DNA of 64,000 nucleotides from Psychrobacter alimentarius. GTDB taxonomy: Bacteria; Pseudomonadota; Gammaproteobacteria; Pseudomonadales; Moraxellaceae. A model generated the notes under the pieces. It ran no database searches. It was given only the letters and a program-made list of their open reading frames with translations, and was not told the origin of the DNA. A program made the translations under genes and the position numbers. Below, in pieces: positions 1 to 64,000 of the stretch (position 1 is its first letter; every line of letters begins with the position of its first letter). The stretch lies in NCBI RefSeq assembly GCF_001606025.1, contig NZ_CP014945.1, positions 1,240,001 to 1,304,000 of the forward strand, in the 5' to 3' direction.

Positions 1-969
1 ATGGTGATTGGCAACATTAGTGTGGGTGGTAGTGGCAAGACTCCGCTGATTATTACCTTAGTCGACTATTTGCAAAAACAAGGGGTTTACGTCGGTGTCA
101 TTAGTCGTGGTTATGGCGGGGATACCAGTCAGATGCCAGCGTTGGTCGGTAAGACCAGTCTGCCTAATGTGGTGGGAGATGAGCCTTGTCTGATTGTGAA
201 TACGACAGGTGTGGCGATGGCGGTATGCCCAAACCGTGAGCAAGCGATCACTATGCTGTTGGAGACATATCCAGACCTACAATTAATTATTGCAGATGAT
301 GGTTTGCAGCATTATGCACTACAGCGCGATATCGAATGGATTGTGGTGGATGCCGCACGAGGTTTTGGTAATAAGCAACTGTTACCCACTGGATTTTTAC
401 GTGAGCCAATATCACGGTTAAAAGAGGCGGATGTCATTTATCATGAAAGGGCAATTGATGCATCAAACCACGATAATAAAGAGAGTAATCAGCATCGTGT
501 CAATCGTCTGACTATGCATCTAGAAGCGGATAATATGCAGCGCTTATGGCAATCCTCCTTTGACAGTAAAATGAGGAGCAGAATGCCTGAAAAAGGTAGC
601 CAAGTACACGCAGTAAGCGGCATTGGTTATCCACAGCGTTTTTTTGATACGCTAGATTCGCTTGGTTATCAGGTCATTGCGCATCCGTATCCTGACCATT
701 ATGCGTTTAGTTTGGCTGAGCTGGCTGAATACAGCGATTATCCAATTGTGGTGACCACTAAAGATGCAGTAAAAATAAGAGCCCTATTGTTGGAACATAC
801 TGCACAGCAAGCATTAATGGACGATTATGAAAAGCTTGCAAATAATTTATGGGTCTTACCAGTCAGCGCTGTACTGTCCAACAACTGCTATCCGCATCTA
901 AATCGACAGTTGAGTCAATTAGGTATTACTATACAAAACGATCAAGCCGACAGTCATATTAACGATTAA
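1..969 (+). CDS. lpxK: Tetraacyldisaccharide 4'-kinase (lipid A 4'-kinase), 5' end outside window
   Basis: LpxK phosphorylates the 4' position of the tetraacyl-disaccharide-1-phosphate lipid A precursor at the inner face of the cytoplasmic membrane. The visible protein begins at the P-loop (GNISVGGSGKTP, residues 4-15 of the visible part), followed by SRGYGG and the IIADDGLQHY motif typical of the family. In known LpxK proteins about 45 residues, including the membrane anchor, precede the P-loop. The ATG at base 1 is therefore an internal methionine and the true start lies upstream of the window. kdsB follows 60 bp downstream on the same strand, consistent with an LPS-core operon. The product is secure; only the start is missing. 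Confidence 0.94.
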   Translation: MVIGNISVGGSGKTPLIITLVDYLQKQGVYVGVISRGYGGDTSQMPALVGKTSLPNVVGDEPCLIVNTTGVAMAVCPNREQAITMLLETYPDLQLIIADDGLQHYALQRDIEWIVVDAARGFGNKQLLPTGFLREPISRLKEADVIYHERAIDASNHDNKESNQHRVNRLTMHLEADNMQRLWQSSFDSKMRSRMPEKGSQVHAVSGIGYPQRFFDTLDSLGYQVIAHPYPDHYAFSLAELAEYSDYPIVVTTKDAVKIRALLLEHTAQQALMDDYEKLANNLWVLPVSAVLSNNCYPHLNRQLSQLGITIQNDQADSHIND

Positions 970-1029
970 GATGGCACAAACAACAATGGCTGATACTTCA
1001 AACCATATAAAACCCCATAGGAATAAATC

Positions 1030-1845
1030 ATGTCATCCATTGCTGCGCCCGCTAAAACCCACATTGTCATTCCTGCCCGCTTTAAAAGCACAAGATTGCC
1101 TGGCAAGCCATTATTAATGATTCATGGCAAGCCAATGATTCTTTGGGTTGCCGAAAAAGCACAGGCTGCACATTTTGCTGATGATATGTGTATTGCTACT
1201 GATGATGAGCGCATTGCTCACGTATGTATAGAAGCGGGTTTTGATGTGGTGATGACCAGTAGCGAGCATGCATCGGGTACAGATCGCCTAGCAGAAGTGG
1301 CGGCTATCAAAGGCTGGTCAGATCATGATATTGTGGTCAATATGCAAGGTGATGAGCCTTTGGTGCCGCCATTATTGCTGGAGCAGGCTAAGGCACTTTT
1401 GGTGGCAGACAATGAGAGCGTAATGGCAACCTTATGTGAGCCTATAGAGGATTATGAGACGTTTCATCGTCCGTCTGTGGTAAAAGTAGTCAGTCAGCAG
1501 TCCGATAACAGACAGCGTGCGCTTTACTTTAGCCGAGCACCAATTCCTTGTGACCGTGATGTGGTTTTGGCCAATAATCAGGATAAGCAAGCACCAAAAA
1601 ATGCCTATCGTCATCTGGGTCTATACGCTTATCGCGTCAGCTTATTACAGCAGTTTGTGCACTGGCCCCAAACACCACTTGAGAGTCTTGAAAGCCTAGA
1701 ACAATTACGTATTTTAGAAAATGGCGGACATATTGCAATCGCAGCAGCAGCTTGTCAATTACCAGCTGGTGTTGATACTCAAGAAGACTTGGACCGCTTA
1801 AATGCGATGAGTCTAGCCAATTTTCAAAACCCTGCTGAAAAATAG
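1030..1845 (+). CDS. kdsB: 3-deoxy-manno-octulosonate cytidylyltransferase (CMP-KDO synthetase)
   Basis: KdsB activates KDO with CTP to give CMP-KDO for the LPS inner core; it is cytosolic. The 271-aa protein carries the nucleotidyltransferase motif [15 protein letters not shown] near residue 15, the [11 protein letters not shown] segment and the [10 protein letters not shown] motif that binds metal and nucleotide. It is slightly longer than the roughly 250-aa family norm. An AGGAA ribosome site precedes the ATG. The gene sits between lpxK and holB, with holB starting 2 bp after its stop, so the three are probably cotranscribed. Confidence 0.97.
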
Positions 1846-1847
1846 TC

Positions 1848-3008
1848 ATGAATAACATCATGGAAAACAACAGTGTCGTTGATACCACAGATAATATTTA
1901 TTTTGCGCCGTTGTTGCCATGGCAGCAAACACTGTGGTCGCAGCTGACAACGCGAGTGCAATCACAACAGCCCTTGCCTCATGCGCTACTTGCCGCAGGT
2001 ATGCAAGGCATGGGTAAGCGTGCTTTTGTATGGCGATTGATTGCTTGGTTATTGTGCCGTGAGCGCGCAACGCATCCAGCAGGGGCCTGTGCAAAATGTG
2101 AGAGCTGTCAATGGCTCAGATCAGGCACGCATCCAAGCTTGCAAGTATTACCTATTGTTCGTATGCCAAGTAGTGCAGAGTCTACGGATAATACAGAAAA
2201 GTCGAATAGCAAAGCAAAAGACAAAAAAGCGTCCCAATCCAACAGCGCGCTCAAAATAAAAATAGATGACATTCGTGCCTTGCAGCCTTTTATTTATCAA
2301 GGTGGTCAAGGAATACGTATTTGTGTACTAGATCAAGCAGAGCAAATGACCGTTGCGGCTGCCAATGCACTACTTAAGACGCTAGAGGAGCCACAATCAC
2401 AGGTGCATTTGTTTTTGATCAGTGATACGCCTGCCCAATTGCTTCCTACCATTAAAAGCCGTGTCCAGCAGTTGCCATTACAAACAATTGATACTACAGT
2501 TGCTGTCAATTACGTAACCAATGCATTGGGTCACACTGTCAATTACGTAACCAATGCATTGGGTCACACTGTCAATCGTGAGGCAGTGGGTACAGCTGCG
2601 ATTGAACAACTTATTCAACTAGCAAATGGTGCGCCTCTAGCAGCAATAGCCATGGCGCAAGCACCATGGTACAGTAAACGAAGCTTATGGTTAACGACGT
2701 GGCAAGCATTACGTAGCGGTAAGCGCAGTAGCGTGGCGGCGAGCGACTACTGGCAAAATCAGTTAAGTATCGTAGAATTTATGCACTTGTCTGAAATGAT
2801 GCTACTTGACATGCGCCGTGTCTGCCTTGGGCTTGGCGAACTACAAAAAGACGTCAATCTATCAAGCGTTTTAGACGCGTATCAACCAGCTGATAATGGA
2901 TTAGAGGCATTTGCCAGTAGCATACAGCAGACCAAAATTGCACTACAACAAAATGTGCAAGAAAAATTTGCCTATGATAAGCTGATGCAAGAATTGGCGT
3001 ACTTATAG
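1848..3008 (+). CDS. holB: DNA polymerase III subunit delta'
   Basis: The delta-prime subunit is the rigid arm of the clamp loader that places the beta sliding clamp on DNA. The 386-aa protein shows the AAA+ fold start (GMQGMGKRAF), a zinc module with cysteines in CAKCESC about 60 residues in, and the sensor region NALLKTLEEP followed by a SRV(Q) arginine-finger-like segment. There are two additions compared with the usual length of about 330 aa: a Ser/Lys-rich insert near residues 107-125, and an exact 11-aa tandem duplication (VNYVTNALGHT twice) near residues 220-241. The start overlaps the kdsB operon closely; an alternative ATG lies 12 bp downstream. The pilZ gene follows, as in other gammaproteobacteria. 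Confidence 0.95.
   Translation: MNNIMENNSVVDTTDNIYFAPLLPWQQTLWSQLTTRVQSQQPLPHALLAAGMQGMGKRAFVWRLIAWLLCRERATHPAGACAKCESCQWLRSGTHPSLQVLPIVRMPSSAESTDNTEKSNSKAKDKKASQSNSALKIKIDDIRALQPFIYQGGQGIRICVLDQAEQMTVAAANALLKTLEEPQSQVHLFLISDTPAQLLPTIKSRVQQLPLQTIDTTVAVNYVTNALGHTVNYVTNALGHTVNREAVGTAAIEQLIQLANGAPLAAIAMAQAPWYSKRSLWLTTWQALRSGKRSSVAASDYWQNQLSIVEFMHLSEMMLLDMRRVCLGLGELQKDVNLSSVLDAYQPADNGLEAFASSIQQTKIALQQNVQEKFAYDKLMQELAYL
2505..2576 (+). repeat. 33-bp in-frame tandem duplication inside holB
   Basis: Two identical 33-bp units lie back to back (2505-2537 and 2538-2570), and the first six bases of a third copy follow. The unit begins GTCAATTACGTAACC. Because 33 is a multiple of three the reading frame is kept and 11 residues are duplicated between the AAA+ region and the collar domain. 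The perfect identity suggests a recent slippage or recombination event. Confidence 0.97.
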
Positions 3009-3114
3009 AATGGCATGATAGCCACTGGCGGCAGTTCGAGTATTTATCATTATCATGCGCTATATACCGCTAAGTTGTCGTATAAAAAAATCTAACTCAT
3101 GAAGGAAGCTGACT

Positions 3115-3462
3115 ATGGCAATGCCAGGACGTGGCGGGATTTTAACCTGCCATATTGAAAATATTGAGACGTTATATGCCAGTTATTTATCTTTTGTGAG
3201 TAATGGGGCATTATTTGTGCCTTCCAATCAACCTCAAAAATTGGGTAATGAAGTGTTTATTGCCATCACCTTACCCAACTCAAGCGAGCGGTTACCAATG
3301 AATGGTAAAGTAGTTTGGGTAAATACTAAAACACAAGGTGGGCGTCCAGCAGGTTTTGCCGTACAGATTGGTACAGACATCGCAGGTCAAAGAATCAAAA
3401 ACGAAGTTGAACGCTTATTGGCCGGTAAAATAGATGGCTTACAATCTACTTATACAATGTAA
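3115..3462 (+). CDS. pilZ: PilZ-domain type IV pilus assembly protein
   Basis: This 115-aa protein is a single PilZ domain and matches the size of the pilus-biogenesis PilZ (about 118 aa), which acts with the PilB ATPase and FimX in twitching motility. A start at 3115 is supported by AAGGAAG seven bases upstream. The N-terminal arginines needed for cyclic-di-GMP binding in other PilZ domains (RxxxR) are not evident, and pilus PilZ proteins usually do not bind the nucleotide. Its position immediately after holB is the conserved one in Pseudomonas and Moraxellaceae. Confidence 0.9.
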   Translation: MAMPGRGGILTCHIENIETLYASYLSFVSNGALFVPSNQPQKLGNEVFIAITLPNSSERLPMNGKVVWVNTKTQGGRPAGFAVQIGTDIAGQRIKNEVERLLAGKIDGLQSTYTM

Positions 3463-3537
3463 TGCTGAAAGTTAGTGGCGGTGCTGTTTATTGAATGCAG
3501 TATTTACCAGAACTGTATTTAATTTTGAGCACGTATG

Positions 3538-3571
3538 AAAACGGCCTTATAATCTTATAAGGTCGTTTTTT
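3538..3571 (+). terminator. Rho-independent terminator after pilZ
   Basis: The ten-base arms ACGGCCTTAT and ATAAGGTCGT (one G-U pair) enclose a six-base loop and are followed by a T-run. It ends the lpxK-kdsB-holB-pilZ unit and lies just before the convergent ppk2 stop. Confidence 0.9.
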
Positions 3572-3586
3572 ATGAAGCATGGGAAA

Positions 3587-4600
3587 TTAGTAGCGCGGTG
3601 GTACATACATATCATCTGGAATGGGTTCACGATAGTATTCATCATCACGCTTGCGATCAGGTAGCTCAACTTCTTCGCGCGGCACTTCTTTGTAAGGAAT
3701 TTGCTCAAGTAAGTGCGCAATACAGTTTAGCCTAGCGCGCTTCTTATTATTACCTTCAACCACCCACCATGGTGCTTCAGGGATATGAGTACGTTCAAAC
3801 ATGGTCTCTTTTGCTTTGGTATAATCTTCCCAACGTCTTCGTGATTGCAAGTCCATTGGTGAAAGTTTCCATTGCTTGAGAGGATCATGAATACGGCTCA
3901 TAAAGCGTGAATGCTGCTCATCATCAGTGATTGAAAACCAATATTTAACTAAGCGAATGCCTGATCGTACCAGCATACGTTCAAATTCGGGTACGGACTG
4001 AAAGAATTCTTCGTATTGAGCATCGCTACAAAATCCCATGACTCGTTCAACACCGCCACGGTTGTACCAACTGCGATCAAATAAAACAATTTCACCTGCT
4101 GCTGGCAAGTGTGCCACATAACGCTGAAAATACCACTGTGTTTGCTCACGTTCAGTAGGGGCAGGCAGGGCAGCCACTCGGCATACACGAGGGTTCAAGC
4201 GCTGTGTAATACGCTTAATCGCGCCACCTTTACCAGCAGAGTCTCGCCCTTCAAATATCACTACGATACGTTCACCGCGATCGACGACCCAATCTTGTAA
4301 CTTGATAAGTTCTCGTTGTAGGCGTACCAATTCTTGAAAATACGTACGACGGTTTAGCTTTTCTTTTTCACTCATCTCAATACCATCAAAACGAAAGTCA
4401 CGGATATAATCATCTATCTCGTTTTCAAGCTCTTCATCATAATTGTCGATCAAATCTTCATGCATCTTACGACGCAACTCATCGTTAAAGACTTCTTTGT
4501 CCATGCGTTCAACAAAATTTTCCTGCTCAAGCACGCTAAGCTCATTGCGCTCTTGCGTCGTTAAAGATTTTGGGTCAATGGCTGAAGGTATATTACCCAT
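3587..4600 (-). CDS. ppk2: Polyphosphate kinase 2 family protein
   Basis: PPK2 enzymes transfer phosphate between polyphosphate and nucleoside di- or monophosphates. The protein (337 aa from the ATG) has the Walker A motif GRDSAGKGG at residues 118-126, a lid with basic residues, and the Walker B-like FDRSWYNRGGVE. The long acidic N-terminal helix region (about 70 residues) and the Tyr/Pro-rich C-terminal tail lie outside the kinase core. I place the start at the ATG at 4600 because AGGAG sits six bases upstream; the preceding in-frame TTG is too close to that site. It is a single-gene unit. The sequence alone does not say whether it prefers ADP, GDP or a monophosphate. Confidence 0.93.
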   Translation of the reverse strand: MGNIPSAIDPKSLTTQERNELSVLEQENFVERMDKEVFNDELRRKMHEDLIDNYDEELENEIDDYIRDFRFDGIEMSEKEKLNRRTYFQELVRLQRELIKLQDWVVDRGERIVVIFEGRDSAGKGGAIKRITQRLNPRVCRVAALPAPTEREQTQWYFQRYVAHLPAAGEIVLFDRSWYNRGGVERVMGFCSDAQYEEFFQSVPEFERMLVRSGIRLVKYWFSITDDEQHSRFMSRIHDPLKQWKLSPMDLQSRRRWEDYTKAKETMFERTHIPEAPWWVVEGNNKKRARLNCIAHLLEQIPYKEVPREEVELPDRKRDDEYYREPIPDDMYVPPRY

Positions 4601-5013
4601 CAAAAGCTCCTGATAAATATTGTTATAGTTTTTATTAATTGTGCATCTTACTTTAGCATATTTAGTAAGAAGGCCTATGACTTGGCTGTGCTTTCTTATT
4701 TTATTTTCACGTATTTTGTTACCGAATGTATGAAGCTTCTAAAATAGAATTGAGACAAGGGTATTTCTATAGAGTTGTACCTATAAGTTCCTAGAGTAAA
4801 GGTACTTTTAATTCAAAAGACAATTTAATTCAAAAGATAAAGATAGTGACGAGAACTGTCTGTCTAAATGTGAATTTTTTATTACGTGGTTGAGCTCGAT
4901 GGATATAGATGGATATATAAGCACAAAAAAACATCCTCTAATCAGCAGATTAAAGGATGTTTTAATATTTTGGCTTACGTTACTTTTTAATCAGTAACGA
5001 ATGGCTGAAGGAT
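4601..5013. other. Intergenic region upstream of ppk2 and downstream of the thiolase
   Basis: No gene is visible. The left part holds the ppk2 leader and ribosome site; the right part holds the thiolase terminator at 4924-4963. The rest is AT-rich with a short direct repeat of GATGGATATA near 4897-4918. Confidence 0.7.
4924..4963 (-). terminator. Rho-independent terminator after the thiolase gene
   Basis: Arms of 15 bases (AAACATCCTCTAATC against GATTAAAGGATGTTT, one mismatch) enclose AGCA. Read on the minus strand the hairpin is followed by a seven-T run. It lies about 50 bp beyond the thiolase stop codon. Confidence 0.9.
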
Positions 5014-6414
5014 CTATTTTTCTAGGATGCAAGTCACACCTTGACCACCTGCTGCACAGATAGAGATGAGCGCACGACCAGATCCTTTTTGGTCCAATAA
5101 TTTTGCCGCAGTTGCTAAGATACGAGCGCCAGTGGCAGCAAATGGATGACCTGCTGCTAATGATGACCCATTTACATTAAGTTTGTTGCGATCAATAGCA
5201 CCAAGTGGCGCGTCAAGACCTAAGCGCTCTTCGCAAAACTTCTGGTCTTCCCAAGCGGCAAGCGTTGACAATACTTGTGAAGCAAACGCTTCGTGAATCT
5301 CATAAAAGTCAAAATCTTGCAGTGTCAAGCCAGCACGCTCAAGCATACGTGGTACCGCATAAGCTGGTGCCATGAGTAAGCCTTCTGTGGTACCAGACTT
5401 ACCAATGAAATCAACGGCTGCTGTTTCTTGGTGTACGATGTAAGCCAGTGGTTTTAGATTGTGCTCTTTTGCCCATTCATCAGTACCCAATAGTACACAA
5501 GAGGCACCATCGGTTAAGGGAGTAGAGTTGGCCGCTGTCATTGTTGGGTTGGCATTCTTTTTGCCAAACACAGGCTTTAGTTTGCCTAACTTTTCTAAAG
5601 TTGTGTCTGGACGCAAGTTATTATCACGCGTCAAACCTTTATATGGCGTGATTAAGTCATCAAAGAAGCCTTCATCATAAGCACGGGCAAGATTTTTATG
5701 GCTATTAAAAGCCAGCTCATCTTGTGCTTCACGACTGATATTCCATTCAAGTGTCGTAATGGCTTGATGCTCACCCATTGATAGACCTGTGCGCGGCTCG
5801 CCATTTTGTGGTGAGTCAATCAAGTCTTTTGGGTTTAGACCCATTAAGGCCTTTAGGCGTTGTTTATTGTCTTTTGCAGCACCTAACTTGATAAGGACTT
5901 TGCGTAAACCATCGCCAATGGCAATAGGTGCATCGGAGGTCGTATCAACACCACCTGTGATGGCTGAGTCAATCAGACCCAAGGCAATCTTATTGGCAGA
6001 AGCGAAAGTCGCTTGTAAACCTGTGCCACAAGCTTGTGAGATGTCGTAAGTTGGCGTATGCGGGCTGAGCGCTGTGTTCAATGTTGCTTCACGAGTAAGA
6101 TTGATATCGCGGCTCAATTTCATGACAGCACCAGACACCACTTCACCCAGTACTTCATCTTGTAGGTTATAGCGCTCAATCAAACCGTCTAAAGCAGCCG
6201 TTAGCATGTCTGTATTACTAACATCAGCGTATGAACCGTTTGAGCGAGCAAACGGAATACGGTTGCCCCCTAAGATAGCCACTCGATTTTGCCCCGAGGC
6301 TAGTCCAGATTTACGACTTTTGGTTGCTGCTGGCTTTTGTTTTTTTTCATTACTGGCTTTTACAACAGTGCTTTCTACTACAGGACTATCGGCGTGATTG
6401 TTTTTATTACTCAT
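5014..6414 (-). CDS. Acetyl-CoA C-acyltransferase (thiolase), FadI/FadA2-like
   Basis: A 466-aa thiolase that condenses or cleaves 3-ketoacyl-CoA. The nucleophile is C129 in SQACGTG; HEAF is at residues 374-377, GHPFAATGAR has H423, and the second catalytic cysteine is C453 in CAAGGQG. The 40-residue Lys/Ser/Ala-rich N-terminal extension is not part of the fold. The start at 6414 is supported by AAGGA upstream. It is divergent from a FabG4-like reductase and a MaoC hydratase, the same partner set and geometry as fadA2-fabG4-htdX in mycobacteria. It could serve beta-oxidation, polyester-precursor synthesis or acyl-chain elongation; the sequence does not decide which. Confidence 0.93.
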   Translation of the reverse strand: MSNKNNHADSPVVESTVVKASNEKKQKPAATKSRKSGLASGQNRVAILGGNRIPFARSNGSYADVSNTDMLTAALDGLIERYNLQDEVLGEVVSGAVMKLSRDINLTREATLNTALSPHTPTYDISQACGTGLQATFASANKIALGLIDSAITGGVDTTSDAPIAIGDGLRKVLIKLGAAKDNKQRLKALMGLNPKDLIDSPQNGEPRTGLSMGEHQAITTLEWNISREAQDELAFNSHKNLARAYDEGFFDDLITPYKGLTRDNNLRPDTTLEKLGKLKPVFGKKNANPTMTAANSTPLTDGASCVLLGTDEWAKEHNLKPLAYIVHQETAAVDFIGKSGTTEGLLMAPAYAVPRMLERAGLTLQDFDFYEIHEAFASQVLSTLAAWEDQKFCEERLGLDAPLGAIDRNKLNVNGSSLAAGHPFAATGARILATAAKLLDQKGSGRALISICAAGGQGVTCILEK

Positions 6415-6970
6415 TGTATTATCCTTAAGAGAGAAAAAGAGTGTTTAAAATAAAATACGGTTTAATCAGCAAAATAACAATAAGCAAATATTATCATTTA
6501 TTACGTGATACAGCTGTTTATGATAAGGCGTTTTTATGACCTTACTGTATATCTTTGGCAAACCATATCAAACTCAGGCAAATTTAATAGGTGCTTAAAA
6601 AGTAATAATTAGACAGCTATTAGACTGATGAGTACTGATTACCAGCATTGCTTAACAGCGCTTTTGATAATATATTGTTATCTATTTTTTAATTATACAT
6701 AACTTATAGGCTTGATTTTAGCATGATGTTATGCGCTTGATGATAGGAAAAGTAGCGTACTTGTATACTAGCTTGTTTACAGATTGTTGTAGACAGTCGC
6801 GATTTTTGGACTTGTCTATGATGAGAGTGTATAGTTAAGACGATTTGAGAGCCATTTATTCAATATCGATAATTATAAAAGCAGAGCGCCTATAGCATTA
6901 GGTAATTTAGTATTAGGCAATTTGCATTCTTTATTCATTATTCTCTAACCACTACTTATAGGATTATATT
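6415..6970. other. Divergent promoter region between thiolase and reductase
   Basis: This 556-bp AT-rich stretch has no convincing gene and must contain the promoters of both divergent genes. A weak 5-bp inverted repeat (GATAA, seven bases, TTATC) at 6666-6682 is the only operator-like symmetry I noticed. No terminator or riboswitch is apparent. Confidence 0.5.
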
Positions 6971-8371
6971 ATGTCAGACCGTTACGGTGATTTTGTTCAG
7001 TCTTCTATTGGCAAAAAAGTTGCAAAGAACTTAGGCTTGCCTTTGCCAGTCACACTTGACCGTTTTGAGAGTGGTGAGCGTTTGGTCCGCGGTAGTGTTT
7101 TGGTGGGTCGCGCCAATGGTGAAGACAAAAGTGTCAGTGAATCAGTTGCACGCATCTTATCGGATGTGCATGCTGAGGTGTTCGTTAACAGTCATGACGA
7201 TGTCAAAGACGCATTGGCTGATGCAAGTGTAGAAGCAAAAGCCAATACGGGCGGTGATGATAAATTTAAAGTATTGTTGTTTGATGCCAGTAATATTCGT
7301 AATTCGGATGAGCTCAAGCAAGTGTATGAGTTCTTTCATACTGTTGCACGCCGCGTAGAAACGTCAGGCCGAGCGATCGTTGTTGGTCGTCCACCTGAGC
7401 AGATTACAGATATCGAAACGGCATTGGCTCAGCGTGCGCTCGAAGGTTTTGTAAAATCGGTGGGTAAAGAGTTCAAACGCGGCATCACCGCACAGCTTAT
7501 TTATGTAGAGGAAGGCGCTGAAAAGAATCTGGATTCAACGCTGCGCTTCTTTACTTCGGCACGCTCGTCTTATGTGTCAGGTCAAGTAGTACGCGTTAGC
7601 AAGGGGGATTCGGTTGAGGTTGATTGGACACAACCACTGGGCGGAAAAACCATGTTAGTTACTGGTGCAAGTCGCGGTATTGGTGAAGCGATTGCTCGTG
7701 TATTGGCACGTGAAGGCGCTCATGTTATTTGCTTAGATGTACCGCAGCAACAAGGTGACTTGCAAAAAGTAGCAAGTGAAATCAGTGGTTCTATTCTAAC
7801 CGTTGATATCACCAGTGAAGATGCGGGTGCACAAATTGCAGATGCTGCGCAGAAACGTGGTGGCTTGGATTCAATCATTCATAATGCTGGTGTGACTCGT
7901 GATAAGACGCTTGCAAAAATGGATGAGAAAAAATGGGACATGGTCATCGATATCAATCTGGGGAGTGTGGCCAAATTAAACCGTTATCTATTAGATAACG
8001 ATGTCTTAAAAGAAAATGCACGTATTGTCTGTGTATCATCAATCTCAGGTATTGCAGGTAATATGGGTCAAACCAATTACGCGACCTCTAAAGCGGGTGT
8101 TATTGGTTTGGTTGATGCGACTGCCAAACAATTAGAAAACAATGCAAAAGGTATGACCATCAATGCCGTGGCGCCAGGATTTATCGAAACACAAATGACA
8201 GAAGCCATTCCATTTGCTATTCGTGAAGCGGGTCGCCGCATGAACTCAATGAGCCAAGGCGGTCTACCAGTGGATGTCGCTGAGACGATTGCATGGTTGG
8301 CATCACCTGCGTCTGGTGGCCTGAATGGCAACACAGTGCGCGTCTGTGGTCAGAGCCTACTTGGGGCATAG
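6971..8371 (+). CDS. 3-oxoacyl-ACP/CoA reductase, two-domain FabG4 type
   Basis: The 466-aa protein is twice the length of ordinary FabG. Residues 1-215 form a degenerate N-terminal Rossmann-like domain. Residues 225-466 are a complete short-chain dehydrogenase: TGASRGIG (231-238) binds NAD(P), NNAG is represented by HNAG, and the catalytic residues are S357, Y370 and K374 in NYATSK. This architecture is that of FabG4 (high-molecular-weight ketoacyl reductase), which prefers NADH and long-chain CoA substrates in mycobacteria. AGGA precedes the ATG. Neighbouring thiolase and MaoC genes supply the previous and next steps. Confidence 0.92.
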   Translation: MSDRYGDFVQSSIGKKVAKNLGLPLPVTLDRFESGERLVRGSVLVGRANGEDKSVSESVARILSDVHAEVFVNSHDDVKDALADASVEAKANTGGDDKFKVLLFDASNIRNSDELKQVYEFFHTVARRVETSGRAIVVGRPPEQITDIETALAQRALEGFVKSVGKEFKRGITAQLIYVEEGAEKNLDSTLRFFTSARSSYVSGQVVRVSKGDSVEVDWTQPLGGKTMLVTGASRGIGEAIARVLAREGAHVICLDVPQQQGDLQKVASEISGSILTVDITSEDAGAQIADAAQKRGGLDSIIHNAGVTRDKTLAKMDEKKWDMVIDINLGSVAKLNRYLLDNDVLKENARIVCVSSISGIAGNMGQTNYATSKAGVIGLVDATAKQLENNAKGMTINAVAPGFIETQMTEAIPFAIREAGRRMNSMSQGGLPVDVAETIAWLASPASGGLNGNTVRVCGQSLLGA

Positions 8372-8476
8372 CAGCCATTTTTATGCAGAGATAAGTGTTG
8401 TAAAGAGGTCGGTAAATATCTGATATAACCTGTAATTTTTTATTTACCTCACATATGCTTACGAAAAATTGCTAAT

Positions 8477-8502
8477 AAAGCTGCCCAAGGGTGGCTTTTT
8501 TA
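8477..8502 (+). terminator. Rho-independent terminator after the FabG4-like gene
   Basis: AAAGCTGCCC pairs with GGGTGGCTTT (two G-U pairs) around a minimal loop, followed by Ts. It separates the reductase from the MaoC gene, so the latter probably has its own promoter in the following 170 bp. Confidence 0.8.
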
Positions 8503-8675
8503 TGATAAAAACACAAGAACCATACGCCAGATCGTTTTTTGCTGCAATAGCCACTTGTACGATTGATTAAACGCAGGATTTGCTATTTTGCGCATCGATA
8601 GGCTTTAGTCAACGTATCTATAGTATCTTTACATGCACACAGAAAATTTGTTCAAGCCCCACTTAGGATTTATTT

Positions 8676-9593
8676 ATGTCAGACAAACATTATGATGCGT
8701 TGCCAAAAGCGCATACTACCTACGCCAATATTGTAAAAAGTTTACTGCCTATGGGTAATAGCGGCAAAATTAGTAAAGATCAGCTGCCGCAAGCGACCTA
8801 TCATGTCGATGATCTGCATATTGATCAAGAAAACTTAAACGATTACCGAAAGATTTGCGGTTTTGCTAACAATGGTAAAGTCCCTATTACGTATTTTTCT
8901 GTACTGTCTCAAGCGCTACAAATGAATATGATGGTCAAAGAACCGTTTCCGTTTGCTATGTTAGGCTTAGTACACGTTGACAATAGTGTTACCCAATATC
9001 GTCCTATCGGTGAGCGCGAAACAGTGGCGCTATCGGTGGCTTTTGATAATTTACGTGACCATGCTCAAGGTCAACAATTTGACTTTGTGACCACAGTCAA
9101 ATCAGAAGATGAGGTGATTTGGGAAGGAACATCAACTTACCTATCACGCAGCAAAAAACCCAGTAGCAGCAAAGATAAAAAGAGTGCGCCACGTTCAGCA
9201 ACGGTTAAGCCAATAGTTAAAGAGCAGGGCGTACATAGTATTTTTGAAGTGCCAGAAGATATCGGTCGTCGTTATGCATTTGTTTCAGGTGACTTTAACC
9301 TTATCCATTTACATCCGTTGTCAGCTCGTGCTTTTGGGTTCCCCAAAGCGATTGCGCATGGTATGTGGTCAAAGGCCAAATGTCTTGCTATGATGGATGA
9401 ATTGCCTGATGCTTGTACCATTGATGTGTCATTTAAGCTGCCGATATTTTTGCCAGCTGAGGTTGAACTGATTGCTGATCCAGTCTCACAACTTGAGAGT
9501 GCAGAAGATAATTGCCAATTTGGATTGTACAGCTCAAAAAATGACAAACCGCATTTGGCTGGCACTGTTACCTTACAGAGTGGTAGTAAATAG
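8676..9593 (+). CDS. MaoC-family (R)-specific 3-hydroxyacyl hydratase/dehydratase
   Basis: A 305-aa double hot-dog protein. The C-terminal hot-dog carries the hydratase-2 motif with D206 and H211 in GDFNLIHLHP, followed by AHGM, and would hydrate enoyl-CoA or dehydrate (R)-3-hydroxyacyl-CoA. The N-terminal half (about 1-155) is a second, degenerate hot-dog, and a Ser/Lys linker (159-172) joins the two. Length and layout resemble mycobacterial HtdX, whose gene also neighbours fabG4. AGGA precedes the start. The preceding 300 bp contains the upstream terminator and presumably a promoter. Confidence 0.9.
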   Translation: MSDKHYDALPKAHTTYANIVKSLLPMGNSGKISKDQLPQATYHVDDLHIDQENLNDYRKICGFANNGKVPITYFSVLSQALQMNMMVKEPFPFAMLGLVHVDNSVTQYRPIGERETVALSVAFDNLRDHAQGQQFDFVTTVKSEDEVIWEGTSTYLSRSKKPSSSKDKKSAPRSATVKPIVKEQGVHSIFEVPEDIGRRYAFVSGDFNLIHLHPLSARAFGFPKAIAHGMWSKAKCLAMMDELPDACTIDVSFKLPIFLPAEVELIADPVSQLESAEDNCQFGLYSSKNDKPHLAGTVTLQSGSK

Positions 9594-9646
9594 CATAAGA
9601 CAACTCTTATTTTATATAGCCATATTTAACGAACCAATTTATAACT

Positions 9647-10303
9647 ATGACTTCACAAAATACCAGTCCAAAAGACACTAGCTCACAAGACATCAATTTA
9701 CACGACAATGTTACAAGCAAAGATCAGCGAGATAGTTCAGTAGCCATTAATATAGCTGCTAATGACAACGTGACTAATAATAGTTCTACGAGTGAAAATG
9801 TGAGCAGCGACAGTTTGATCAATGACGATTATGTTCATAATGACGCTCCTGACAATGGCGTCGATCTTGCTTCTGTTATTGAGCCGTACTTTCGTCCCGA
9901 TGCAAACACTGTCGTATGTGGTGCGCTTGACGAAGAAAAAGTAGCAGCGTTAGCAAAAGCGGGAATCGACGTAGTGATCAACTTGCAACCGGACGAAGAG
10001 TTAAGCTTTGATGAAGCCGCTGCAGTTGAGCGCGCAGGCATGGGTTACGAGCACTTACCAATTAGCAGTGCTGCCGATTTAAAGCAGCTCAAAATACTGG
10101 CGTTTGATAATATCTTGCGGCAACATCATGGCAAAAAAATAGCCGTACACTGCGGGTCTGGCAATCGAGTAGGGGCAGCGATTGCTTTGCGTGCGGGCTG
10201 GTTACGTGGTCGTAAGATGGATACAGCAATGGAACGTGGTCGTAGTCATGGCTTGACGAAACTTGAAGATGAGGTTTTTAAGCGTTTGCTTGTACCACGC
10301 TAA
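9647..10303 (+). CDS. DUF442/Blh-type protein phosphatase-like protein
   Basis: The 218-aa protein has a disordered Asn/Asp/Ser/Thr-rich N-terminus (about 1-75) and a compact C-terminal domain resembling the tyrosine-phosphatase-like domain of DUF442 (beta-lactamase hydrolase-like) proteins. The signature loop is HCGSGNR, with C169 and R174 spaced as in DUF442 members, one residue shorter than the classical HCX5R loop. DUF442 domains are often linked to sulfide metabolism or quorum functions, but nothing here specifies a substrate. It lies 54 bp after the MaoC gene with no terminator between them, so they may be cotranscribed. Confidence 0.8.
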   Translation: MTSQNTSPKDTSSQDINLHDNVTSKDQRDSSVAINIAANDNVTNNSSTSENVSSDSLINDDYVHNDAPDNGVDLASVIEPYFRPDANTVVCGALDEEKVAALAKAGIDVVINLQPDEELSFDEAAAVERAGMGYEHLPISSAADLKQLKILAFDNILRQHHGKKIAVHCGSGNRVGAAIALRAGWLRGRKMDTAMERGRSHGLTKLEDEVFKRLLVPR

Positions 10304-10338
10304 GCCAATACTTTATTCATATATCATCGTTTGATAAT

Positions 10339-10366
10339 AAAAGGCGACCACTAGGTGGCCTTTTTT
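10339..10366 (+). terminator. Rho-independent terminator after the DUF442 gene
   Basis: AAAAGGC pairs with GCCTTTT and an inner ACC pairs with GGT around a four-base loop; a six-T run follows. Confidence 0.85.
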
Positions 10367-10461
10367 ATGGGTAAATGTTTGATTTGTGTTTATCATAGGG
10401 CCGTTCAATCTCAAATGATAATATATTGTGTTTTATTTTATAAAAATGGAGCAAAGCCACC

Positions 10462-11898
10462 ATGACTGACTACCACAAAGAGAACAATCAGAACGTGGAT
10501 CAACAGATTAATTCAGAATTTCAGCAGCGCTTACAACAAATATTAACGGATTTGCAATTAGAAGATGGACCAGCAGGCGGCGTTGTGGTGGTCTATCAAG
10601 CGGGAAAGTGTATTGGCAAGGCAAGCACAGGTATGGCACGCTCGGATATGCTATGGCAGCCTGATACGTTGGCGATCAATTTTTCTACTGGTAAAGGGGT
10701 GCTGGCAACGCTGGTACATGTATTGGTTTCAAAACAATTGCTGAACTATGATGCGTTTATTGCTAGCTACTGGCCAGCATTTGCAGCAAATGGTAAAGAA
10801 AACATTACTTTGCGTAGTGTGCTATCGCATCAGGCAAATTTGTTCTCTATTCAAAGCATTGATGCCGATAGCGAAACAATGCTTGACTGGTCTGTTATGT
10901 TAGAAAAAGTGGCGGCTATGCCCATCACATCACCCACAAATGCAGCAGCTTATGATAGCGCTTATAGTGCCTTGGTCTACGGCTGGGTATTAGGCGGTGT
11001 AATAGAGGCTGTCACCAATATGTCGTTAGCCAAAGCGTTGATACATTACTTAACAGAGCCTTTGGGTATTGCAGACAGCTGCTATTTTGGCGTACCTGAT
11101 AGCAAAGTAGAGCAGGTAGCAACGCTGGTTCAAGATTTTGATGCGTCAGAGAGTGAGGACGCGTTACTACGTCATAAACGTCACAATCGTAAGCCTGTTT
11201 TAAAACCTGATTCTTTAAGTACCTTACGCACTTATGAAAATCTACCCAGTTATTCGTGTTGGCGGCAGCAGGCTGTAGCCAATAAGAAGACCATGGATAA
11301 TGAGAACACAGTAGACTCTGATGAGCATAATGAGTTGCCAAAACTAGACACAGCGCGTATCACTCGTCTGTACTTTGATACCAGTCAGCTCAATCTAAGA
11401 AACTACAAGGCAGCACTCATACCTGCCAGCAAACAACCGATTGACTATCACAAGCGTGAGACATTAAAAGCAGTCATTCCAGCTGCCAATGGTGTTGCCT
11501 CAGCAGATGCGCTAGCGACTATTTATGCCATGTTAGCAAATGGCGGTGAGTGGCAAGGACAGACGCTTATTGATCATAAAACCTTTCAGCAGCTCTCTAC
11601 ACCGCAAGTGACAGGTCCAGATGCCGTTATGCCAGCCTCGATGCAATGGCGCTTGGGCTATCATCGGTTGTTTACCTTGTGCACCCATGATAAAAGCGCT
11701 GACGAGGCACTCAAGCCTCAAATATCAGGGTTTGGGCACATGGGTTATAACGGCTCAGTTGCCTGGTGTGACCCCTCACGTCAATTGTCATTCGCTTTTA
11801 TTCATAACTTCGATACCACCATGCTAAATGATATTCGTCAGTTCGCATTAACAGAAGCTGTGCTACTTTTGATCAATGAGACGCGCTTAGCCAGTTAA
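10462..11898 (+). CDS. Serine hydrolase of the beta-lactamase/esterase VIII family
   Basis: A 478-aa protein of the class C beta-lactamase-like fold. The catalytic serine is S75 in STGK (SxxK). A Tyr motif near YDSAYSALVYG takes the place of YxN, and GHMGYNG near residue 428 stands for the KTG/HxG box. There is no signal peptide, so it should be cytosolic, which argues for an esterase or amide hydrolase rather than a periplasmic beta-lactamase. A long insertion (about residues 215-310) separates the central motifs. GGAG nine bases upstream supports the start. It ends 23 bp from a convergent antiporter gene. Confidence 0.87.
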   Translation: MTDYHKENNQNVDQQINSEFQQRLQQILTDLQLEDGPAGGVVVVYQAGKCIGKASTGMARSDMLWQPDTLAINFSTGKGVLATLVHVLVSKQLLNYDAFIASYWPAFAANGKENITLRSVLSHQANLFSIQSIDADSETMLDWSVMLEKVAAMPITSPTNAAAYDSAYSALVYGWVLGGVIEAVTNMSLAKALIHYLTEPLGIADSCYFGVPDSKVEQVATLVQDFDASESEDALLRHKRHNRKPVLKPDSLSTLRTYENLPSYSCWRQQAVANKKTMDNENTVDSDEHNELPKLDTARITRLYFDTSQLNLRNYKAALIPASKQPIDYHKRETLKAVIPAANGVASADALATIYAMLANGGEWQGQTLIDHKTFQQLSTPQVTGPDAVMPASMQWRLGYHRLFTLCTHDKSADEALKPQISGFGHMGYNGSVAWCDPSRQLSFAFIHNFDTTMLNDIRQFALTEAVLLLINETRLAS

Positions 11899-11921
11899 CA
11901 TGAGCTGATAATATTCATTTA

Positions 11922-13181
11922 CTAGGTCTTGTTTGGTACCATTTTAAGTAGTCTGTTGGCACTAAGACCATGCATAAATATCGAAATTAAAATAACAATT
12001 GAACAGACGACCCATAGTTTGAGTGCATCTTCCTCGCCGAAAAATCCCTGATTGAGTGCATAAGCCAAATAGTACAGGGTACCAATACCACGGATACCCA
12101 GTGCTGAGATTGCATATTTTTCGGTACGAGGAAGCTTCAACCCTGAAAGAGCAATAAAACCACCAATCGGACGTATGAATAATAAGAAAGCAAAACTGAC
12201 GATATATACACGCCACGTTAGCTCAACCCCAGATTGCAATCCTTGACCCAAAAATATCCCAAAAGTGACCAACACCAAAGTCATCAGCAGGCCTTCTGAT
12301 TGCTCTGCAAAGTCGTGTAGCTTTTCATGATATGCGTGCTTGTGTTCTGAACGTCGGAAGGCAAATGCGGCGATAAACACAGCGATAAAACCATAACTAT
12401 GAACGAATTCTGCTAGTCCATAAGCGACTAAGGTGAGAGCAATGACGACATAACCTTGTGAGATGGTTGTGTCTTTGGTATGTTTCGAGAATACCATTTT
12501 GGCCATAACCTTACCAACAATGATACCCGTCACCAATCCCGCACCAATTTTCCACAGTACGTCGTGCGTGAACCATTCCCAAAGCAGTTCACTGGTAATA
12601 CCATTACCCTCACTAAATGCTTCCGCTATCTTTATGGCCAAATACACAAAAGGAAAGGCCAATCCATCATTCAACCCTGCTTCTGAGGTTAGCGCGAAAC
12701 GTGGTGTGTCTTCACCGCCTGTATTGGGTGGACCTACTTGAATACTAGAGGCCAAAACAGGATCAGTAGGTGCTAACACTGCGCCGAGTAAGAGGGCAGC
12801 TCCTAAAGTAAGACCAAAGGCATAATAGCCTAATACCGCCATCGAAAAGATACCGATCGGCATGGTGATGAGCAAAAGGCGTGTCGTAGGACGCCACAAT
12901 CGCCAACTTAAAGGAGTGTCAATTTTAATACCAGCGCTGACTAACGAAACAATCACCACAAACTCGGTGAGCTTCTCGATAATCACGCCATTATCAATAG
13001 GATCTAAAAAAGTAAGAGTGATCCAAAAATAGCCTACTATCACTCCTAAAGTGACTTGTAACATGGGTAATGAAATAGGGGTCTTTTTAAAAATAATAGG
13101 AAACAGGGCGCCGAATAAAAAGGCGACACCGCAGATTAATAAGAATAAGTTATAGTTTTCTATCATAAGGTTTTCATGCAC
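11922..13181 (-). CDS. Na+/H+ (cation:proton) antiporter, CPA1 family
   Basis: A 419-aa polytopic membrane protein with about twelve hydrophobic segments. The ion-binding helix motifs are APTDPVLASS and SEAGLNDG, as in NhaP/CPA1 exchangers; the paired aspartates of TDP and of NDG are the residues expected to bind Na+ and H+. It would expel Na+ (or exchange K+) at the cytoplasmic membrane and helps explain salt tolerance alongside the betaine transporters here. The start is uncertain: an ATG at 13181 and one five codons downstream both have weak ribosome sites. Confidence 0.9.
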   Translation of the reverse strand: MHENLMIENYNLFLLICGVAFLFGALFPIIFKKTPISLPMLQVTLGVIVGYFWITLTFLDPIDNGVIIEKLTEFVVIVSLVSAGIKIDTPLSWRLWRPTTRLLLITMPIGIFSMAVLGYYAFGLTLGAALLLGAVLAPTDPVLASSIQVGPPNTGGEDTPRFALTSEAGLNDGLAFPFVYLAIKIAEAFSEGNGITSELLWEWFTHDVLWKIGAGLVTGIIVGKVMAKMVFSKHTKDTTISQGYVVIALTLVAYGLAEFVHSYGFIAVFIAAFAFRRSEHKHAYHEKLHDFAEQSEGLLMTLVLVTFGIFLGQGLQSGVELTWRVYIVSFAFLLFIRPIGGFIALSGLKLPRTEKYAISALGIRGIGTLYYLAYALNQGFFGEEDALKLWVVCSIVILISIFMHGLSANRLLKMVPNKT

Positions 13182-13375
13182 CAGTATAGGATTTTTAAGA
13201 CTTGCAAATGTACAAAATGAGCAACTGATAATGATTGGCTATTAAACGTAACGTGGATATATTTAGATAATTGAGGTGTCTGCCATAAGAAGTAGGAGAC
13301 CTGCTTATCATGACGATAAATTGACTCAAATGTCGCAAAAAATCGTTATCAAAACGATTGCTGTGTTGTTTTTTG

Positions 13376-13405
13376 GTGAAAAAAAGCCTGCATAGTGCAG
13401 GCTTT
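13376..13405 (-). terminator. Rho-independent terminator after ilvD
   Basis: AAAGCCTGCA and TGCAGGCTTT form a perfect ten-base stem around TAG. On the minus strand it continues into a T-run. It sits about 60 bp past the ilvD stop. Confidence 0.92.
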
Positions 13406-13467
13406 ACATACTTCTATAAGGATTTTCTAACAATTTATAAGGTAAGATTTATAAATAGCTGTTTGGC

Positions 13468-15354
13468 TTAACGCTCTACTTGGCTGACATCGCGTATTGC
13501 GCCAGTATCAGCACTGGTCGTCATGGCAGCGTAAGCACGCAGAGCAGGCGTAACATAACGTTCACGATTGACAGGCTTCCATGCATCGCGACCACGAGCC
13601 TCCATCACGTCACGACGAGCTGCTATCTCTGCATCACTTACTTGCATATTGATGGTACGGTTTGGAATGTCGATATGAATGGTATCGCCTTCTTCAACCA
13701 GACCAATAGCACCGCCTTCAGCAGCTTCTGGACTGGCATGGCCAATCGATAGACCTGAGGTACCACCAGAGAAACGACCATCTGTCAGTAGCGCACACTG
13801 CTTTCCTAACCCTTTTGATTTGAGATAGGTTGTTGGGTAGAGCATCTCTTGCATACCAGGACCGCCTTTTGGCCCCTCAAAACGAATGATGACCACATCA
13901 CCGGCAACGATTTTGTCGTCTAAAACGGCAGCAACTGCATCGTCTTGGGACTCAAAAATACGCGCACGACCTGTGAAGGTTAAGATACTCTCGTCGACGC
14001 CAGCGGTTTTGACCACACAGCCACGCTCAGCGATATTGCCATACAGCACCGCAAGACCACCATCTTTTGAGTAAGCGTGTTTTGCGCTACGGATACAGCC
14101 GGATTCACGGTTGACATCCAGATTTGACCATTCTTTTGATTGTGAAAACGCTTCAGTGGTTCGTACACCGCCAGGTGCTGCCAGAAAGCGTGCGCGCGCC
14201 TCATGATTAGCAGGATTCATGATATCCCATTTATCAATCGCTTCTTTCATGGTATTACTATGGATGGTTGGCACATCCGTTTTTAGTAATCCAGCACGAT
14301 CAAGCTCGGCCAGTAGTGCAAAGACACCGCCCGCACGATGCACATCTTCCATATGGTATTTTTGCGAAGCAGGGGCAACTTTTGCTAGACAAGGCACACC
14401 GCGGCTTAAACGGTCAATATCAGCCATTTTGAAATCGATTTCGGCTTCATTGGCAGCAGCAAGTAGATGCAATATCGTATTGGTTGAACCACCCATGGCG
14501 ATGTCCAAACTCATGGCATTTTCAAAAGCCGCTTTGGTTGCAATAGAGCGGGGCAATACAGAGTCATCATCTTGCTCATAGCGACGTTTGGCTAGTGAGA
14601 CAATGGTACGACCCGCTTCTAAAAACAGCTCGCGGCGCAGCGAATGGGTGGCAAGTAGTGAGCCGTTGCCTGGTAAGGCCAGTCCTAACGCTTCAGTCAA
14701 ACAGTTCATTGAGTTGGCCGTGAACATACCAGAGCATGAACCACAAGTTGGACAGGCTGAAGCCTCAATAGCGGCCACATCTTCATCACTAATGCTGTCA
14801 TCAGCCGCGTCCATCATTGCATCAACAAGGTCAAGTTTACGGATGGCACTACTGTCATCGCCATCGGTGTTGTGACTCTTACCAACGGTGCTGGCTAAAA
14901 TCTTGCCCGCTTCCATCGGTCCGCCTGAAATAAATACCACTGGAATATTAAGACGCATCGCCGCCATCAGCATGCCGGGGGTGATTTTATCGCAGTTTGA
15001 GATACAAACAAGCGCATCGGCACAGTGTGCATTGACCATATATTCTACTGAATCAGCAATCAAGTCACGACTTGGCAATGAATACAACATGCCACTATGA
15101 CCCATCGCAATACCATCATCGACAGCAATAGTATTAAACTCTTTTGCCACACCGCCGGCCTTCTCAATCTCACGTGCGACCATTTGACCAAGGTCTTTTA
15201 GATGTACGTGACCTGGTACAAACTGGGTGAATGAGTTGGCAATGGCAATAATTGGTTTGCCAAAGTCGCCATCAGTCATACCAGTTGCACGCCATAGTGC
15301 ACGAGCACCTGCCATATTACGACCACCAGTAGAGGTTTTTGAGCGATAATCCAT
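13468..15354 (-). CDS. ilvD: Dihydroxy-acid dehydratase
   Basis: IlvD dehydrates 2,3-dihydroxy-isovalerate and -methylvalerate, the third step of valine/isoleucine synthesis. At 628 aa it is close to the 616 aa of the enteric enzyme. The Fe-S/Mg motifs are present: [13 protein letters not shown] near residue 122, [17 protein letters not shown] near 195, and the C-terminal [11 protein letters not shown] near 525. AAGGAA lies upstream of the ATG. It is monocistronic, bounded by its own terminator. No leader peptide or attenuator was recognised in the 190 bp upstream, although an imperfect inverted repeat spans about 15467-15516. Confidence 0.97.
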
Positions 15355-15545
15355 GTGAAATTCCTTACAAATAGGCGAGGTTTGTTAAAAGTGCTTCCTC
15401 AAGTGTGATGAGGATAGTTTGCTTTTTATAGAGAGTGAGGACTAGTGAATAATACTAAGTCAATACCATACCATTAGCTATGAATAAATAAAAATAGCTC
15501 AGTTATGGTAATGGTTTGAATGTAATCAAAAATACGTTAAAGACA

Positions 15546-16331
15546 CTATTCAAGGCGCGCTAAAATAGCCTTATCAAACCAAGTCAGATCTGCTTTGTCC
15601 GCTTCTAGCTTCGCAATCGCTGCCAATGCATGAGCAGGTAAAAGCTGTTGATAATCACTTCTAGCATTAATGGTCAATAGCGATTCAGGCTGAGACTGTT
15701 GTTCATCGATACTCACTAACGTCTGTTTGTCATTTTTATAAAGAACATCAACACGACCAAAAAACTGCCAGTCTTTAAAAGCGGCAACAACGGCTTCTGC
15801 TTCGTTTTTAGTATATACCTGCTGGGTCTCTTTACCTGTATTGGTCCAATGCAAACGTACAGCTAATTGCAATGCCTCACTAAACACGACCAATGAGCCG
15901 ATGATTTTTACATGCCAAGGATCAGACAAGGCATCTTTATTGATACCAATCAGCGTGGCGGCTTCATGAGTCGTCATAGGCGTATTAAACTGGGCAAGTA
16001 ATGCAGGCGTTAGTGGATAGGCTGCCTTAATACTCTCATCTAAGCTATCGTAATGATACAAAAAGGGTAGTAGTAGATCTTGTGTGATTGTCTTTTTGGT
16101 GATTTTACAATTGTGTATTTGCCAGCTGATGGTTTTGTCAGTCAAGGCTTCTGCTAAGATGATAGCGTTAGGCTCAATAGTCTGTACACCGTTTTCGTTC
16201 TCAGTGCTACCATGTACAGAATTCGTCGGTACAACGTTTTCTGACAAAGATTTTGGCGCCAAATTATCAGCGTTTGTAGGAGTCTCATTCATATTTGATT
16301 GAGTGGGCAAAGTAGACGAATCCATAAGCAT
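15546..16331 (-). CDS. Hypothetical protein, 261 aa, family not recognised
   Basis: I do not recognise this protein. The first 50 residues are Asn/Thr/Ser-rich and probably disordered. Residues about 60-260 look folded, with mixed hydrophobic strands and helices, several Trp residues and no signal peptide, membrane helix or cysteine cluster (a single Cys in HNCKITK). Two in-frame ATGs at 16331 and 16325 are possible; neither has a good ribosome site. It lies between ilvD and a divergent HIT gene. Coding probability is supported by length and lack of overlap. It may be restricted to Psychrobacter or its relatives. Confidence 0.7.
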   Translation of the reverse strand: MLMDSSTLPTQSNMNETPTNADNLAPKSLSENVVPTNSVHGSTENENGVQTIEPNAIILAEALTDKTISWQIHNCKITKKTITQDLLLPFLYHYDSLDESIKAAYPLTPALLAQFNTPMTTHEAATLIGINKDALSDPWHVKIIGSLVVFSEALQLAVRLHWTNTGKETQQVYTKNEAEAVVAAFKDWQFFGRVDVLYKNDKQTLVSIDEQQSQPESLLTINARSDYQQLLPAHALAAIAKLEADKADLTWFDKAILARLE

Positions 16332-16543
16332 TGTGTTCTTAAAGTAGAGTAGTAATATAACATTTAAGGCACCTAGCTCGCTAATAAATTAGCGAACAAC
16401 AGTGAGAATAGACTTTATCGCTTCTTTGAAGCACACTATCATATCTTGTACTGACATAACGTTTAGTCCACTATATTCAAGACCGTCCAATGACTCGAAA
16501 AGCCTACTGAATTATTTAACATCAAACTAATAAAGGAATAAAT

Positions 16544-16984
16544 ATGAGCCAAAATAATAAGCAAGTGACTTACGATGACAATAATATTTTTGCCAAAATG
16601 CTTAGTGGTGATATTCCCTATCATAAAGTCTATGAAGACGACAAAACCCTCGCCTTTATGGATATCATGCCACAAGCGGAAGGTCATGTACTGGTCATAC
16701 CCAAGCAAAAGGCTGTTGATTTGGCAGATCTTGAGCCAGAATATGCCGCCGCCGTCTTGATGACTTGCAAAAAAGTGATGCAAGCACAGCGCCAAGTATT
16801 TGAGCGTGAAGGTATCATTCAGATGCAGCTAAATGGCACGCAAGCAGGGCAGACCGTTTTTCATTATCATGTGCATCTCATACCATCCAGTATTCATGAA
16901 TTGGGTCGTCATGCTGTGACACAAGTAGAGAATGATCAACTGGCTGATATGGCTGAAAAGCTTGCTACGGCTATCGAAAGTTAA
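16544..16984 (+). CDS. HIT-family nucleotide-binding hydrolase
   Basis: A 146-aa histidine-triad protein: the triad H107, H109, H111 is in FHYHVHLIP, and the N-terminal IPYHKVYEDD and HVLVIPK motifs are those of the HinT/Hit branch. Family members hydrolyse adenosine phosphoramidates or dinucleoside phosphates. AAAGGA precedes the ATG and a terminator follows, so it is a single-gene unit. Confidence 0.94.
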   Translation: MSQNNKQVTYDDNNIFAKMLSGDIPYHKVYEDDKTLAFMDIMPQAEGHVLVIPKQKAVDLADLEPEYAAAVLMTCKKVMQAQRQVFEREGIIQMQLNGTQAGQTVFHYHVHLIPSSIHELGRHAVTQVENDQLADMAEKLATAIES

Positions 16985-17038
16985 TTGTATTCAGGCATAT
17001 TATTAGCCTAATAATCAGTTTTTCTTATAATGAATCGA

Positions 17039-17064
17039 AAGGCAGCTGAATAGCTGTCTTTTTT
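17039..17064 (+). terminator. Rho-independent terminator after the HIT gene
   Basis: AAGGCAGCT pairs with AGCTGTCTT (one G-U) around GAAT, followed by further Ts. Confidence 0.9.
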
Positions 17065-17262
17065 ATTGTTTGGTAATCATGATGTAATATTCCTTAAAGT
17101 ATTGTTACAAAAGCAGTGATAATCTGGGGTTTTGGGACATACTATGATAAAAACTGTGCCACCTATATAAACTTTGCTCCATATTTAACATTATTTATTA
17201 GTGCTCACTTGAAGAAGGAGTTGCTACTTTTATTATTCATTTTTTGAGGGAATCATTTTTTC

Positions 17263-19308
17263 ATGAATAAATTACCTCGCTCCACCATTTTGCTGCCAGT
17301 ATTCGTACCCGCAGCTGCCATTATGCTATTGTTAGTGATTGGCACCGCTATTAATCCAGAAGCTGCTGGCGATTTATTTAGTACAGTTCTAGCATTTACC
17401 ACCGATACTTTTGGTTGGTTTTATATGTTGGCAGTTGCTATCTTTTTACTGTTTATTATTGCCTTAGCGTTTTCGCCTTATGGCAGTATCAAACTTGGTC
17501 CTGACCATGCTGAAGCCGAATATAAGTTTCTTGAATGGTTTGCTATGCTGTTTTCTGCAGGGTATGGTATTGCCTTACTGTTTTATGGAGTAGCAGAGCC
17601 TGTATTACATTTTGCCAGTCCGCCGATATCTACACCGCAAACGATTGAAGCTGCAAAAGAAGCGATGCAAATTGCCTATTTTCATTGGGGTTTTCATATT
17701 TGGGCGATTTATGGCGTAGTAGGTTTGTCGTTGGCATATTTCTCTTTTCGTCACGGATTACCATTGTCCGTACGTTCAACCCTATATCCGCTCATTGGTG
17801 ATAAAATTTATGGCCCTATCGGTCACACGGTAGATGTGTTTGCAATTTTGGGTACAATGTTCGGTATCGCCACCAGTTTAGGGCTCTCAGTAGCACAAAT
17901 TAACGCTGGTCTAAATTATTTGCTACCAAATCTGGTGCCAGTGAGTACGACGGTGCAGGTCATCATTATTGCAGGTGTGACAGCAGCTGCTTTAGTATCT
18001 GTGTTAGCAGGTATGGATAAGGGCGTAAAGCGGTTGTCCATCTTAAACATGCTTTTAGCAACGGCATTGATGATATTCGTATTTATCGTTGGTCCATCGA
18101 TATTTATTCTAAATGCTTTCATGGAAAATACGGGAAGCTATTTGGGTAATATTGTTGAGCGTACCTTTAGCTTGCAAGCTTATCAATCAAGCGATTGGAT
18201 CGGTAGTTGGACATTGTTTATCTTTGCATGGACAATTGCATGGGCACCCTTCGTCGGTCTATTTATTGCCAAAATTAGCCGTGGCCGTACTATTCGTGAG
18301 TTTGTGCTTGGTGTAATGCTGGTACCAACGTTCTTTACATTTTTCTGGTTTGCCGTCTTTGGTGATACTGCTCTACATATGATCATGGTCGATGGCTATA
18401 CGTCATTGATTGATGAAGTACAAAATAACCAAGCAATCGCTTTGTTCAAATTATTAGAGAATCTACCATTTACGCAGATCGTTTCTTCGTTGACGGTTCT
18501 TTTGATTATTACCTTCTTTGTAACGTCGTCGGATTCAGGATCATTAGTCATTGATTCGCTGGCGGCAGGTGGACGTAGTGACACACCATGGTGGCAACGT
18601 TCGTTTTGGGTTCTAACTGAAGGTGCAGTTGCTGCGGTTTTATTGATAGCGGGCGGTTTAAGCGCCTTACAAACAGCAGCGATTGTTAGCGCGCTACCGT
18701 TTGCCATTATTATACTGATCTCAACATTTGGTATGTGGCGAGCGTTACGGATTGAAGGACATCGCAATCAAAGTTTGGCCAATGACAATCATTTGCCGCC
18801 TCATTTGCTTAAACTCGACGCATGGCGTGATCGTATCGACTACATGACCAATCAGCCAACGCGCGAGAAAGTGCTGAATTATATCAAAGGCACAGTCTTA
18901 ACATCGATGAATGAAGTGGCAGAGAAGTTTGCAGAAACAGGTTGGCTACCTGATGTCAATTATGATGAAATCAATAATCGTGCTGTGCTGGAGTTAAGAC
19001 GTGGTGATAATGTCGAATTCTGGTATGAGGTTCGTTTGTCTGAGTATGATGTGCCCAATTATTATATAGATGATAAGGCAGATGGTGTGCCACAAGAGCA
19101 TCATTATCGTGCTGAGGTGTATCTGCGCCGAGGCGGTCAAACTTATGATTTGTATGGTTATCAATCGGAATCTATCATCAATGACATCATTGATCAGTTC
19201 GAAAAATATCTTCACTTCTTAAACATGGCACCTGATAGTCTGCCATGGCGCATGCAAGAGCATGATGAAGATATAACGTTAGAACAGGGCAGTGTGTTTG
19301 ATAAATAA
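17263..19308 (+). CDS. betT: BCCT-family choline/glycine betaine transporter, BetT type
   Basis: A 681-aa secondary transporter with twelve predicted membrane helices in residues 1-500 and a hydrophilic C-terminal domain of about 180 residues. The BCCT signature is present in helix 8 as SWTLFIFAWTIAWAPFVG, followed by the conserved ISRGRTIREF. Length and the large cytosolic tail match enteric BetT (677 aa), where the tail senses osmotic stress; choline rather than betaine is therefore the likelier substrate, though BCCT specificity cannot be read reliably. No betA/betB/betI genes are adjacent. GAGGG lies upstream of the ATG. Confidence 0.9.
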   Translation: MNKLPRSTILLPVFVPAAAIMLLLVIGTAINPEAAGDLFSTVLAFTTDTFGWFYMLAVAIFLLFIIALAFSPYGSIKLGPDHAEAEYKFLEWFAMLFSAGYGIALLFYGVAEPVLHFASPPISTPQTIEAAKEAMQIAYFHWGFHIWAIYGVVGLSLAYFSFRHGLPLSVRSTLYPLIGDKIYGPIGHTVDVFAILGTMFGIATSLGLSVAQINAGLNYLLPNLVPVSTTVQVIIIAGVTAAALVSVLAGMDKGVKRLSILNMLLATALMIFVFIVGPSIFILNAFMENTGSYLGNIVERTFSLQAYQSSDWIGSWTLFIFAWTIAWAPFVGLFIAKISRGRTIREFVLGVMLVPTFFTFFWFAVFGDTALHMIMVDGYTSLIDEVQNNQAIALFKLLENLPFTQIVSSLTVLLIITFFVTSSDSGSLVIDSLAAGGRSDTPWWQRSFWVLTEGAVAAVLLIAGGLSALQTAAIVSALPFAIIILISTFGMWRALRIEGHRNQSLANDNHLPPHLLKLDAWRDRIDYMTNQPTREKVLNYIKGTVLTSMNEVAEKFAETGWLPDVNYDEINNRAVLELRRGDNVEFWYEVRLSEYDVPNYYIDDKADGVPQEHHYRAEVYLRRGGQTYDLYGYQSESIINDIIDQFEKYLHFLNMAPDSLPWRMQEHDEDITLEQGSVFDK

Positions 19309-19391
19309 AGACTTATTGTTAAAAATTTAGTGTCCATCGATGCAAGTTATTCACGTGAATAGCTTGCATTATATGTACGATTCCTTAGAAT

Positions 19392-19427
19392 AACGGCTTG
19401 TCCCTCTCGTGATACAAGCCGTTTTTT
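19392..19427 (+). terminator. Terminator hairpin abutting the dusB start codon
   Basis: AACGGCTTG and CAAGCCGTT form a perfect nine-base stem around a 14-base loop, followed by six Ts. The final T is immediately followed by the ATG of dusB at 19428. It is correctly placed to end the betT transcript, but it occupies the space where a dusB ribosome site should be. Confidence 0.85.
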
Positions 19428-20459
19428 ATGTCTAATAACTCTTCTGTTGTATCTCCGTCTTCATCTGCTACTGATCATCCATTATTACAGCCATTAAATA
19501 TCGGTGGTTTGACGATTGAAAATCGTCTTATGGTTGCACCCATGGCAGGCGTCACAGACAATCCTTTTCGCCGATTGTGTAAATCATTTGGTGCAGGCCA
19601 TGCAGTCAGCGAGATGATCATCGCTGATACGGCGCTCTATGCACGCAAAAAATCTTTATATCGCGCCAATTTTGATAATGAGATAGCTCCCATTTCTGCA
19701 CAGATAGCAGGAGCCGAGCCAGATAAACTGGCTGAAGCTGCCCGTTATCAGATTGATAATGGTGCACAAATTATCGATATCAATATGGGCTGTCCTGCCA
19801 AAAAAGTCTGCCGTAGACTGGCAGGCTCAGCGCTCCTACAAGACGAAGATTTGGTTGCCCGTTTGTTAGATGCGGCGGTAAATGCAGTCGATGCTCCCGT
19901 GACATTAAAGACACGATTGGGTTTTGAAAATGGACGAGAAAATATTTTACGAGTGGCTAAACGGGCAGAGCAAGCGGGAATTGCAGCGATTGCTATCCAT
20001 GGGCGTACGCGTGAAGACATGTACACGGGTGAAGCGCGTTATGAGCTGATTCGTGAAGTTAAAGAAAGCATCGGCATTCCTGTGATTGCCAATGGAGACA
20101 TTGATAGTGCGCAAAAAGCGCAGCGAGTCTATGAGTTGACAGGTTGTGATGCTGTGATGATTGGACGTGCAGCGCAAGGGCAGCCGTGGTTATTTCGGGA
20201 TATCGCACATTTTTTGCAGACAGGTGAAAATTTGGAAGCACCTAGTGTGAGCGACATCAAAGAAATTGTGCTGGCACATTTACAAGAACTATATGATTTT
20301 TACGGTGAATACTCGGGTTGCCGGATAGCACGTAAGCATATCGCTTGGTACACAACCGGTATTCCAAACTCCAATGCCTTTAGACAGGCAATGTATGGTG
20401 AAGAGAGTACCGCTGGTCAGTTTCAGGTGGTTGAAGATTTTTTACACGCGCATGAGTAA
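19428..20459 (+). CDS. dusB: tRNA-dihydrouridine synthase B
   Basis: DusB reduces U17 of tRNA with FMN and NADPH. The 343-aa TIM-barrel protein shows APMAGVTDNPFR, the active-site segment NMGCPAKKVCR with the catalytic cysteine, HGRTREDMYTG, and GRAAQGQPW. About 20 low-complexity residues precede the conserved LNIGGLTIENR start. The annotated ATG directly follows a T-run of a hairpin and has no Shine-Dalgarno sequence; a downstream TTG within GGLTIEN is an alternative, and the mRNA could be leaderless. Unlike in enterobacteria, fis does not follow; a convergent DUF1622 gene does. Confidence 0.94.
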   Translation: MSNNSSVVSPSSSATDHPLLQPLNIGGLTIENRLMVAPMAGVTDNPFRRLCKSFGAGHAVSEMIIADTALYARKKSLYRANFDNEIAPISAQIAGAEPDKLAEAARYQIDNGAQIIDINMGCPAKKVCRRLAGSALLQDEDLVARLLDAAVNAVDAPVTLKTRLGFENGRENILRVAKRAEQAGIAAIAIHGRTREDMYTGEARYELIREVKESIGIPVIANGDIDSAQKAQRVYELTGCDAVMIGRAAQGQPWLFRDIAHFLQTGENLEAPSVSDIKEIVLAHLQELYDFYGEYSGCRIARKHIAWYTTGIPNSNAFRQAMYGEESTAGQFQVVEDFLHAHE

Positions 20460-20478
20460 TCAAACGTTGGTGAAGAGA

Positions 20479-20877
20479 TTAAGGGCTGTCATGTTTGATT
20501 GCATGACTTGCCTCTGAGTTGCTTTCGGGTACGGTTTTTTCCTTTTGCCACGGAAAACGACCTTCGAGCTCGACTTGTAAAGACAGACTCAAAAACGTTC
20601 GAATGAGTACGATAAAACCCAATACAAGAATACTGCGTAAAGTGGGTTCTGTGACAACAGTGGCCATAATGTCAGCAGCAATCAGTACCTCTAATCCTAG
20701 CAGAATTGACTTACCAACCGTCTGCCTAACTTCGATATAAGTATCATGATTAAATCCATGAGTTGAAAAAATACCTCGATAAAAAGCCAGAAATAGTCCA
20801 AAAAACATAATCAAGACACCAATAACCTCGACGATTTTGGCCACCAGATCAATATAGTAGGTAAGGTCTTCAAGCAA
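20479..20877 (-). CDS. DUF1622 family membrane protein
   Basis: A 132-aa protein with three predicted membrane segments (about residues 10-35, 50-75, 82-100), the LLGLEVLIAADIMATV motif and RTFLSLSLQVELEGRFPW, which match DUF1622. Function is unknown for the family. The only in-frame start that fits is a TTG at 20877 with GAGGAG eight bases upstream; the nearby ATG at 20882 is in another frame. It converges on dusB with 19 bp between stops. Confidence 0.85.
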   Translation of the reverse strand: MLEDLTYYIDLVAKIVEVIGVLIMFFGLFLAFYRGIFSTHGFNHDTYIEVRQTVGKSILLGLEVLIAADIMATVVTEPTLRSILVLGFIVLIRTFLSLSLQVELEGRFPWQKEKTVPESNSEASHAIKHDSP

Positions 20878-21061
20878 GGCATATACTCCTCATTAATAGT
20901 AAGCAAAAACCGAATGCACAAAAAAACTCACACAGTTTTATGTGCGTTTGAAATAGTCAAATTAACTGGCTGAGCTGGTTGTTTTATTCACTTTATCATA
21001 TACTTTTTTGCTATGCTGTAATTGAACATACATAGGCACAGGACAACAAAAAGGACTTTTT

Positions 21062-21949
21062 ATGGCTAATCCCTCTAAGAAAAAAATTACCAAAACCGTT
21101 AAAGGTAAAAATATTATCATTACAGGTGCCTCAAGCGGTATCGGTGAGCGTACTGCCTTTTTGCTTAGTGAATGCGGTGCTCATGTGATTTTGCTGGCTC
21201 GAACTGAAGATAAGCTAAAAACGGTCAAAGAAAATATCGAAACACTTGGTGGAAAGGCCAGCTATTATCCATGCGATCTCACTAACATGGACGATATTGA
21301 GAGAACCAGTAAAAAGATTCTTGAAGATTTTAAGCATGTGGATGTATTGGTAAATAATGCTGGACGCTCTATTCGTCGCTCAGTACATGAGTCTGTCAAT
21401 CGCTTTCATGATTTTGAGCGCACCATGGATATTAACTATTTTGGTGCTGTTAAAATTATTCTTGGTTTTTTGCCCACTATGATTGGTCGCCAAACGGGTC
21501 AAATTGTCAACATCTCATCCATTGGCGTACTGGCAAACAGTCCTCGTTTTGCCGCATACGTTGCATCGAAGTCAGCACTAGATGCATTTAGTCGCTGTTT
21601 GGCGGCCGAAGTCAAAGGCGATAATATCAAAGTGACCAATATTTTTATGCCATTGGTACGTACGCCAATGATTGCACCAACCAAATTGTATCGTTATATG
21701 CCAGCATTAATGCCTGATGAAGCGGCAATGATGGTCGCAAAAGCCATTGTGCATAAACCCAACAGTATTGCCAGTAATATGGGTAAGTTTGCCTCAGCCA
21801 GCTATTCTTTGATGCCAGCATTTAACGTCGGTGTGCAGTCAATTGGCTATCGTATCTTTCCAAGTTCAACAGCAGCGCAGACAACTGACAGTAAGCCAAA
21901 CTTGGCGCAGCGCGCCTTTGCTAGAATCCTTCCAGGTGAGCATCACTAA
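21062..21949 (+). CDS. Short-chain dehydrogenase/reductase, classical SDR
   Basis: A 295-aa SDR with the NAD(P) motif GASSGIG near residue 24, NNAG near 100, catalytic Ser in NISSIG, and YVASK (Tyr and Lys of YxxxK) near 166. The C-terminal 70 residues are longer than in minimal SDRs and resemble fatty-acyl or sterol-type reductases with a membrane-associating tail. AAAGGA precedes the ATG. It stands alone and is followed by a strong terminator. The substrate cannot be inferred. Confidence 0.88.
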   Translation: MANPSKKKITKTVKGKNIIITGASSGIGERTAFLLSECGAHVILLARTEDKLKTVKENIETLGGKASYYPCDLTNMDDIERTSKKILEDFKHVDVLVNNAGRSIRRSVHESVNRFHDFERTMDINYFGAVKIILGFLPTMIGRQTGQIVNISSIGVLANSPRFAAYVASKSALDAFSRCLAAEVKGDNIKVTNIFMPLVRTPMIAPTKLYRYMPALMPDEAAMMVAKAIVHKPNSIASNMGKFASASYSLMPAFNVGVQSIGYRIFPSSTAAQTTDSKPNLAQRAFARILPGEHH

Positions 21950-21975
21950 AATAATGTTGTTATTAGTCCTGACAT

Positions 21976-22003
21976 AAAAAAGGATACGACGGTATCCTTT
22001 TTT
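21976..22003 (+). terminator. Rho-independent terminator after the SDR gene
   Basis: AAAAAAGGATAC and GTATCCTTTTTT are perfectly complementary around a four-base loop. The A/T-flanked hairpin may work on both strands. Confidence 0.93.
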
Positions 22004-22108
22004 AATTCCTTACCTATTTATATTAATGCTCGTATAGTATAAATGGGTAGGGCGTTGGTAGCATTTTTCTCTTAGTGGCTTATCTAGATCAAAATCTATC
22101 CAAAACCT

Positions 22109-22136
22109 ATTTAATATAACGTCCGTTATGGGAACA
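22109..22136 (+). other. XerC/XerD (dif or pdif)-like recombination site
   Basis: The site has the canonical 11-6-11 layout: a XerC-type arm ATTTAATATAA, a six-base centre CGTCCG, and a XerD-type arm TTATGGGAACA. From memory, the first arm matches the E. coli dif XerC arm (ATTTAACATAA) at 10 of 11 positions and the second matches its XerD arm (TTATGCGCACC) at 8 of 11, with the inner ATAA/TTAT dyad intact. It lies in a 250-bp gene-free stretch at the left edge of a small accessory region. It could be the chromosomal dif site or a scar of a Xer-mobilised element. Confidence 0.6.
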
Positions 22137-22251
22137 TATTCCATTTGCCATACAGGTAGCGAAGCATTGGCTACATAATTAGCATTCTTTCGTCTATCAT
22201 CCTAAATTATACGAAATTAATTGACCACAGACTTTGATCATAGGAAAGAAA

Positions 22252-22610
22252 ATGTCGTTCTTTTATCCTAAAGATGTAGATTTTATGGAGATGTTTGGAT
22301 GCGAGAGTCATATAGATAATGATGGTTTGCTAGAGTCCACATTCATTGATACACAAAATAAAAAATGGTTTTTTCTATCAGTGATATGCAGAACTCAATA
22401 TCTGCTTATGTATATCAAGATGAAGCAGTAATATTTAAGATATATGAAGAAGGAGCGATGAGGGTCATGATATATGAAAATCAGATCATTATAGAATATC
22501 TGAATTATCAGGATTTATACGCTAAAAGACTGACTATTATTGATGTGTATCCAATATTTAAAATTGACCACTGTACTCTGATAGACAAGGATATGAGCCA
22601 ACTAAACTAA
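22252..22610 (+). pseudogene. Frameshifted gene for a ~119-aa protein of unknown family
   Basis: Two overlapping frames together make one protein. It starts at the ATG at 22252 (AGGAA upstream). The first frame reads through about residue 40 (ending NKKWFF) and the second continues SISDMQNSISAY to the stop at 22610. Adding one T to the six-T run at 22369-22374 restores a continuous 119-aa acidic reading frame. It could be a real pseudogene, a phase-variable homopolymer or a sequencing error. I do not recognise the family; small acidic orphan proteins of this kind are often immunity proteins, but that is only a guess. Confidence 0.6.
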
Positions 22611-22647
22611 ATGCCTTACAGGTATTTTTATATTAAGATATATCTAC

Positions 22648-22680
22648 ACCGAACCAATCAGGCTCCCTTACTGGTTCGGT
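22648..22680. repeat. Nine-base perfect inverted repeat in the accessory region
   Basis: ACCGAACCA and TGGTTCGGT enclose 15 bases. No T-run follows on either strand, so it is not a standard terminator. It sits 37 bp after the broken gene. Confidence 0.75.
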
Positions 22681-22836
22681 TCCCTAGTGAGGACTTGAAC
22701 ACAGAACCTAAATTATTGATATTAAATTTTTTTATATTGATGGTCGCTATCAATGTACTTGTGAGTGTAATTAATGTGATTAACTCGAAGGTTTTTCTGA
22801 CTTGATTCATTCTTTTATTATCCTTAAAGCTACTTA

Positions 22837-22953
22837 CTAGACAGAATGTAAAATCACTAGATAGCCTTGATAAAGAACATATAGCCCAACACCAAAAGCT
22901 AAAAATAGTATAGCTATCAAGCACAATAGGATTATCTTGCTACTTTTTTTCAT
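22837..22953 (-). CDS. Small single-pass membrane protein, 38 aa
   Basis: An uninterrupted 38-codon frame begins with MKKSSK and continues with about 24 hydrophobic residues (IILLCLIAILFLAFGVGL, then YVLYQGYLVIL). This is a textbook positive-inside single transmembrane segment. GAG lies eight bases upstream of the ATG, with AGGA further out. Such Lys-start, Leu/Ile-rich peptides are common small membrane proteins, and similar ones occur in type I toxin systems. No homologue is recognised and there is no evidence of expression. Confidence 0.45.
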   Translation of the reverse strand: MKKSSKIILLCLIAILFLAFGVGLYVLYQGYLVILHSV

Positions 22954-23101
22954 TTTATTTCTCAAATCCTAGCTAAGGCTTTTTATATCTGTTTTGACGT
23001 TCAATATCATGGCGAGGGTGTGTTGTTCTTCACGTCCAACTTTAGGTAGTGGATAGATGCGCTCAATCTTGCGCTTATCTCATAAAATCGTGTTCGGTGC
23101 G

Positions 23102-23605
23102 CTATACAGGCATCGATCTGCCAGATATAACTTCAACGTATATAGGCTGAGCATATAATTCAAGGCTATTGATATCATGCACTACTTCATCGTTCCTACT
23201 CTTGTGAAAAGTAAAAGTTGCAAACCTCCCAACCTCATCATCTTGAAAACCTATTGTTATATTAACGCTCTCTAAAGGAAAGTCTATAAGCCATTTTTTC
23301 TTGAATTTGTTAGAAAATATGATGGACTGGATTAACGGGTCTTGGTCTGTAAAATCTTCTATATGAAACCTATTAGTAGAAACTTCATAACCCGAAAAAT
23401 CAGTAAATTGTCTTTCAATCTTATGTTTTTCAATTGAACAGCGAGCATAGCTTGAAGGGAATATTTTTTCTAGAAAAACGCAGTCACCTATCGGTAAAAA
23501 CCCTTCTTTTAAGATAAGGTCTAACTCCTTATCTAATTTGCCTTCTCGTATTTCACTTTCATTAATATCTAAAAACTCTTTCATCAGTAGATTGGTGTAA
23601 ATCAT
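23102..23605 (-). CDS. Hypothetical protein, 167 aa
   Basis: An acidic, soluble 167-aa protein of unrecognised family with no signal peptide or membrane segment. The ATG at 23605 has AGGG eight bases upstream; a later in-frame Met (MKEFLD, residue 8) is possible. The low-GC codon use resembles the neighbouring broken gene and differs from the flanking core genes. Together with that gene it could be a leftover from a toxin/immunity or similar cargo region, but this is inference from size, composition and context only. Confidence 0.6.
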   Translation of the reverse strand: MIYTNLLMKEFLDINESEIREGKLDKELDLILKEGFLPIGDCVFLEKIFPSSYARCSIEKHKIERQFTDFSGYEVSTNRFHIEDFTDQDPLIQSIIFSNKFKKKWLIDFPLESVNITIGFQDDEVGRFATFTFHKSRNDEVVHDINSLELYAQPIYVEVISGRSMPV

Positions 23606-23830
23606 AGCTTTGCCCTAAATGTCCTATTAATCCAGTGTAGATAATATGAATCATATAAACATTACCAGTAAATCTTTTTTGTACTCATTGATTTAAAGTA
23701 AGGATCATAAACCAGGGTATACCCCAAGGGAACTTTCAAAACAGGGCTCTTAATCAATTAATAGACCACTTAAAGTAGACCGCTATATTGGAACTACTTA
23801 AAACAGATTGGAAAACCTAAGAGATCCTAA

Positions 23831-24298
23831 TTACCCAAACACCCGCCATAATATCCAAAACATACCCAGCATAATCACCGCAATGACCAGTACTCTTTTT
23901 AGCCAATAAGGTATCAGTGGTTTTTTATAGCCCAAATCTTTGAGCCGAGTGTCAACGCCTGTTTGCAATGTTTGAAAGTCTTGATGTGACTTGGTAGTTT
24001 TGACGCGATTTTTTACTAATGGGTCTTCATCCTCATCAGGTTCTTGTTCTCTATCAAAGCTAATAGCGTGATTAGAGATGCCTTGTTTGTTGGCAATGGT
24101 ATTGAGTTTTTGCTGCTGCTGTACTTTTAGCTGGGTTTCGTAGGCATCAATTCGTACCTTGGCCTCATCCATACTGATGTTTTCATCGGCTGCCAATGTC
24201 TTAATGGCCATGACTAGGTTGTTTTTTTCGATCATCATGATAACCGCTTTTGGCAGTTTTTTACTGGCTGATTTGGAGCTGGGATCAGGATTGAACAT
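23831..24298 (-). CDS. Tail-anchored membrane protein with an L7/L12-CTD-like segment
   Basis: A 155-aa protein. The start is the ATG at 24298 with AAGGA five bases upstream; an earlier in-frame start would lack a ribosome site. Residues about 12-52 (KAVIMMIEKNNLVMAIKTL, then DENISMDEAKVRID) resemble the C-terminal domain of ribosomal protein L7/L12, a fold reused in uncharacterised bacterial membrane proteins. A charged middle region (EPDEDEDPL) follows, and residues 133-153 form one C-terminal membrane helix. The function is unknown. It lies downstream of ppa on the same strand, separated from it by a terminator. Confidence 0.7.
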   Translation of the reverse strand: MFNPDPSSKSASKKLPKAVIMMIEKNNLVMAIKTLAADENISMDEAKVRIDAYETQLKVQQQQKLNTIANKQGISNHAISFDREQEPDEDEDPLVKNRVKTTKSHQDFQTLQTGVDTRLKDLGYKKPLIPYWLKRVLVIAVIMLGMFWILWRVFG

Positions 24299-24372
24299 GA
24301 TTTTCCTTATAGCAGCGTGCAATAGGGGTAAAGAGAATGTTTTATTATAACCATTTTATATAAGTAACGTTC

Positions 24373-24414
24373 AAGCAAAAAAATACCGCAGTCACGATAG
24401 TGACGGCGGTATTT
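24373..24414 (-). terminator. Rho-independent terminator after ppa
   Basis: AAATACCGC pairs with GCGGTATTT and an inner GTCAC pairs with GTGAC around GATA, with one mismatch between the two blocks. On the minus strand the hairpin runs into a T-tract. It sits 45 bp past the ppa stop. Confidence 0.92.
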
Positions 24415-24459
24415 GAATCGTATTTATCTGTACGAGCATAAATATCAATCTTGGATAGA

Positions 24460-24990
24460 TTATAGATCTTTCCAGCGCTGGATAGATTCTTTGATGACTT
24501 CTTTGGCTTCTTCTACGTCGCCCCAAGATTCAACCACAGTGGTACCTGCTTTTTTCAAGTCTTTATAGTGGCTGAAATGGAACTCTAATTGGTTGATAAG
24601 TTGTTTTGGCAGATCGGCTAGGCTGTTATATGCATTACCAGTATCACGGTCGTCGGCTGGTACCACAACGATTTTGTCATCCACTTCGCCATCATCAACG
24701 AACTTCATCACACCAATGACTTTGGCTTTTAGGAAGATGCCAGTCGGTAGAGGTTGTTCAGTCAAAATCAACGCATCAAGCTCATCACCATCTTCGTCAA
24801 GCGTTTGCGGGATAAAACCATAGTTACAAGGCTTAGCAAAAATCTGTGGGTCAATACGATCAAGCTCAAATACCGCCAATTCGCGATTCCACTCAATTTT
24901 ATGGCTGCTACCAGTTGGGATTTCTACTACTACATTGATGATGCCGCCATCTACGTCGCCTGCATCTAGAATTTTATTAAAATCTGCCAT
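24460..24990 (-). CDS. ppa: Inorganic pyrophosphatase
   Basis: Family I soluble pyrophosphatase, hydrolysing PPi to drive biosynthesis. From the ATG at 24990 (GGAG nine bases upstream) it is 176 aa, the same as the E. coli enzyme; a TTG four codons earlier is less likely because it overlaps the ribosome site. The signature EDGDELDALIL holds the Mg-binding aspartates, and KYxxD-type residues are in the N-terminal EIPTGSSHKIEW region. Single-gene unit with its own terminator. Confidence 0.97.
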   Translation of the reverse strand: MADFNKILDAGDVDGGIINVVVEIPTGSSHKIEWNRELAVFELDRIDPQIFAKPCNYGFIPQTLDEDGDELDALILTEQPLPTGIFLKAKVIGVMKFVDDGEVDDKIVVVPADDRDTGNAYNSLADLPKQLINQLEFHFSHYKDLKKAGTTVVESWGDVEEAKEVIKESIQRWKDL

Positions 24991-25190
24991 GAAGTACTCC
25001 AATTTTCTTTTGTTTTAAGTGTTTGAATAATGAAAAGGGTTTATCAGCGAACGCGATAATACTATCTACATAATATGGTCGCTGCCCCTTATTTTTGTTC
25101 CGCTTGCGATTATAACAAGTTTGTTTCAAGTTTTCTCATAATGCTTAAGTCTAAGCGTGCAAGATATTATGCAAAAATGGACTCAAAGAG

Positions 25191-26045
25191 TTATTTTGGT
25201 GCAATTGCCCGTAATTCAATTAGGCCAGCATGACGCTTAGCAATATTATCAATGAGCTTTTGTGTGACTTGGTCGTAGCTCAATGAAGAGCGATTTTGCT
25301 CATTATTTTGGCTGTCACATGCATGCCCCTGAGCATCGCGATGCATGGACACAAAATCTGATAGACGCAACATTTGCATGCCCGCGTATCCGCAAGGATT
25401 GATCGCATTGAATGCCGACAAATCACAATCTAAATTGATTGCAATACCATGATAACTAAAGCCATGTTTAATTTTAAAGCCTAATGATGCCATTTTTCCC
25501 AGCATAATCTTATCATCGGGAGAGAATGTCGTAGACGCATCACTAGTCACCTGATTGGATATATCAGCATACAAGTAAACACCAGGCGCATCACGGCGAG
25601 AATGCGCACTGATATGAGTATTATCATCATTGATACTGTTCGAAGACGACGACGCCAAACATTCATTGATGACGTCTTCGATGGCTTGTTCAGCGTGAGA
25701 AACCAGATTACGCACACTCCAGTTCAAACTGTCCAAATCAAACAACCAGTAAATAACCAGTTGCCCATGACCATGCCAAGTTACTTGTCCACCGCGATCG
25801 GTTTTGATAATTGGTGTATCAGTACGCTGCAAGATATGCTCTTCTTTACCTGCTTGTCCAAGCGTATATACATCATTATGGTCTACAATCCATAATTCGT
25901 CAGGCGTACGCGTCCCTTGCTGTTTTTTTAAATCGATACGCGCGAGGGTACGTGATAGCATGGCATCGAGCGTCGGTACATAGTCAGCTGCTAAGATGGA
26001 TTTACTAATCAGTGTGTCATTGAGTTGCTGTATTGGGTTTTGCAT
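25191..26045 (-). CDS. lipB: Octanoyl-[acyl carrier protein]:protein N-octanoyltransferase
   Basis: LipB moves octanoate from ACP to the lipoyl domains of 2-oxoacid dehydrogenases. The family motifs RGGQVTWHGHGQLV (about residues 84-97), KMASLGFKI with the conserved Lys, HGIAINLDCDL, and the catalytic Cys in INPCGYAGM are all present. At 284 aa it is about 70 residues longer than the E. coli protein because of a Ser/Asn/Asp-rich insert (about 131-178) around the DAPGVYL segment and a polar stretch near the C-terminus. lipA is not adjacent. Confidence 0.94.
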   Translation of the reverse strand: MQNPIQQLNDTLISKSILAADYVPTLDAMLSRTLARIDLKKQQGTRTPDELWIVDHNDVYTLGQAGKEEHILQRTDTPIIKTDRGGQVTWHGHGQLVIYWLFDLDSLNWSVRNLVSHAEQAIEDVINECLASSSSNSINDDNTHISAHSRRDAPGVYLYADISNQVTSDASTTFSPDDKIMLGKMASLGFKIKHGFSYHGIAINLDCDLSAFNAINPCGYAGMQMLRLSDFVSMHRDAQGHACDSQNNEQNRSSLSYDQVTQKLIDNIAKRHAGLIELRAIAPK

Positions 26046-26435
26046 GAGAATGAAGGTCTTATTATTGTCAGATTTAGAAGTATGAATTACCGATATTCAG
26101 TGTAGCAGTTTTAAAGAGCAACGCCCAAAAATATCTCTTATCAGGTTATTTTTGATACTGTAAATGCGTATAGAATAATTGGAACAAAAGAGTGTAGTAT
26201 CATTGGCTTATATACTGAGTGAATACTTGTTTGTCACAAACGCAGCAGTCAGTTTAATGTGCTGTTCATTGAGTATTCGATGCGCTACATTGAAGTATAA
26301 TGAATAGGATCTCGGTAATATTGATAGGTTCAGAGGTTATCACTGATGGGGTGTTTTAACTTGGATAGTCCCTAGAAATAGGGCGTCTCTTACCCAATAT
26401 AACGTATCAATGCCAATATATAACAAGGAAGATAA
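26046..26435. other. Divergent promoter region between lipB and the aldehyde dehydrogenase
   Basis: A 390-bp AT-rich region with no convincing gene, terminator or strong dyad. It should contain the promoters of both flanking genes; AAGGAAG just before 26436 is the dehydrogenase ribosome site. Confidence 0.5.
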
Positions 26436-27920
26436 ATGATTAGTACCGACCAAACAAGCCATGATCAGACATCGACCAATACTGATCTGATGCAGTACCA
26501 AGTGCCCGAAGTGCCGAGTATTGCCAAGACAATTGATGAGATGCACGCGCAATTTTCTCACTTAAAAACATTGAGTCGTACGCAGCCGATCAACGATTGG
26601 GTCACTCGTGAGACGCAACTCGACAATTTAGAAATCATGCTGAGCGACAATCAAGCAAGTTTTGCTAAAGCGATCAGCGCCGATTTTGGCTATCGTAGTG
26701 AATCAGAAACCCAGTTTGCCGAGTTATTTCCGAGCTTTACTGGAATCAGCCATGCCAAAAAACATGGCAAAAAATGGATGAAAGCGCAACGTGCGCCTAT
26801 TTCAGCGTTATATAGACCTGCTCATAATGAGATTCAGCCGCAGCCATTGGGCGTGGTCGGTATCATGGTGCCGTGGAATTATCCATTATTTTTGGCAATA
26901 GGACCCATGATTGATGCGCTCACCGCAGGCAATCGCATCATGATTAAAATGAGTGAAGCTGCGCCGCAATTTGCCCAGACATTTGCGGATACGATTGCGC
27001 GTTATTTTTCATCAGACATGATTTGTGTGGTGTTGGGTGAGGTTGATATCGCTGCGGCGTTTAGTGAGCTGCCTTTTGACCATCTGCTTTATACAGGCTC
27101 TACAGCGGTCGGCAAAAAAGTGATGGCAGCAGCAGCACCTAATCTAACGCCAGTGACCCTTGAGCTTGGTGGTAAGTCACCTGTGATCGTCTTTGAGGAT
27201 GCCAATTTGGAGGCGGTCGTCAATCGTGTGATGATGGGCAAAACCTTGAATGCTGGTCAAACTTGTATTGCACCAGATTATGTGTTGGTCCCGCGTCAGT
27301 ATCACGAAACGTTTATCAGTTTAGCAAAAGAATGGATGGCGAAGCACTATCCCAATATTGAACATAACCCAGATTATTCTCGTATCATCAATGGTGCTCA
27401 GTTTAAGCGAGTCAAAGGCTATTTAAATGCGTTACCGAGTACTGAGATACATCCGCTGACGTCGGTTGAGGCAAATATTGAAACGCGTCTGATGCCGCCT
27501 GTTATCGTGAGCGAGCCTTCGTCTGATAGCGATGTGATGCAAGAAGAGATTTTTGCACCGATTTTGCCGCTCGTTCATTACGAAACGCTAGATGATGCCA
27601 TTCAGTTTGTCAATTCACGCCCACGACCTCTGGCCCTATATGTCTTTGGTGAGAACCATAACGACATAGAAAAAGTACGCAATAATACTGTGTCTGGCGG
27701 TCTATGTATTAATGAGGTGATTATGCATGTGGCGCAGCATGACTTGCCGTTTGGCGGGGTTGGAGATTCTGGTACGGGTTCTTATCATGGCAAAGCTGGG
27801 TTTGAGCGTTTAAGCCATATGAAGCCTATCTTTGTACAAACCAAGCTTAATGGTTTGAACCTGTTGTTGCCTCCTTATGGTGGGTTATTCAAAAAAGCGA
27901 TGGCGCTGTTTTTGAAGTAG
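26436..27920 (+). CDS. Aldehyde dehydrogenase, coniferyl-aldehyde dehydrogenase type
   Basis: A 494-aa NAD(P)-dependent aldehyde dehydrogenase. It shows MVPWNYPLFLAIGP, the ELGGKSP motif with the general base Glu, and NAGQTCIAPDY with the catalytic Cys. The sequence pattern is that of the coniferyl-aldehyde/class 3 branch rather than betaine-aldehyde dehydrogenase. The C-terminus (GGLFKKAMALFLK) is amphipathic-hydrophobic, reminiscent of membrane-associated fatty-aldehyde dehydrogenases. It could oxidise aromatic or long-chain aldehydes. The N-terminus is slightly extended. AAGGAAG precedes the ATG and a terminator follows. Confidence 0.9.
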   Translation: MISTDQTSHDQTSTNTDLMQYQVPEVPSIAKTIDEMHAQFSHLKTLSRTQPINDWVTRETQLDNLEIMLSDNQASFAKAISADFGYRSESETQFAELFPSFTGISHAKKHGKKWMKAQRAPISALYRPAHNEIQPQPLGVVGIMVPWNYPLFLAIGPMIDALTAGNRIMIKMSEAAPQFAQTFADTIARYFSSDMICVVLGEVDIAAAFSELPFDHLLYTGSTAVGKKVMAAAAPNLTPVTLELGGKSPVIVFEDANLEAVVNRVMMGKTLNAGQTCIAPDYVLVPRQYHETFISLAKEWMAKHYPNIEHNPDYSRIINGAQFKRVKGYLNALPSTEIHPLTSVEANIETRLMPPVIVSEPSSDSDVMQEEIFAPILPLVHYETLDDAIQFVNSRPRPLALYVFGENHNDIEKVRNNTVSGGLCINEVIMHVAQHDLPFGGVGDSGTGSYHGKAGFERLSHMKPIFVQTKLNGLNLLLPPYGGLFKKAMALFLK

Positions 27921-28003
27921 CTGTTTTTAAGGTAACTGCTCCTTAAGCAACCGTCAAAACGACGATGATAAAGTAGCCATATCCAATCCATGGATCCATA
28001 CAC

Positions 28004-28038
28004 AATAGCATCTACGCAAGTCGGTGCTATTTTTTTTG
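28004..28038 (+). terminator. Rho-independent terminator after the aldehyde dehydrogenase gene
   Basis: AATAGCATC pairs with GGTGCTATT (one G-U) around a ten-base loop, followed by eight Ts. Confidence 0.88.
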
Positions 28039-28336
28039 TCAAAAATTCTATATTTACGAGCCACGACAGTTGATAATGAGTGTTCTATAAGTGTTACAGA
28101 TCAAAATATGACCTTAACAACCAGTGAATAAGTATTTATTATCAACGTTATAAATCGCTAAATTTTGTCGATAAGCTTAAACAGTGTAGAAAAACACCTA
28201 CATAAATAAGTAATAGAAACATGAATGAGCAATGAGGGTTTTGAGTCACAGTGAGAGTAGGCGAAGCACGACCAAAAGACTGTGACATTAATAGTCATTT
28301 TGCTACTGATATAAATAATAATAAATAGGACAGAGC
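28039..28336. promoter_or_regulatory. Leader of the compatible-solute ABC operon with an inverted repeat at 28245-28286
   Basis: No gene is seen. An eight-base perfect dyad, GTCACAGT at 28245-28252 and ACTGTGAC at 28279-28286, encloses 26 bases and ends 50 bp before the transporter start. It could be a paired operator or a leader hairpin; no T-run follows, so it is not a terminator. Confidence 0.4.
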
Positions 28337-30265
28337 ATGCGTCAATGGATTGCATTAAGTGTACTGTGGATGAGCATGCTGTTACTGCCCATATCAGCGT
28401 CTGCCGCTTGTGAGTCGCCAATCAAATTTGGGGCACTTACGTGGGAGAGTGGCCAATTCATCTCTGGCGTGCTCAAATATATCGCTGAAGATGGCTATGA
28501 TTGTACAATTGAGGAAGTGCCAGGCGCAGGCCCTGCGCTTGAGACTGCCTTGTCACAAGATGACATCCAAATCATCGGTGAACAGTGGGTAGGGCGCTCT
28601 CCAATTATGGAGCAAGCCATCGAAGAGAATAAAGTCGAGGTCATCGGTGACACGCTTAAAGGCGGCGCCACCCAAGGCTGGTATGTGCCTAAGTATGTCC
28701 TAGAAGAAAACCCTGGTTTGCGCAGCTACCAAGATCTGCCCAAATATGCTGAGTTATTTAAGGATCCTGAAAACCCAAGTAAATCCCGCTTCATGAACTG
28801 TCCTTCTGGTTGGACGTGTGAGATTTTCAATACCCGCCTGCTCAAAAACACGGGATTAGACAGTACATTCAACAATGCCCATCCTGGTACTGGTGCGGCA
28901 CTTGATGCCGAGATTGCCTCTGCTTTTGAGCAGCATAAACCACTCCTATTTTATTATTGGCAGCCCACAGGGCTGATGGCAAAGTATGATTTTGCACCAT
29001 TAGCGTTTCCTGCTCACAATGATGCTTGCTGGCAAGATTTATTGCGAGTAGATGGTACCGCTAATTGCGTCTCTGGGTTCCCTGTGTCACCTCTCGGCAT
29101 CGCGGTCTCTACGCCATTCCTCGCAAGTAATCCTGAATTGGCAGAGGTGTTTAAACAAGTACAGTTTACCTCAGACGAGCTTAATGGCGCTATTTTGGAG
29201 ATGAGCGAAAATAAGCGTAGCGGCGAAGAGCAAGCGTTAGTATTTTTACGTGAAAACCCAAACGTTTGGCAACAGTGGGTATCTGAAGAAGCGGCTACCA
29301 ATCTTGCGAATAAGTTAGGTACTAGCGTGGATGGAGCCGCTAGTGTTGACAATGTAGCAACCAACAGTAATCTATTAGGTTTGTCTTCAAGTTTCCCTTC
29401 GTGGTCGCTTGAAACGCCACTGAACAATACGCTAGCAAATGTCGTCCAAAACTACGGTGATGTGTTTCGCACGATTAGTCACATGGCATTGACATATTTA
29501 TTGCTACCTATTGAGCGCTTACTGACCGTCATTCCGCCATGGTTAATTATTGGACTGGTGACTATACTTGCATGGTTTGGCGTCCGCAAAATTTGGTTTG
29601 CGCTGGCATGCGGTGCAGGACTGTTTTTGATTGGCGCATTCGGATTATGGGGCGCATTGATTGATACTTTGGCGCTTCTAATTGTCTCTGTATTAGTCAC
29701 AGTCGTCATTGGTATCCCTATCGGTATTGCCATGTCAGGCAGTCAGTTACTCCGCAGGATTGTGACGCCTATATTGGATGTGATGCAGACCATGCCAAGC
29801 TTTGTTTATCTGATACCAGTATTGATGTTGTTTGGTATTGGTAAAGTGCCTGCGTTGTTTGCCACCATTATCTATGCACTGCCACCGCTCATTCGTTTGA
29901 CCATGCTCGGCATCACGCAAGTGAATCATGAAATGGTGGAGGCAGGGCGCTCATTCGGTAGCACGCATTTACAATTACTGATTTGGATAAAATTGCCACA
30001 AGCGTTACCGAGCATTATGGCAGGTATTAACCAAGCAGTGATGATGTCTCTTGCAATGGTAGTGCTGGCCTCTATGATTGGGGCGCCAGGTCTTGGCGAA
30101 GATGTATTACAATCGATACAAACGCTCAATATTGGTCAAGGCTTACAAGCAGGTACTGCCATTGTCATTGTAGCAATTATCATTGACCGTATCACTCAGG
30201 CATTCGGTCAAGGCAAGCGCGCGCGCCAAAAAACCATCGAAGCCGGCAGACGCCCAGTTGGTTAG
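28337..30265 (+). CDS. ABC transporter, fused substrate-binding protein and permease (glycine betaine/choline family)
   Basis: A 642-aa fusion. Residues 1-24 are a signal peptide ending SASA. Residues about 25-345 form an OpuAC/ProX-type binding domain with several aromatic residues suited to quaternary amines (LTWESGQF, GEQWVGRS, TQGWYVPKY, YYWQPTG). Residues about 375-630 are a ProW-type permease with six or so helices and the EAA-like loop EAGRSFGSTHLQLL. The binding domain is N-terminal; in better-known fusions (OpuABC, ProWX) it is usually C-terminal. AGGA precedes the ATG. The ATPase gene follows by 92 bp. Confidence 0.9.
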   Translation: MRQWIALSVLWMSMLLLPISASAACESPIKFGALTWESGQFISGVLKYIAEDGYDCTIEEVPGAGPALETALSQDDIQIIGEQWVGRSPIMEQAIEENKVEVIGDTLKGGATQGWYVPKYVLEENPGLRSYQDLPKYAELFKDPENPSKSRFMNCPSGWTCEIFNTRLLKNTGLDSTFNNAHPGTGAALDAEIASAFEQHKPLLFYYWQPTGLMAKYDFAPLAFPAHNDACWQDLLRVDGTANCVSGFPVSPLGIAVSTPFLASNPELAEVFKQVQFTSDELNGAILEMSENKRSGEEQALVFLRENPNVWQQWVSEEAATNLANKLGTSVDGAASVDNVATNSNLLGLSSSFPSWSLETPLNNTLANVVQNYGDVFRTISHMALTYLLLPIERLLTVIPPWLIIGLVTILAWFGVRKIWFALACGAGLFLIGAFGLWGALIDTLALLIVSVLVTVVIGIPIGIAMSGSQLLRRIVTPILDVMQTMPSFVYLIPVLMLFGIGKVPALFATIIYALPPLIRLTMLGITQVNHEMVEAGRSFGSTHLQLLIWIKLPQALPSIMAGINQAVMMSLAMVVLASMIGAPGLGEDVLQSIQTLNIGQGLQAGTAIVIVAIIIDRITQAFGQGKRARQKTIEAGRRPVG

Positions 30266-30357
30266 GCACTTGATCAGTGGTAAAGACAATTCAGGTCAAT
30301 AAGTTAAGTTACATTTGCAAAAACGATGCTCATAAAATAATACCAACAGCGAGAACA

Positions 30358-31320
30358 ATGATGAACCATATCCAGCTCGAAAATATCAGTAAGATATATA
30401 ACGCCACTAGCTCGCAAGCACAGTCTGCATTGGCGTTACTGGCAGAGGGTATGGATAGCATCAAAGTAAAAGAGCAAACAGGCTACTCAGTGGGACTTTA
30501 TGATATCAATCTCGCGGTCAAAGCAGGCGAGCTACATTGCATCATGGGACTATCCGGTTCGGGTAAATCCACCTTAATACGTCATATCAATCGCTTGATT
30601 GATCCAACCAGTGGCAAGATATGGGTAGATACTTCTATCAACGCACATCATGCTACCAAAGAAACGGTGTCTGCAAACGGAACAAGCATTGTCAACGATC
30701 GTCAGCCCATGACGAGTACAAAAAAAACGCAGACAGATGCGCCAAACGTATCAGAAACTGAACGTTCGACCTCTGCTATCAACGTACTAGATTTTAATGA
30801 TAAGGAGTTGCAACATTATCGCCAGCAAACTACCAGTATGGTTTTTCAGCATTTTGGCTTAGTACCGCATATGACAGTTATCCAAAACGTTGCTTACGGC
30901 TTACGAGTGCGCAAAATGAGTATTAAAGAGCGTCATGATGTGGCTCGGCATTGGCTCAATGAGGTTGGGTTGTCCAATTTAGAACGCAGTTATCCTGATG
31001 AGCTATCTGGAGGTATGCAGCAGCGTGTTGGTCTAGCACGCGCTCTGGCAACGGACAATCCAATTTTGTTGATGGATGAAGCGTTTTCTGCACTTGATCC
31101 GCTTATTCGTGCTCAGTTGCAAGACCAGTTGCTAGCGCTGCAAGAGCGACTAAACAAGACGATTGTCTTTATCACTCATGATATTGATGAAGCAATTAAA
31201 GTCGGTCAACGTATCAGCATATTAAATGGCGGACGTTTAATACAAACGGGCACACCGCAAGAGCTGCGTCTCAATCCAGCCGATGACTATGTCGCACAGT
31301 TTATGCATGTTAAAAACTAA
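30358..31320 (+). CDS. ABC transporter ATPase for glycine betaine/choline-type uptake
   Basis: ProV/OpuAA-type ATPase energising the preceding fusion. From the tandem ATGATG at 30358 it is 320 aa; an upstream GTG (30277) lies in a poorly conserved leader. Walker A is GLSGSGKST (64-72), the Q-loop is MVFQHFG (Q164), then the ABC signature LSGGMQQRVG and Walker B LLMDEAFSALD. A Thr/Ser-rich insert (about 93-140) sits between Walker A and the Q-loop, where ProV has only about ten residues. The C-terminal CBS pair found in E. coli ProV is absent, so osmotic gating through CBS domains is not expected. Confidence 0.92.
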   Translation: MMNHIQLENISKIYNATSSQAQSALALLAEGMDSIKVKEQTGYSVGLYDINLAVKAGELHCIMGLSGSGKSTLIRHINRLIDPTSGKIWVDTSINAHHATKETVSANGTSIVNDRQPMTSTKKTQTDAPNVSETERSTSAINVLDFNDKELQHYRQQTTSMVFQHFGLVPHMTVIQNVAYGLRVRKMSIKERHDVARHWLNEVGLSNLERSYPDELSGGMQQRVGLARALATDNPILLMDEAFSALDPLIRAQLQDQLLALQERLNKTIVFITHDIDEAIKVGQRISILNGGRLIQTGTPQELRLNPADDYVAQFMHVKN

Positions 31321-31721
31321 CCGTGGTCATTTCATACTTTTCATTCGGTACTGCGAGAATACTTGTATTAGATTTAACAATATTCATGCTTATCGAGCAC
31401 CGATTATAAAAAACCTTGTCTTTGCCTCAATTTATCTCCATATAAGCATGTAGAGACAACAAGTATGCTTACTCTAGAGTAGTGATTTTTCTATATCACC
31501 ACTATTACTACGTTGTTAAAAAAGTGTAGTGACCTCTTAATTACTATTAAAGTAAATTCCATTGTCAATGTATACTGTTAAGATGAGCTAATGCAAAAAA
31601 GCATGGGGTTTTTATCTTTGCAAAAGGTTCAATCTACTCTTTTTCGCTGATAACGTAAAAAGAGCATGAGTTATTATTTAATTCAGCCAATGGGCGTCAG
31701 ACTTCGTAGAAGGGACATATT
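31321..31721. other. Intergenic region before the Trx-MsrA-MsrB gene
   Basis: A 401-bp AT-rich gap without a gene. An eight-base dyad (CTCTTTTT and AAAAAGAG, 31637-31664) lies in the likely leader, and TGTATACT near 31570 could be an extended -10 element. No convincing terminator for the ABC operon was found. Confidence 0.4.
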
Positions 31722-33521
31722 ATGCCAAATAAACATATTCCAAATAAAGACCATAAGAAAGCTAATAAATTGGCTTCTGGCTCACCACGTGCGTCGTCTC
31801 GTTGGTTTAAAAATGCTAGTACGTTTGGCATGACGACCGTATTGAGTGCAGGCATATTAGTTGCTTGTGGTCAAATGAGCAATGCGGACAATAAAACGAG
31901 CAGTAGCGCTGGTAAGCAAACCAGTGCGACAAAAACTTCTCGTGATATGTTGCCCTCTGACATGCTTAAACAAATACAAGCGTTGCCGCAGCTGACAAAA
32001 GGGCTGGGCGATACAGGCGCTGATGTGATAGATCCTAACAAACCAACCTTGGTGAAGTTTTGGGCAAGTTGGTGTCCGCTTTGCTTAGGCACGTTGGCAG
32101 AAACGGAAGAGTGGCGTACTGACCCTAAGTTCGCTGATCTCAACGTGATTACTGTAGCAAGTCCGGGTCATTTGAACGAAAAAGAGGACACTGACTTTAG
32201 TACTTGGTATGCAGGCGTTCAAGCGGATTATCCAAAACTGCCTGTATTGTCCGATCCTTCAGGTGATTTGATTGGCAAACTTGGCGTGCAGGTGTATCCA
32301 AGTTGGGCCATACTTGATAAAAAAGGTAACTTAGTTCATTTGGTTAAAGGCAATCTCACGGCAGAGCAAGCCTATGCGCTGGCTGAAAATGCTGGTAACG
32401 ATTTTGCTGAGCTCAAAGCAGGTACTGCAAAACCTGCCAACGCACAAGCATTGGACAACAACAGCAAGATCGAAACCATCAAGCAAAAAGATGGGGTCTA
32501 CTATAATGATAAAGGCAAGGCGATTAATACGCGCTCAATTTATCTGGCAGGTGGTTGCTTCTGGGGTATAGAAGCTTATATGGAGCGGGTTGATGGTGTT
32601 GTAGATGCCGTGTCAGGTTATGCAAATGGTGACACAGCCAATCCAAGCTATGAGCAAGTGATTCGAGGTTCAGGACATGCCGAAACCGTCAAAGTGACTT
32701 ATGATGCGGATAAAATCGACTTAGATACGGTCTTAAAATATTACTTCCGTGTCGTTGATCCAACCAGCGTCAATAAGCAAGGCAATGATCGCGGCGTTCA
32801 GTATCGCTCTGGCGTTTATTACACCGATAAAGCGGATAAAGCGGTTATCGATGCGGCGCTCAAACGAGTGCAGAGTCAATACAAACAAAAAGTCGTGGTC
32901 GAAAATGAAGCCTTAGACAATTTTTATTTGGCGGAAGCGTATCATCAGGACTATTTGGCAAAAAATCCCAATGGCTATTGTCACGTTGACTTGAGTTTGG
33001 CAGATGACAAACCTGCAGGTACGGCCTCTACCAAACTTGCTCCTGCCAATACAGTGGCTGAAGTACTAGATCCTAAGCGTTATGCTGGGTTCGACAAAGG
33101 CGCTCTAAAGAACACATTGACGAAAGCGCAGTATAATATTACTCAGGATGCAGGAACCGAACGAGCATTCAGTCATGAATATGATGAATTGTTTGCGCCT
33201 GGGATTTATGTTGATGTGGTAAGCGGTGAGCCATTGTTCTTATCCACTGATAAGTACCAATCTGGTTGTGGCTGGCCGAGCTTTACTAAGCCGATTGACA
33301 TGCAAGTCATCACTCAGCATGAAGACAAAGCATTTAACATGGTGCGCACTGAGGTTCGCTCTCGAGTCGCGGATTCGCATCTTGGTCACGTATTCCCCGA
33401 TGGTCCAAAAGATCGCGGCGGCTTGCGTTATTGCATCAATGGTGGTGCATTGCAATTTATTCCCGTCAATGTGATGCCCCAATCAGGCTATGCACCATTG
33501 GTCAAACTGGTAAAATCATAA
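31722..33521 (+). CDS. msrAB: Thioredoxin-like/MsrA/MsrB fusion methionine sulfoxide reductase, putative lipoprotein
   Basis: A 599-aa three-domain repair enzyme. After a long basic N-terminus comes a lipobox LVAC (C49). A TlpA-like thioredoxin domain (about 85-235) has CPLC at 118-121. An MsrA domain (about 270-430) has catalytic C279 in GGCFWG. An MsrB domain (about 460-590) has CGWPSF and catalytic C571 in RYCINGG. It reduces both epimers of methionine sulfoxide in envelope proteins. The order matches neisserial PilB/MsrAB, which receives electrons from DsbD. AAGGGA precedes the ATG and a strong terminator follows; it is monocistronic. Confidence 0.95.
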
Positions 33522-33545
33522 TAGCTTTGCAACAGTATTATTCAT

Positions 33546-33581
33546 AAAAAAGACGCTAGGAGTTCTCTTAGCGTCTTTTTT
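33546..33581 (+). terminator. Rho-independent terminator after msrAB
   Basis: AAAAAAGACGCTA pairs with TAGCGTCTTTTTT, a perfect 13-base stem, followed by Ts. Confidence 0.94.
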
Positions 33582-33799
33582 ATGGGAAATCTCTTATGGT
33601 AGTTGGCAAAAATAGTAAACAAGCGTAGTAATTTTGCTGCGATTAATCGTGAACTCTGAAATAAGCGACAAACTTCGTTATACTTAACGGTTTATCGAGT
33701 GCTGATTGTTTGTGCGCTTTTTTCATCGTTCTATTATGTCGCTTTAAGTATCAGGTGACGTTTATTTCTTATTCTTGCTTTTGTTTTTAAGGCCATAGT

Positions 33800-35026
33800 A
33801 TGACCGTTACCTATGCACCTATTATTACCTCGTTACTTGATAACGATTTGTATAAATTTACCATGCTACAAGCCATGCTGCATCAATTCCCACAAACGCA
33901 TGGCGTCTACCGTTTCCGTTGCCGCAATAATAAAGAAGCGCTCTATCCATTGGCTGATATCAAAGAGCAGCTTGAAAAACAATTAGACAGTTTATGTGAG
34001 TTGCGCTTTTTAGAAGATGAGCTGGAGTATCTGCGCAGTCTGCGTTTTATGCGCTCAGATTTCGTAGATTATCTTGAATTATTTAAACTCAAGCGTCGTT
34101 TTATCACTGTCAGCACAGATAGCGAAGGTCGTTTGTTTATCGATATTGAAGGCCCGATGATTCAGGCGATGTTCTTTGAAGTCTTTGTACTGGCGATTGT
34201 TAATGAGCTTTATTTTAGTGCTTTATCAAATGACAGTGTGATTGAAGAAGGTCAGCGCAGGCTGGATGAAAAAGTTGCACTAATGCATCATTATGCAGCA
34301 GAACAAGCCAAAGGTGATCGTAATAGACCGCCATTCATTGTTGCTGATTTTGGTACTCGCAGACGCTTTAGTAAAGCGTGGCAAGCGCATGTGGTTGAGA
34401 CAATACACAAAGCTGAACCGAAGATAGTTGGCGGTACTTCTAACGTCTATTTGGCAAAACAGCTTGGTATGACACCAATCGGTACGATGGCGCATGAGTT
34501 TATGCAGGCATTTCAGGCATTAGATGTGCGTTTGCGTGATTCACAAAAAGCGGCACTCGAAGCGTGGGTACATGAGTATCGTGGTGATTTGGGCATTGCT
34601 TTGACGGATGTCGTTGGAATGGATGCGTTTTTACGAGATTTTGATTTGTATTTTGCCAAGCTGTTTGATGGGCTGCGTCATGATAGTGGCGATCCCTACG
34701 TGTGGGGTGATAAAGCCATTGCCCACTATGAAAAACTCAAGATAGATCCCAAAACCAAGATTCTTACCTTTAGTGATGGTTTGAACCTTGAAAAAGCATG
34801 GGAGCTGCATCAATACTTCCAAGGTCGTATCAAGACCAGCTTTGGTATCGGCACCAATCTGACCAATGATATGGGCATCACACCGATTAATATCGTGCTT
34901 AAGCTGGTTGAGTGCAATGGGCAACCAGTCGCCAAGCTGTCTGATAGCCCTGGCAAGACCATGATCAATAATGACACGTATCTTGCCTATTTGCGCCAAG
35001 TTTTTGAGGTTGATGAGCTAGAATAG
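33800..35026 (+). CDS. pncB: Nicotinate phosphoribosyltransferase
   Basis: PncB makes nicotinate mononucleotide from nicotinate and PRPP in NAD salvage. The 408-aa protein has [12 protein letters not shown] at the N-terminus, [20 protein letters not shown], and GTMAHEFMQ with the histidine that is transiently phosphorylated; GLRHDSGDP and the PRPP-site FSDGLN follow. The length equals that of the proteobacterial type. It stops six bases before the convergent xseB stop, with no terminator between them. Confidence 0.97.
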
Positions 35027-35031
35027 CGTGT

Positions 35032-35277
35032 TTAACGGTCGTTATTTTCTGTCTTGTTTTCTTCGGCGAACGCGGCGTCCAAGGCTTGCTGTACGGCATT
35101 GATACGCGTTTCACAAACGCGATAAGCCGCAATAGATTCTTCGACGGTAGTCATCAGATTGTCAATATCAGGCTCGTCTTGTTGCTGTAGCTCAGTGGCA
35201 TTGGTTTTTAAAATATCGTAAGCCGCCTTAAAGGTTTTTGGGGCGGCTTTTTTGCGTTTGCGAGTAGGGGTAGTCAT
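35032..35277 (-). CDS. xseB: Exodeoxyribonuclease VII small subunit
   Basis: An 81-aa helical hairpin protein beginning with a basic tail (TRKRKKAAPKTF), followed by the coiled-coil that binds XseA. The size equals E. coli XseB (80 aa). AGGACA precedes the ATG. It lies 109 bp downstream of xseA on the same strand, so the two subunits are probably cotranscribed; in enterobacteria the genes are unlinked. Confidence 0.9.
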   Translation of the reverse strand: MTTPTRKRKKAAPKTFKAAYDILKTNATELQQQDEPDIDNLMTTVEESIAAYRVCETRINAVQQALDAAFAEENKTENNDR

Positions 35278-35386
35278 AATCTGTCCTGATGTTCAAAATT
35301 AAGGTTAAGTAATTAGTATTAAGTAAAAAAACTGACTCTAAATATCGCAAAGTCATTATTTTTAGTGATATTTGGTAATCAGCTTT

Positions 35387-36886
35387 TTATGTAGCTTTTA
35401 CATCCATGATCTGTGCTTTTGCTTTGCCATCCTTCAAGACAATGTGTACCATTTGTTCAGTATGAAGCTGAGTACGACTGGTGAGTATCTGTTTGTCTTT
35501 TTCATCTGTAAGTAAGGTGTAGCCTTGCTTAAGTATGCGGGAAGGGCGATGTAGTAGCACAATGTCCCGCAGATGCTCGCTGTCTCGCTGCGCTTGTATC
35601 AGCTGCTGCTGAGTACGGTGCATGATGGCCTTGTGCTGATTGTTACTGTAAGTAGAAGCAATGGATAACTGCTGGTAAGCCGCGGCTTGAATCTGGGTAT
35701 TTAATTCAGCAGTTTGTCTTGCCGCTTGTTTTACTTGGCGCTGAGCACTTTGCTGAATGCTGCGCCACGCATAGTCACTGTCTTTTTGTAGAGCAGTTAG
35801 TTGCCCTGTGGTTTGCGTTTGTATTTGGCTTAATTGACGCTCTGCTCGCTGTTCCGCCATATTGAGTTGACGCTGGGCAGCTTGTTTGATCTGTGCTTGA
35901 TATTGCAGCGTCTGAGTGATCAACTGTGCTAGGTGGCTGCTAATGGCAGCGATGACTTTTGAGGGCGTATCAAAGCTTGTATGAGCAACTTCATCTAAGA
36001 TGACTTTGTCGCGTTCATGACCAATCCCTACCCAGACAGGAACTGGCTGCTCAGCCACCAAAGCGGCAAGCTCATAATCATTCAAATACGCCAAATCACC
36101 GACCGCACCGCCACCACGAATAATGACTAACAAATCAGGCAAGCGTCCGTACGTGTCTTGAAATTGCTGCTGGGCACTGACGATGGCTTGGCGTATTTCA
36201 GCAGGGGCATGATTGCCTTGAAAGGTCGCGTGATGGTAGTGAAAATGACAAGCGCCTGCCTCGGCTAAGCGATCGGCGTCCGCTTGAAAATCTCCTAATC
36301 CAGCGGCTTTTTCAGGCGCGATGACCAGCACGTGTTCGATATCAAAGGGAGCAGGGAGTTGCTGATTGAGGGTCAGTAACCCTTCACCTGTTAAGCGATC
36401 AACCATCTGGGCATATTGACGTGCCAAATCGCCTAATGTATAGCTAGGATCAATGTCTTCGATTGTGAGTGAGAAGCCATATTGGGCATGAAAGCCAGCT
36501 GCGACTTTAAGCAAAACAGTCAAATCGCGATCAAGTGGCATACCCGTCGCCCGCTCAAACTTGGCCAAAACACGCGCCGCTTTAAAGCGCCACAGATTGC
36601 CACGGCAGCTGGCTACGACTTTGCCATCGTCATCTTTTTCTGCTAATTCAAAATAATAATGACCGCCTTTACTCGACAGATTGCGAATCTCTGCTTTTAC
36701 CCAGACACGGTGGTCAAAGGTTTGTTTGATAACCATGTCAACAGCGGTCAAATAGTCACTTAACCGCAATACTGTATTTTCTAGATGGTCTTCTTGCTCT
36801 GCCAATTCGGCTTCCAAGGTCGCCAAGTCTTTGGCAGGGGTTAATACTTGAGCATGTTTGAGATTTGAAAGTTTGGGTTTGCGCAT
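35387..36886 (-). CDS. xseA: Exodeoxyribonuclease VII large subunit
   Basis: The catalytic subunit of the ssDNA exonuclease that acts in mismatch repair and damage processing. The 499-aa protein has an N-terminal OB-fold (about 35-135), the catalytic core with IIRGGGAVGDLAYLNDYELA and GIGHERDKVILDEVA near residues 240-295, then a very Gln-rich coiled-coil (about 320-440) and a small C-terminal domain. It is longer than E. coli XseA (456 aa), mostly in the coiled coil and in about 30 N-terminal residues. No clear ribosome site precedes the ATG. Confidence 0.95.
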   Translation of the reverse strand: MRKPKLSNLKHAQVLTPAKDLATLEAELAEQEDHLENTVLRLSDYLTAVDMVIKQTFDHRVWVKAEIRNLSSKGGHYYFELAEKDDDGKVVASCRGNLWRFKAARVLAKFERATGMPLDRDLTVLLKVAAGFHAQYGFSLTIEDIDPSYTLGDLARQYAQMVDRLTGEGLLTLNQQLPAPFDIEHVLVIAPEKAAGLGDFQADADRLAEAGACHFHYHHATFQGNHAPAEIRQAIVSAQQQFQDTYGRLPDLLVIIRGGGAVGDLAYLNDYELAALVAEQPVPVWVGIGHERDKVILDEVAHTSFDTPSKVIAAISSHLAQLITQTLQYQAQIKQAAQRQLNMAEQRAERQLSQIQTQTTGQLTALQKDSDYAWRSIQQSAQRQVKQAARQTAELNTQIQAAAYQQLSIASTYSNNQHKAIMHRTQQQLIQAQRDSEHLRDIVLLHRPSRILKQGYTLLTDEKDKQILTSRTQLHTEQMVHIVLKDGKAKAQIMDVKAT

Positions 36887-37245
36887 AATATTAGACCAAA
36901 ATGAGAAGAGCGTAGATGTGAGCCAAAATATGAAAGCTCTAAGTAGGGTATAGTTAATTTTTTATCAAGCGGACTCGATCAGTCTACTATTTTTAGTATT
37001 TTCACTTTTCTTCTGTATACCGGAGCTATAGTAAACTGATCATAGTTTAACGCAAAAGTACGGACACAAAAAGTAAAGCCAACAAGCGGCAATAAAATTC
37101 ATGCAAACTTGCTGGCAATAGGTAAGTTTATCGTCATTCAACAAAGACAATGCGAAACATATGTCCTAGCAAAAATGTCGTCTTGATGTCTTAGTCTCAG
37201 AGATGATCTAAGGCGTTATCTGAAAAATGAGACAACGGATATATT
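36887..37245. other. Intergenic region upstream of xseA
   Basis: No gene is seen. A near-perfect nine-base dyad (GCCAACAAG and CTTGCTGGC, 37078-37116) and an AAACT/AGTTT dyad near 37031-37050 are the only structures noticed. The xseA promoter should lie here. Confidence 0.4.
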
Positions 37246-37614
37246 TTATTGGCAACGGAAATTGATGGTGTACTCATAATCATCTTTACGTGATAAGTCT
37301 GGTGTGCCAGTACCAAAAATGGACCCAACAACCGCGCCAACTTGACCGACCATACGTCCAGTGCGCTCATCTAAAATCCCGTTATATTTGACGGTGTCAT
37401 TGACAATAATGACTTGTTTGCTTCGACAGGTTTTTTGTGCATTATCAATCGCATTTTGTTGTGCTTTGACTTTAGTATCTGCGATGCCAGTGGTTTCATA
37501 AACCGAGTTGGCACGCTGAATAACGGGAGATGAAGGCGTACTTTGGCAAGCACTCAAAGCAAGTGCAGCGGCTAAAGTGGCCGTCAATGTAACGGTTTTG
37601 TTCAAAGTATTCAT
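37246..37614 (-). CDS. Small lipoprotein of unknown function
   Basis: A 122-aa protein with a signal peptide and lipobox LSAC (C23). The mature part contains ADTKVKAQQNAIDNAQKTC and a Tyr/Asn segment ending in DDYEYTINFRC, with three cysteines overall. Similar short lipoproteins occur in Acinetobacter, to my recollection, without known function. AGGAA precedes the ATG. It is monocistronic and its location should be the envelope. Confidence 0.8.
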   Translation of the reverse strand: MNTLNKTVTLTATLAAALALSACQSTPSSPVIQRANSVYETTGIADTKVKAQQNAIDNAQKTCRSKQVIIVNDTVKYNGILDERTGRMVGQVGAVVGSIFGTGTPDLSRKDDYEYTINFRCQ

Positions 37615-37943
37615 AAATGATTCCTAATTTCTGTCAGTTGACTATCAAAGTTAAGCAGGTGTGGTGGGTTGCTCAATATAGATTATAAATCTAACTCATT
37701 CTTATCTTGGGTGTCTAGACTGTTATTGTGTGGCATGACCACTGCATATTTTATCTTTTATATTATGACTAGGTTAAGTTTAAAGGTATGTAAAACGTGC
37801 TGATACTGCCACTATTGATAGACTTTATTTGTCGCTATCTATCAAAAATTGACACAAGCTGCACGCTGACACAGCAAATCACTTGAAATAAAAACCATAT
37901 CTAGGATAATTGGTCTATTCATTCTTAACGAGTAAGCAATTTT
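37615..37943. other. Divergent intergenic region between the lipoprotein and alpha/beta hydrolase genes
   Basis: A 329-bp AT-rich stretch holding two divergent promoters by necessity. I see no gene, repeat or terminator in it. Confidence 0.5.
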
Positions 37944-38603
37944 ATGCAATTGATTCCTGCTCCTGCTGGCGTGCTCGAAGTCGACGCACTGTGGCAACAA
38001 AACAATCCTAATGACCCTAACACGGATACCGTGGCGTTACTTTGTCATCCTAATCCATTATTCGATGGGACGATGAACAATAAAGTGGTGACGACTATGT
38101 ACCGCTTTGCCCGTGATAGTGGGATGCATGTGGTACGTTTCAACTTTCGAGGCGTGGGTCAATCAACGGGCGAGCACGATTACGCGGAAGGTGAAGTGGT
38201 AGATGCGATGACCGTGTTACAATGGATTGCCGAACAAACCAATGCTCGTAAGTTATGGCTTGGCGGGTTTTCTTTTGGTGGCTATGTGACAGCGCGTGTG
38301 GCTGAGCAAGTAATTGAGGCCTCTCACATCTGGGGCGTAAGCGATTTTGAAATTGTTAATATTGCCCTGATTGCACCCTCTATCGAAAAAAATGAGAGTA
38401 GCGATATACGTTTGCCAGTTGATAAGACGTTTGAGATTTATGGTAATGCAGATGAAGTCATTGATCCCAAAAACATGCAGGCATTTGCTGATCATTTAGG
38501 AATTGAGGTCAGCGTCGTGGATGGCGCAGGTCACTTTTTTCATGGTCGCCTATCAGAGCTCAAAGGTTTGTTAGAAAAACACAGCTTTGGTAGTGAGATG
38601 TAG
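37944..38603 (+). CDS. Alpha/beta hydrolase
   Basis: A 219-aa cytosolic hydrolase of the short 'HPNPLFDGTMNNKVV' group. The nucleophile elbow is GFSFGG, the acid is in GNADEVIDP and the histidine in GAGHFFHG. The oxyanion region HPNPLFDGT near residue 34 is characteristic of these small hydrolases, which are sometimes called CocE/NonD-like. The substrate is unknown. It precedes zapE by 115 bp on the same strand. Confidence 0.9.
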   Translation: MQLIPAPAGVLEVDALWQQNNPNDPNTDTVALLCHPNPLFDGTMNNKVVTTMYRFARDSGMHVVRFNFRGVGQSTGEHDYAEGEVVDAMTVLQWIAEQTNARKLWLGGFSFGGYVTARVAEQVIEASHIWGVSDFEIVNIALIAPSIEKNESSDIRLPVDKTFEIYGNADEVIDPKNMQAFADHLGIEVSVVDGAGHFFHGRLSELKGLLEKHSFGSEM

Positions 38604-38718
38604 TTTTTCTCATTCGTCTTAGCGTATAGTCGTTTTATTTCATAAAGTTTTTGATGGCTTTGTCTTGATGTGATGAAGCCGAAACACGTTAGTACTTTCA
38701 TATTCATTTTATCCAACG

Positions 38719-39831
38719 ATGAGTCGTATTATGAGTTTATCTCCATTGCAACGTTACGAGCAAGCCGTCAGTACGGACGATTTTACTCAAGATGAACAGC
38801 AATTTAAGGCCATGAGCTACCTTGATGAGATTTATCATCAGCTCATCAATACTGCGCCGCAAAAAAAAGGCTTTTTTAGCTTCCTAAAGTCCAAGCCGAC
38901 CGCACCAAAGGGTTTGTATATGTGGGGCGGTGTGGGCCGCGGTAAAACATGGATGATGGACATGTTTTACGATTCTTTGACTATTGATCGTAAGATGCGC
39001 CTGCATTTTCATCATTTTATGAAGCGTGTGCATCAAGAGCTACATAAGCTACAAGGTGAGAGTGACCCGTTAGAAAAAGTCGCAGATATTATTCATGCAG
39101 AAGCCGTCATCATTTGTTTTGATGAATTTTTTGTATCTAATGTCTCTGACGCTATGATTTTGGGCGATCTATTTACCATGCTATTCAATCGTGGTATCAC
39201 ATTGGTTGCCACTTCAAACATTGAGCCGTCAGGGCTTTATAAAGATGGGCTGCATCGTGACCGTTTTTTGCCAGCCATTGCCGAAGTTGAGCGTCATACG
39301 ACAGTGATGAATATCGACTCTGGTATTGACTATCGCTTACGTGTGCTGCAACAAGCAGAACTTTATGAGTCGCCTTTGACCAAGGCAAACCATCACTGGC
39401 TTGCCAACCGTTTTGCCAGTTTGTCTAATAACCAAAAAATCAGTCATGCTCCGATTACGATTAATGGCCGTGAAATTAAGATTAACGCGCGTACTGAAGA
39501 CATCTTATTTTGCGATTTCCGTCATCTATGTATGGAGCCGCGTTCAGCCTCTGATTTTATTGAAATCGCTAAGCAGTTCAACACCGTCTTAGTCAATTCA
39601 GTACCAGCATTAGATGATGATTTGCGTGATCCGACGCGTCGTTTTATTTACCTTGTGGACGAGTTCTATGATCGCCGCGTAAAACTCTTGGTTCGAGCAG
39701 AGCAGTCGATTTTAAATCTATATCAAGGTGAGAAGCTGGCATTTGAGATTGAGCGTACGCGTTCACGTTTGCTTGAAATGCAGTCAGAAGATTATTTACG
39801 GATGGCGCACCGCGTCGAAGACGGCGCCTAA
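38719..39831 (+). CDS. zapE: Cell division ATPase ZapE (AFG1-like)
   Basis: A 370-aa AFG1/ZapE AAA+ ATPase that associates with the Z ring in gammaproteobacteria. Walker A is GGVGRGKTWMMD near residue 75, Walker B is ICFDEFFV near 134, and sensor ATSN and the arginine-rich RDPTRRFIYLVDEFYDR segment follow. Two in-frame ATGs (38719 and 38731) are possible, neither with a strong ribosome site. Length matches E. coli ZapE (375 aa). A terminator follows. Confidence 0.95.
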   Translation: MSRIMSLSPLQRYEQAVSTDDFTQDEQQFKAMSYLDEIYHQLINTAPQKKGFFSFLKSKPTAPKGLYMWGGVGRGKTWMMDMFYDSLTIDRKMRLHFHHFMKRVHQELHKLQGESDPLEKVADIIHAEAVIICFDEFFVSNVSDAMILGDLFTMLFNRGITLVATSNIEPSGLYKDGLHRDRFLPAIAEVERHTTVMNIDSGIDYRLRVLQQAELYESPLTKANHHWLANRFASLSNNQKISHAPITINGREIKINARTEDILFCDFRHLCMEPRSASDFIEIAKQFNTVLVNSVPALDDDLRDPTRRFIYLVDEFYDRRVKLLVRAEQSILNLYQGEKLAFEIERTRSRLLEMQSEDYLRMAHRVEDGA

Positions 39832-39855
39832 TAGGGATCTTTTAAACCCTTTGAT

Positions 39856-39896
39856 AAAACTGAGTGTCTATGATGCGTTCAGTTTTAGCTTTTTTT
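39856..39896 (+). terminator. Rho-independent terminator after zapE
   Basis: AAAACTGA pairs with TCAGTTTT around a loop of about 15 bases; AGC and seven Ts follow. Confidence 0.75.
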
Positions 39897-39988
39897 GATA
39901 AAAATGTATACGCTGACAAAAATTAACGTATAAAAGAATGAATGTATTAACACAAATAGAAATAGATAATAATAAATAAGGAATGACA

Positions 39989-40648
39989 ATGACCGAATCT
40001 AATAATGATGATAATGCAAAAAATGATAAAAAATTGGCCGTTAAGAACGTCACAGCTACTGATTCACCATTGGCTGCTGAGACGCTGATTGGTTGGATCA
40101 ATTCAAGACGCAGTATGGGCAACTTAGATGCGCCAGCACCGACGCGCGCCCAGATCGAAGCGGCAATCGAATGTGCTGCCACCGCGCCAGATCACAAAAA
40201 GTTGAACCCATGGCGTTTTATAGTGACGCAGGGCGAGGCTCGTAATCAATTAGGGCACGCATTGCTTGAAGCTGCTCAAGAAAAAGCGGAACAAGAGGGT
40301 GAGGTGTTGTCTGAAAAAGACATTAAAAAAACCCAAAGTATGCCACTGCGAGCGCCTCTTATCATTACGGTGGTCACTAAAATACAAGCGCATAAAAAAG
40401 TTCCTCCCTTCGAGCAGATGTTAAGTGCGGGTGCTGCTGTCCAAAACCTTATTTTGGCACTAAAAGCACAAGGTTTTAGTACTGTATGGCGTACTGGACT
40501 ACTATGTAACGAGCCTGCTGTGAAAGCTTATTTTGATGTTGGGTCAGATGATTATGTGACGGCTTTTGTTTATACTGGTACCAGCCCAAAAAATGCACCC
40601 ACACGTAAACCCATTGATATCGAGCCATTGGTACGATTTGAGTCATAA
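39989..40648 (+). CDS. Nitroreductase family protein, YdjA type
   Basis: A 219-aa FMN-dependent oxidoreductase. SRRSMGNLDAPAP and CAATAPDHKKLNPWRF are the FMN-binding motifs of the small YdjA branch; GAAVQNLILALKAQGFSTVWRTG follows. I prefer the second ATG at 39989 because AAGGA lies six bases before it; the first ATG (39983) touches that site. The first 30 residues are Asn/Asp/Lys-rich. The physiological substrate is unknown. Confidence 0.9.
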   Translation: MTESNNDDNAKNDKKLAVKNVTATDSPLAAETLIGWINSRRSMGNLDAPAPTRAQIEAAIECAATAPDHKKLNPWRFIVTQGEARNQLGHALLEAAQEKAEQEGEVLSEKDIKKTQSMPLRAPLIITVVTKIQAHKKVPPFEQMLSAGAAVQNLILALKAQGFSTVWRTGLLCNEPAVKAYFDVGSDDYVTAFVYTGTSPKNAPTRKPIDIEPLVRFES

Positions 40649-40776
40649 TATAGCTAAGCGCTGTCTACTAAGTAAAATTACCTTCTAACAAGACAGTCAG
40701 CCGCAGTAGCCAAACTTGGTAGGCACATAATGATACATTTTATGAATAATCAGTCAGTCAATATGGATAAAAGAAC

Positions 40777-42072
40777 ATGACCAGCCCAAATGATAGCAAT
40801 AAAAACATTGGCAACGATGACAATAACACAGAGAAGAGCACACCTGATAAGCAAAACAGTTTGTTACTAGGTATCATCGAACGTGCGACCAAATCCGGTC
40901 TTGGTCGTAAAAAACTGAACCCTAGTGCGGTCGAATCAGCAGTGGCAAAAAACATGGCAGAGATTCACAGCAACCCTACTAAGCTGCGATTGGCCTTTTT
41001 AGGTGGCGGAAGTTTTGGTACGGCAATGGCGAACTTGGCCGCACGAAATGGCTGTGATACCACACTGTGGGTGCGCAATAAGCGTACCGTGAAGGCAATG
41101 ATAAAAACTCAGACCAACAAAAAATACTTGCCAGGTTATAAGCTAGATGACCGTCTAAAATATAGTCATGACTTGGCAGCAACGGTAAAAGACAAGGACA
41201 TTGTTTTTATCGCTATACCAGGTTTGGCCTTCAGAGAAACCTTAAAAAATATTGCCCCATTTATTAGTGGTCAATCTATCGTCTCATTAACGAAAGGCAT
41301 GGAAAAGGACACGTTTGCCTTAATGAGCGATATCATCAAGGATGAGCTACCAGAAGTGAATTTTGGCGTGATGTCAGGGCCAAATTTGGCCATAGAAATT
41401 ATGAAAAATATGCCTTCTGCGACGGTCATTGCTAGTGAGTCTGAACCGTTACGTCATGCGGTACAAGCAGCGCTGCACAGTGCATTTTTTAGAGTTTTTG
41501 CCAGCGATGATGTCAAAGGCGTTGAGCTTGGTGGTGCACTCAAAAACATTTACGCGATTGCGATGGGAATGGCGGCGGCCTATGATGTTGGCGAAAATAC
41601 CAAAGCGATGATACTGACACGTGCTTTGGCAGAAATGAGTCGTTTCGGTGTCGAAGCAGGTGCAAACCCACTCACTTTTTTAGGGTTGTCAGGGGTTGGT
41701 GATTTATATGCCACTTGTAGCTCAGAATTGAGTCGCAATTATCGCATTGGTACGATGCTCGGTCGTGGCATGAACATAGACGCTGCTGTCAAAAAACTTG
41801 GTCAAACAGCTGAGGGTGTTAATACCATTCAGCAGGTACACGAAAAAGCGACCAAAGAAGGCATCTATATGCCTATTACTCACGCTCTGTATGCGGTCAT
41901 TTATGAAGATAAAGCGGCTCTAGGGGTTGCTCTACATTTGATGGAAGCTGGTTTCCGCAGTGATGTTGAATTCGTCATGGCGCATGACCATAGTAATGCG
42001 GCACTGACTGCCCATATGAAAACATCGAGTAGTAGCGCTGAAAATAATAAGGACGACACTGACCATAAGTAA
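40777..42072 (+). CDS. gpsA: Glycerol-3-phosphate dehydrogenase [NAD(P)+]
   Basis: GpsA makes sn-glycerol-3-phosphate for phospholipids. The catalytic protein starts near residue 68 with LAFLGGGSFGTAMANLAARNG (NAD site), followed by SGPNLAIEI, GVELGGALKNIYAIAMG with the catalytic Lys, and GLSGVGDLYATCSS. The protein is 431 aa against about 340 in E. coli: a 67-residue Asn/Asp/Lys-rich N-terminal extension and a 20-residue polar tail account for the difference. sixA follows 100 bp downstream, and a hairpin without T-run (42088-42117) lies between them. Confidence 0.96.
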   Translation: MTSPNDSNKNIGNDDNNTEKSTPDKQNSLLLGIIERATKSGLGRKKLNPSAVESAVAKNMAEIHSNPTKLRLAFLGGGSFGTAMANLAARNGCDTTLWVRNKRTVKAMIKTQTNKKYLPGYKLDDRLKYSHDLAATVKDKDIVFIAIPGLAFRETLKNIAPFISGQSIVSLTKGMEKDTFALMSDIIKDELPEVNFGVMSGPNLAIEIMKNMPSATVIASESEPLRHAVQAALHSAFFRVFASDDVKGVELGGALKNIYAIAMGMAAAYDVGENTKAMILTRALAEMSRFGVEAGANPLTFLGLSGVGDLYATCSSELSRNYRIGTMLGRGMNIDAAVKKLGQTAEGVNTIQQVHEKATKEGIYMPITHALYAVIYEDKAALGVALHLMEAGFRSDVEFVMAHDHSNAALTAHMKTSSSSAENNKDDTDHK

Positions 42073-42171
42073 AGCCATTGCGATTAATGCTGCATCATCT
42101 GATTTCATCATGCAGCAATAAAATCAAATTAAGCTATGCCTTGTACCCAAAAATATCTAACAAGGACTGTC

Positions 42172-42630
42172 ATGAAAATTATACTAGTACGTCATGGTCA
42201 AGCAGAAGATGAAACACGTCCTGATAGCGCCCGTCAGCTGACTGAATTTGGACGTAAGCAAGCCGCCCAAACCGCAGAATACGTGACAACTCATTATCAC
42301 CCTGATCGTTTTGTTGTAAGCCCTTATGATAGAGCGCAGCAAACACTGGCTGAATTCCAAGCAAGAGCGCCAAAAGTGCCGTCAACAACACAGAATAATA
42401 TTACGCCTTCTGATGATGCGCGCCAAGCTTTAATAGATATCGGTAATATCGAAGCGGATTGTCTTGTGGTGGTCTGCCATATGTCCATCGTTGCCTACAT
42501 TGCTGGATTACTGACAGGAGATTATCCTGAGTCATTTTCTCTGGCAGAAGCGCGCGTGTTCGAAATGGACTTTGTCATGAGCGGTATGGCAAAAGAGATC
42601 GACCGCTTTGTTCCTGATCAGCCTTATTGA
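42172..42630 (+). CDS. sixA: Phosphohistidine phosphatase SixA
   Basis: A 152-aa histidine-phosphatase domain with the RHG motif in LVRHGQAEDE at residues 6-9 and the second catalytic His in VVCHMSIVAYI. SixA removes phosphate from histidine phosphocarriers; in E. coli it acts on NPr of the nitrogen PTS. The start at 42172 has AAGGA upstream; the longer frame from 42136 lacks one. It follows gpsA and precedes gspL by 44 bp. Confidence 0.92.
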   Translation: MKIILVRHGQAEDETRPDSARQLTEFGRKQAAQTAEYVTTHYHPDRFVVSPYDRAQQTLAEFQARAPKVPSTTQNNITPSDDARQALIDIGNIEADCLVVVCHMSIVAYIAGLLTGDYPESFSLAEARVFEMDFVMSGMAKEIDRFVPDQPY

Positions 42631-42674
42631 TAATAGCCCTTCTATCATTGCTTCAATAATTAAGGACACGCTTA

Positions 42675-44006
42675 GTGTTACATGTTTGGTTACGAGCGCA
42701 GCATAGCCCACTAGCTGTATGGCATGAAGATGCACAACAATGGCAAACAGTCGATGGGTGGCAACAGCTACAAGCGCTCTATGGTAGTCATAAAAACAAT
42801 GCTCACAAAACATTGTGCTTGTATTTCCCTTCAAGCCATCTATTACAAGTCGATACGGAGTTTACGGCTGCCCAACTTAAACAACTGGGCATTAGTGGTA
42901 AGCAGTATCTATTTGAAGAGATGTCATTGACCCCAGTTGAACAATTGGCCATTCGACAAATCAGTCATGCCGATCGTCATCAACTTTATGCGTTGTCACA
43001 AAATGATATCGAGTCGTGGCAGCAAAGTACCAAACTTGCTGGTATGACCATCACAGCGCTACTGCCTGATTTTTTATTGCTGCCAACGCCAGAAGAGGGG
43101 GCAGGACAGCAAGTGACGTTATATCAAGACACTCAAACCATGCTACTGCGTCAATCTTTACGTCAAGGTATGGCGGTCAGCTATTTGCCATTGATTTTTG
43201 AGCGTTTCCCGCATCTTAGTGAAGTCAACGTATTATCGCCCATAGCGTCTTTTGAAGACACGTCAACGCTCTTCAACAGTAATCCTCTTACGGATACATT
43301 TGGTGACTCTATTGCATCTCATGACATTGGACTGCAAAAGTCGTCAACGCCAACATCGTCCATGCCAACTGATTTTATGGCACAAACCTTAGCAACGATC
43401 ACTGAGCATCAATTGTTATTGACCACACTGACAACGACGCCAAAACCCATTGAGAACCCTGATCGTCATGCGCTAAATTTCTTCATCAAGTCCACAGATT
43501 CACAATTGTCACCTTATTTGCGCGTGGCTATGATGGTCGCGCTGAGTGCATTGGTACTACAGATGGCGACGGATGGTGTGCAATGGTATCAATATAATAA
43601 TGCAGCTATCGCAACCAAGAGTGAGATTGCTAAGCAGTACCAATCGTGGTTTGCTGATGAGCCTTTGAGCACTCGTACAAAGCTACAAGTACAATTGCAA
43701 CCAAAATTGCGTAGTGACAGCCAAGCGCCTGATTCGCACATGGCTGCATTGGCTCGCATATCACCTCTTATCAAACAGTCTTCCTTGCATGCACAAGCAC
43801 TGGTGATGCAGCCTTCATCACTCAGCTTTACCTTGATAGCGCCTGACCGTACTAGTTTGGATACATTTACAAGCACACTGACGGCACAAGGGTTAAGCGC
43901 CAAGCTTGCGCAAGTGAGCGGCAATGAGCAAGGGCAGTTTAGTGGTCAAATCACGGTAAGCGTGATAGAAAATAACGATACGCAAGCAAATACGGCGGCA
44001 TCATAA
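42675..44006 (+). CDS. gspL: Type II secretion system protein GspL
   Basis: GspL links the GspE ATPase to the inner-membrane platform. The 443-aa protein has the cytoplasmic actin-like domain (about 1-265, with FEEMSLTPVEQL and LPDFLLLP typical of the family), one membrane helix (about 282-302) and a periplasmic ferredoxin-like domain (about 345-435). The start is a GTG at 42675 with AAGGA eight bases upstream; no suitable ATG exists. gspM follows, but the rest of the secretion operon is not in the window. Confidence 0.92.
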   Translation: MLHVWLRAQHSPLAVWHEDAQQWQTVDGWQQLQALYGSHKNNAHKTLCLYFPSSHLLQVDTEFTAAQLKQLGISGKQYLFEEMSLTPVEQLAIRQISHADRHQLYALSQNDIESWQQSTKLAGMTITALLPDFLLLPTPEEGAGQQVTLYQDTQTMLLRQSLRQGMAVSYLPLIFERFPHLSEVNVLSPIASFEDTSTLFNSNPLTDTFGDSIASHDIGLQKSSTPTSSMPTDFMAQTLATITEHQLLLTTLTTTPKPIENPDRHALNFFIKSTDSQLSPYLRVAMMVALSALVLQMATDGVQWYQYNNAAIATKSEIAKQYQSWFADEPLSTRTKLQVQLQPKLRSDSQAPDSHMAALARISPLIKQSSLHAQALVMQPSSLSFTLIAPDRTSLDTFTSTLTAQGLSAKLAQVSGNEQGQFSGQITVSVIENNDTQANTAAS

Positions 44007-44038
44007 TCTCTATTAGCCATGGCAAACAAGGTCAAACA

Positions 44039-44608
44039 ATGAAAAGATTACTACGCCGTAGCAAACGTCATAACGTCAATCCTGCATTCAGTAGCAGTAT
44101 AGAAACGCATGCATTATCAAAGCGCATTAATAACTTTCAAAATGTTTTGTCAACGCGCTGGCAGTCATTATCTCCACGTGATCAGTTGGCATTAATCATA
44201 TTGTCTACATTTTTATTATTATTTGTGGGTGGCTATGGCGGTTATAGCATTCACCAAGCGGCAAGTGATAGCAAGAGTGGCTATCAGGAGGAGGTGGCTG
44301 ATTATTTTTGGCTGCGCGCACAAGCTGGTAATATCGATAGCAATACAATGCAGGCCAACACGCCTGATGGTGAGGCATTGCCACCTGCTAATAGTGTGAG
44401 TACAGTGCTAAATAGTGCTGGTATTACAAACGCTCAAGTAGTGGCAGCTGGCGATGCTGTTCAATTGAGCTTTACTCATGGCAGTCAAGCAGTGGTTAGT
44501 ACAGCACTTGGTAAGCTTGAGCAGCAAGGTTGGCAGTTCACTCAATTATCCATGCAACAAGATCCCGCTAATAAGTCCATTCAGGTACAAGCAACAGTTG
44601 CCCTATAA
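44039..44608 (+). CDS. gspM: Type II secretion system protein GspM
   Basis: A 189-aa bitopic protein: a basic cytoplasmic N-terminus, one membrane helix (about 54-74, LALIILSTFLLLFVGGYGGY), and a periplasmic ferredoxin-like domain that pairs with that of GspL. The family's LSPRDQLAL motif just before the helix is present. It is 32 bp after gspL and clearly in the same unit. A MITE-like repeat begins 24 bp after the stop. Confidence 0.9.
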   Translation: MKRLLRRSKRHNVNPAFSSSIETHALSKRINNFQNVLSTRWQSLSPRDQLALIILSTFLLLFVGGYGGYSIHQAASDSKSGYQEEVADYFWLRAQAGNIDSNTMQANTPDGEALPPANSVSTVLNSAGITNAQVVAAGDAVQLSFTHGSQAVVSTALGKLEQQGWQFTQLSMQQDPANKSIQVQATVAL

Positions 44609-44632
44609 ACGGCTGTCTCTCTAGCCTTTTCC

Positions 44633-44777
44633 TATAGTCAATCCAATATAAAACCAAAGCAGTGCTGCCAACGTCATTTTTTCTTGCTTGCTATGCCTTC
44701 GCAGACAGAGGCTACAAAAATATGTCGTTGGCAATACATGATCATTGTTGTGCCTTTTTTATTTAGGATTAACTATA
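44633..44777. mobile_element. MITE-like 145-bp imperfect inverted repeat after gspM
   Basis: The ends are TATAGTCAATCC on the left and, read inward from the right, TATAGTTAATCC (11 of 12 identical), followed on both sides by an A/T-rich block. A second matched pair of arms is nested inside: TGCCAACG at 44666-44673 and its exact complement CGTTGGCA at 44726-44733, each continuing into CAT and a T/A run. The centre contains a GCCT/AGGC hairpin. There is no coding sequence. The whole stretch folds back on itself, as expected for a non-autonomous element or dispersed REP-like repeat. The TA at each terminus might be a target duplication, which is not certain. Confidence 0.6.
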
Positions 44778-44912
44778 CAATGATATCCTACTGTGATGGC
44801 TGATAACCGAAGCTGTTTAGCGCTTATTACTCGCATAGTTGCTGATATTGAAAAACCACTGCTCTGACACAATCAAATAATGATTAGTCACTGTCAGATA
44901 GGGATAATTACA

Positions 44913-45446
44913 ATGAATCATTCTTCTGAGCGCAAACCTGATGATGCTGTACGTCAAAAAACTCGTACTGCTGACCACCATTACCATGATTCTGTTGATA
45001 CAATGTCTGATCACAATATTGCCCAACGAGGAAAACACAGCATGATGAGCGACAATAAGCGCCGTTCTTTAATCACTTATAATCACGTTACTTATTTTTT
45101 GTATGTCATCAGCTATTTTACGGCAGGTTTGCTTTGGATTGTGCCGATTGTCATGAACTATGTGAAGCGCCATGATGCAGAGGGGTCCTGGCTTGCCACG
45201 CATTTCGATTGGCAAATCAAAACCTTTTGGTACAGTATCGTCTGGTTTTTCTTAGGCATTATTATTATTGTGTTTGCTTTGGGCGGTGTAGGTGTGAGTG
45301 TATTGGCAGACAGTGGAAACATTGCTATTGGTTCTGTGCTCTTGGCTGCTTTTGGTCTTCTTATTATGACCTTTACCTTTATTTGGCATCTTTATCGCGT
45401 CATTCGAGGGTGGATCGCATTAACGGATAATCGTCCTGTGCCTTAG
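44913..45446 (+). CDS. DUF4870-like small membrane protein
   Basis: A membrane protein with three predicted helices: YFLYVISYFTAGLLWIVPIV, a middle helix rich in Ile/Val, and a C-terminal helix ending WHLYRVIRGWIAL. This resembles DUF4870 or related Acinetobacter proteins. From 44913 it is 177 aa with a 40-residue polar, His-rich N-terminus. A start at 45042 (GAGGA nine bases upstream, MMSDNKRRS) would give a 134-aa protein closer to the usual family size and may be the real one. Function unknown. Confidence 0.75.
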   Translation: MNHSSERKPDDAVRQKTRTADHHYHDSVDTMSDHNIAQRGKHSMMSDNKRRSLITYNHVTYFLYVISYFTAGLLWIVPIVMNYVKRHDAEGSWLATHFDWQIKTFWYSIVWFFLGIIIIVFALGGVGVSVLADSGNIAIGSVLLAAFGLLIMTFTFIWHLYRVIRGWIALTDNRPVP

Positions 45447-45657
45447 GTCTCATCCAAAACTCATTGAATAGCAATCACGTTTAGTGACTACTCCTAATTA
45501 ATTAGTAATAATTGATTTATGGATTGCTAAGAGGTAAATCTGAAAAATTAGCGCATGAAACTTTGCTCTTATTTCTGTTAAGCTGATATAATCGCAGCGC
45601 TTGATTTTATCAGCACTTTCCATCCACTATGTCTTTCGAGCAGGGTCTGTCATTACT

Positions 45658-46692
45658 ATGTCTTATGCCTTACTTCGCCCTTTTTTGTTTAATATGGATC
45701 CAGAACATGCCCATGAGATGACTTTGTCTTTATTAGACAAAGCTCATAAAGCCCGTGTCTTAGGGCTGGTATATGGTCAATCAATGCAACCAACCGATTG
45801 TATGGGGTTGCAGTTTTCGAATCCAGTTGGCTTAGCGGCAGGACTGGACAAAAATGGTGATTACATTGATGCCCTTGCGGAACTGGGATTTGGTTTTATA
45901 GAAGTCGGTACGGTTACGCCGCGTCCTCAAGTAGGGAATGATAAGCCGAGATTGTTCAGAATAAAACAAGCCGATGCTATCATCAATCGTATGGGGTTTA
46001 ATAACCAAGGTATCGATTATCTGGTCGAAAATGTCAAACGCTGTAAATATAAAGGCAATATTGGCATCAATATTGGCAAGAACGCCGATACACCAGTAGA
46101 GCAAGCAGCAGATGATTATGTTTATTGTTTAGAACGCGCTTATCCGCATGCTTCTTATATCACGGTGAATATCTCTTCTCCCAACACGAAGAATTTACGC
46201 GATCTGCAAAGTGGAGATGCTTTAACTCAGCTATTGGATACGATTAAAAATCGTCACAGTCAGCTGGCAACCGAATACGGCTTTTATGTGCCTTTAGTAC
46301 TCAAAGTTGCACCTGATCTAGAGCCTATGCAAGTCGATTACATCTCACAGCAGTTACTAGATTTCGAAATAGACGGTTTGATTGCGACCAATACGACGTT
46401 GAGCCGTGTGGGGGTTGAAGATTTACAAGATGGTGATCAAATGGGTGGATTATCAGGTCGACCAGTGAGCCACATTAGTACCCAGATTTTACAACAGTTC
46501 TCTGATCAGTTGGGTGATAAAGTCACGTTGATCGGTGTTGGCGGTATTGATAGTGGTGCCAAAGCCGTCAAAAAAATAGAGGCAGGTGCAGATATGATAC
46601 AGCTTTATACAGGGCTTATTTATCGTGGCCCTGGGCTGGTACAATCCTGTATTCAAGCAATCGGTGGCTATTACGACGCTATGGAAGGTTAG
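45658..46692 (+). CDS. pyrD: Dihydroorotate dehydrogenase (quinone), class 2
   Basis: PyrD oxidises dihydroorotate to orotate and passes electrons to the quinone pool. The 344-aa protein, from the ATG at 45658, has the N-terminal membrane-binding helices of class 2, [13 protein letters not shown], the catalytic Ser in [11 protein letters not shown], and the FMN phosphate site GVGGI...YTG near the C-terminus. An upstream TTG-initiated extension is unlikely. It is cotranscribed with nothing obvious; cvpA follows after 124 bp. Confidence 0.96.
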
Positions 46693-46816
46693 AGTGAAAT
46701 TAAGACCTCGCTATTTACTTGAAAATACTGGCTCTTGAAAGCGCTTTTAACCATCTATGACGTTATAGAACCTGAACAAACCCCAACAAACATGAATAAA
46801 GTATGAGGCGTAACAC

Positions 46817-47314
46817 ATGAGTGGTCTAGATATCGTGATTGCTGTTGTTGTCTTGATTGGCTTATGGCGCGGCTTTCAAGTAGGACTGATTAAAACAGCC
46901 GTTGGTTTGGCAGGCTGGTTTATCGCCTTTATTGCTGCTACGCGTTTAGCAAGTGCGGTGTCGCCTCAATTATCAGGAGTCGTGCAAAACCCTGTGTTAC
47001 AGTTGGCGCTGGCATTTTTACTAGTGGTAATTATCATATTGGCCATCATGCATTTGGTCGCGTTTGTGTTTTCAGGTGTGCTAAAAACCTTGCGGCTGGG
47101 CATTTTTGATAAAATGGCAGGCGGCGTATTGGGTGCTGCCAAAAACGTGCTGATGATATTGGTTGTCCTTAGTGTCAGTGCGCCCTTATTGGTACAAATG
47201 CCGCAATGGCAAACTTCAGTTCTTGCGCCTGAGTTATTACCTTATGCACCGATGGGCAGAGAGCTTGTGTCAAATGTGTTTGGTATGGCTTGGGATCAAA
47301 TCAACCAGTCATAA
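46817..47314 (+). CDS. cvpA: CvpA family membrane protein
   Basis: A 165-aa inner-membrane protein with four predicted helices; GLDIVIAVVVLIGLWRGFQ at the start is the family hallmark. CvpA is needed for colicin V production and for purine-related and envelope phenotypes in enterobacteria. It is followed by purF, the conserved cvpA-purF pairing, though here 318 bp separate them. GAGG precedes the ATG. Confidence 0.93.
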   Translation: MSGLDIVIAVVVLIGLWRGFQVGLIKTAVGLAGWFIAFIAATRLASAVSPQLSGVVQNPVLQLALAFLLVVIIILAIMHLVAFVFSGVLKTLRLGIFDKMAGGVLGAAKNVLMILVVLSVSAPLLVQMPQWQTSVLAPELLPYAPMGRELVSNVFGMAWDQINQS

Positions 47315-47632
47315 TTGTTATACTTCGAATTTTCGTCCTCATGAGTCAAATACTCATACCTTATGGTTTCAGCTTTTTATAGCCTCTATAACATCAACCT
47401 CGTCTTTGTAACCTATCCTTGATAAAAAATTATTTGATAGCATTTAGGCTACATAAATGACGATAGATAAAGTATCGATAGCTCATTTTTCTAACAATCA
47501 AAGATATATATACTTTTTAAACGTTTAACATCATCAGGTCAGCGGTGACTGACAGCTCAAATGTTTACTAGCGTGCTGTCAAAAATTACCGTTATTGTAA
47601 TACTAATGTATGGGTCAAAATAGGATATAACT
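47315..47632. promoter_or_regulatory. cvpA-purF intergenic region with two dyads
   Basis: No gene is seen. A perfect palindrome TTAAACGTTTAA at 47517-47528 contains the AAACGTTT core found in PurR/LacI-family operators. A seven-base dyad (TGACAGC at 47550-47556, GCTGTCA at 47575-47581) lies 51 bp before purF. Either could regulate purF; neither is proven, and AT-rich palindromes arise by chance. Confidence 0.35.
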
Positions 47633-49168
47633 ATGTGTGGAGTCATTGGGGTTGCAGCTCATGAGCCAGTCAATCAGATTCTTTATGATGGTTTAACGAT
47701 GCTACAGCATCGCGGCCAAGACGCAGCAGGTATCGTTACTTTGCAGGATGGACGACTTTATCTACGTAAAGAAAATGGTATGGTTCGTGACGTCTTCATG
47801 AATCATCATATGATGAAATTGGTTGGTAAGTTTGGTATCGGTCATGTACGTTATCCAACCGCGGGTACGTCTAGTAGTGCTGAAGCTCAGCCATTTTATG
47901 TTAACTCGCCTTATGGCATCACGCTTGCTCACAATGGTAACTTGACCAACGCTGAGAGCTTGGCTAAATCACTGTATATTGAAGATCGTCGCCATCTCAA
48001 TACTGACTCAGATTCTGAAGTATTACTAAACGTACTTGCTCATGAAATGCAAAATTTGGGTAAAACCAATCCAACAGCTGATGATATTTTTGAAGCAGTA
48101 AAAGCTGTCTATAGTCGCTGTGAAGGCGCTTATGGAGTAGTGGCTTTGATTACCGGTCATGGCTTATTGGCTTTTCGTGACCCGAATGGTATTCGTCCGC
48201 TTATCTTTGGTAAACGTATGGCAGAAAATGGTGGCACTGAGTATATGGTTGCCTCAGAATCAGTCGCATTGACAGGTTCAGGCTTTAGCATTATTCGTGA
48301 TGTGAAGCCAGGGGAAGCCATTTTTATCGATTTAGACCATAAGCTTCATACGCATCAATGTGTAGAGCCAAAAGAATACACACCTTGTATCTTCGAATAT
48401 GTTTATTTTGCTCGTCCAGATTCAATCATGGACAATATCTCTGTCTATAAGTCACGCCTACGCATGGGTGAAAAACTGGCAGATAAAATTTTGGCTGAAT
48501 GGGGTGAAGATCACGATATCGATGTCGTCATTCCTATTCCAGATACGTCGCGCACTTCTGCGATGGAGTTGGCGCTGAAGATGAATGTTAAATACCGTGA
48601 AGGGTTTATGAAAAACCGCTATATCGGTCGTACGTTTATCATGCCAGGCCAACAGCAACGCAAAAAGTCGGTTCGTCAAAAGCTCAGTGCGGTACCGTTA
48701 GAATTCAAAGGTAAAAACGTACTGTTGGTAGATGATTCTATCGTTCGTGGTACGACGTGTCATGAGATTATTCAAATGGCTCGAGACGCGGGTGCTAATA
48801 AAGTATTCTTTGCAAGTGCAGCGCCACCAGTAAAATACCCAAATGTCTATGGTATTGATATGCCTGTGCGTAGTGAGCTGATTGCGTCAGGTCATACCAC
48901 AGAAGAGGTACGAGACATTATTGGTGCTGATCGTCTAATTTTCCAAGACTTAGACGATTTGATTGATGCCGTCAAAGACACCAAGCACAGTAGAGTTGAA
49001 GGCTTTGATTGTGCCGTCTTTAATGGTTGTTATATCACGGGTCAAATCAATGAAGCCTACCTTGATCATCTACAAAAACAGCGTAGTGATACTGCCAAGA
49101 CAGGTAAAAAAGGCGTACAAATAGTCGCTGATACACCAGTCGATATGACAGGTGTTGAAGAGATGTAA
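47633..49168 (+). CDS. purF: Amidophosphoribosyltransferase
   Basis: PurF catalyses the first committed purine step, transferring glutamine amide nitrogen to PRPP. The 511-aa protein starts MCGVIGV, so Cys2 becomes the N-terminal nucleophile without a propeptide, as in the E. coli type. [18 protein letters not shown] and the PRPP loop [13 protein letters not shown] are present. AGGA precedes the ATG and a terminator follows. Confidence 0.98.
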
Positions 49169-49193
49169 ATAGTTCTAGCTAGAAAATAATTCC

Positions 49194-49233
49194 AAAAAAA
49201 GGCTGCATCTTCATTAGAATGCAGCTTTTTTTT
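49194..49233 (+). terminator. Rho-independent terminator after purF
   Basis: GGCTGCAT pairs with ATGCAGCT (one G-U) around a ten-base loop, flanked by runs of A and T that extend the stem and supply the T-tract. Confidence 0.92.
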
Positions 49234-49335
49234 GTCCAAAATATGACTAAGCTATATTTCATACTTTACTGATGCTTTACTTAATACAAGCTGCGATTAA
49301 CTGACTTCATTAAAGTATTCAATATGAGATTATGC

Positions 49336-49695
49336 TTAGCTTAAAAAATGAGTAAACACCCATAATAGACCATTGATTGCCGCAATACCAACGACCATGC
49401 TGACCAGCAAATGACGGCTAACATGATAAACGAGTAAGACCAAAAATAGAGCACCAACTTGTGCCATCAATAAGTGTAACTCTGCACTCTTGATACCATT
49501 AGTAGCAGACAAGCCTTGATAAGAGAGACTGGTTAAAATAAGTAGTACCATAACAGAAAGGGGTAGACTCTCATTCAACCGATGCAGCCAAGGCGTATCT
49601 AGAAGTTTTTTTGGTATCAAAGCAGGCAATGCACGAGTGACAAAAGTAACAGCCGCCATCGCAAAAGTAGCAAAAATAAGATAACTACTGCTCAT
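49336..49695 (-). CDS. azlD: AzlD family branched-chain amino acid transport subunit
   Basis: A 119-aa protein with four hydrophobic segments, including FVTRALPALIPKKLL, typical of AzlD. With AzlC it forms an exporter of branched-chain amino acids or related compounds (YgaZH type). GGAGGA lies a few bases before its ATG, inside the end of azlC; the two reading frames overlap by 11 bp, indicating coupled translation. Confidence 0.9.
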   Translation of the reverse strand: MSSSYLIFATFAMAAVTFVTRALPALIPKKLLDTPWLHRLNESLPLSVMVLLILTSLSYQGLSATNGIKSAELHLLMAQVGALFLVLLVYHVSRHLLVSMVVGIAAINGLLWVFTHFLS

Positions 49696-50416
49696 GAGTT
49701 CCTCCTGTTACATTGTGCTGTGTCCAAATACCACGTACTAAAATCATCACCATACAAATGGTGATAGCCACCAGTAATAACCAATTACTCGTAAATAAAG
49801 AGGCAATGGCTAAAGAAACGACAGCAATAACAATAGGGAAATAGCGTTTGATGCTTTGAAACTGCTCATAAGCCAAAATGGCAAACAAACAAACCAATGC
49901 AAAATCTAAGTGTGGCACCAAGTCACTAAGCGCACCTCCAATTATTACGCCAACCAAGCTTGCCAACACCCACCAACTTTGATTAAACAGACTTATGGGC
50001 AACATCAACGCCTGTTTTGATTCGTTAGGTAGGCTGGTTATGACTGAGAAAGTCTCGTCAGTCAATGCAAATAAACAATAGGCTTTGGCAAGCTTTTGCT
50101 TGGGTAAGTAATTCAGTAACGGCATACCATAGAACACATGACGCAAGTTGATGGCGGCAATATTGGTGGCGATGTTACCAATCGGCAAACCAGCGCTTAG
50201 CATAGGTAAGCAAGCATACTGAGCTGCACCAGCATACAAAACGATACTGAGCATCATTACTGCCCATATAGGGATACCAGCAACTTGCGCCAGTACGCCA
50301 AAAGCGATGCCTGCGGGTAAATACCCCATGGCTACTGGCAGACTTTTTTTAAAGCCTTCAACCCAATCATAGTTGGTTTCAAACGGTTGATTTAATTCAT
50401 TTGAGCGAGTCGTCAC
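49685..50416 (-). CDS. azlC: AzlC family branched-chain amino acid exporter subunit
   Basis: A 243-aa protein with about seven hydrophobic segments and the AzlC hallmarks LPVAMGYLPAGIAFGVLA, YAGAAQY and INLRHVFYG. It starts with GTG at 50416, supported by AGGA six bases upstream. It overlaps azlD and probably forms the large subunit of the exporter. No Lrp-type regulator gene is adjacent. Confidence 0.9.
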   Translation of the reverse strand: MTTRSNELNQPFETNYDWVEGFKKSLPVAMGYLPAGIAFGVLAQVAGIPIWAVMMLSIVLYAGAAQYACLPMLSAGLPIGNIATNIAAINLRHVFYGMPLLNYLPKQKLAKAYCLFALTDETFSVITSLPNESKQALMLPISLFNQSWWVLASLVGVIIGGALSDLVPHLDFALVCLFAILAYEQFQSIKRYFPIVIAVVSLAIASLFTSNWLLLVAITICMVMILVRGIWTQHNVTGGTHEQ

Positions 50417-50539
50417 GTAACATCCTAGTTTTTTACTATTATTCTTTGGTTGTTAAATTGGTTAATCGAAAATTAAGCATTATCAAAAATACTGAATTAA
50501 AAAATTCATTTAGACAAGAGCATGTTTATTAAGCAAATA

Positions 50540-51964
50540 TCACACAGTGGGCTGTAGCTTTTCATAGCTGCCTGTCTGGTGAGCACGATATAAAAAGATA
50601 CCCAAAATAAAGAGTCTTAGTAGTAGGAGACACCATACGCTCAGCCAAATACCTGTCATATCCCATTGTTGATACAGTAACCAGCTTAATGGGAAGAAGA
50701 TGGCAGCAAGTATTAAGGCGGCATTGCGAATCACACTACCAGCCGTTAAGCCAAAAAATATACCGTCTAGCCAATATGCTCCCACACCCACGAGTGGTAG
50801 CAAGACAGCGTACAGACGATAGTCATTAGCAAGGGCAAAAACGGTGTCAATATTGGTCATCAATTGTAAATAAGTTGGCATCAAAAGCCACCATATGGTG
50901 CTTAGAATTATAGCAAGTCCATAGCTAACAATTCCCGTTCGCTTAACAATAAGGCGAAAACGTGGCCAGTCTCGCCGTCCTGCTGCTTGTCCGCTCAAAG
51001 TTTCAGCAGATACCGCTACGCCATCAAGGGCAAAAGCGGAGATGCTAAGCACTTGAAGTAAGATAGCATTGGCTGCCAGTATTACATCTCCACTTTGGGC
51101 TGATAGTCGGGTGATCCAAGCAAAACTAAGGGTCAAGATGAGAGTGCGAATAAAAATATCTTTATTCAGAGAAAATAGCCTAAGTATCTTCTCCTTGGTA
51201 AAATACTTAGCATCAGCTTGAAATAATTCTGTCCAAGATATTCCTAAATGTTGACGGCTTAGCCATAGTGCTAGTAGAACACCTGACCAAAACGCAATAG
51301 TAGTACCCAATGCCACACCAACCAAGCCCATTTGCAGACCAAACACAAAAAATAGGGTTAAAATAATATTTAGTATGGCAATAAAACCTTGTTGATACAG
51401 CATATAACGTGTTTTACCTTGGCCTGCAAACCAACCGATAAAAGCAAAGTTCATCAATTCAGCTATCACACCCCAAAATCTTACATCCAAATAGGTTTTT
51501 GCAGCAAGACCACTTTCAGGATTTGCTGATAATGCTTGTAAACCAAAGTCAATGATCCAAGGCTTTGCCAATAGTAAAATAGCGCCAATGACAAATGCTA
51601 ATAGTAAGGCACGCTGTAAGATAGAAAGTAGAGGCGATGGAATTATGTTTGATGAATCATTTGTCTCTTGGACAGAGCCATTACTATGACCAGCCAGTTG
51701 TCCAATTGCTTGAGCCGACAGTCCAGAGGAGGCGTATTGCAAAAAGTTAAAGCTGACGAGTAATAAGGACAGCAATTGTATGGCGAGACCCATCCCAGCA
51801 AGTTTGGCAGTTTCATTCATGTTACCGACGATTGCCGTATCGATCACACTTTGTAGTGGCATGGCTAAGTTGGCCAATAATACTGGCAAAGCAATAGCAA
51901 TGATCCGCGCATATCTGGTATCAATCGGTGGCATCGTACTAGAGGGCGGTGTAGTAATGGACAT
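50540..51964 (-). CDS. MATE family efflux transporter, DinF-like
   Basis: A 474-aa protein with twelve predicted helices in two bundles. The N-terminal PVLLANLAMPLQSVIDTAIVG matches the DinF branch of MATE exporters, which use Na+ or H+ to extrude drugs or toxic organics; FIGWFAGQGKTRYMLYQQ and AETLSGQAAGR are further family motifs. An approximately 25-residue polar insertion follows helix 3 (near residue 100). The substrate cannot be inferred. It lies 123 bp upstream of azlC on the same strand. Confidence 0.9.
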   Translation of the reverse strand: MSITTPPSSTMPPIDTRYARIIAIALPVLLANLAMPLQSVIDTAIVGNMNETAKLAGMGLAIQLLSLLLVSFNFLQYASSGLSAQAIGQLAGHSNGSVQETNDSSNIIPSPLLSILQRALLLAFVIGAILLLAKPWIIDFGLQALSANPESGLAAKTYLDVRFWGVIAELMNFAFIGWFAGQGKTRYMLYQQGFIAILNIILTLFFVFGLQMGLVGVALGTTIAFWSGVLLALWLSRQHLGISWTELFQADAKYFTKEKILRLFSLNKDIFIRTLILTLSFAWITRLSAQSGDVILAANAILLQVLSISAFALDGVAVSAETLSGQAAGRRDWPRFRLIVKRTGIVSYGLAIILSTIWWLLMPTYLQLMTNIDTVFALANDYRLYAVLLPLVGVGAYWLDGIFFGLTAGSVIRNAALILAAIFFPLSWLLYQQWDMTGIWLSVWCLLLLRLFILGIFLYRAHQTGSYEKLQPTV

Positions 51965-52084
51965 TTGCGGCTCGTTTATATTTAGGTAATAAAGAGAGTG
52001 CGGTTAGTTAATTAAGGTTGTCAGTTAATCAAATCACCAGATCGCCATAGCATGTTTGATAATTAAAAAAATAGCCATAAAGAT

Positions 52085-52122
52085 AAAAGCACCTAGACCC
52101 ATTATTCATGAGTCAGGTGCTT
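52085..52122 (-). terminator. Rho-independent terminator after secF
   Basis: AAGCACCT pairs with AGGTGCTT and an inner GAC pairs with GTC across one bulged base. On the minus strand the stem continues into TTTTATCTTT. It lies about 45 bp past the secF stop. Confidence 0.8.
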
Positions 52123-52167
52123 CGATTTAACAGTCATTTTTTTGCAATCAGCTAAATATTGAGAGTG

Positions 52168-53427
52168 TTAAATTTTTTCTTGCTCGAACATTTTTGGATC
52201 ATTAAAAGTAACAATTTCTTCTTCGAACTCTGGTTTTACTTTGACAATGAAATCATCGCGAGACAGACCCATACGTAATGGGATTGAGCTGGCAATATAA
52301 GTTGATGAGTAAGTACCCGCCAATAACCCGATAAACAATGCCACTGAGAACCAGAACAAGCCATCGCCGCCTAGGAACAACATCGCTAAAACCACCAATA
52401 ACACGGTAGAGATTGTCATAATGGTACGACGTAGTGTCTCTGTCAATGACAAGTCAATAGTCTGACGCGGTGTGATACCGCGGACACGACGGAAATTCTC
52501 ACGGATACGGTCATACACGACAATCGTATCATTGATAGAGTAACCGACCAATGCCAAGACAGCTGCCAAAACGGTTAAGTCGAAAGGAAAACCAAATAGG
52601 GCAAAGACACCAATGGTTACGATAGCATCATGAAACAGCGATAGTACGGCGCCAAGAGCGAGTTTGAACTGGAAACGTAAGGCAACATAGCCCAACATAC
52701 ATACCAACGCCAACACGAGTGACATAACTGAGTTTAGGTAAATTTCATTACCAACTTGGCTACCAATAATATTAACATTACTGATTTCGACGTCATTATT
52801 AGGTAGAGACAGCGCTTCGTTAAGGCTAGCATTCAATCCGTCAACGCTATCCGATTGGGGAGGAAGGCGAATCAATAGCTCTTCTCGAGTGCCGAGATAC
52901 TGTACTACTGCATCATCAAAACCATTATCAGCCAATGATTGTACCACTTCAACCTGCTCGACGGGCTGCTCATAACGCACATCTGCTGAGACGCCGCCAG
53001 TAAAATCAAGACCCAAGTTCAAGCCATTGACTGCAATCGCAATAATACTACCAATCACAAGAAACAAAGATAGAAATATCATTGGCTTTTCTATCTTCAG
53101 AAATGGAATGATACGCTGATCACCTACCGCTTTGATACCACCTTCAGCAGCTGCAGCTGCATCATCGGCAGCGTCACTTGACGGTAAGTTTGGATCAGTT
53201 ACCTGAGTTGCCAATGCCTTACTGTCTTTTTCGCTACCTTTACCACTGCGACGAGACTTGCTTGTCGTTGACTCGGCAGTAAAATTGTTGGTTTGGGTAT
53301 TGCTACCTTTGCCGTTGCGACGTGGTTTTTTACGGCGACGTGTGCTTGCGTCAACATTCGAGCCATTTGAACCGTCTCGATCTGGATTGTTTTGTTGTTC
53401 TAAAGGATTATTCTTATCAATCGTCAT
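52168..53427 (-). CDS. secF: Protein translocase subunit SecF with basic N-terminal extension
   Basis: SecF works with SecD to drive late steps of Sec export using the proton gradient. Residues about 115-405 are a standard SecF: GLDFTGGVSADVRYEQP after helix 1, a periplasmic loop, and helices 2-6 with VGYSINDTIVVYDRIREN. The protein is 419 aa against about 320 in E. coli because of a 100-residue Asn/Ser/Lys/Arg-rich cytosolic extension containing RRRKKPRRNGKG and a related SRRSGKGSEK. AGGAGA precedes the ATG, and secD ends 10 bp upstream. Confidence 0.95.
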   Translation of the reverse strand: MTIDKNNPLEQQNNPDRDGSNGSNVDASTRRRKKPRRNGKGSNTQTNNFTAESTTSKSRRSGKGSEKDSKALATQVTDPNLPSSDAADDAAAAAEGGIKAVGDQRIIPFLKIEKPMIFLSLFLVIGSIIAIAVNGLNLGLDFTGGVSADVRYEQPVEQVEVVQSLADNGFDDAVVQYLGTREELLIRLPPQSDSVDGLNASLNEALSLPNNDVEISNVNIIGSQVGNEIYLNSVMSLVLALVCMLGYVALRFQFKLALGAVLSLFHDAIVTIGVFALFGFPFDLTVLAAVLALVGYSINDTIVVYDRIRENFRRVRGITPRQTIDLSLTETLRRTIMTISTVLLVVLAMLFLGGDGLFWFSVALFIGLLAGTYSSTYIASSIPLRMGLSRDDFIVKVKPEFEEEIVTFNDPKMFEQEKI

Positions 53428-53436
53428 AATATTCTC

Positions 53437-55314
53437 CTAACCGATGCTCAAACGTTTGATAGATTTACGCTTACCATAAGCAATTTGTACCAGCGCACGC
53501 GTCACCATAATAGCGGTAAATAGCGAGCTGACAATACCAATAGCCAATGTAACCGCAAAGCCTTTAATCGGACCCGTACCAATGGCAAATAGGATAAAAG
53601 CAATTAATAGGGTAGTGATGTTGGCATCGAAAATACTACTAAAGGCTCGATCAAAACCTGCTACGATGGCGGACTTTGGCCGTACTCCATTTGCAAGTTC
53701 TTCTCGTATTCGCTCAAAAATCAGTACGTTGGCATCAACTGCCATACCGATGGTTAAAACAATACCAGCGATACCAGGTAACGTTAGTGATGAGCCTAAG
53801 ATCGACATAATGGCAATGATGATAATGACGTTCACAGCAAGTGCCACGTTAGCAATTACACCAAACAGACGGTAGAAAATAATCATAAAGGCAAAGACCA
53901 ATAGATAACCGATCTGAGTAGAAAATAGACCTTTATCAATATTCTCTTGACCTAATGATGGACCAATAGTGCGCTCTTCTACAAAGTACATTGGTGCAGC
54001 AAGTGCGCCTGAACGTAATAAAAGTGCAAGTTCTGCTGCTTCAGCAGTACTATCCAAACCAGTAATTCGGAAAGAAGAGCCAAGCACCGCTTGAATATTG
54101 GCACGGTTAATGACTTTAGTTTCGGCGTAAGGCGTTCTTACTTCGACAGTTTCTCCAGTTGCTGGATCTTCTTCATAAGTAATTCTTTGCTTATTTTCGA
54201 TAAACAATACTGCCATCTGCTTACCGACTGCAGTACGCGTGGCGTTTTGCATCAGCTTGCCGCCCGCACTATCTAAAGTGATGCTAACTTCAGGAGAACC
54301 GTTTTCATCAACACCTGTTTGAGCGTTGGTGACTTTATCACCAGTGACAATTGCTTGGCGCTGTAACAGTACAGGTGGGCCATCTAGGGTTTCAAATGGA
54401 AACGCTTCAGTACCCGCTGGAGGAATCCCACCAGTGTAGTTTTCACTGTTTTCGGCGACCATACGGAACTCAAGGTTTGCGGTACGGCCAAGAACACGCT
54501 TAGCTTCAGCTGTATCTTGTACACCTGGTAGCTCTACTACAATACGACTGGCACCTTGTGACTGTACCAAGGCTTCTGTAACGCCAAGCTCGGCAATACG
54601 GTTGCGTAGGGTCGTTAAGTTTTGATTGACTGCGTAGCTATTGATCTCATCAAGCGTAGCTTCATTATATGCTAAGATTAAAGCAGGGCCTTGAGCATCA
54701 ATAGAGGATTGTAAACTAAATGTACTACCCATCGAGCTTTGTAGAACGTTCTGTGCACGGTTACGCGCATCTGTATCAGCAAAATGCAATACTATGCTTT
54801 GACTTTCAGTCTTAATACCTTTAATTGCAACCTTTTCAGCACGTAGGTCACGACGCACATCACGACTGGCACTATTCAAGCGTTGTTCGAGCGCTTTATC
54901 CATATCGACTTCTAGTACAAAACGTACACCGCCGCGTAAATCAAGGCCAAGCTTCATTGGTCTTGCACCAATATCACGTAGCCATTGCGGGGTAGTCTGC
55001 GCTAAATTCAGCGCGACCACGTAGTCTTCGCCCAATTTTTGACGTAGTACTTCTTGAGCTTTCAGCTGATCGACTGGATTGTTGAGACGCACCAGTGCAC
55101 TGTTGTCCTCAAATGTGCCATTATGGTTTTCAAGACCTGCCTCCTCGAGTAAGCTTTGAGACTGGGTCAAAATACCTTCAGACAGCTGTGTACCTGCTGC
55201 CGCACTAGTAATCTGCACAGCAGGTTCGTCAGGGTATAAGTTAGGAGCAGCATATAGACCGGCAATGATTAGCACGACGGTAATAAGTAAGTATTTCCAA
55301 GCGGGATATTGCAT
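53437..55314 (-). CDS. secD: Protein translocase subunit SecD
   Basis: SecD is the large periplasmic-domain partner of SecF. From the ATG at 55314 it is 626 aa (E. coli 615), starting MQYPAWKYLLIT like the enteric YPLWKY start; the longer open frame to 55395 adds an unconserved leader. LGLDLRGGVRFVLEVD follows helix 1, the large P1 domain fills residues 50-430, and the membrane region has GMAVDANVLIFERIREE. It is read with secF, whose start lies 10 bp downstream. Confidence 0.96.
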   Translation of the reverse strand: MQYPAWKYLLITVVLIIAGLYAAPNLYPDEPAVQITSAAAGTQLSEGILTQSQSLLEEAGLENHNGTFEDNSALVRLNNPVDQLKAQEVLRQKLGEDYVVALNLAQTTPQWLRDIGARPMKLGLDLRGGVRFVLEVDMDKALEQRLNSASRDVRRDLRAEKVAIKGIKTESQSIVLHFADTDARNRAQNVLQSSMGSTFSLQSSIDAQGPALILAYNEATLDEINSYAVNQNLTTLRNRIAELGVTEALVQSQGASRIVVELPGVQDTAEAKRVLGRTANLEFRMVAENSENYTGGIPPAGTEAFPFETLDGPPVLLQRQAIVTGDKVTNAQTGVDENGSPEVSITLDSAGGKLMQNATRTAVGKQMAVLFIENKQRITYEEDPATGETVEVRTPYAETKVINRANIQAVLGSSFRITGLDSTAEAAELALLLRSGALAAPMYFVEERTIGPSLGQENIDKGLFSTQIGYLLVFAFMIIFYRLFGVIANVALAVNVIIIIAIMSILGSSLTLPGIAGIVLTIGMAVDANVLIFERIREELANGVRPKSAIVAGFDRAFSSIFDANITTLLIAFILFAIGTGPIKGFAVTLAIGIVSSLFTAIMVTRALVQIAYGKRKSIKRLSIG

Positions 55315-55601
55315 AATCACTTCTTTAAGTTGATAAACAACTGGCGACATGAGCCACAAGTTAGCAGATGGGAAGTTAGCGATAACAATGGTCAAATGCT
55401 ATGTTAAGCATTATTTATTCAACACCATTGCAATCATCCGCGATAATAATAAAACGTAAAACAGAAAGGCAAATGATACAGTCGTATCTTTATATAGTCA
55501 TTAAAAATATAACAGATACGATCTATAAAAACAGTCACTCAACAGAGTACGGACGGATCGTTCTAAGTCTACAAATTCGATTTAAATCTCTGTTTTATAG
55601 C

Positions 55602-55634
55602 AAAAAATGACCGTAAATCATCTACGGTCATTTT
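55602..55634 (-). terminator. Rho-independent terminator between yajC and secD
   Basis: AAAATGACCGTA and TACGGTCATTTT form a perfect 12-base stem around a seven-base loop; on the minus strand a T-run follows. It separates yajC from secDF, so secDF probably uses its own promoter in 55315-55600, a stretch with no other visible feature. Confidence 0.92.
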
Positions 55635-55696
55635 GAATCATTGCACATACTGATAATACGACCATCAAATCACCATCAATAAAATACTATTGATGA

Positions 55697-56023
55697 TTAA
55701 ACGCTTTCGATCGTGCCAGCAGGCAATACTGAGATAACAGAAGCACGTTGTACTTTTACATCAGTGTTGTTGTTTAAGCTTACGACAGCATAGTCGCCTT
55801 CTATCGCTTTAATACGACCCATCAAGCCACCAGCAAAGATGATTTCGCTGCCAACCGTTAATGCATTGACCATCGCACGATGCTCTTTGGTGCGCTTAGA
55901 TTGTGGACGAATCACCAAGAAGTAAAAAATGGCAAAGAAAGCGACTGGTAATAGGATCTGACCGAATAACGATGCTGCACCAGCAGTTTCAGCAGCATGA
56001 GCGGCTTGAATGAATAAAAACAT
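55697..56023 (-). CDS. yajC: Preprotein translocase subunit YajC
   Basis: A 108-aa single-pass inner-membrane protein associated with SecDF. After a short periplasmic N-terminus comes a membrane helix (LLPVAFFAIFYFLVIRPQSKR, about 24-44), followed by the conserved cytoplasmic domain with GGLMGRI. The length equals the E. coli protein (110 aa). Order yajC-secD-secF is conserved, but a terminator intervenes here. Confidence 0.95.
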   Translation of the reverse strand: MFLFIQAAHAAETAGAASLFGQILLPVAFFAIFYFLVIRPQSKRTKEHRAMVNALTVGSEIIFAGGLMGRIKAIEGDYAVVSLNNNTDVKVQRASVISVLPAGTIESV

Positions 56024-56539
56024 AATTTCTCTCAGTAAGTCATAGATAATAATAAAATTAAACGCATAGTAACAAAAAATCTCAGTCTTGGTAACTGTTA
56101 ATCATAGGCGAAGTACGTTTTTATTGAGTTAACAGTATACTGATAATTCATACTTGTCCTGCCAATCAGTAATTCTACCTAGACAGTGCTGCCAAATTTT
56201 TGAAAGTATATCAAATTCTAAGTATTTGATGACTAATAGGTAAGGCTATATGATAAGAAACGTTAAAAAATCAAAGCTCAAAAATAGCGACTTATTGTGA
56301 AATGCTATCATCAATGCTACTATCAAATGGTAATAATTACTTGTATTTAGCATGCAATCTACTGAGATGTGATAAAGTTCTAGTATGAAGTCACAAATCT
56401 TTTTTGAGCGGCTATTGGTCATTGTTTTTACAGACATCTTGACCTATTTTGACAAGTGATTTTGTTGTCTGATTTAACTTACTTATTATATCCCTTTTCC
56501 TTTTTTCTGTTTAGGTCCCCTAACTTGTTTAACACTCTT
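56024..56539. other. Divergent region between yajC and the CNNM/CorC gene
   Basis: An AT-rich region of about 500 bp. The yajC promoter must lie at its left. A GTG-initiated extension of the CNNM gene could cover 56456-56539, but its composition and the lack of a ribosome site argue against it. No repeat or terminator is visible. Confidence 0.45.
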
Positions 56540-57844
56540 ATGTTTATACCTCGTTTACGTCGTTCACGCGCTCATAAAAAAGCGTCTGCCAAACCTCCTC
56601 CGACGATACATCATCCCATGCGGCTTAGTCGTTATCAGTCAGTTTTTGGAATAACAGCGCTAATAGCATCTTTGATGTTGCTAGTGCCTTATTCTTCCTT
56701 TGCAGCAGGTGCGGTAGCGACAGATGCAATAGCAGACCCAACGGTCACAAGTATATTTTTACTGATATTTTTTGTGGTCATCGCTATCGGTATCTCGTTT
56801 GTTTGCTCTTTATCAGAAGCAGCATTATTGAGTATGACACCGTCGTACATTGCTGATATTCAAGAGCATAATCCAAAAAAAGCAAATATGCTAAGACGTC
56901 TGAAGGTTGACAATATCGATCAGTCTTTGGCCGCTATTTTGACTTTGAATACAGTGGCTCATACATTGGGGTCCATTGGAGCGGGTGCGCAAGCCACAAT
57001 TGTATTTGGTAGTGCATGGTTTGGGTTGTTTTCTGCGTTTATGACCTTGGCGATTTTATTTTTATCTGAGATTATTCCAAAAACATTAGGAACCATGTAT
57101 TGGCGTCAAATAAGTGGCGTTGTCGCTTACTTTGTTCGAGGTATTATTTTACTGCTATATCCTTTGATTTGGATTTCAGAGCGACTTACAAAATTGCTTG
57201 TGCGTGGCAAAGAGCCTCAAGCGTTTAGCCGTCGTGAGTTTGCTGCACTTGCCAGTATTGGTGAAGAGTCAGGACAAATTGATCCATTGGAGTCGCGTAT
57301 TATTCGTAACTTACTGGCGTTTGGTGCCATTAAGGTTGAAGACATTATGACGCCGCGTTCGGTGATGTTAGCGTTTGAAGAAAATAAAACGGTGGCTGAG
57401 TTACTGGTTGATCGTCCGAAGCTTACGTTTTCACGGTTGCCAGTTTACGAAGGTGATTTAGATAACATTACCGGTTTTGTCTTAAAAACAGATATGTTGT
57501 TGGCGAAAGTCAACCATGCCATGCATAAGCCATTGACACAGTTCAAAAGAGAAATTACTTTTGTATTCTCCAAAATGAAGCTGTTTGATTTATTAGAGCT
57601 GATGCTAAAAAATCGTATTCATATTGCCATTACTGTGGGTGAGTACGGTGAAGTCAAAGGCTTGGTCACGCTAGAGGATGTGTTTGAAACCTTATTGGGT
57701 CTTGAAATTGTAGATGAAATAGATCGCGTTGAAGATATGCAAGCGTTGGCTCGTCAAATGATGGATAGACGGGTAGAGCGTTTAGGTATGAAGCTTAGCG
57801 ATGATGAAGAATACGAAGACATTAGTGGTAGTAGTAAGCTTTAA
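56540..57844 (+). CDS. CNNM (DUF21) transporter/CBS-domain protein, HlyC/CorC family
   Basis: From an ATG at 56540 it is 434 aa. A basic N-terminus and a hydrophobic segment (near residues 35-55) precede the DUF21 membrane domain with SLSEAALLSMTPSYI and SEIIPKTLGTMYWRQ, about three helices. A CBS pair follows (about 280-400: DIMTPRSVMLAF, GLVTLEDVFETLLGLEIVDE). Relatives mediate Mg2+ or Co2+ efflux. A separate CorC_HlyC C-terminal domain is missing. The start is uncertain; ATG at 56620 or GTG at 56456 are alternatives, none with a good ribosome site. Confidence 0.85.
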   Translation: MFIPRLRRSRAHKKASAKPPPTIHHPMRLSRYQSVFGITALIASLMLLVPYSSFAAGAVATDAIADPTVTSIFLLIFFVVIAIGISFVCSLSEAALLSMTPSYIADIQEHNPKKANMLRRLKVDNIDQSLAAILTLNTVAHTLGSIGAGAQATIVFGSAWFGLFSAFMTLAILFLSEIIPKTLGTMYWRQISGVVAYFVRGIILLLYPLIWISERLTKLLVRGKEPQAFSRREFAALASIGEESGQIDPLESRIIRNLLAFGAIKVEDIMTPRSVMLAFEENKTVAELLVDRPKLTFSRLPVYEGDLDNITGFVLKTDMLLAKVNHAMHKPLTQFKREITFVFSKMKLFDLLELMLKNRIHIAITVGEYGEVKGLVTLEDVFETLLGLEIVDEIDRVEDMQALARQMMDRRVERLGMKLSDDEEYEDISGSSKL

Positions 57845-57968
57845 GACAAAGTTGCTAAGCTACAAAAGAATAAAGCTGCAAATTGTATAGTACGTTCGAT
57901 GGATCAGGCTTTTTTTTGATGGTTTGAATGCAGCGTTATCGGAACTGGAAAGATTGTTCTATAACACA

Positions 57969-58005
57969 CCCTGTGTATTTTAGTCTTCGCAATAATTACA
58001 CAGGG
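57969..58005. promoter_or_regulatory. Nine-base perfect inverted repeat upstream of the secreted-protein gene
   Basis: CCCTGTGTA and TACACAGGG enclose 19 bases in the 363-bp gap 57845-58207. No T-run follows, so this is not a terminator. It could be a paired operator or an RNA hairpin. A poly-T tract at 57909-57918 lies nearer the upstream gene without a clear stem. Confidence 0.4.
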
Positions 58006-58207
58006 CGTCACATAGCTGTGAGAATTGAATGATACGCTCACTCTATGATACAAGTATGCTGTCATAGATATCGATTGACATATTATTGAAATGAATCTTC
58101 GGTATTAAAGGTAAGTGACAAAAATATAAAGTCTGAAAAATATTGATTGTCATTATTTAAATACAATGATGTTAACTGCAATGAAAAAAGGGTTTCTAAG
58201 GATTACC

Positions 58208-58702
58208 ATGAAACAATTATGGGGTAAAAAGTGGCTCGCGCTATTGATAAAAGGCACAAGCGTCGCTGCAGTTGCTGCAGCGGTAAGTACAGTAAGTGTC
58301 ACTGCCCAAGCAGCAACCATGACGGAAGCTTTGGTACTAGACTATATAGCAGCCATGAAGTCGTCAGCGAATAGCCAGAGTATTAACCAAGTTGCTCGTC
58401 TGGTTTCTGATGATGCACTGATTTCATTATCTAGAAAGGGTAAGTCTACCAGTTTAGATAAAGATGCCTATCTAAAATTATTGCAGAATAGCTGGAATGA
58501 CACGTCCAATTATAATTATGATATTTCTGTTGATAATATCGTTATTACTGGCACACAGGCCAAAGCAAATGTCACGACCAATGAAAGCTGGGTAAAAGAT
58601 GGTCAAAAGGTTTCATTTGTGACGACATCAAGAGTGACTTTGACAGTGGCAACTGGCAATGCAGTACTGCTGCGGGCAGTATCGCAAGTTACAATTAACT
58701 AA
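58208..58702 (+). CDS. Secreted protein, possible NTF2-like fold, function unknown
   Basis: A 164-aa protein from the ATG at 58208, which has AAGGA five bases upstream; an earlier ATG at 58166 lacks one. A signal peptide ends near VTAQAA (about residue 34). The mature domain (ALVLDYIAAMKS, then helices and about four strands) resembles small NTF2/SnoaL-like domains, without visible catalytic residues. Its placement in the periplasm is supported by the signal. Context gives no function: the MltD-like gene follows 134 bp downstream. Confidence 0.75.
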   Translation: MKQLWGKKWLALLIKGTSVAAVAAAVSTVSVTAQAATMTEALVLDYIAAMKSSANSQSINQVARLVSDDALISLSRKGKSTSLDKDAYLKLLQNSWNDTSNYNYDISVDNIVITGTQAKANVTTNESWVKDGQKVSFVTTSRVTLTVATGNAVLLRAVSQVTIN

Positions 58703-58836
58703 TTATTGATATGAATGCGGATCTAGCTTTTGTCTACTATCTTTTAATATTAAAGTAGTCTTTGTTTTACATTGCATACTATACTACCAAACAACTTTAT
58801 CTTATCACTTCTTGTCGTTAGGAAACTTCCAATATC

Positions 58837-61800
58837 ATGTCTACTGTGCTATCAAAATCTCGCTCATTTATCGCGTTGCCATTGACGCTTGCGGTATCCA
58901 CTTTACTTATCAGTGCTTGTAGTAATACGTCAGCGGTAAAAGATAAAGGTGTGACCAATGGCTCATCTGTTCTTGTTAAGCGTCCTTCTAATCAGGCACC
59001 TAAAGCAAATAGCAGTGATGATTATTCAACTGCGTTTTTGGATGCGGAAAGCTTGGATGAGTTAGCAGATTTGCTAGAAGCCACTGACATGACTATGGTG
59101 GAAGGTAACAAACTTGCGATACAACAATATGGTGATTTATGGAATCGTCTACGTGCTGGTTATCGCATGAATGGTGGTCAGCCAATTTATAACCAACGTA
59201 TCGAAGGACAAAAAAGCTGGTTTACCAGTCGTCAAGATTATCTAAACCGTTTGACAGCGCGTGCCAGTCGCTATATTTATCATACGGTAAGAGAAGCGGA
59301 GCGCCGTAATATTCCAACAGAGCTTGCTTTATTACCAGTTATTGAGAGCTCTTACGATCCAAGTGGTACGAGTAGTGCGGCGGCGGCAGGTCTGTGGCAG
59401 TTCATACCAAGTACAGGTCGAATTTATGGTTTGAATCAAAGCGGTACTTACGATGGTCGCCGTGACGTTATCGAGTCTACGCGTGCCGCTTATGACTTTT
59501 TGACAGCATTGCATAATCAATTTGGTAGTTGGGAGCTTGCGCTCGCTGCATATAATGCCGGTCCTGGTCGTGTTCAAAAAGCGATCGATGCCAATGCTGC
59601 ACGGGGTTTGCCAACCGATTACTGGTCACTCAGACTGCCTACTGAAACCATGAACTATGTGCCGCGCTTTTTGGCAGTTGCCGAAATCGTTGCCAAGCCT
59701 GAGCAGTATGGTGTCTACTTACCAGCTATTGCTAACCGCCAGCATTTCCGTAGTGTACCAGTAAACTATGGAGTAAGTTTGGCTGAGGTAGCACAATTAA
59801 CTGGTGTGAGTTATGATGAACTAGAAAGACTGAATACGGCTCTGACTTCTGGGCGTGTTGACTCTTCAGGTCCTCAGCGTGTCATTATTCCTAATGACGT
59901 CAGTCTCAATGCAGATGCTAAGCTCAGCACATTAAGAGGCAACGGTACAGGTAACGTATTGGCTTCTAATAACACGAGCAGTCCAACTGCCACCACGACC
60001 ACGCCAAGTTACAATAGCAAACCGTATACCAACTCGTCTTTGCCATCTACTGGCAGTGCATTGGCTGATTATGCGGCGAGTGCCAGCGTGCCTCAACAAA
60101 CAACAAGCTACATCTCACCCTCTGTGACACCAACCAGTGGCTCTACTTATAATAGTAGTACGCCAAGCCGTACTGAGCCACCACTAACCAATGCAGAAAC
60201 CAGCAAGATCAATGCTGAGCTTAAGAGTAGTAATAGTTTGCCTACCACTTCTGCTCAAATTACCCAGAATAACACGATTGTTCAAGAGCCACCGCTGAGC
60301 AAAGAAGAGCGTGACTTCATTGCCAATCAAATTCGTACCAGTACGTCTGAAACCAATGTCATCAATGCAGACGGCAACATTAACTTATCAGCAGTACAAA
60401 CACAGCAATCTATCCTAGAAGCCAGTGGTGAAGAAAAGAAACTGAGTTTTGCAAATTCTTCAGCGAGCAAGCCTAAGCCACAAGGCGCACGTACAACGTA
60501 TACCGTAAAACGTGGCGATACTTTGTCTAATATCGCCAGTCGTGCTGGCGTGAACTGGCGCGATATCGCAGAGTGGAACCAAATAGATGCGAACGCTAAG
60601 CTGCTATCTGGTAGTACCTTGTATTTATATAATGCCAAAACCATTGAGCCTTTGAGTACAGAGAGCAGTGCAGCGGCTAAGCAACCAGAAAGTTATGTGG
60701 TACAAGGCGGAGACACTTTAATTGGAACAGCGAATCGTTTTGGCTTGTCAGTCACTCAGCTTGCCAGTTATAACAATCTTAGCAGCCGTGCCGACTTACT
60801 CAGAGGTCAAAAGCTATGGCTAATACCAGGCAAAGTATCTGCGCCTGCTGTGACCCCAGCTGCACCATCTAGTAAACCAAGTAAATCGAGTACAGCTACC
60901 AAAAACTATAAAGTGAAAGCAGGGGATGGTCTGATTGCACTAGCGCGTCAGTTCAATGTTCCAACGAGTACACTTGCCACACTTAATGGTATTGGCGCCA
61001 CAGACTCATTGTATGTTGGTCAAACACTAAAAGTACCTGCTAGTGTTGATTTCAACGCCGCTACTAGCACCACGTCTGCTGCAAGTAGTAACGTAAGTAG
61101 CTCAAGTTCGGTAGCGACGACCAACTACAAAGTTAAGTCAGGCGATACCTTAATCGGAATTGCTAATAGCGTGGGTGTTAGCCCAGCGGATATCGCAGCA
61201 GTCAATAGTAATATTAATGCCAATGCACGCTTGCAACGTGGTCAGACCATTAAAGTACCTGTATCTAGAGAATTGGTAGATCGTCAGCTTAACGACAAAG
61301 AAGTCAGCTATAAAGTGAAGTCAGGGGATACGTTGACAGGTGTGGCGCAGCGCTACAATATTGGCATCAGCGAATTGGCCGCTGCCAACAATCTAAAAAC
61401 CAATTCCAACCTCATATTGGGTCGTACCATTACGATTCCTGCCGGTGGCAGTGTCACAACTTCTAGCGCTTCTAGCAGTACTAAGCAAAGCAGTAATTCT
61501 ACTAGCACAGCAAGTACTAGCAATGGTAAAAAACTGGGCAACACTGAAAGCTACAAAGTCAAATCAGGTGATGGATTAATTGCTCTAGCCCGTCAATTTG
61601 GCGTCTCAGTAGAAGACTTGGCTGCGACCAATAATATGGCAACCAATGCCCAACTGCAACGTGGACAGACACTTAAAGTACCAAAGGCAACCGTCAGCTA
61701 TACTGTAGGTTCAGGCGACAGCTTGATTGGACTGGCACGTAAGTATGGCGTATCAACACAAGAGTTGGCTGAGATGAACAATATAGCTGCCAATACTATG

Positions 61801-61839
61801 TTACAGCGTGGTCAACGTCTCACAGTACCAAATCGTTAG
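58837..61839 (+). CDS. mltD: MltD-like lytic transglycosylase lipoprotein with seven LysM repeats
   Basis: A 1000-aa envelope enzyme that cleaves peptidoglycan. A lipobox LISAC (C28) indicates an outer-membrane lipoprotein. The SLT domain (about 130-290) has catalytic E170 in PVIESSYDP, GLWQFIPSTG and AAYNAGPGRV. A degenerate LysM-like segment (about 305-350) and a Ser/Thr/Pro linker follow. Then come seven clear LysM modules, each starting near Y-x-V-x-x-GD-x-L, beginning at about residues 556, 624, 690, 766, 826, 905 and 954. E. coli MltD is only 452 aa. Ser/Thr-rich spacers separate the modules. Confidence 0.94.
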   Translation: MSTVLSKSRSFIALPLTLAVSTLLISACSNTSAVKDKGVTNGSSVLVKRPSNQAPKANSSDDYSTAFLDAESLDELADLLEATDMTMVEGNKLAIQQYGDLWNRLRAGYRMNGGQPIYNQRIEGQKSWFTSRQDYLNRLTARASRYIYHTVREAERRNIPTELALLPVIESSYDPSGTSSAAAAGLWQFIPSTGRIYGLNQSGTYDGRRDVIESTRAAYDFLTALHNQFGSWELALAAYNAGPGRVQKAIDANAARGLPTDYWSLRLPTETMNYVPRFLAVAEIVAKPEQYGVYLPAIANRQHFRSVPVNYGVSLAEVAQLTGVSYDELERLNTALTSGRVDSSGPQRVIIPNDVSLNADAKLSTLRGNGTGNVLASNNTSSPTATTTTPSYNSKPYTNSSLPSTGSALADYAASASVPQQTTSYISPSVTPTSGSTYNSSTPSRTEPPLTNAETSKINAELKSSNSLPTTSAQITQNNTIVQEPPLSKEERDFIANQIRTSTSETNVINADGNINLSAVQTQQSILEASGEEKKLSFANSSASKPKPQGARTTYTVKRGDTLSNIASRAGVNWRDIAEWNQIDANAKLLSGSTLYLYNAKTIEPLSTESSAAAKQPESYVVQGGDTLIGTANRFGLSVTQLASYNNLSSRADLLRGQKLWLIPGKVSAPAVTPAAPSSKPSKSSTATKNYKVKAGDGLIALARQFNVPTSTLATLNGIGATDSLYVGQTLKVPASVDFNAATSTTSAASSNVSSSSSVATTNYKVKSGDTLIGIANSVGVSPADIAAVNSNINANARLQRGQTIKVPVSRELVDRQLNDKEVSYKVKSGDTLTGVAQRYNIGISELAAANNLKTNSNLILGRTITIPAGGSVTTSSASSSTKQSSNSTSTASTSNGKKLGNTESYKVKSGDGLIALARQFGVSVEDLAATNNMATNAQLQRGQTLKVPKATVSYTVGSGDSLIGLARKYGVSTQELAEMNNIAANTMLQRGQRLTVPNR

Positions 61840-61901
61840 TCATTGAGGATTAGGTAAAGCTAATACCAGTTTATCGATTAGAGGTTTAAGCCTTAGCGCA
61901 T

Positions 61902-61934
61902 AAAAAAAGCTGCTCTTTAAAGAGCAGCTTTTTT
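61902..61934. terminator. Bidirectional rho-independent terminator between two transglycosylase genes
   Basis: AAAAAAGCTGCTCTTT is followed directly by its exact complement, a 16-base-arm palindrome with A- and T-runs at the ends. It can terminate both the mltD transcript (plus) and the MltF-like transcript (minus), which converge on it. Confidence 0.95.
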
Positions 61935-61974
61935 ATTGGACTATTTATCTATAAATTATTGATAAAAGTCTGTG

Positions 61975-63183
61975 CTAAACCGTTTGGGTCTTGATCGTCT
62001 CAAGGTAGCTTCTGATGTTACTGACGTAATGCATCGCCTGACCGTAACGGCTATTAGAAGCTTTGTTGTCAGCTAAATAGGCATAAACGTTTGCCCAGCT
62101 TTTATCATCAATACCTTGATCTCTCAATTTACGCTGGATACTTTTTACCGCATTAGGTCCCATATTGTAACCAGCAAGCGCAAACCAGATACGATCTGTT
62201 TTTGGTACATCCGCAAACTCACTCTTTACCTGTTCTAAATAGCGCGCGCCGCCACCGATACTTTGATAAGGGTCTACGCGATCTGAAACGCCCATGGCTT
62301 TAGCAGTATTATTAGTCAGCATCATAAGTCCACGCACGCCAGTCGGGGAGACAGCATTGGCATCAAGATGTGATTCTTGATAGCCCATTGCGACAAGCAG
62401 CTCCCAATCATGGTTATAATTGCGCGCCTGTTCTTCAAAAGAAGATTGATAATCAGGTAACTTTTCTGTCAATGTCTTTTTGAAGTGATCTTGACTATAG
62501 GCATCTTTCAATAAGTTTTGATTATAGAATGCCGCCAACTTTTGAGTGTTTTTTAGCTTGATGCTATCACATAAGAAATAACTGGCTTTCTTTGACAATG
62601 GGTCAGTTGAAGAACCAAATGTCCAGCTTACCTTGGGGTGCAGACCGTTTTTGGTCAAACTGGCGTCATATCCGCAGCTGACATTGACAGAGGCCAAGTT
62701 CAGCTTGTTTTTTAGTTGCGTACTGGCTGTGGTCAGCGCCATATCTGCTTTACCTGATCTCAAGGCTTTTAGTGCCGCTTCCTCATTAGCATAAGCTTTG
62801 AGACTGATATCCACACCAAGCTCATCGGCATAGGTACGCACCAAATCAAAACCGAAACCATGTTGGAAACCATCAGTAGCAAAATACGTACTATCGCCTG
62901 GGACAGCAGCGATCGTCAGCGTATTGTTGAGCATAACATGATCATAAGCTGGCATTTGCACGCCCATCGTCGTCAAACTCTGAGCGGGGAGCGAGAGAAA
63001 GGCGATACTAGAGATTTGTGCCAACTTCTTGGTTTTGGAAAAACGAGTCGAAGTAATAGGGGTAACGGATGAAACGATGTTACTTTTAGTGTTGAGCCGG
63101 CGTTTGGTCGGACGCAGTAAATAAGAAATACGGCGTTTGGCCCCTTGCGCAGATACCTTTACACGGTAAGTAATACGCTGCAT
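61975..63183 (-). CDS. MltF-like transglycosylase (SBP_bac_3 plus SLT domains)
   Basis: A 402-aa protein with an N-terminal solute-binding-like domain (about 85-250, containing GFGFDLVRTYADELGVDI and LRSGKADMALT) and a C-terminal SLT domain (about 255-395) with catalytic E270 in GYQESHLD, GLMML and AGYNMGPNAV. This is MltF architecture, though the protein is about 115 residues shorter than E. coli MltF. The N-terminus is unusual: about 50 strongly basic residues precede a short hydrophobic stretch (about 54-72) acting as signal or anchor. AGGAG supports the start at 63183. Confidence 0.85.
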   Translation of the reverse strand: MQRITYRVKVSAQGAKRRISYLLRPTKRRLNTKSNIVSSVTPITSTRFSKTKKLAQISSIAFLSLPAQSLTTMGVQMPAYDHVMLNNTLTIAAVPGDSTYFATDGFQHGFGFDLVRTYADELGVDISLKAYANEEAALKALRSGKADMALTTASTQLKNKLNLASVNVSCGYDASLTKNGLHPKVSWTFGSSTDPLSKKASYFLCDSIKLKNTQKLAAFYNQNLLKDAYSQDHFKKTLTEKLPDYQSSFEEQARNYNHDWELLVAMGYQESHLDANAVSPTGVRGLMMLTNNTAKAMGVSDRVDPYQSIGGGARYLEQVKSEFADVPKTDRIWFALAGYNMGPNAVKSIQRKLRDQGIDDKSWANVYAYLADNKASNSRYGQAMHYVSNIRSYLETIKTQTV

Positions 63184-64000
63184 GGATGTCTCCTGATTTT
63201 AGCCATCCTACTTACCCTAAAATGTACATTGATCACGCGGATACAACAGGCGCAAATTACTATCACATTTCAAATGACAGGGTGCTTATCGGATAGACAA
63301 GCACATTATCACTCTGTTTTATCATCGATCCGCTACTACCTATCTTAATAACGTAGCGGGATGTTTTATATATTCGCTCTCTATTGGTATAAATTTGGGC
63401 GATTAAAAAATCGCCCTTAAAATCCGGACGCACAACAACGTGAAGGATATAAATCGAATGATTCCCTCATCGACAATAGATAGCATTAATAGTAAAACAA
63501 CGGTAGATCAAACATAGGTAAGGTCATGAATAAGTTATCAAAACAACGCCGCATATCAATGAGCCAACGAAGGCAATTATTATTACCATACCGCTGTCGC
63601 TCGAATATCAATACGTTCATATCTTTGGCAATTTACTTGTAAATTCATTTATAACAAAGCAAATAAGTGCAGATATGTCATTGTTCAGGTATAAGGATGA
63701 GCAAATAACCTTGATAGATAAATACAGCAATCAAAACTTTCTATCAATCAAAAATATTAATCAAGGTATGCAACACCCTTATTAAGACGCCAAAATGAAG
63801 GCAAAAATCACTGCTAAAAATATATGAGACAGTGAAAGGTCAGTGGACAACTACTCTAAAACCTCACAAAGCAATAAGATATTAGAGAGTTATTCTCATT
63901 AAAGCGCCATAACCGGAAGCTATAATAAATGGGAAGTCTCATGACAAGACGTTCTTTCTTCAGTGAGTAATATGTAGATACTGATAAGATTATTCAAGAG
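63184..64000. other. Gene-poor 817-bp terminal region
   Basis: No convincing large gene on either strand. The left end holds the MltF-like gene leader. An eight-base dyad (GGGCGATT, AAAA, AATCGCCC) at 63397-63416 lacks a T-run. A 38-codon frame at 63526-63642 is the only short ORF with a ribosome site that I noticed. The remaining sequence is AT-rich and may be the upstream region of a gene beyond the window. Confidence 0.5.
63526..63642 (+). CDS. Candidate 38-aa basic peptide
   Basis: A 38-codon frame starts MNKLSKQRRISMSQRRQ and ends ISLAIYL. AGGTAAGG lies a few bases before the ATG, a good ribosome site. The peptide is strongly basic with a hydrophobic C-terminus. It could be a small protein, a leader peptide or chance. 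No family is recognised. Confidence 0.22.
   Translation: MNKLSKQRRISMSQRRQLLLPYRCRSNINTFISLAIYL

Follow-up and report, generated by a model that had tools for sequence, protein, structure and literature searches.

A dif-like Xer site as the probable left edge of a putative gene-cassette island in Psychrobacter alimentarius

The 28-mer ATTTAATATAA-CGTCCG-TTATGGGAACA, located at positions 22109-22136 of the window (the whole stretch of 64,000 nucleotides that was analysed, corresponding to C1:1,240,001-1,304,000 of the 3.33 Mb chromosome of Psychrobacter alimentarius), is probably a dif-like XerC/XerD site distinct from the chromosomal dif and, to judge from sequence comparison, is the left-hand anchor of a cassette island that extends to position 23809. 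The structure of the island, with its edges and the presence of the same cargo at different loci and on plasmids, appears well supported by the alignments, and we infer that XerCD acts on the dif-like site, and a small serine resolvase on the internal boundary dyads (R) and the res-like right end. More tentatively, with somewhat less than even confidence, the island may represent a gene-cassette system of the cold-loving genus Psychrobacter, integron-like in function, in which a small serine resolvase would cut at GTTC...GAAC dyads of ~27 bp. Its arrays would be docked on the left at dif-like Xer sites and closed on the right by a res site, two unrelated recombination systems sharing a platform that moves cassettes between plasmids and fixed chromosomal hot spots.

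The 28-mer and the chromosomal dif

The 11-6-11 arrangement is present at 22109-22136 as the preliminary description of this DNA gave it, and the identity of the arms was assigned by comparison with the host dif. On the forward strand, ATTTAATATAA (22109..22119) is the XerD-type arm and matches the host dif arm ATTTAACATAA at 10/11 positions, CGTCCG (22120..22125) is the 6 bp spacer where the host dif has TATACA, and TTATGGGAACA (22126..22136) is the XerC-type arm, matching the host arm TTATGCGAAAA at 9/11 positions; it is by this layout and these arm matches that the 28-mer was classed as a XerC/XerD site. The two differences in the XerC arm do not agree with the near-invariant XerC arms that had been invoked for such sites. 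The 28-mer is present in a single copy in the 3,349,444-base genome when up to 3 mismatches are allowed, with 0 control matches.

The 18-letter gammaproteobacterial dif pattern, searched with up to 3 mismatches, matched 13 genome sites; 0 mismatches were found only in the true dif and 1 mismatch only in the 28-mer of the window. A looser dif scan, which gave 145 matches in 400 kb genome samples, was discarded. The pattern match alone is moderate evidence that the 28-mer is dif-like, a resemblance of this degree being expected by chance in a few per cent of cases according to our rough estimate. A chance resemblance in AT-rich DNA could appeal to the reversed control pattern, which also matched at 6 sites, but it is highly improbable given that homology edges fall at the 28-mer and that dif-like sites are linked with R throughout the genus (61 composite sites versus 6 in the control), a linkage which places the 28-mer far beyond chance.

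The true dif, ATTTAACATAA-TATACA-TTATGCGAAAA, was found with the gammaproteobacterial pattern at C1:1657593-1657620, about half way round the 3.33 Mb chromosome and 395 kb from the 28-mer of the window, which lies at 1.262 Mb. In 20 kb samples the GC skew is positive in 10/10 up to 1.55 Mb and negative in 10/10 from 1.70 Mb; since the sampled skew switches sign between these positions, the terminus lies near the true dif. The genome search set against GC skew, which had been proposed as a check, thus located a better dif match elsewhere, and the suggestion that the 28-mer is the chromosome dimer-resolution site and marks the terminus, understandable from its 11-6-11 layout and dif-like arms, retains next to no probability. 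In fact, the sole exact match to the pattern is the one at C1:1657593 near the sign change, a dif with the TATACA spacer occurs in nearly every genome among the matches listed (G000-G075), from which the spacer of the window differs, and the 28-mer is missing from the orthologous locus in G088 and other relatives.

Architecture and homology edges of the island

The site lies between a terminated core gene and a run of low-GC orphan ORFs, a placement borne out here. The left core flank is a short-chain dehydrogenase-like (SDR) gene (21062..21949, forward strand), an ORF named from its sequence that shows 85-99% protein identity in 17 fetched relatives with both flank genes (in one of the 17 the match covers the last 94 residues only), and a terminator-like hairpin, read from the sequence, follows its 3' end at ~21976-22003. 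The right core flank is a 163-aa gene on the reverse strand (23831..24322) with a weak SHOCT-like match below the cut-off. Between the two, a DNA search against 105 genus genomes delimited the modules M1 (~22108-22700), M2 (22678-23119) and M3 (23090-23808), pieces of which recur elsewhere and end sharply at common borders; M1, a module found at 91-95% identity in other genomes, has the dif-like site as its left edge.

Next to the 28-mer, 5 bp and the first cassette-boundary dyad, R1, occupy 22137..22164 on the forward strand, as aligned with seven other M1 copies. M1 also contains Cargo 1 (22234..22610, forward strand), made of two overlapping frames (22234-22431 and 22365-22610) that had no Pfam match; it is apparently a small gene broken in the window, and a 119-aa ORF is annotated at the matching place on plasmid pA53P4. 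A motif scan indicated a possible res-I-like right-end remnant, ATATATCTACACCGAACC, at 22638..22655 (forward strand). The internal cassette boundaries, both on the forward strand, are R2, GTTC-GGTTCCCTAGTGAGGACTTGAA(C), at 22674..22700 and R3, GTTC-GGTGCGCTATACAGGCATCGATC, at 23092..23118. In M3, Cargo 3 (23102..23605, reverse strand) encodes a 167-aa protein whose homologues carry the precomputed Pfam family PF27221 in 23/23 cases and, when an organism name is attached, all belong to Psychrobacter; the Pfam scan itself named no cargo ORF of the window island. The right end is a res-like site (23717..23809, forward strand) consisting of a GTATACCCCAAGGGAACT core followed by repeated subsites. 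A second dif-like site flanking the island, which the preliminary description proposed to look for in related strains, is absent from positions 21,000-24,500 of the window when the pattern is searched with up to 2 mismatches. The 28-mer is to be seen as a Xer-type edge of a mobile accessory region, as had been suggested, although the idea of a scar left by one Xer-mobilised element is too simple, since several cassettes with ~27 bp boundary dyads of their own are stacked in the island and its right edge is res-like.

R2 and R3 are related dyads of ~27 bp, GTTC-GGTTCCCTAGTGAGGACTTGAAC and GTTC-GGTGCGCTATACAGGCATCGAAC, in which the first four letters are variable, and other cassettes start at one or the other. 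Their general form is GTTC-N7-(TATA/TAGT core)-N7-GAAC, with the dyad symmetry highest at the core (0.55 in R3 and 0.43 in R2, versus a mean of 0.25).

The left edge was profiled on eight M1 copies from unrelated locations. Seven come from genome assemblies, an 18.6 kb contig holding one of them, and the eighth from a plasmid record; one copy is off register by one base. L043, L071, L079 and L112 (locus shared with L069) were left out. Mean pairwise identity is at background to the left of the dif-like site (0.29-0.41), reaches 0.85 in the XerD arm, falls to 0.48 in the spacer, the least alike part, and is 0.79 in the XerC arm and 0.68-0.71 rightward. At locus B, where four different cargo starts are found among five genomes (L076 left out), identities are 0.80-0.96 to the left of the dif-like site and 0.40-0.46 to its right; the empty locus B sites of G000 and G088 are too diverged for defining an insertion point.

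In order to weight for redundancy, 146 R sites were reduced to 91 upstream/downstream combinations in the breakpoint test. Sites sharing only downstream DNA drop to background to the left of R and those sharing only upstream DNA drop to the right of it; the left arm of R tends to go with the upstream DNA, and the right arm follows no decisive trend. The test supports the view that cassette breakpoints are confined to R, the crossover being placed within R as a whole and not at its core. An unweighted profile had seemed to point to a crossover close to the core of R (position +1 behaved in the opposite way); as its pairs are not independent, it was set aside in favour of the weighted version. 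Breakpoints inside R also stand against its being accessory DNA of a cer/psi-type site, a less favoured explanation to which the frequent spacing of ~117 bp between R2 and R3 on the XerC side would be congenial.

Hybrid sites with an R3 left half and an R2 right half occur, among the matches listed, at G017:C10:16480, G021:C34:15109 and G022:C13:98177, and reverse hybrids at C1:1806256 of G000 and in G044; hybrids account for 1 of the 121 classified R sites. Such a pattern is the one expected of natural recombinants.

The right edge was examined on 65 distinct res-like ends. Seven cargo tails at locus B have an identity of 0.30-0.39 to the left of the GTATACC motif and of 0.82-0.97 from this motif onward, and tails common to different loci are alike until GTATACC and locus-specific thereafter. 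In particular, locus A (L036) also has the M3 tail of the window, and locus B (L044) has a more diverged form of it. In L082 (G058:C89), the sequence changes at ~7229-7237 from the left flank of locus A to the right flank of locus B, and this change, which falls at a dif-like site, is due either to a rearrangement through the cassette site or to an assembly error.

Exchange by ordinary homologous recombination between short conserved repeats, for example after natural transformation, with the sites as regulatory or relic plasmid sequences, would explain the replacement of cargo at the same locus with conserved ends, and breakpoints that are not narrowed to one base pair are compatible with it. 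This explanation is nevertheless unlikely, as the same cargo is present at unrelated places whose left flanks are at background identity, R has dyad symmetry, and the right-end element adjoins a resolvase gene in three plasmids.

The content of these loci is variable. In the 17 relatives compared at the SDR locus (six further fetched loci, with one or both flank genes missing, were left out), 0.9-9.5 kb separate the flanks, and a res-like end was recognised in 9/17 (two degenerate), the other 8/17 being without it; these ends were judged by eye, as were right-flank duplications, the locus B replacements and the order of elements in six plasmid-type sequences treated below. The closest fetched relative at the locus, G088 (flanks 93 and 91% identical), has neither the 28-mer nor the island. 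Names for the SDR-locus cargo come from reading ORF sequences alone and suggest an arsenic operon (G082), TerC with DedA (G012), nickel genes, a VOC protein and a sterol desaturase. Loci A and B provided 50 deduplicated cargo ORFs, 20 of which were scanned with Pfam, with no match in 10/20. MerR, MerC, HMA and a pyridine nucleotide-disulphide oxidoreductase stand together in G034 and resemble a mercury operon, while the other named cargo comprises Imm44 and barstar, both orphan immunity genes, DUF2247, a glycosyltransferase, another MerR and an insertion-sequence integrase core.

Distribution in the genus, plasmids and recombinases

The composite pattern, a dif-like site followed by 5 bp and CGGTNCNCTA, R being the ~27 bp dyad, was searched together with its reversed form as a control. 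It matched 61 sites in 43/105 genus genomes versus 6 in the control, and 4 sites in 243 family genomes of other genera versus 4 in the control; the window copy is outside the 61 composites because its R1 is too diverged for the pattern. Per-position conservation of the composite sites is biased, the selecting pattern demanding the same letters, and only the association between the 5 bp and the type of R was drawn from them. This association, calculated from 54 distinct sequences, one of which entered both types, amounts to 0.73 bit at the first position of the 5 bp, a value reached in 0/2000 shuffles. Since the pattern fixed the 5 bp beforehand, the spacing was re-tested on loci chosen otherwise, in which R lies within 55 bp of 11/33 dif-like sites and is absent within this distance from 22/33. 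The spacing is 5 bp in 10 of the 11 and 6 bp in the other, all on the XerC side and facing away, with 0 R on the XerD side.

Taken singly, the elements are more widespread. A looser definition of dif-like sites, under which the true dif also counts, gave 206 in 103/105 genus genomes versus 46 in controls; R2-type sites number 461 in 94/105 genomes (3 in the control), with a maximum of 12 in one genome, and R3-type sites number 228 in 81/105 genomes (0 in the control). Outside the genus, the R2 type gave 4 sites in 4/243 family genomes versus 3 in the control and is thus nearly confined to Psychrobacter. A dif-like site lies directly 5 bp upstream of only 20/121 classified R sites (32 more are unclassified); R is thus not coupled to Xer sites. 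Two arrangements deviate from the single composite: at G102:C6:38904-38959 a dif-like site is flanked on both sides by outward R-like sequences (overlapping matches on both strands, with 2 and 3 mismatches), and one array of G056:C12 has two composites, at 21038-21079 and 23131-23172, in direct orientation and 2.1 kb apart.

The distance of 5 bp is also seen in one family of insertion sequences: IS1202 elements are described as starting 5 bp from the XerC side of dif sites and facing away (PMC10132070). The cassettes could accordingly be non-autonomous transposons that depend for movement on a TnsB-like transposase of the IS1202 family, with R and the right motif as inverted repeats and the dif-like site as target. 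The position and orientation of R at 10 of the 11 dif-like sites with a nearby R would fit this explanation, as would the roughly inverted relation of R2 (GGTTCCCTAG) to the right motif (AAGGGAACC) and the start, at the 5 bp, of one 99% match between contig C2 and locus B. It is all the same rather improbable. With IS1202/ISAjo2-family elements, known as dif site hunters, the start 5 bp from the XerC arm is shared; in the Psychrobacter cassettes the 5 bp goes with the type of R and is therefore not simply target-derived, no 5 bp duplication was seen at three loci judged by eye, the boundaries fall inside dyads, and in naturally occurring R3/R2 hybrids the change from one type to the other lies in the core. 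Moreover, the window island, whose largest ORF has 167 aa, contains no ORF of the size of the 440-aa transposase (~440-457 aa in the family).

Plasmids share both sites and cargo with the chromosomes. Contig C2 of the host (16.9 kb) was treated as a plasmid, its replication and MobA/MobL regions matching plasmid pA3H11 at 95-96%, and has stretches 96-99% identical to locus B of other species (G063 and G056), which end inside their GTATACC core; the 99% match begins with the 5 bp adjoining the XerC arm and not within the dif-like site. Plasmid pA53P4 carries M1 and a 28-mer of the window's type. The same cargo is thus present on plasmid and genome in two cases, M1 (pA53P4 and other genomes) and C2 compared with locus B. 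In PLSDB, a dif-R2-R3 query found 39 plasmids (31 from Psychrobacter, 5 from Acinetobacter, 2 from Moraxella and 1 uncultured), and the res-like element with its neighbourhood found 60 (49 from Psychrobacter, 8 from Acinetobacter and 1 each from Moraxella, Klebsiella and an uncultured source). Six sequences, C2 and five named plasmids, have a res-like element, ~40 bp and then a dif-like site (degenerate in L181-L183), and R3 comes next in 4/6 of them. In L176, L181, L182 and L183, two plasmids of Acinetobacter baumannii and two of Psychrobacter including the permafrost plasmid pKLH80, R3 lies beside an RTG/CARB-16 beta-lactamase gene, and 3/4 also have the res-like/dif-like composite.

A serine resolvase gene is located 13 bp from the res-like element in plasmids L177 (an 81% fragment), L179 and L184, whereas no annotated resolvase directly adjoins the element in L180, L181, L183 and L185. 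In L182 a resolvase of another type lies ~180 bp away, and this second type is also near dif-like sites in L178, L170 and C2. The resolvase domain was confirmed with Pfam in 5/5 tested plasmid proteins. At genomic res-like ends a resolvase is usually not adjoining, and no serine resolvase gene adjoins the res-like right end of the window. The host encodes two serine resolvases (on C2 and at C1:2208204), a XerD above the NCBIfam cut-off and a XerC-like protein for which the XerC model is the best match but stays below the cut-off (298.8 versus 335.15); tyrosine recombinase (PF00589) has no match inside the window and 13 elsewhere in the genome.

Proposed mechanism and relation to known systems

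According to the proposed cassette system, host XerCD would recombine the dif-like site and in this way join or release arrays borne on plasmids and on the chromosome. Single cassettes would be moved by a small serine resolvase, whose gene some plasmids carry next to the res-like site, through cuts at the cores of R and res. The dif-like site would be a docking or edge site that is used sometimes, with R and res as the main boundaries, because R rarely adjoins a dif-like site and the C2 match starts beside it.

Different known systems share single traits with this island. The plasmid multimer-resolution sites cer and psi consist of a Xer site with accessory DNA on the XerC side, and the res of Tn3-type transposons is a multi-subsite element directly upstream of the serine resolvase gene. 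The six plasmid-type sequences in which a res-like element is placed ~40 bp from a dif-like site recall both, but the Psychrobacter sites edge swappable cargo and do not serve only dimer resolution. Integron arrays are stacks of small genes, often of unknown function, with conserved boundary sites; the Psychrobacter island likewise has stacked small genes and conserved boundary sites common to several loci, with the differences that the window has no tyrosine recombinase gene such as intI and that the boundaries are ~27 bp dyads and not attC (attC being compared by description).

In site and cargo the island also resembles systems of Acinetobacter, where pdif is described as a 28 bp XerD/XerC site with a variable 6 bp spacer, distinct from the chromosomal dif, and dif modules carry accessory cargo on plasmids and on the chromosome (PMC6449649, PMC12907356). 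Both traits, the 28 bp XerD/XerC site and cargo on plasmids as well as on the chromosome, are also found in Psychrobacter. However, Acinetobacter modules are described as bounded by inversely oriented pdif pairs (PMC13141974), unlike the Psychrobacter island, which has a single dif-like site as its left edge, R dyads in its interior and a res-like right edge. The screen of Acinetobacter plasmids, as presented in PMC6449649, required an identity of at least 75-80% to Acinetobacter reference sites; for 31 Psychrobacter plasmids the same paper reports that pdif is absent. In the titles and abstract openings of the open-access literature searched, no description of such a system in Psychrobacter was found, and the island was regarded as a relative of dif modules and of plasmid systems based on res.

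If this interpretation is correct, cassette exchange would be widespread in Psychrobacter, considering that R2-type and R3-type sites occur in 94/105 and 81/105 genomes, respectively, and Xer-linked gene mobility would extend beyond Acinetobacter. The arrangement would also suggest a route by which plasmid genes reach fixed chromosomal spots and would provide a testable case of serine-resolvase sites serving gene trade.
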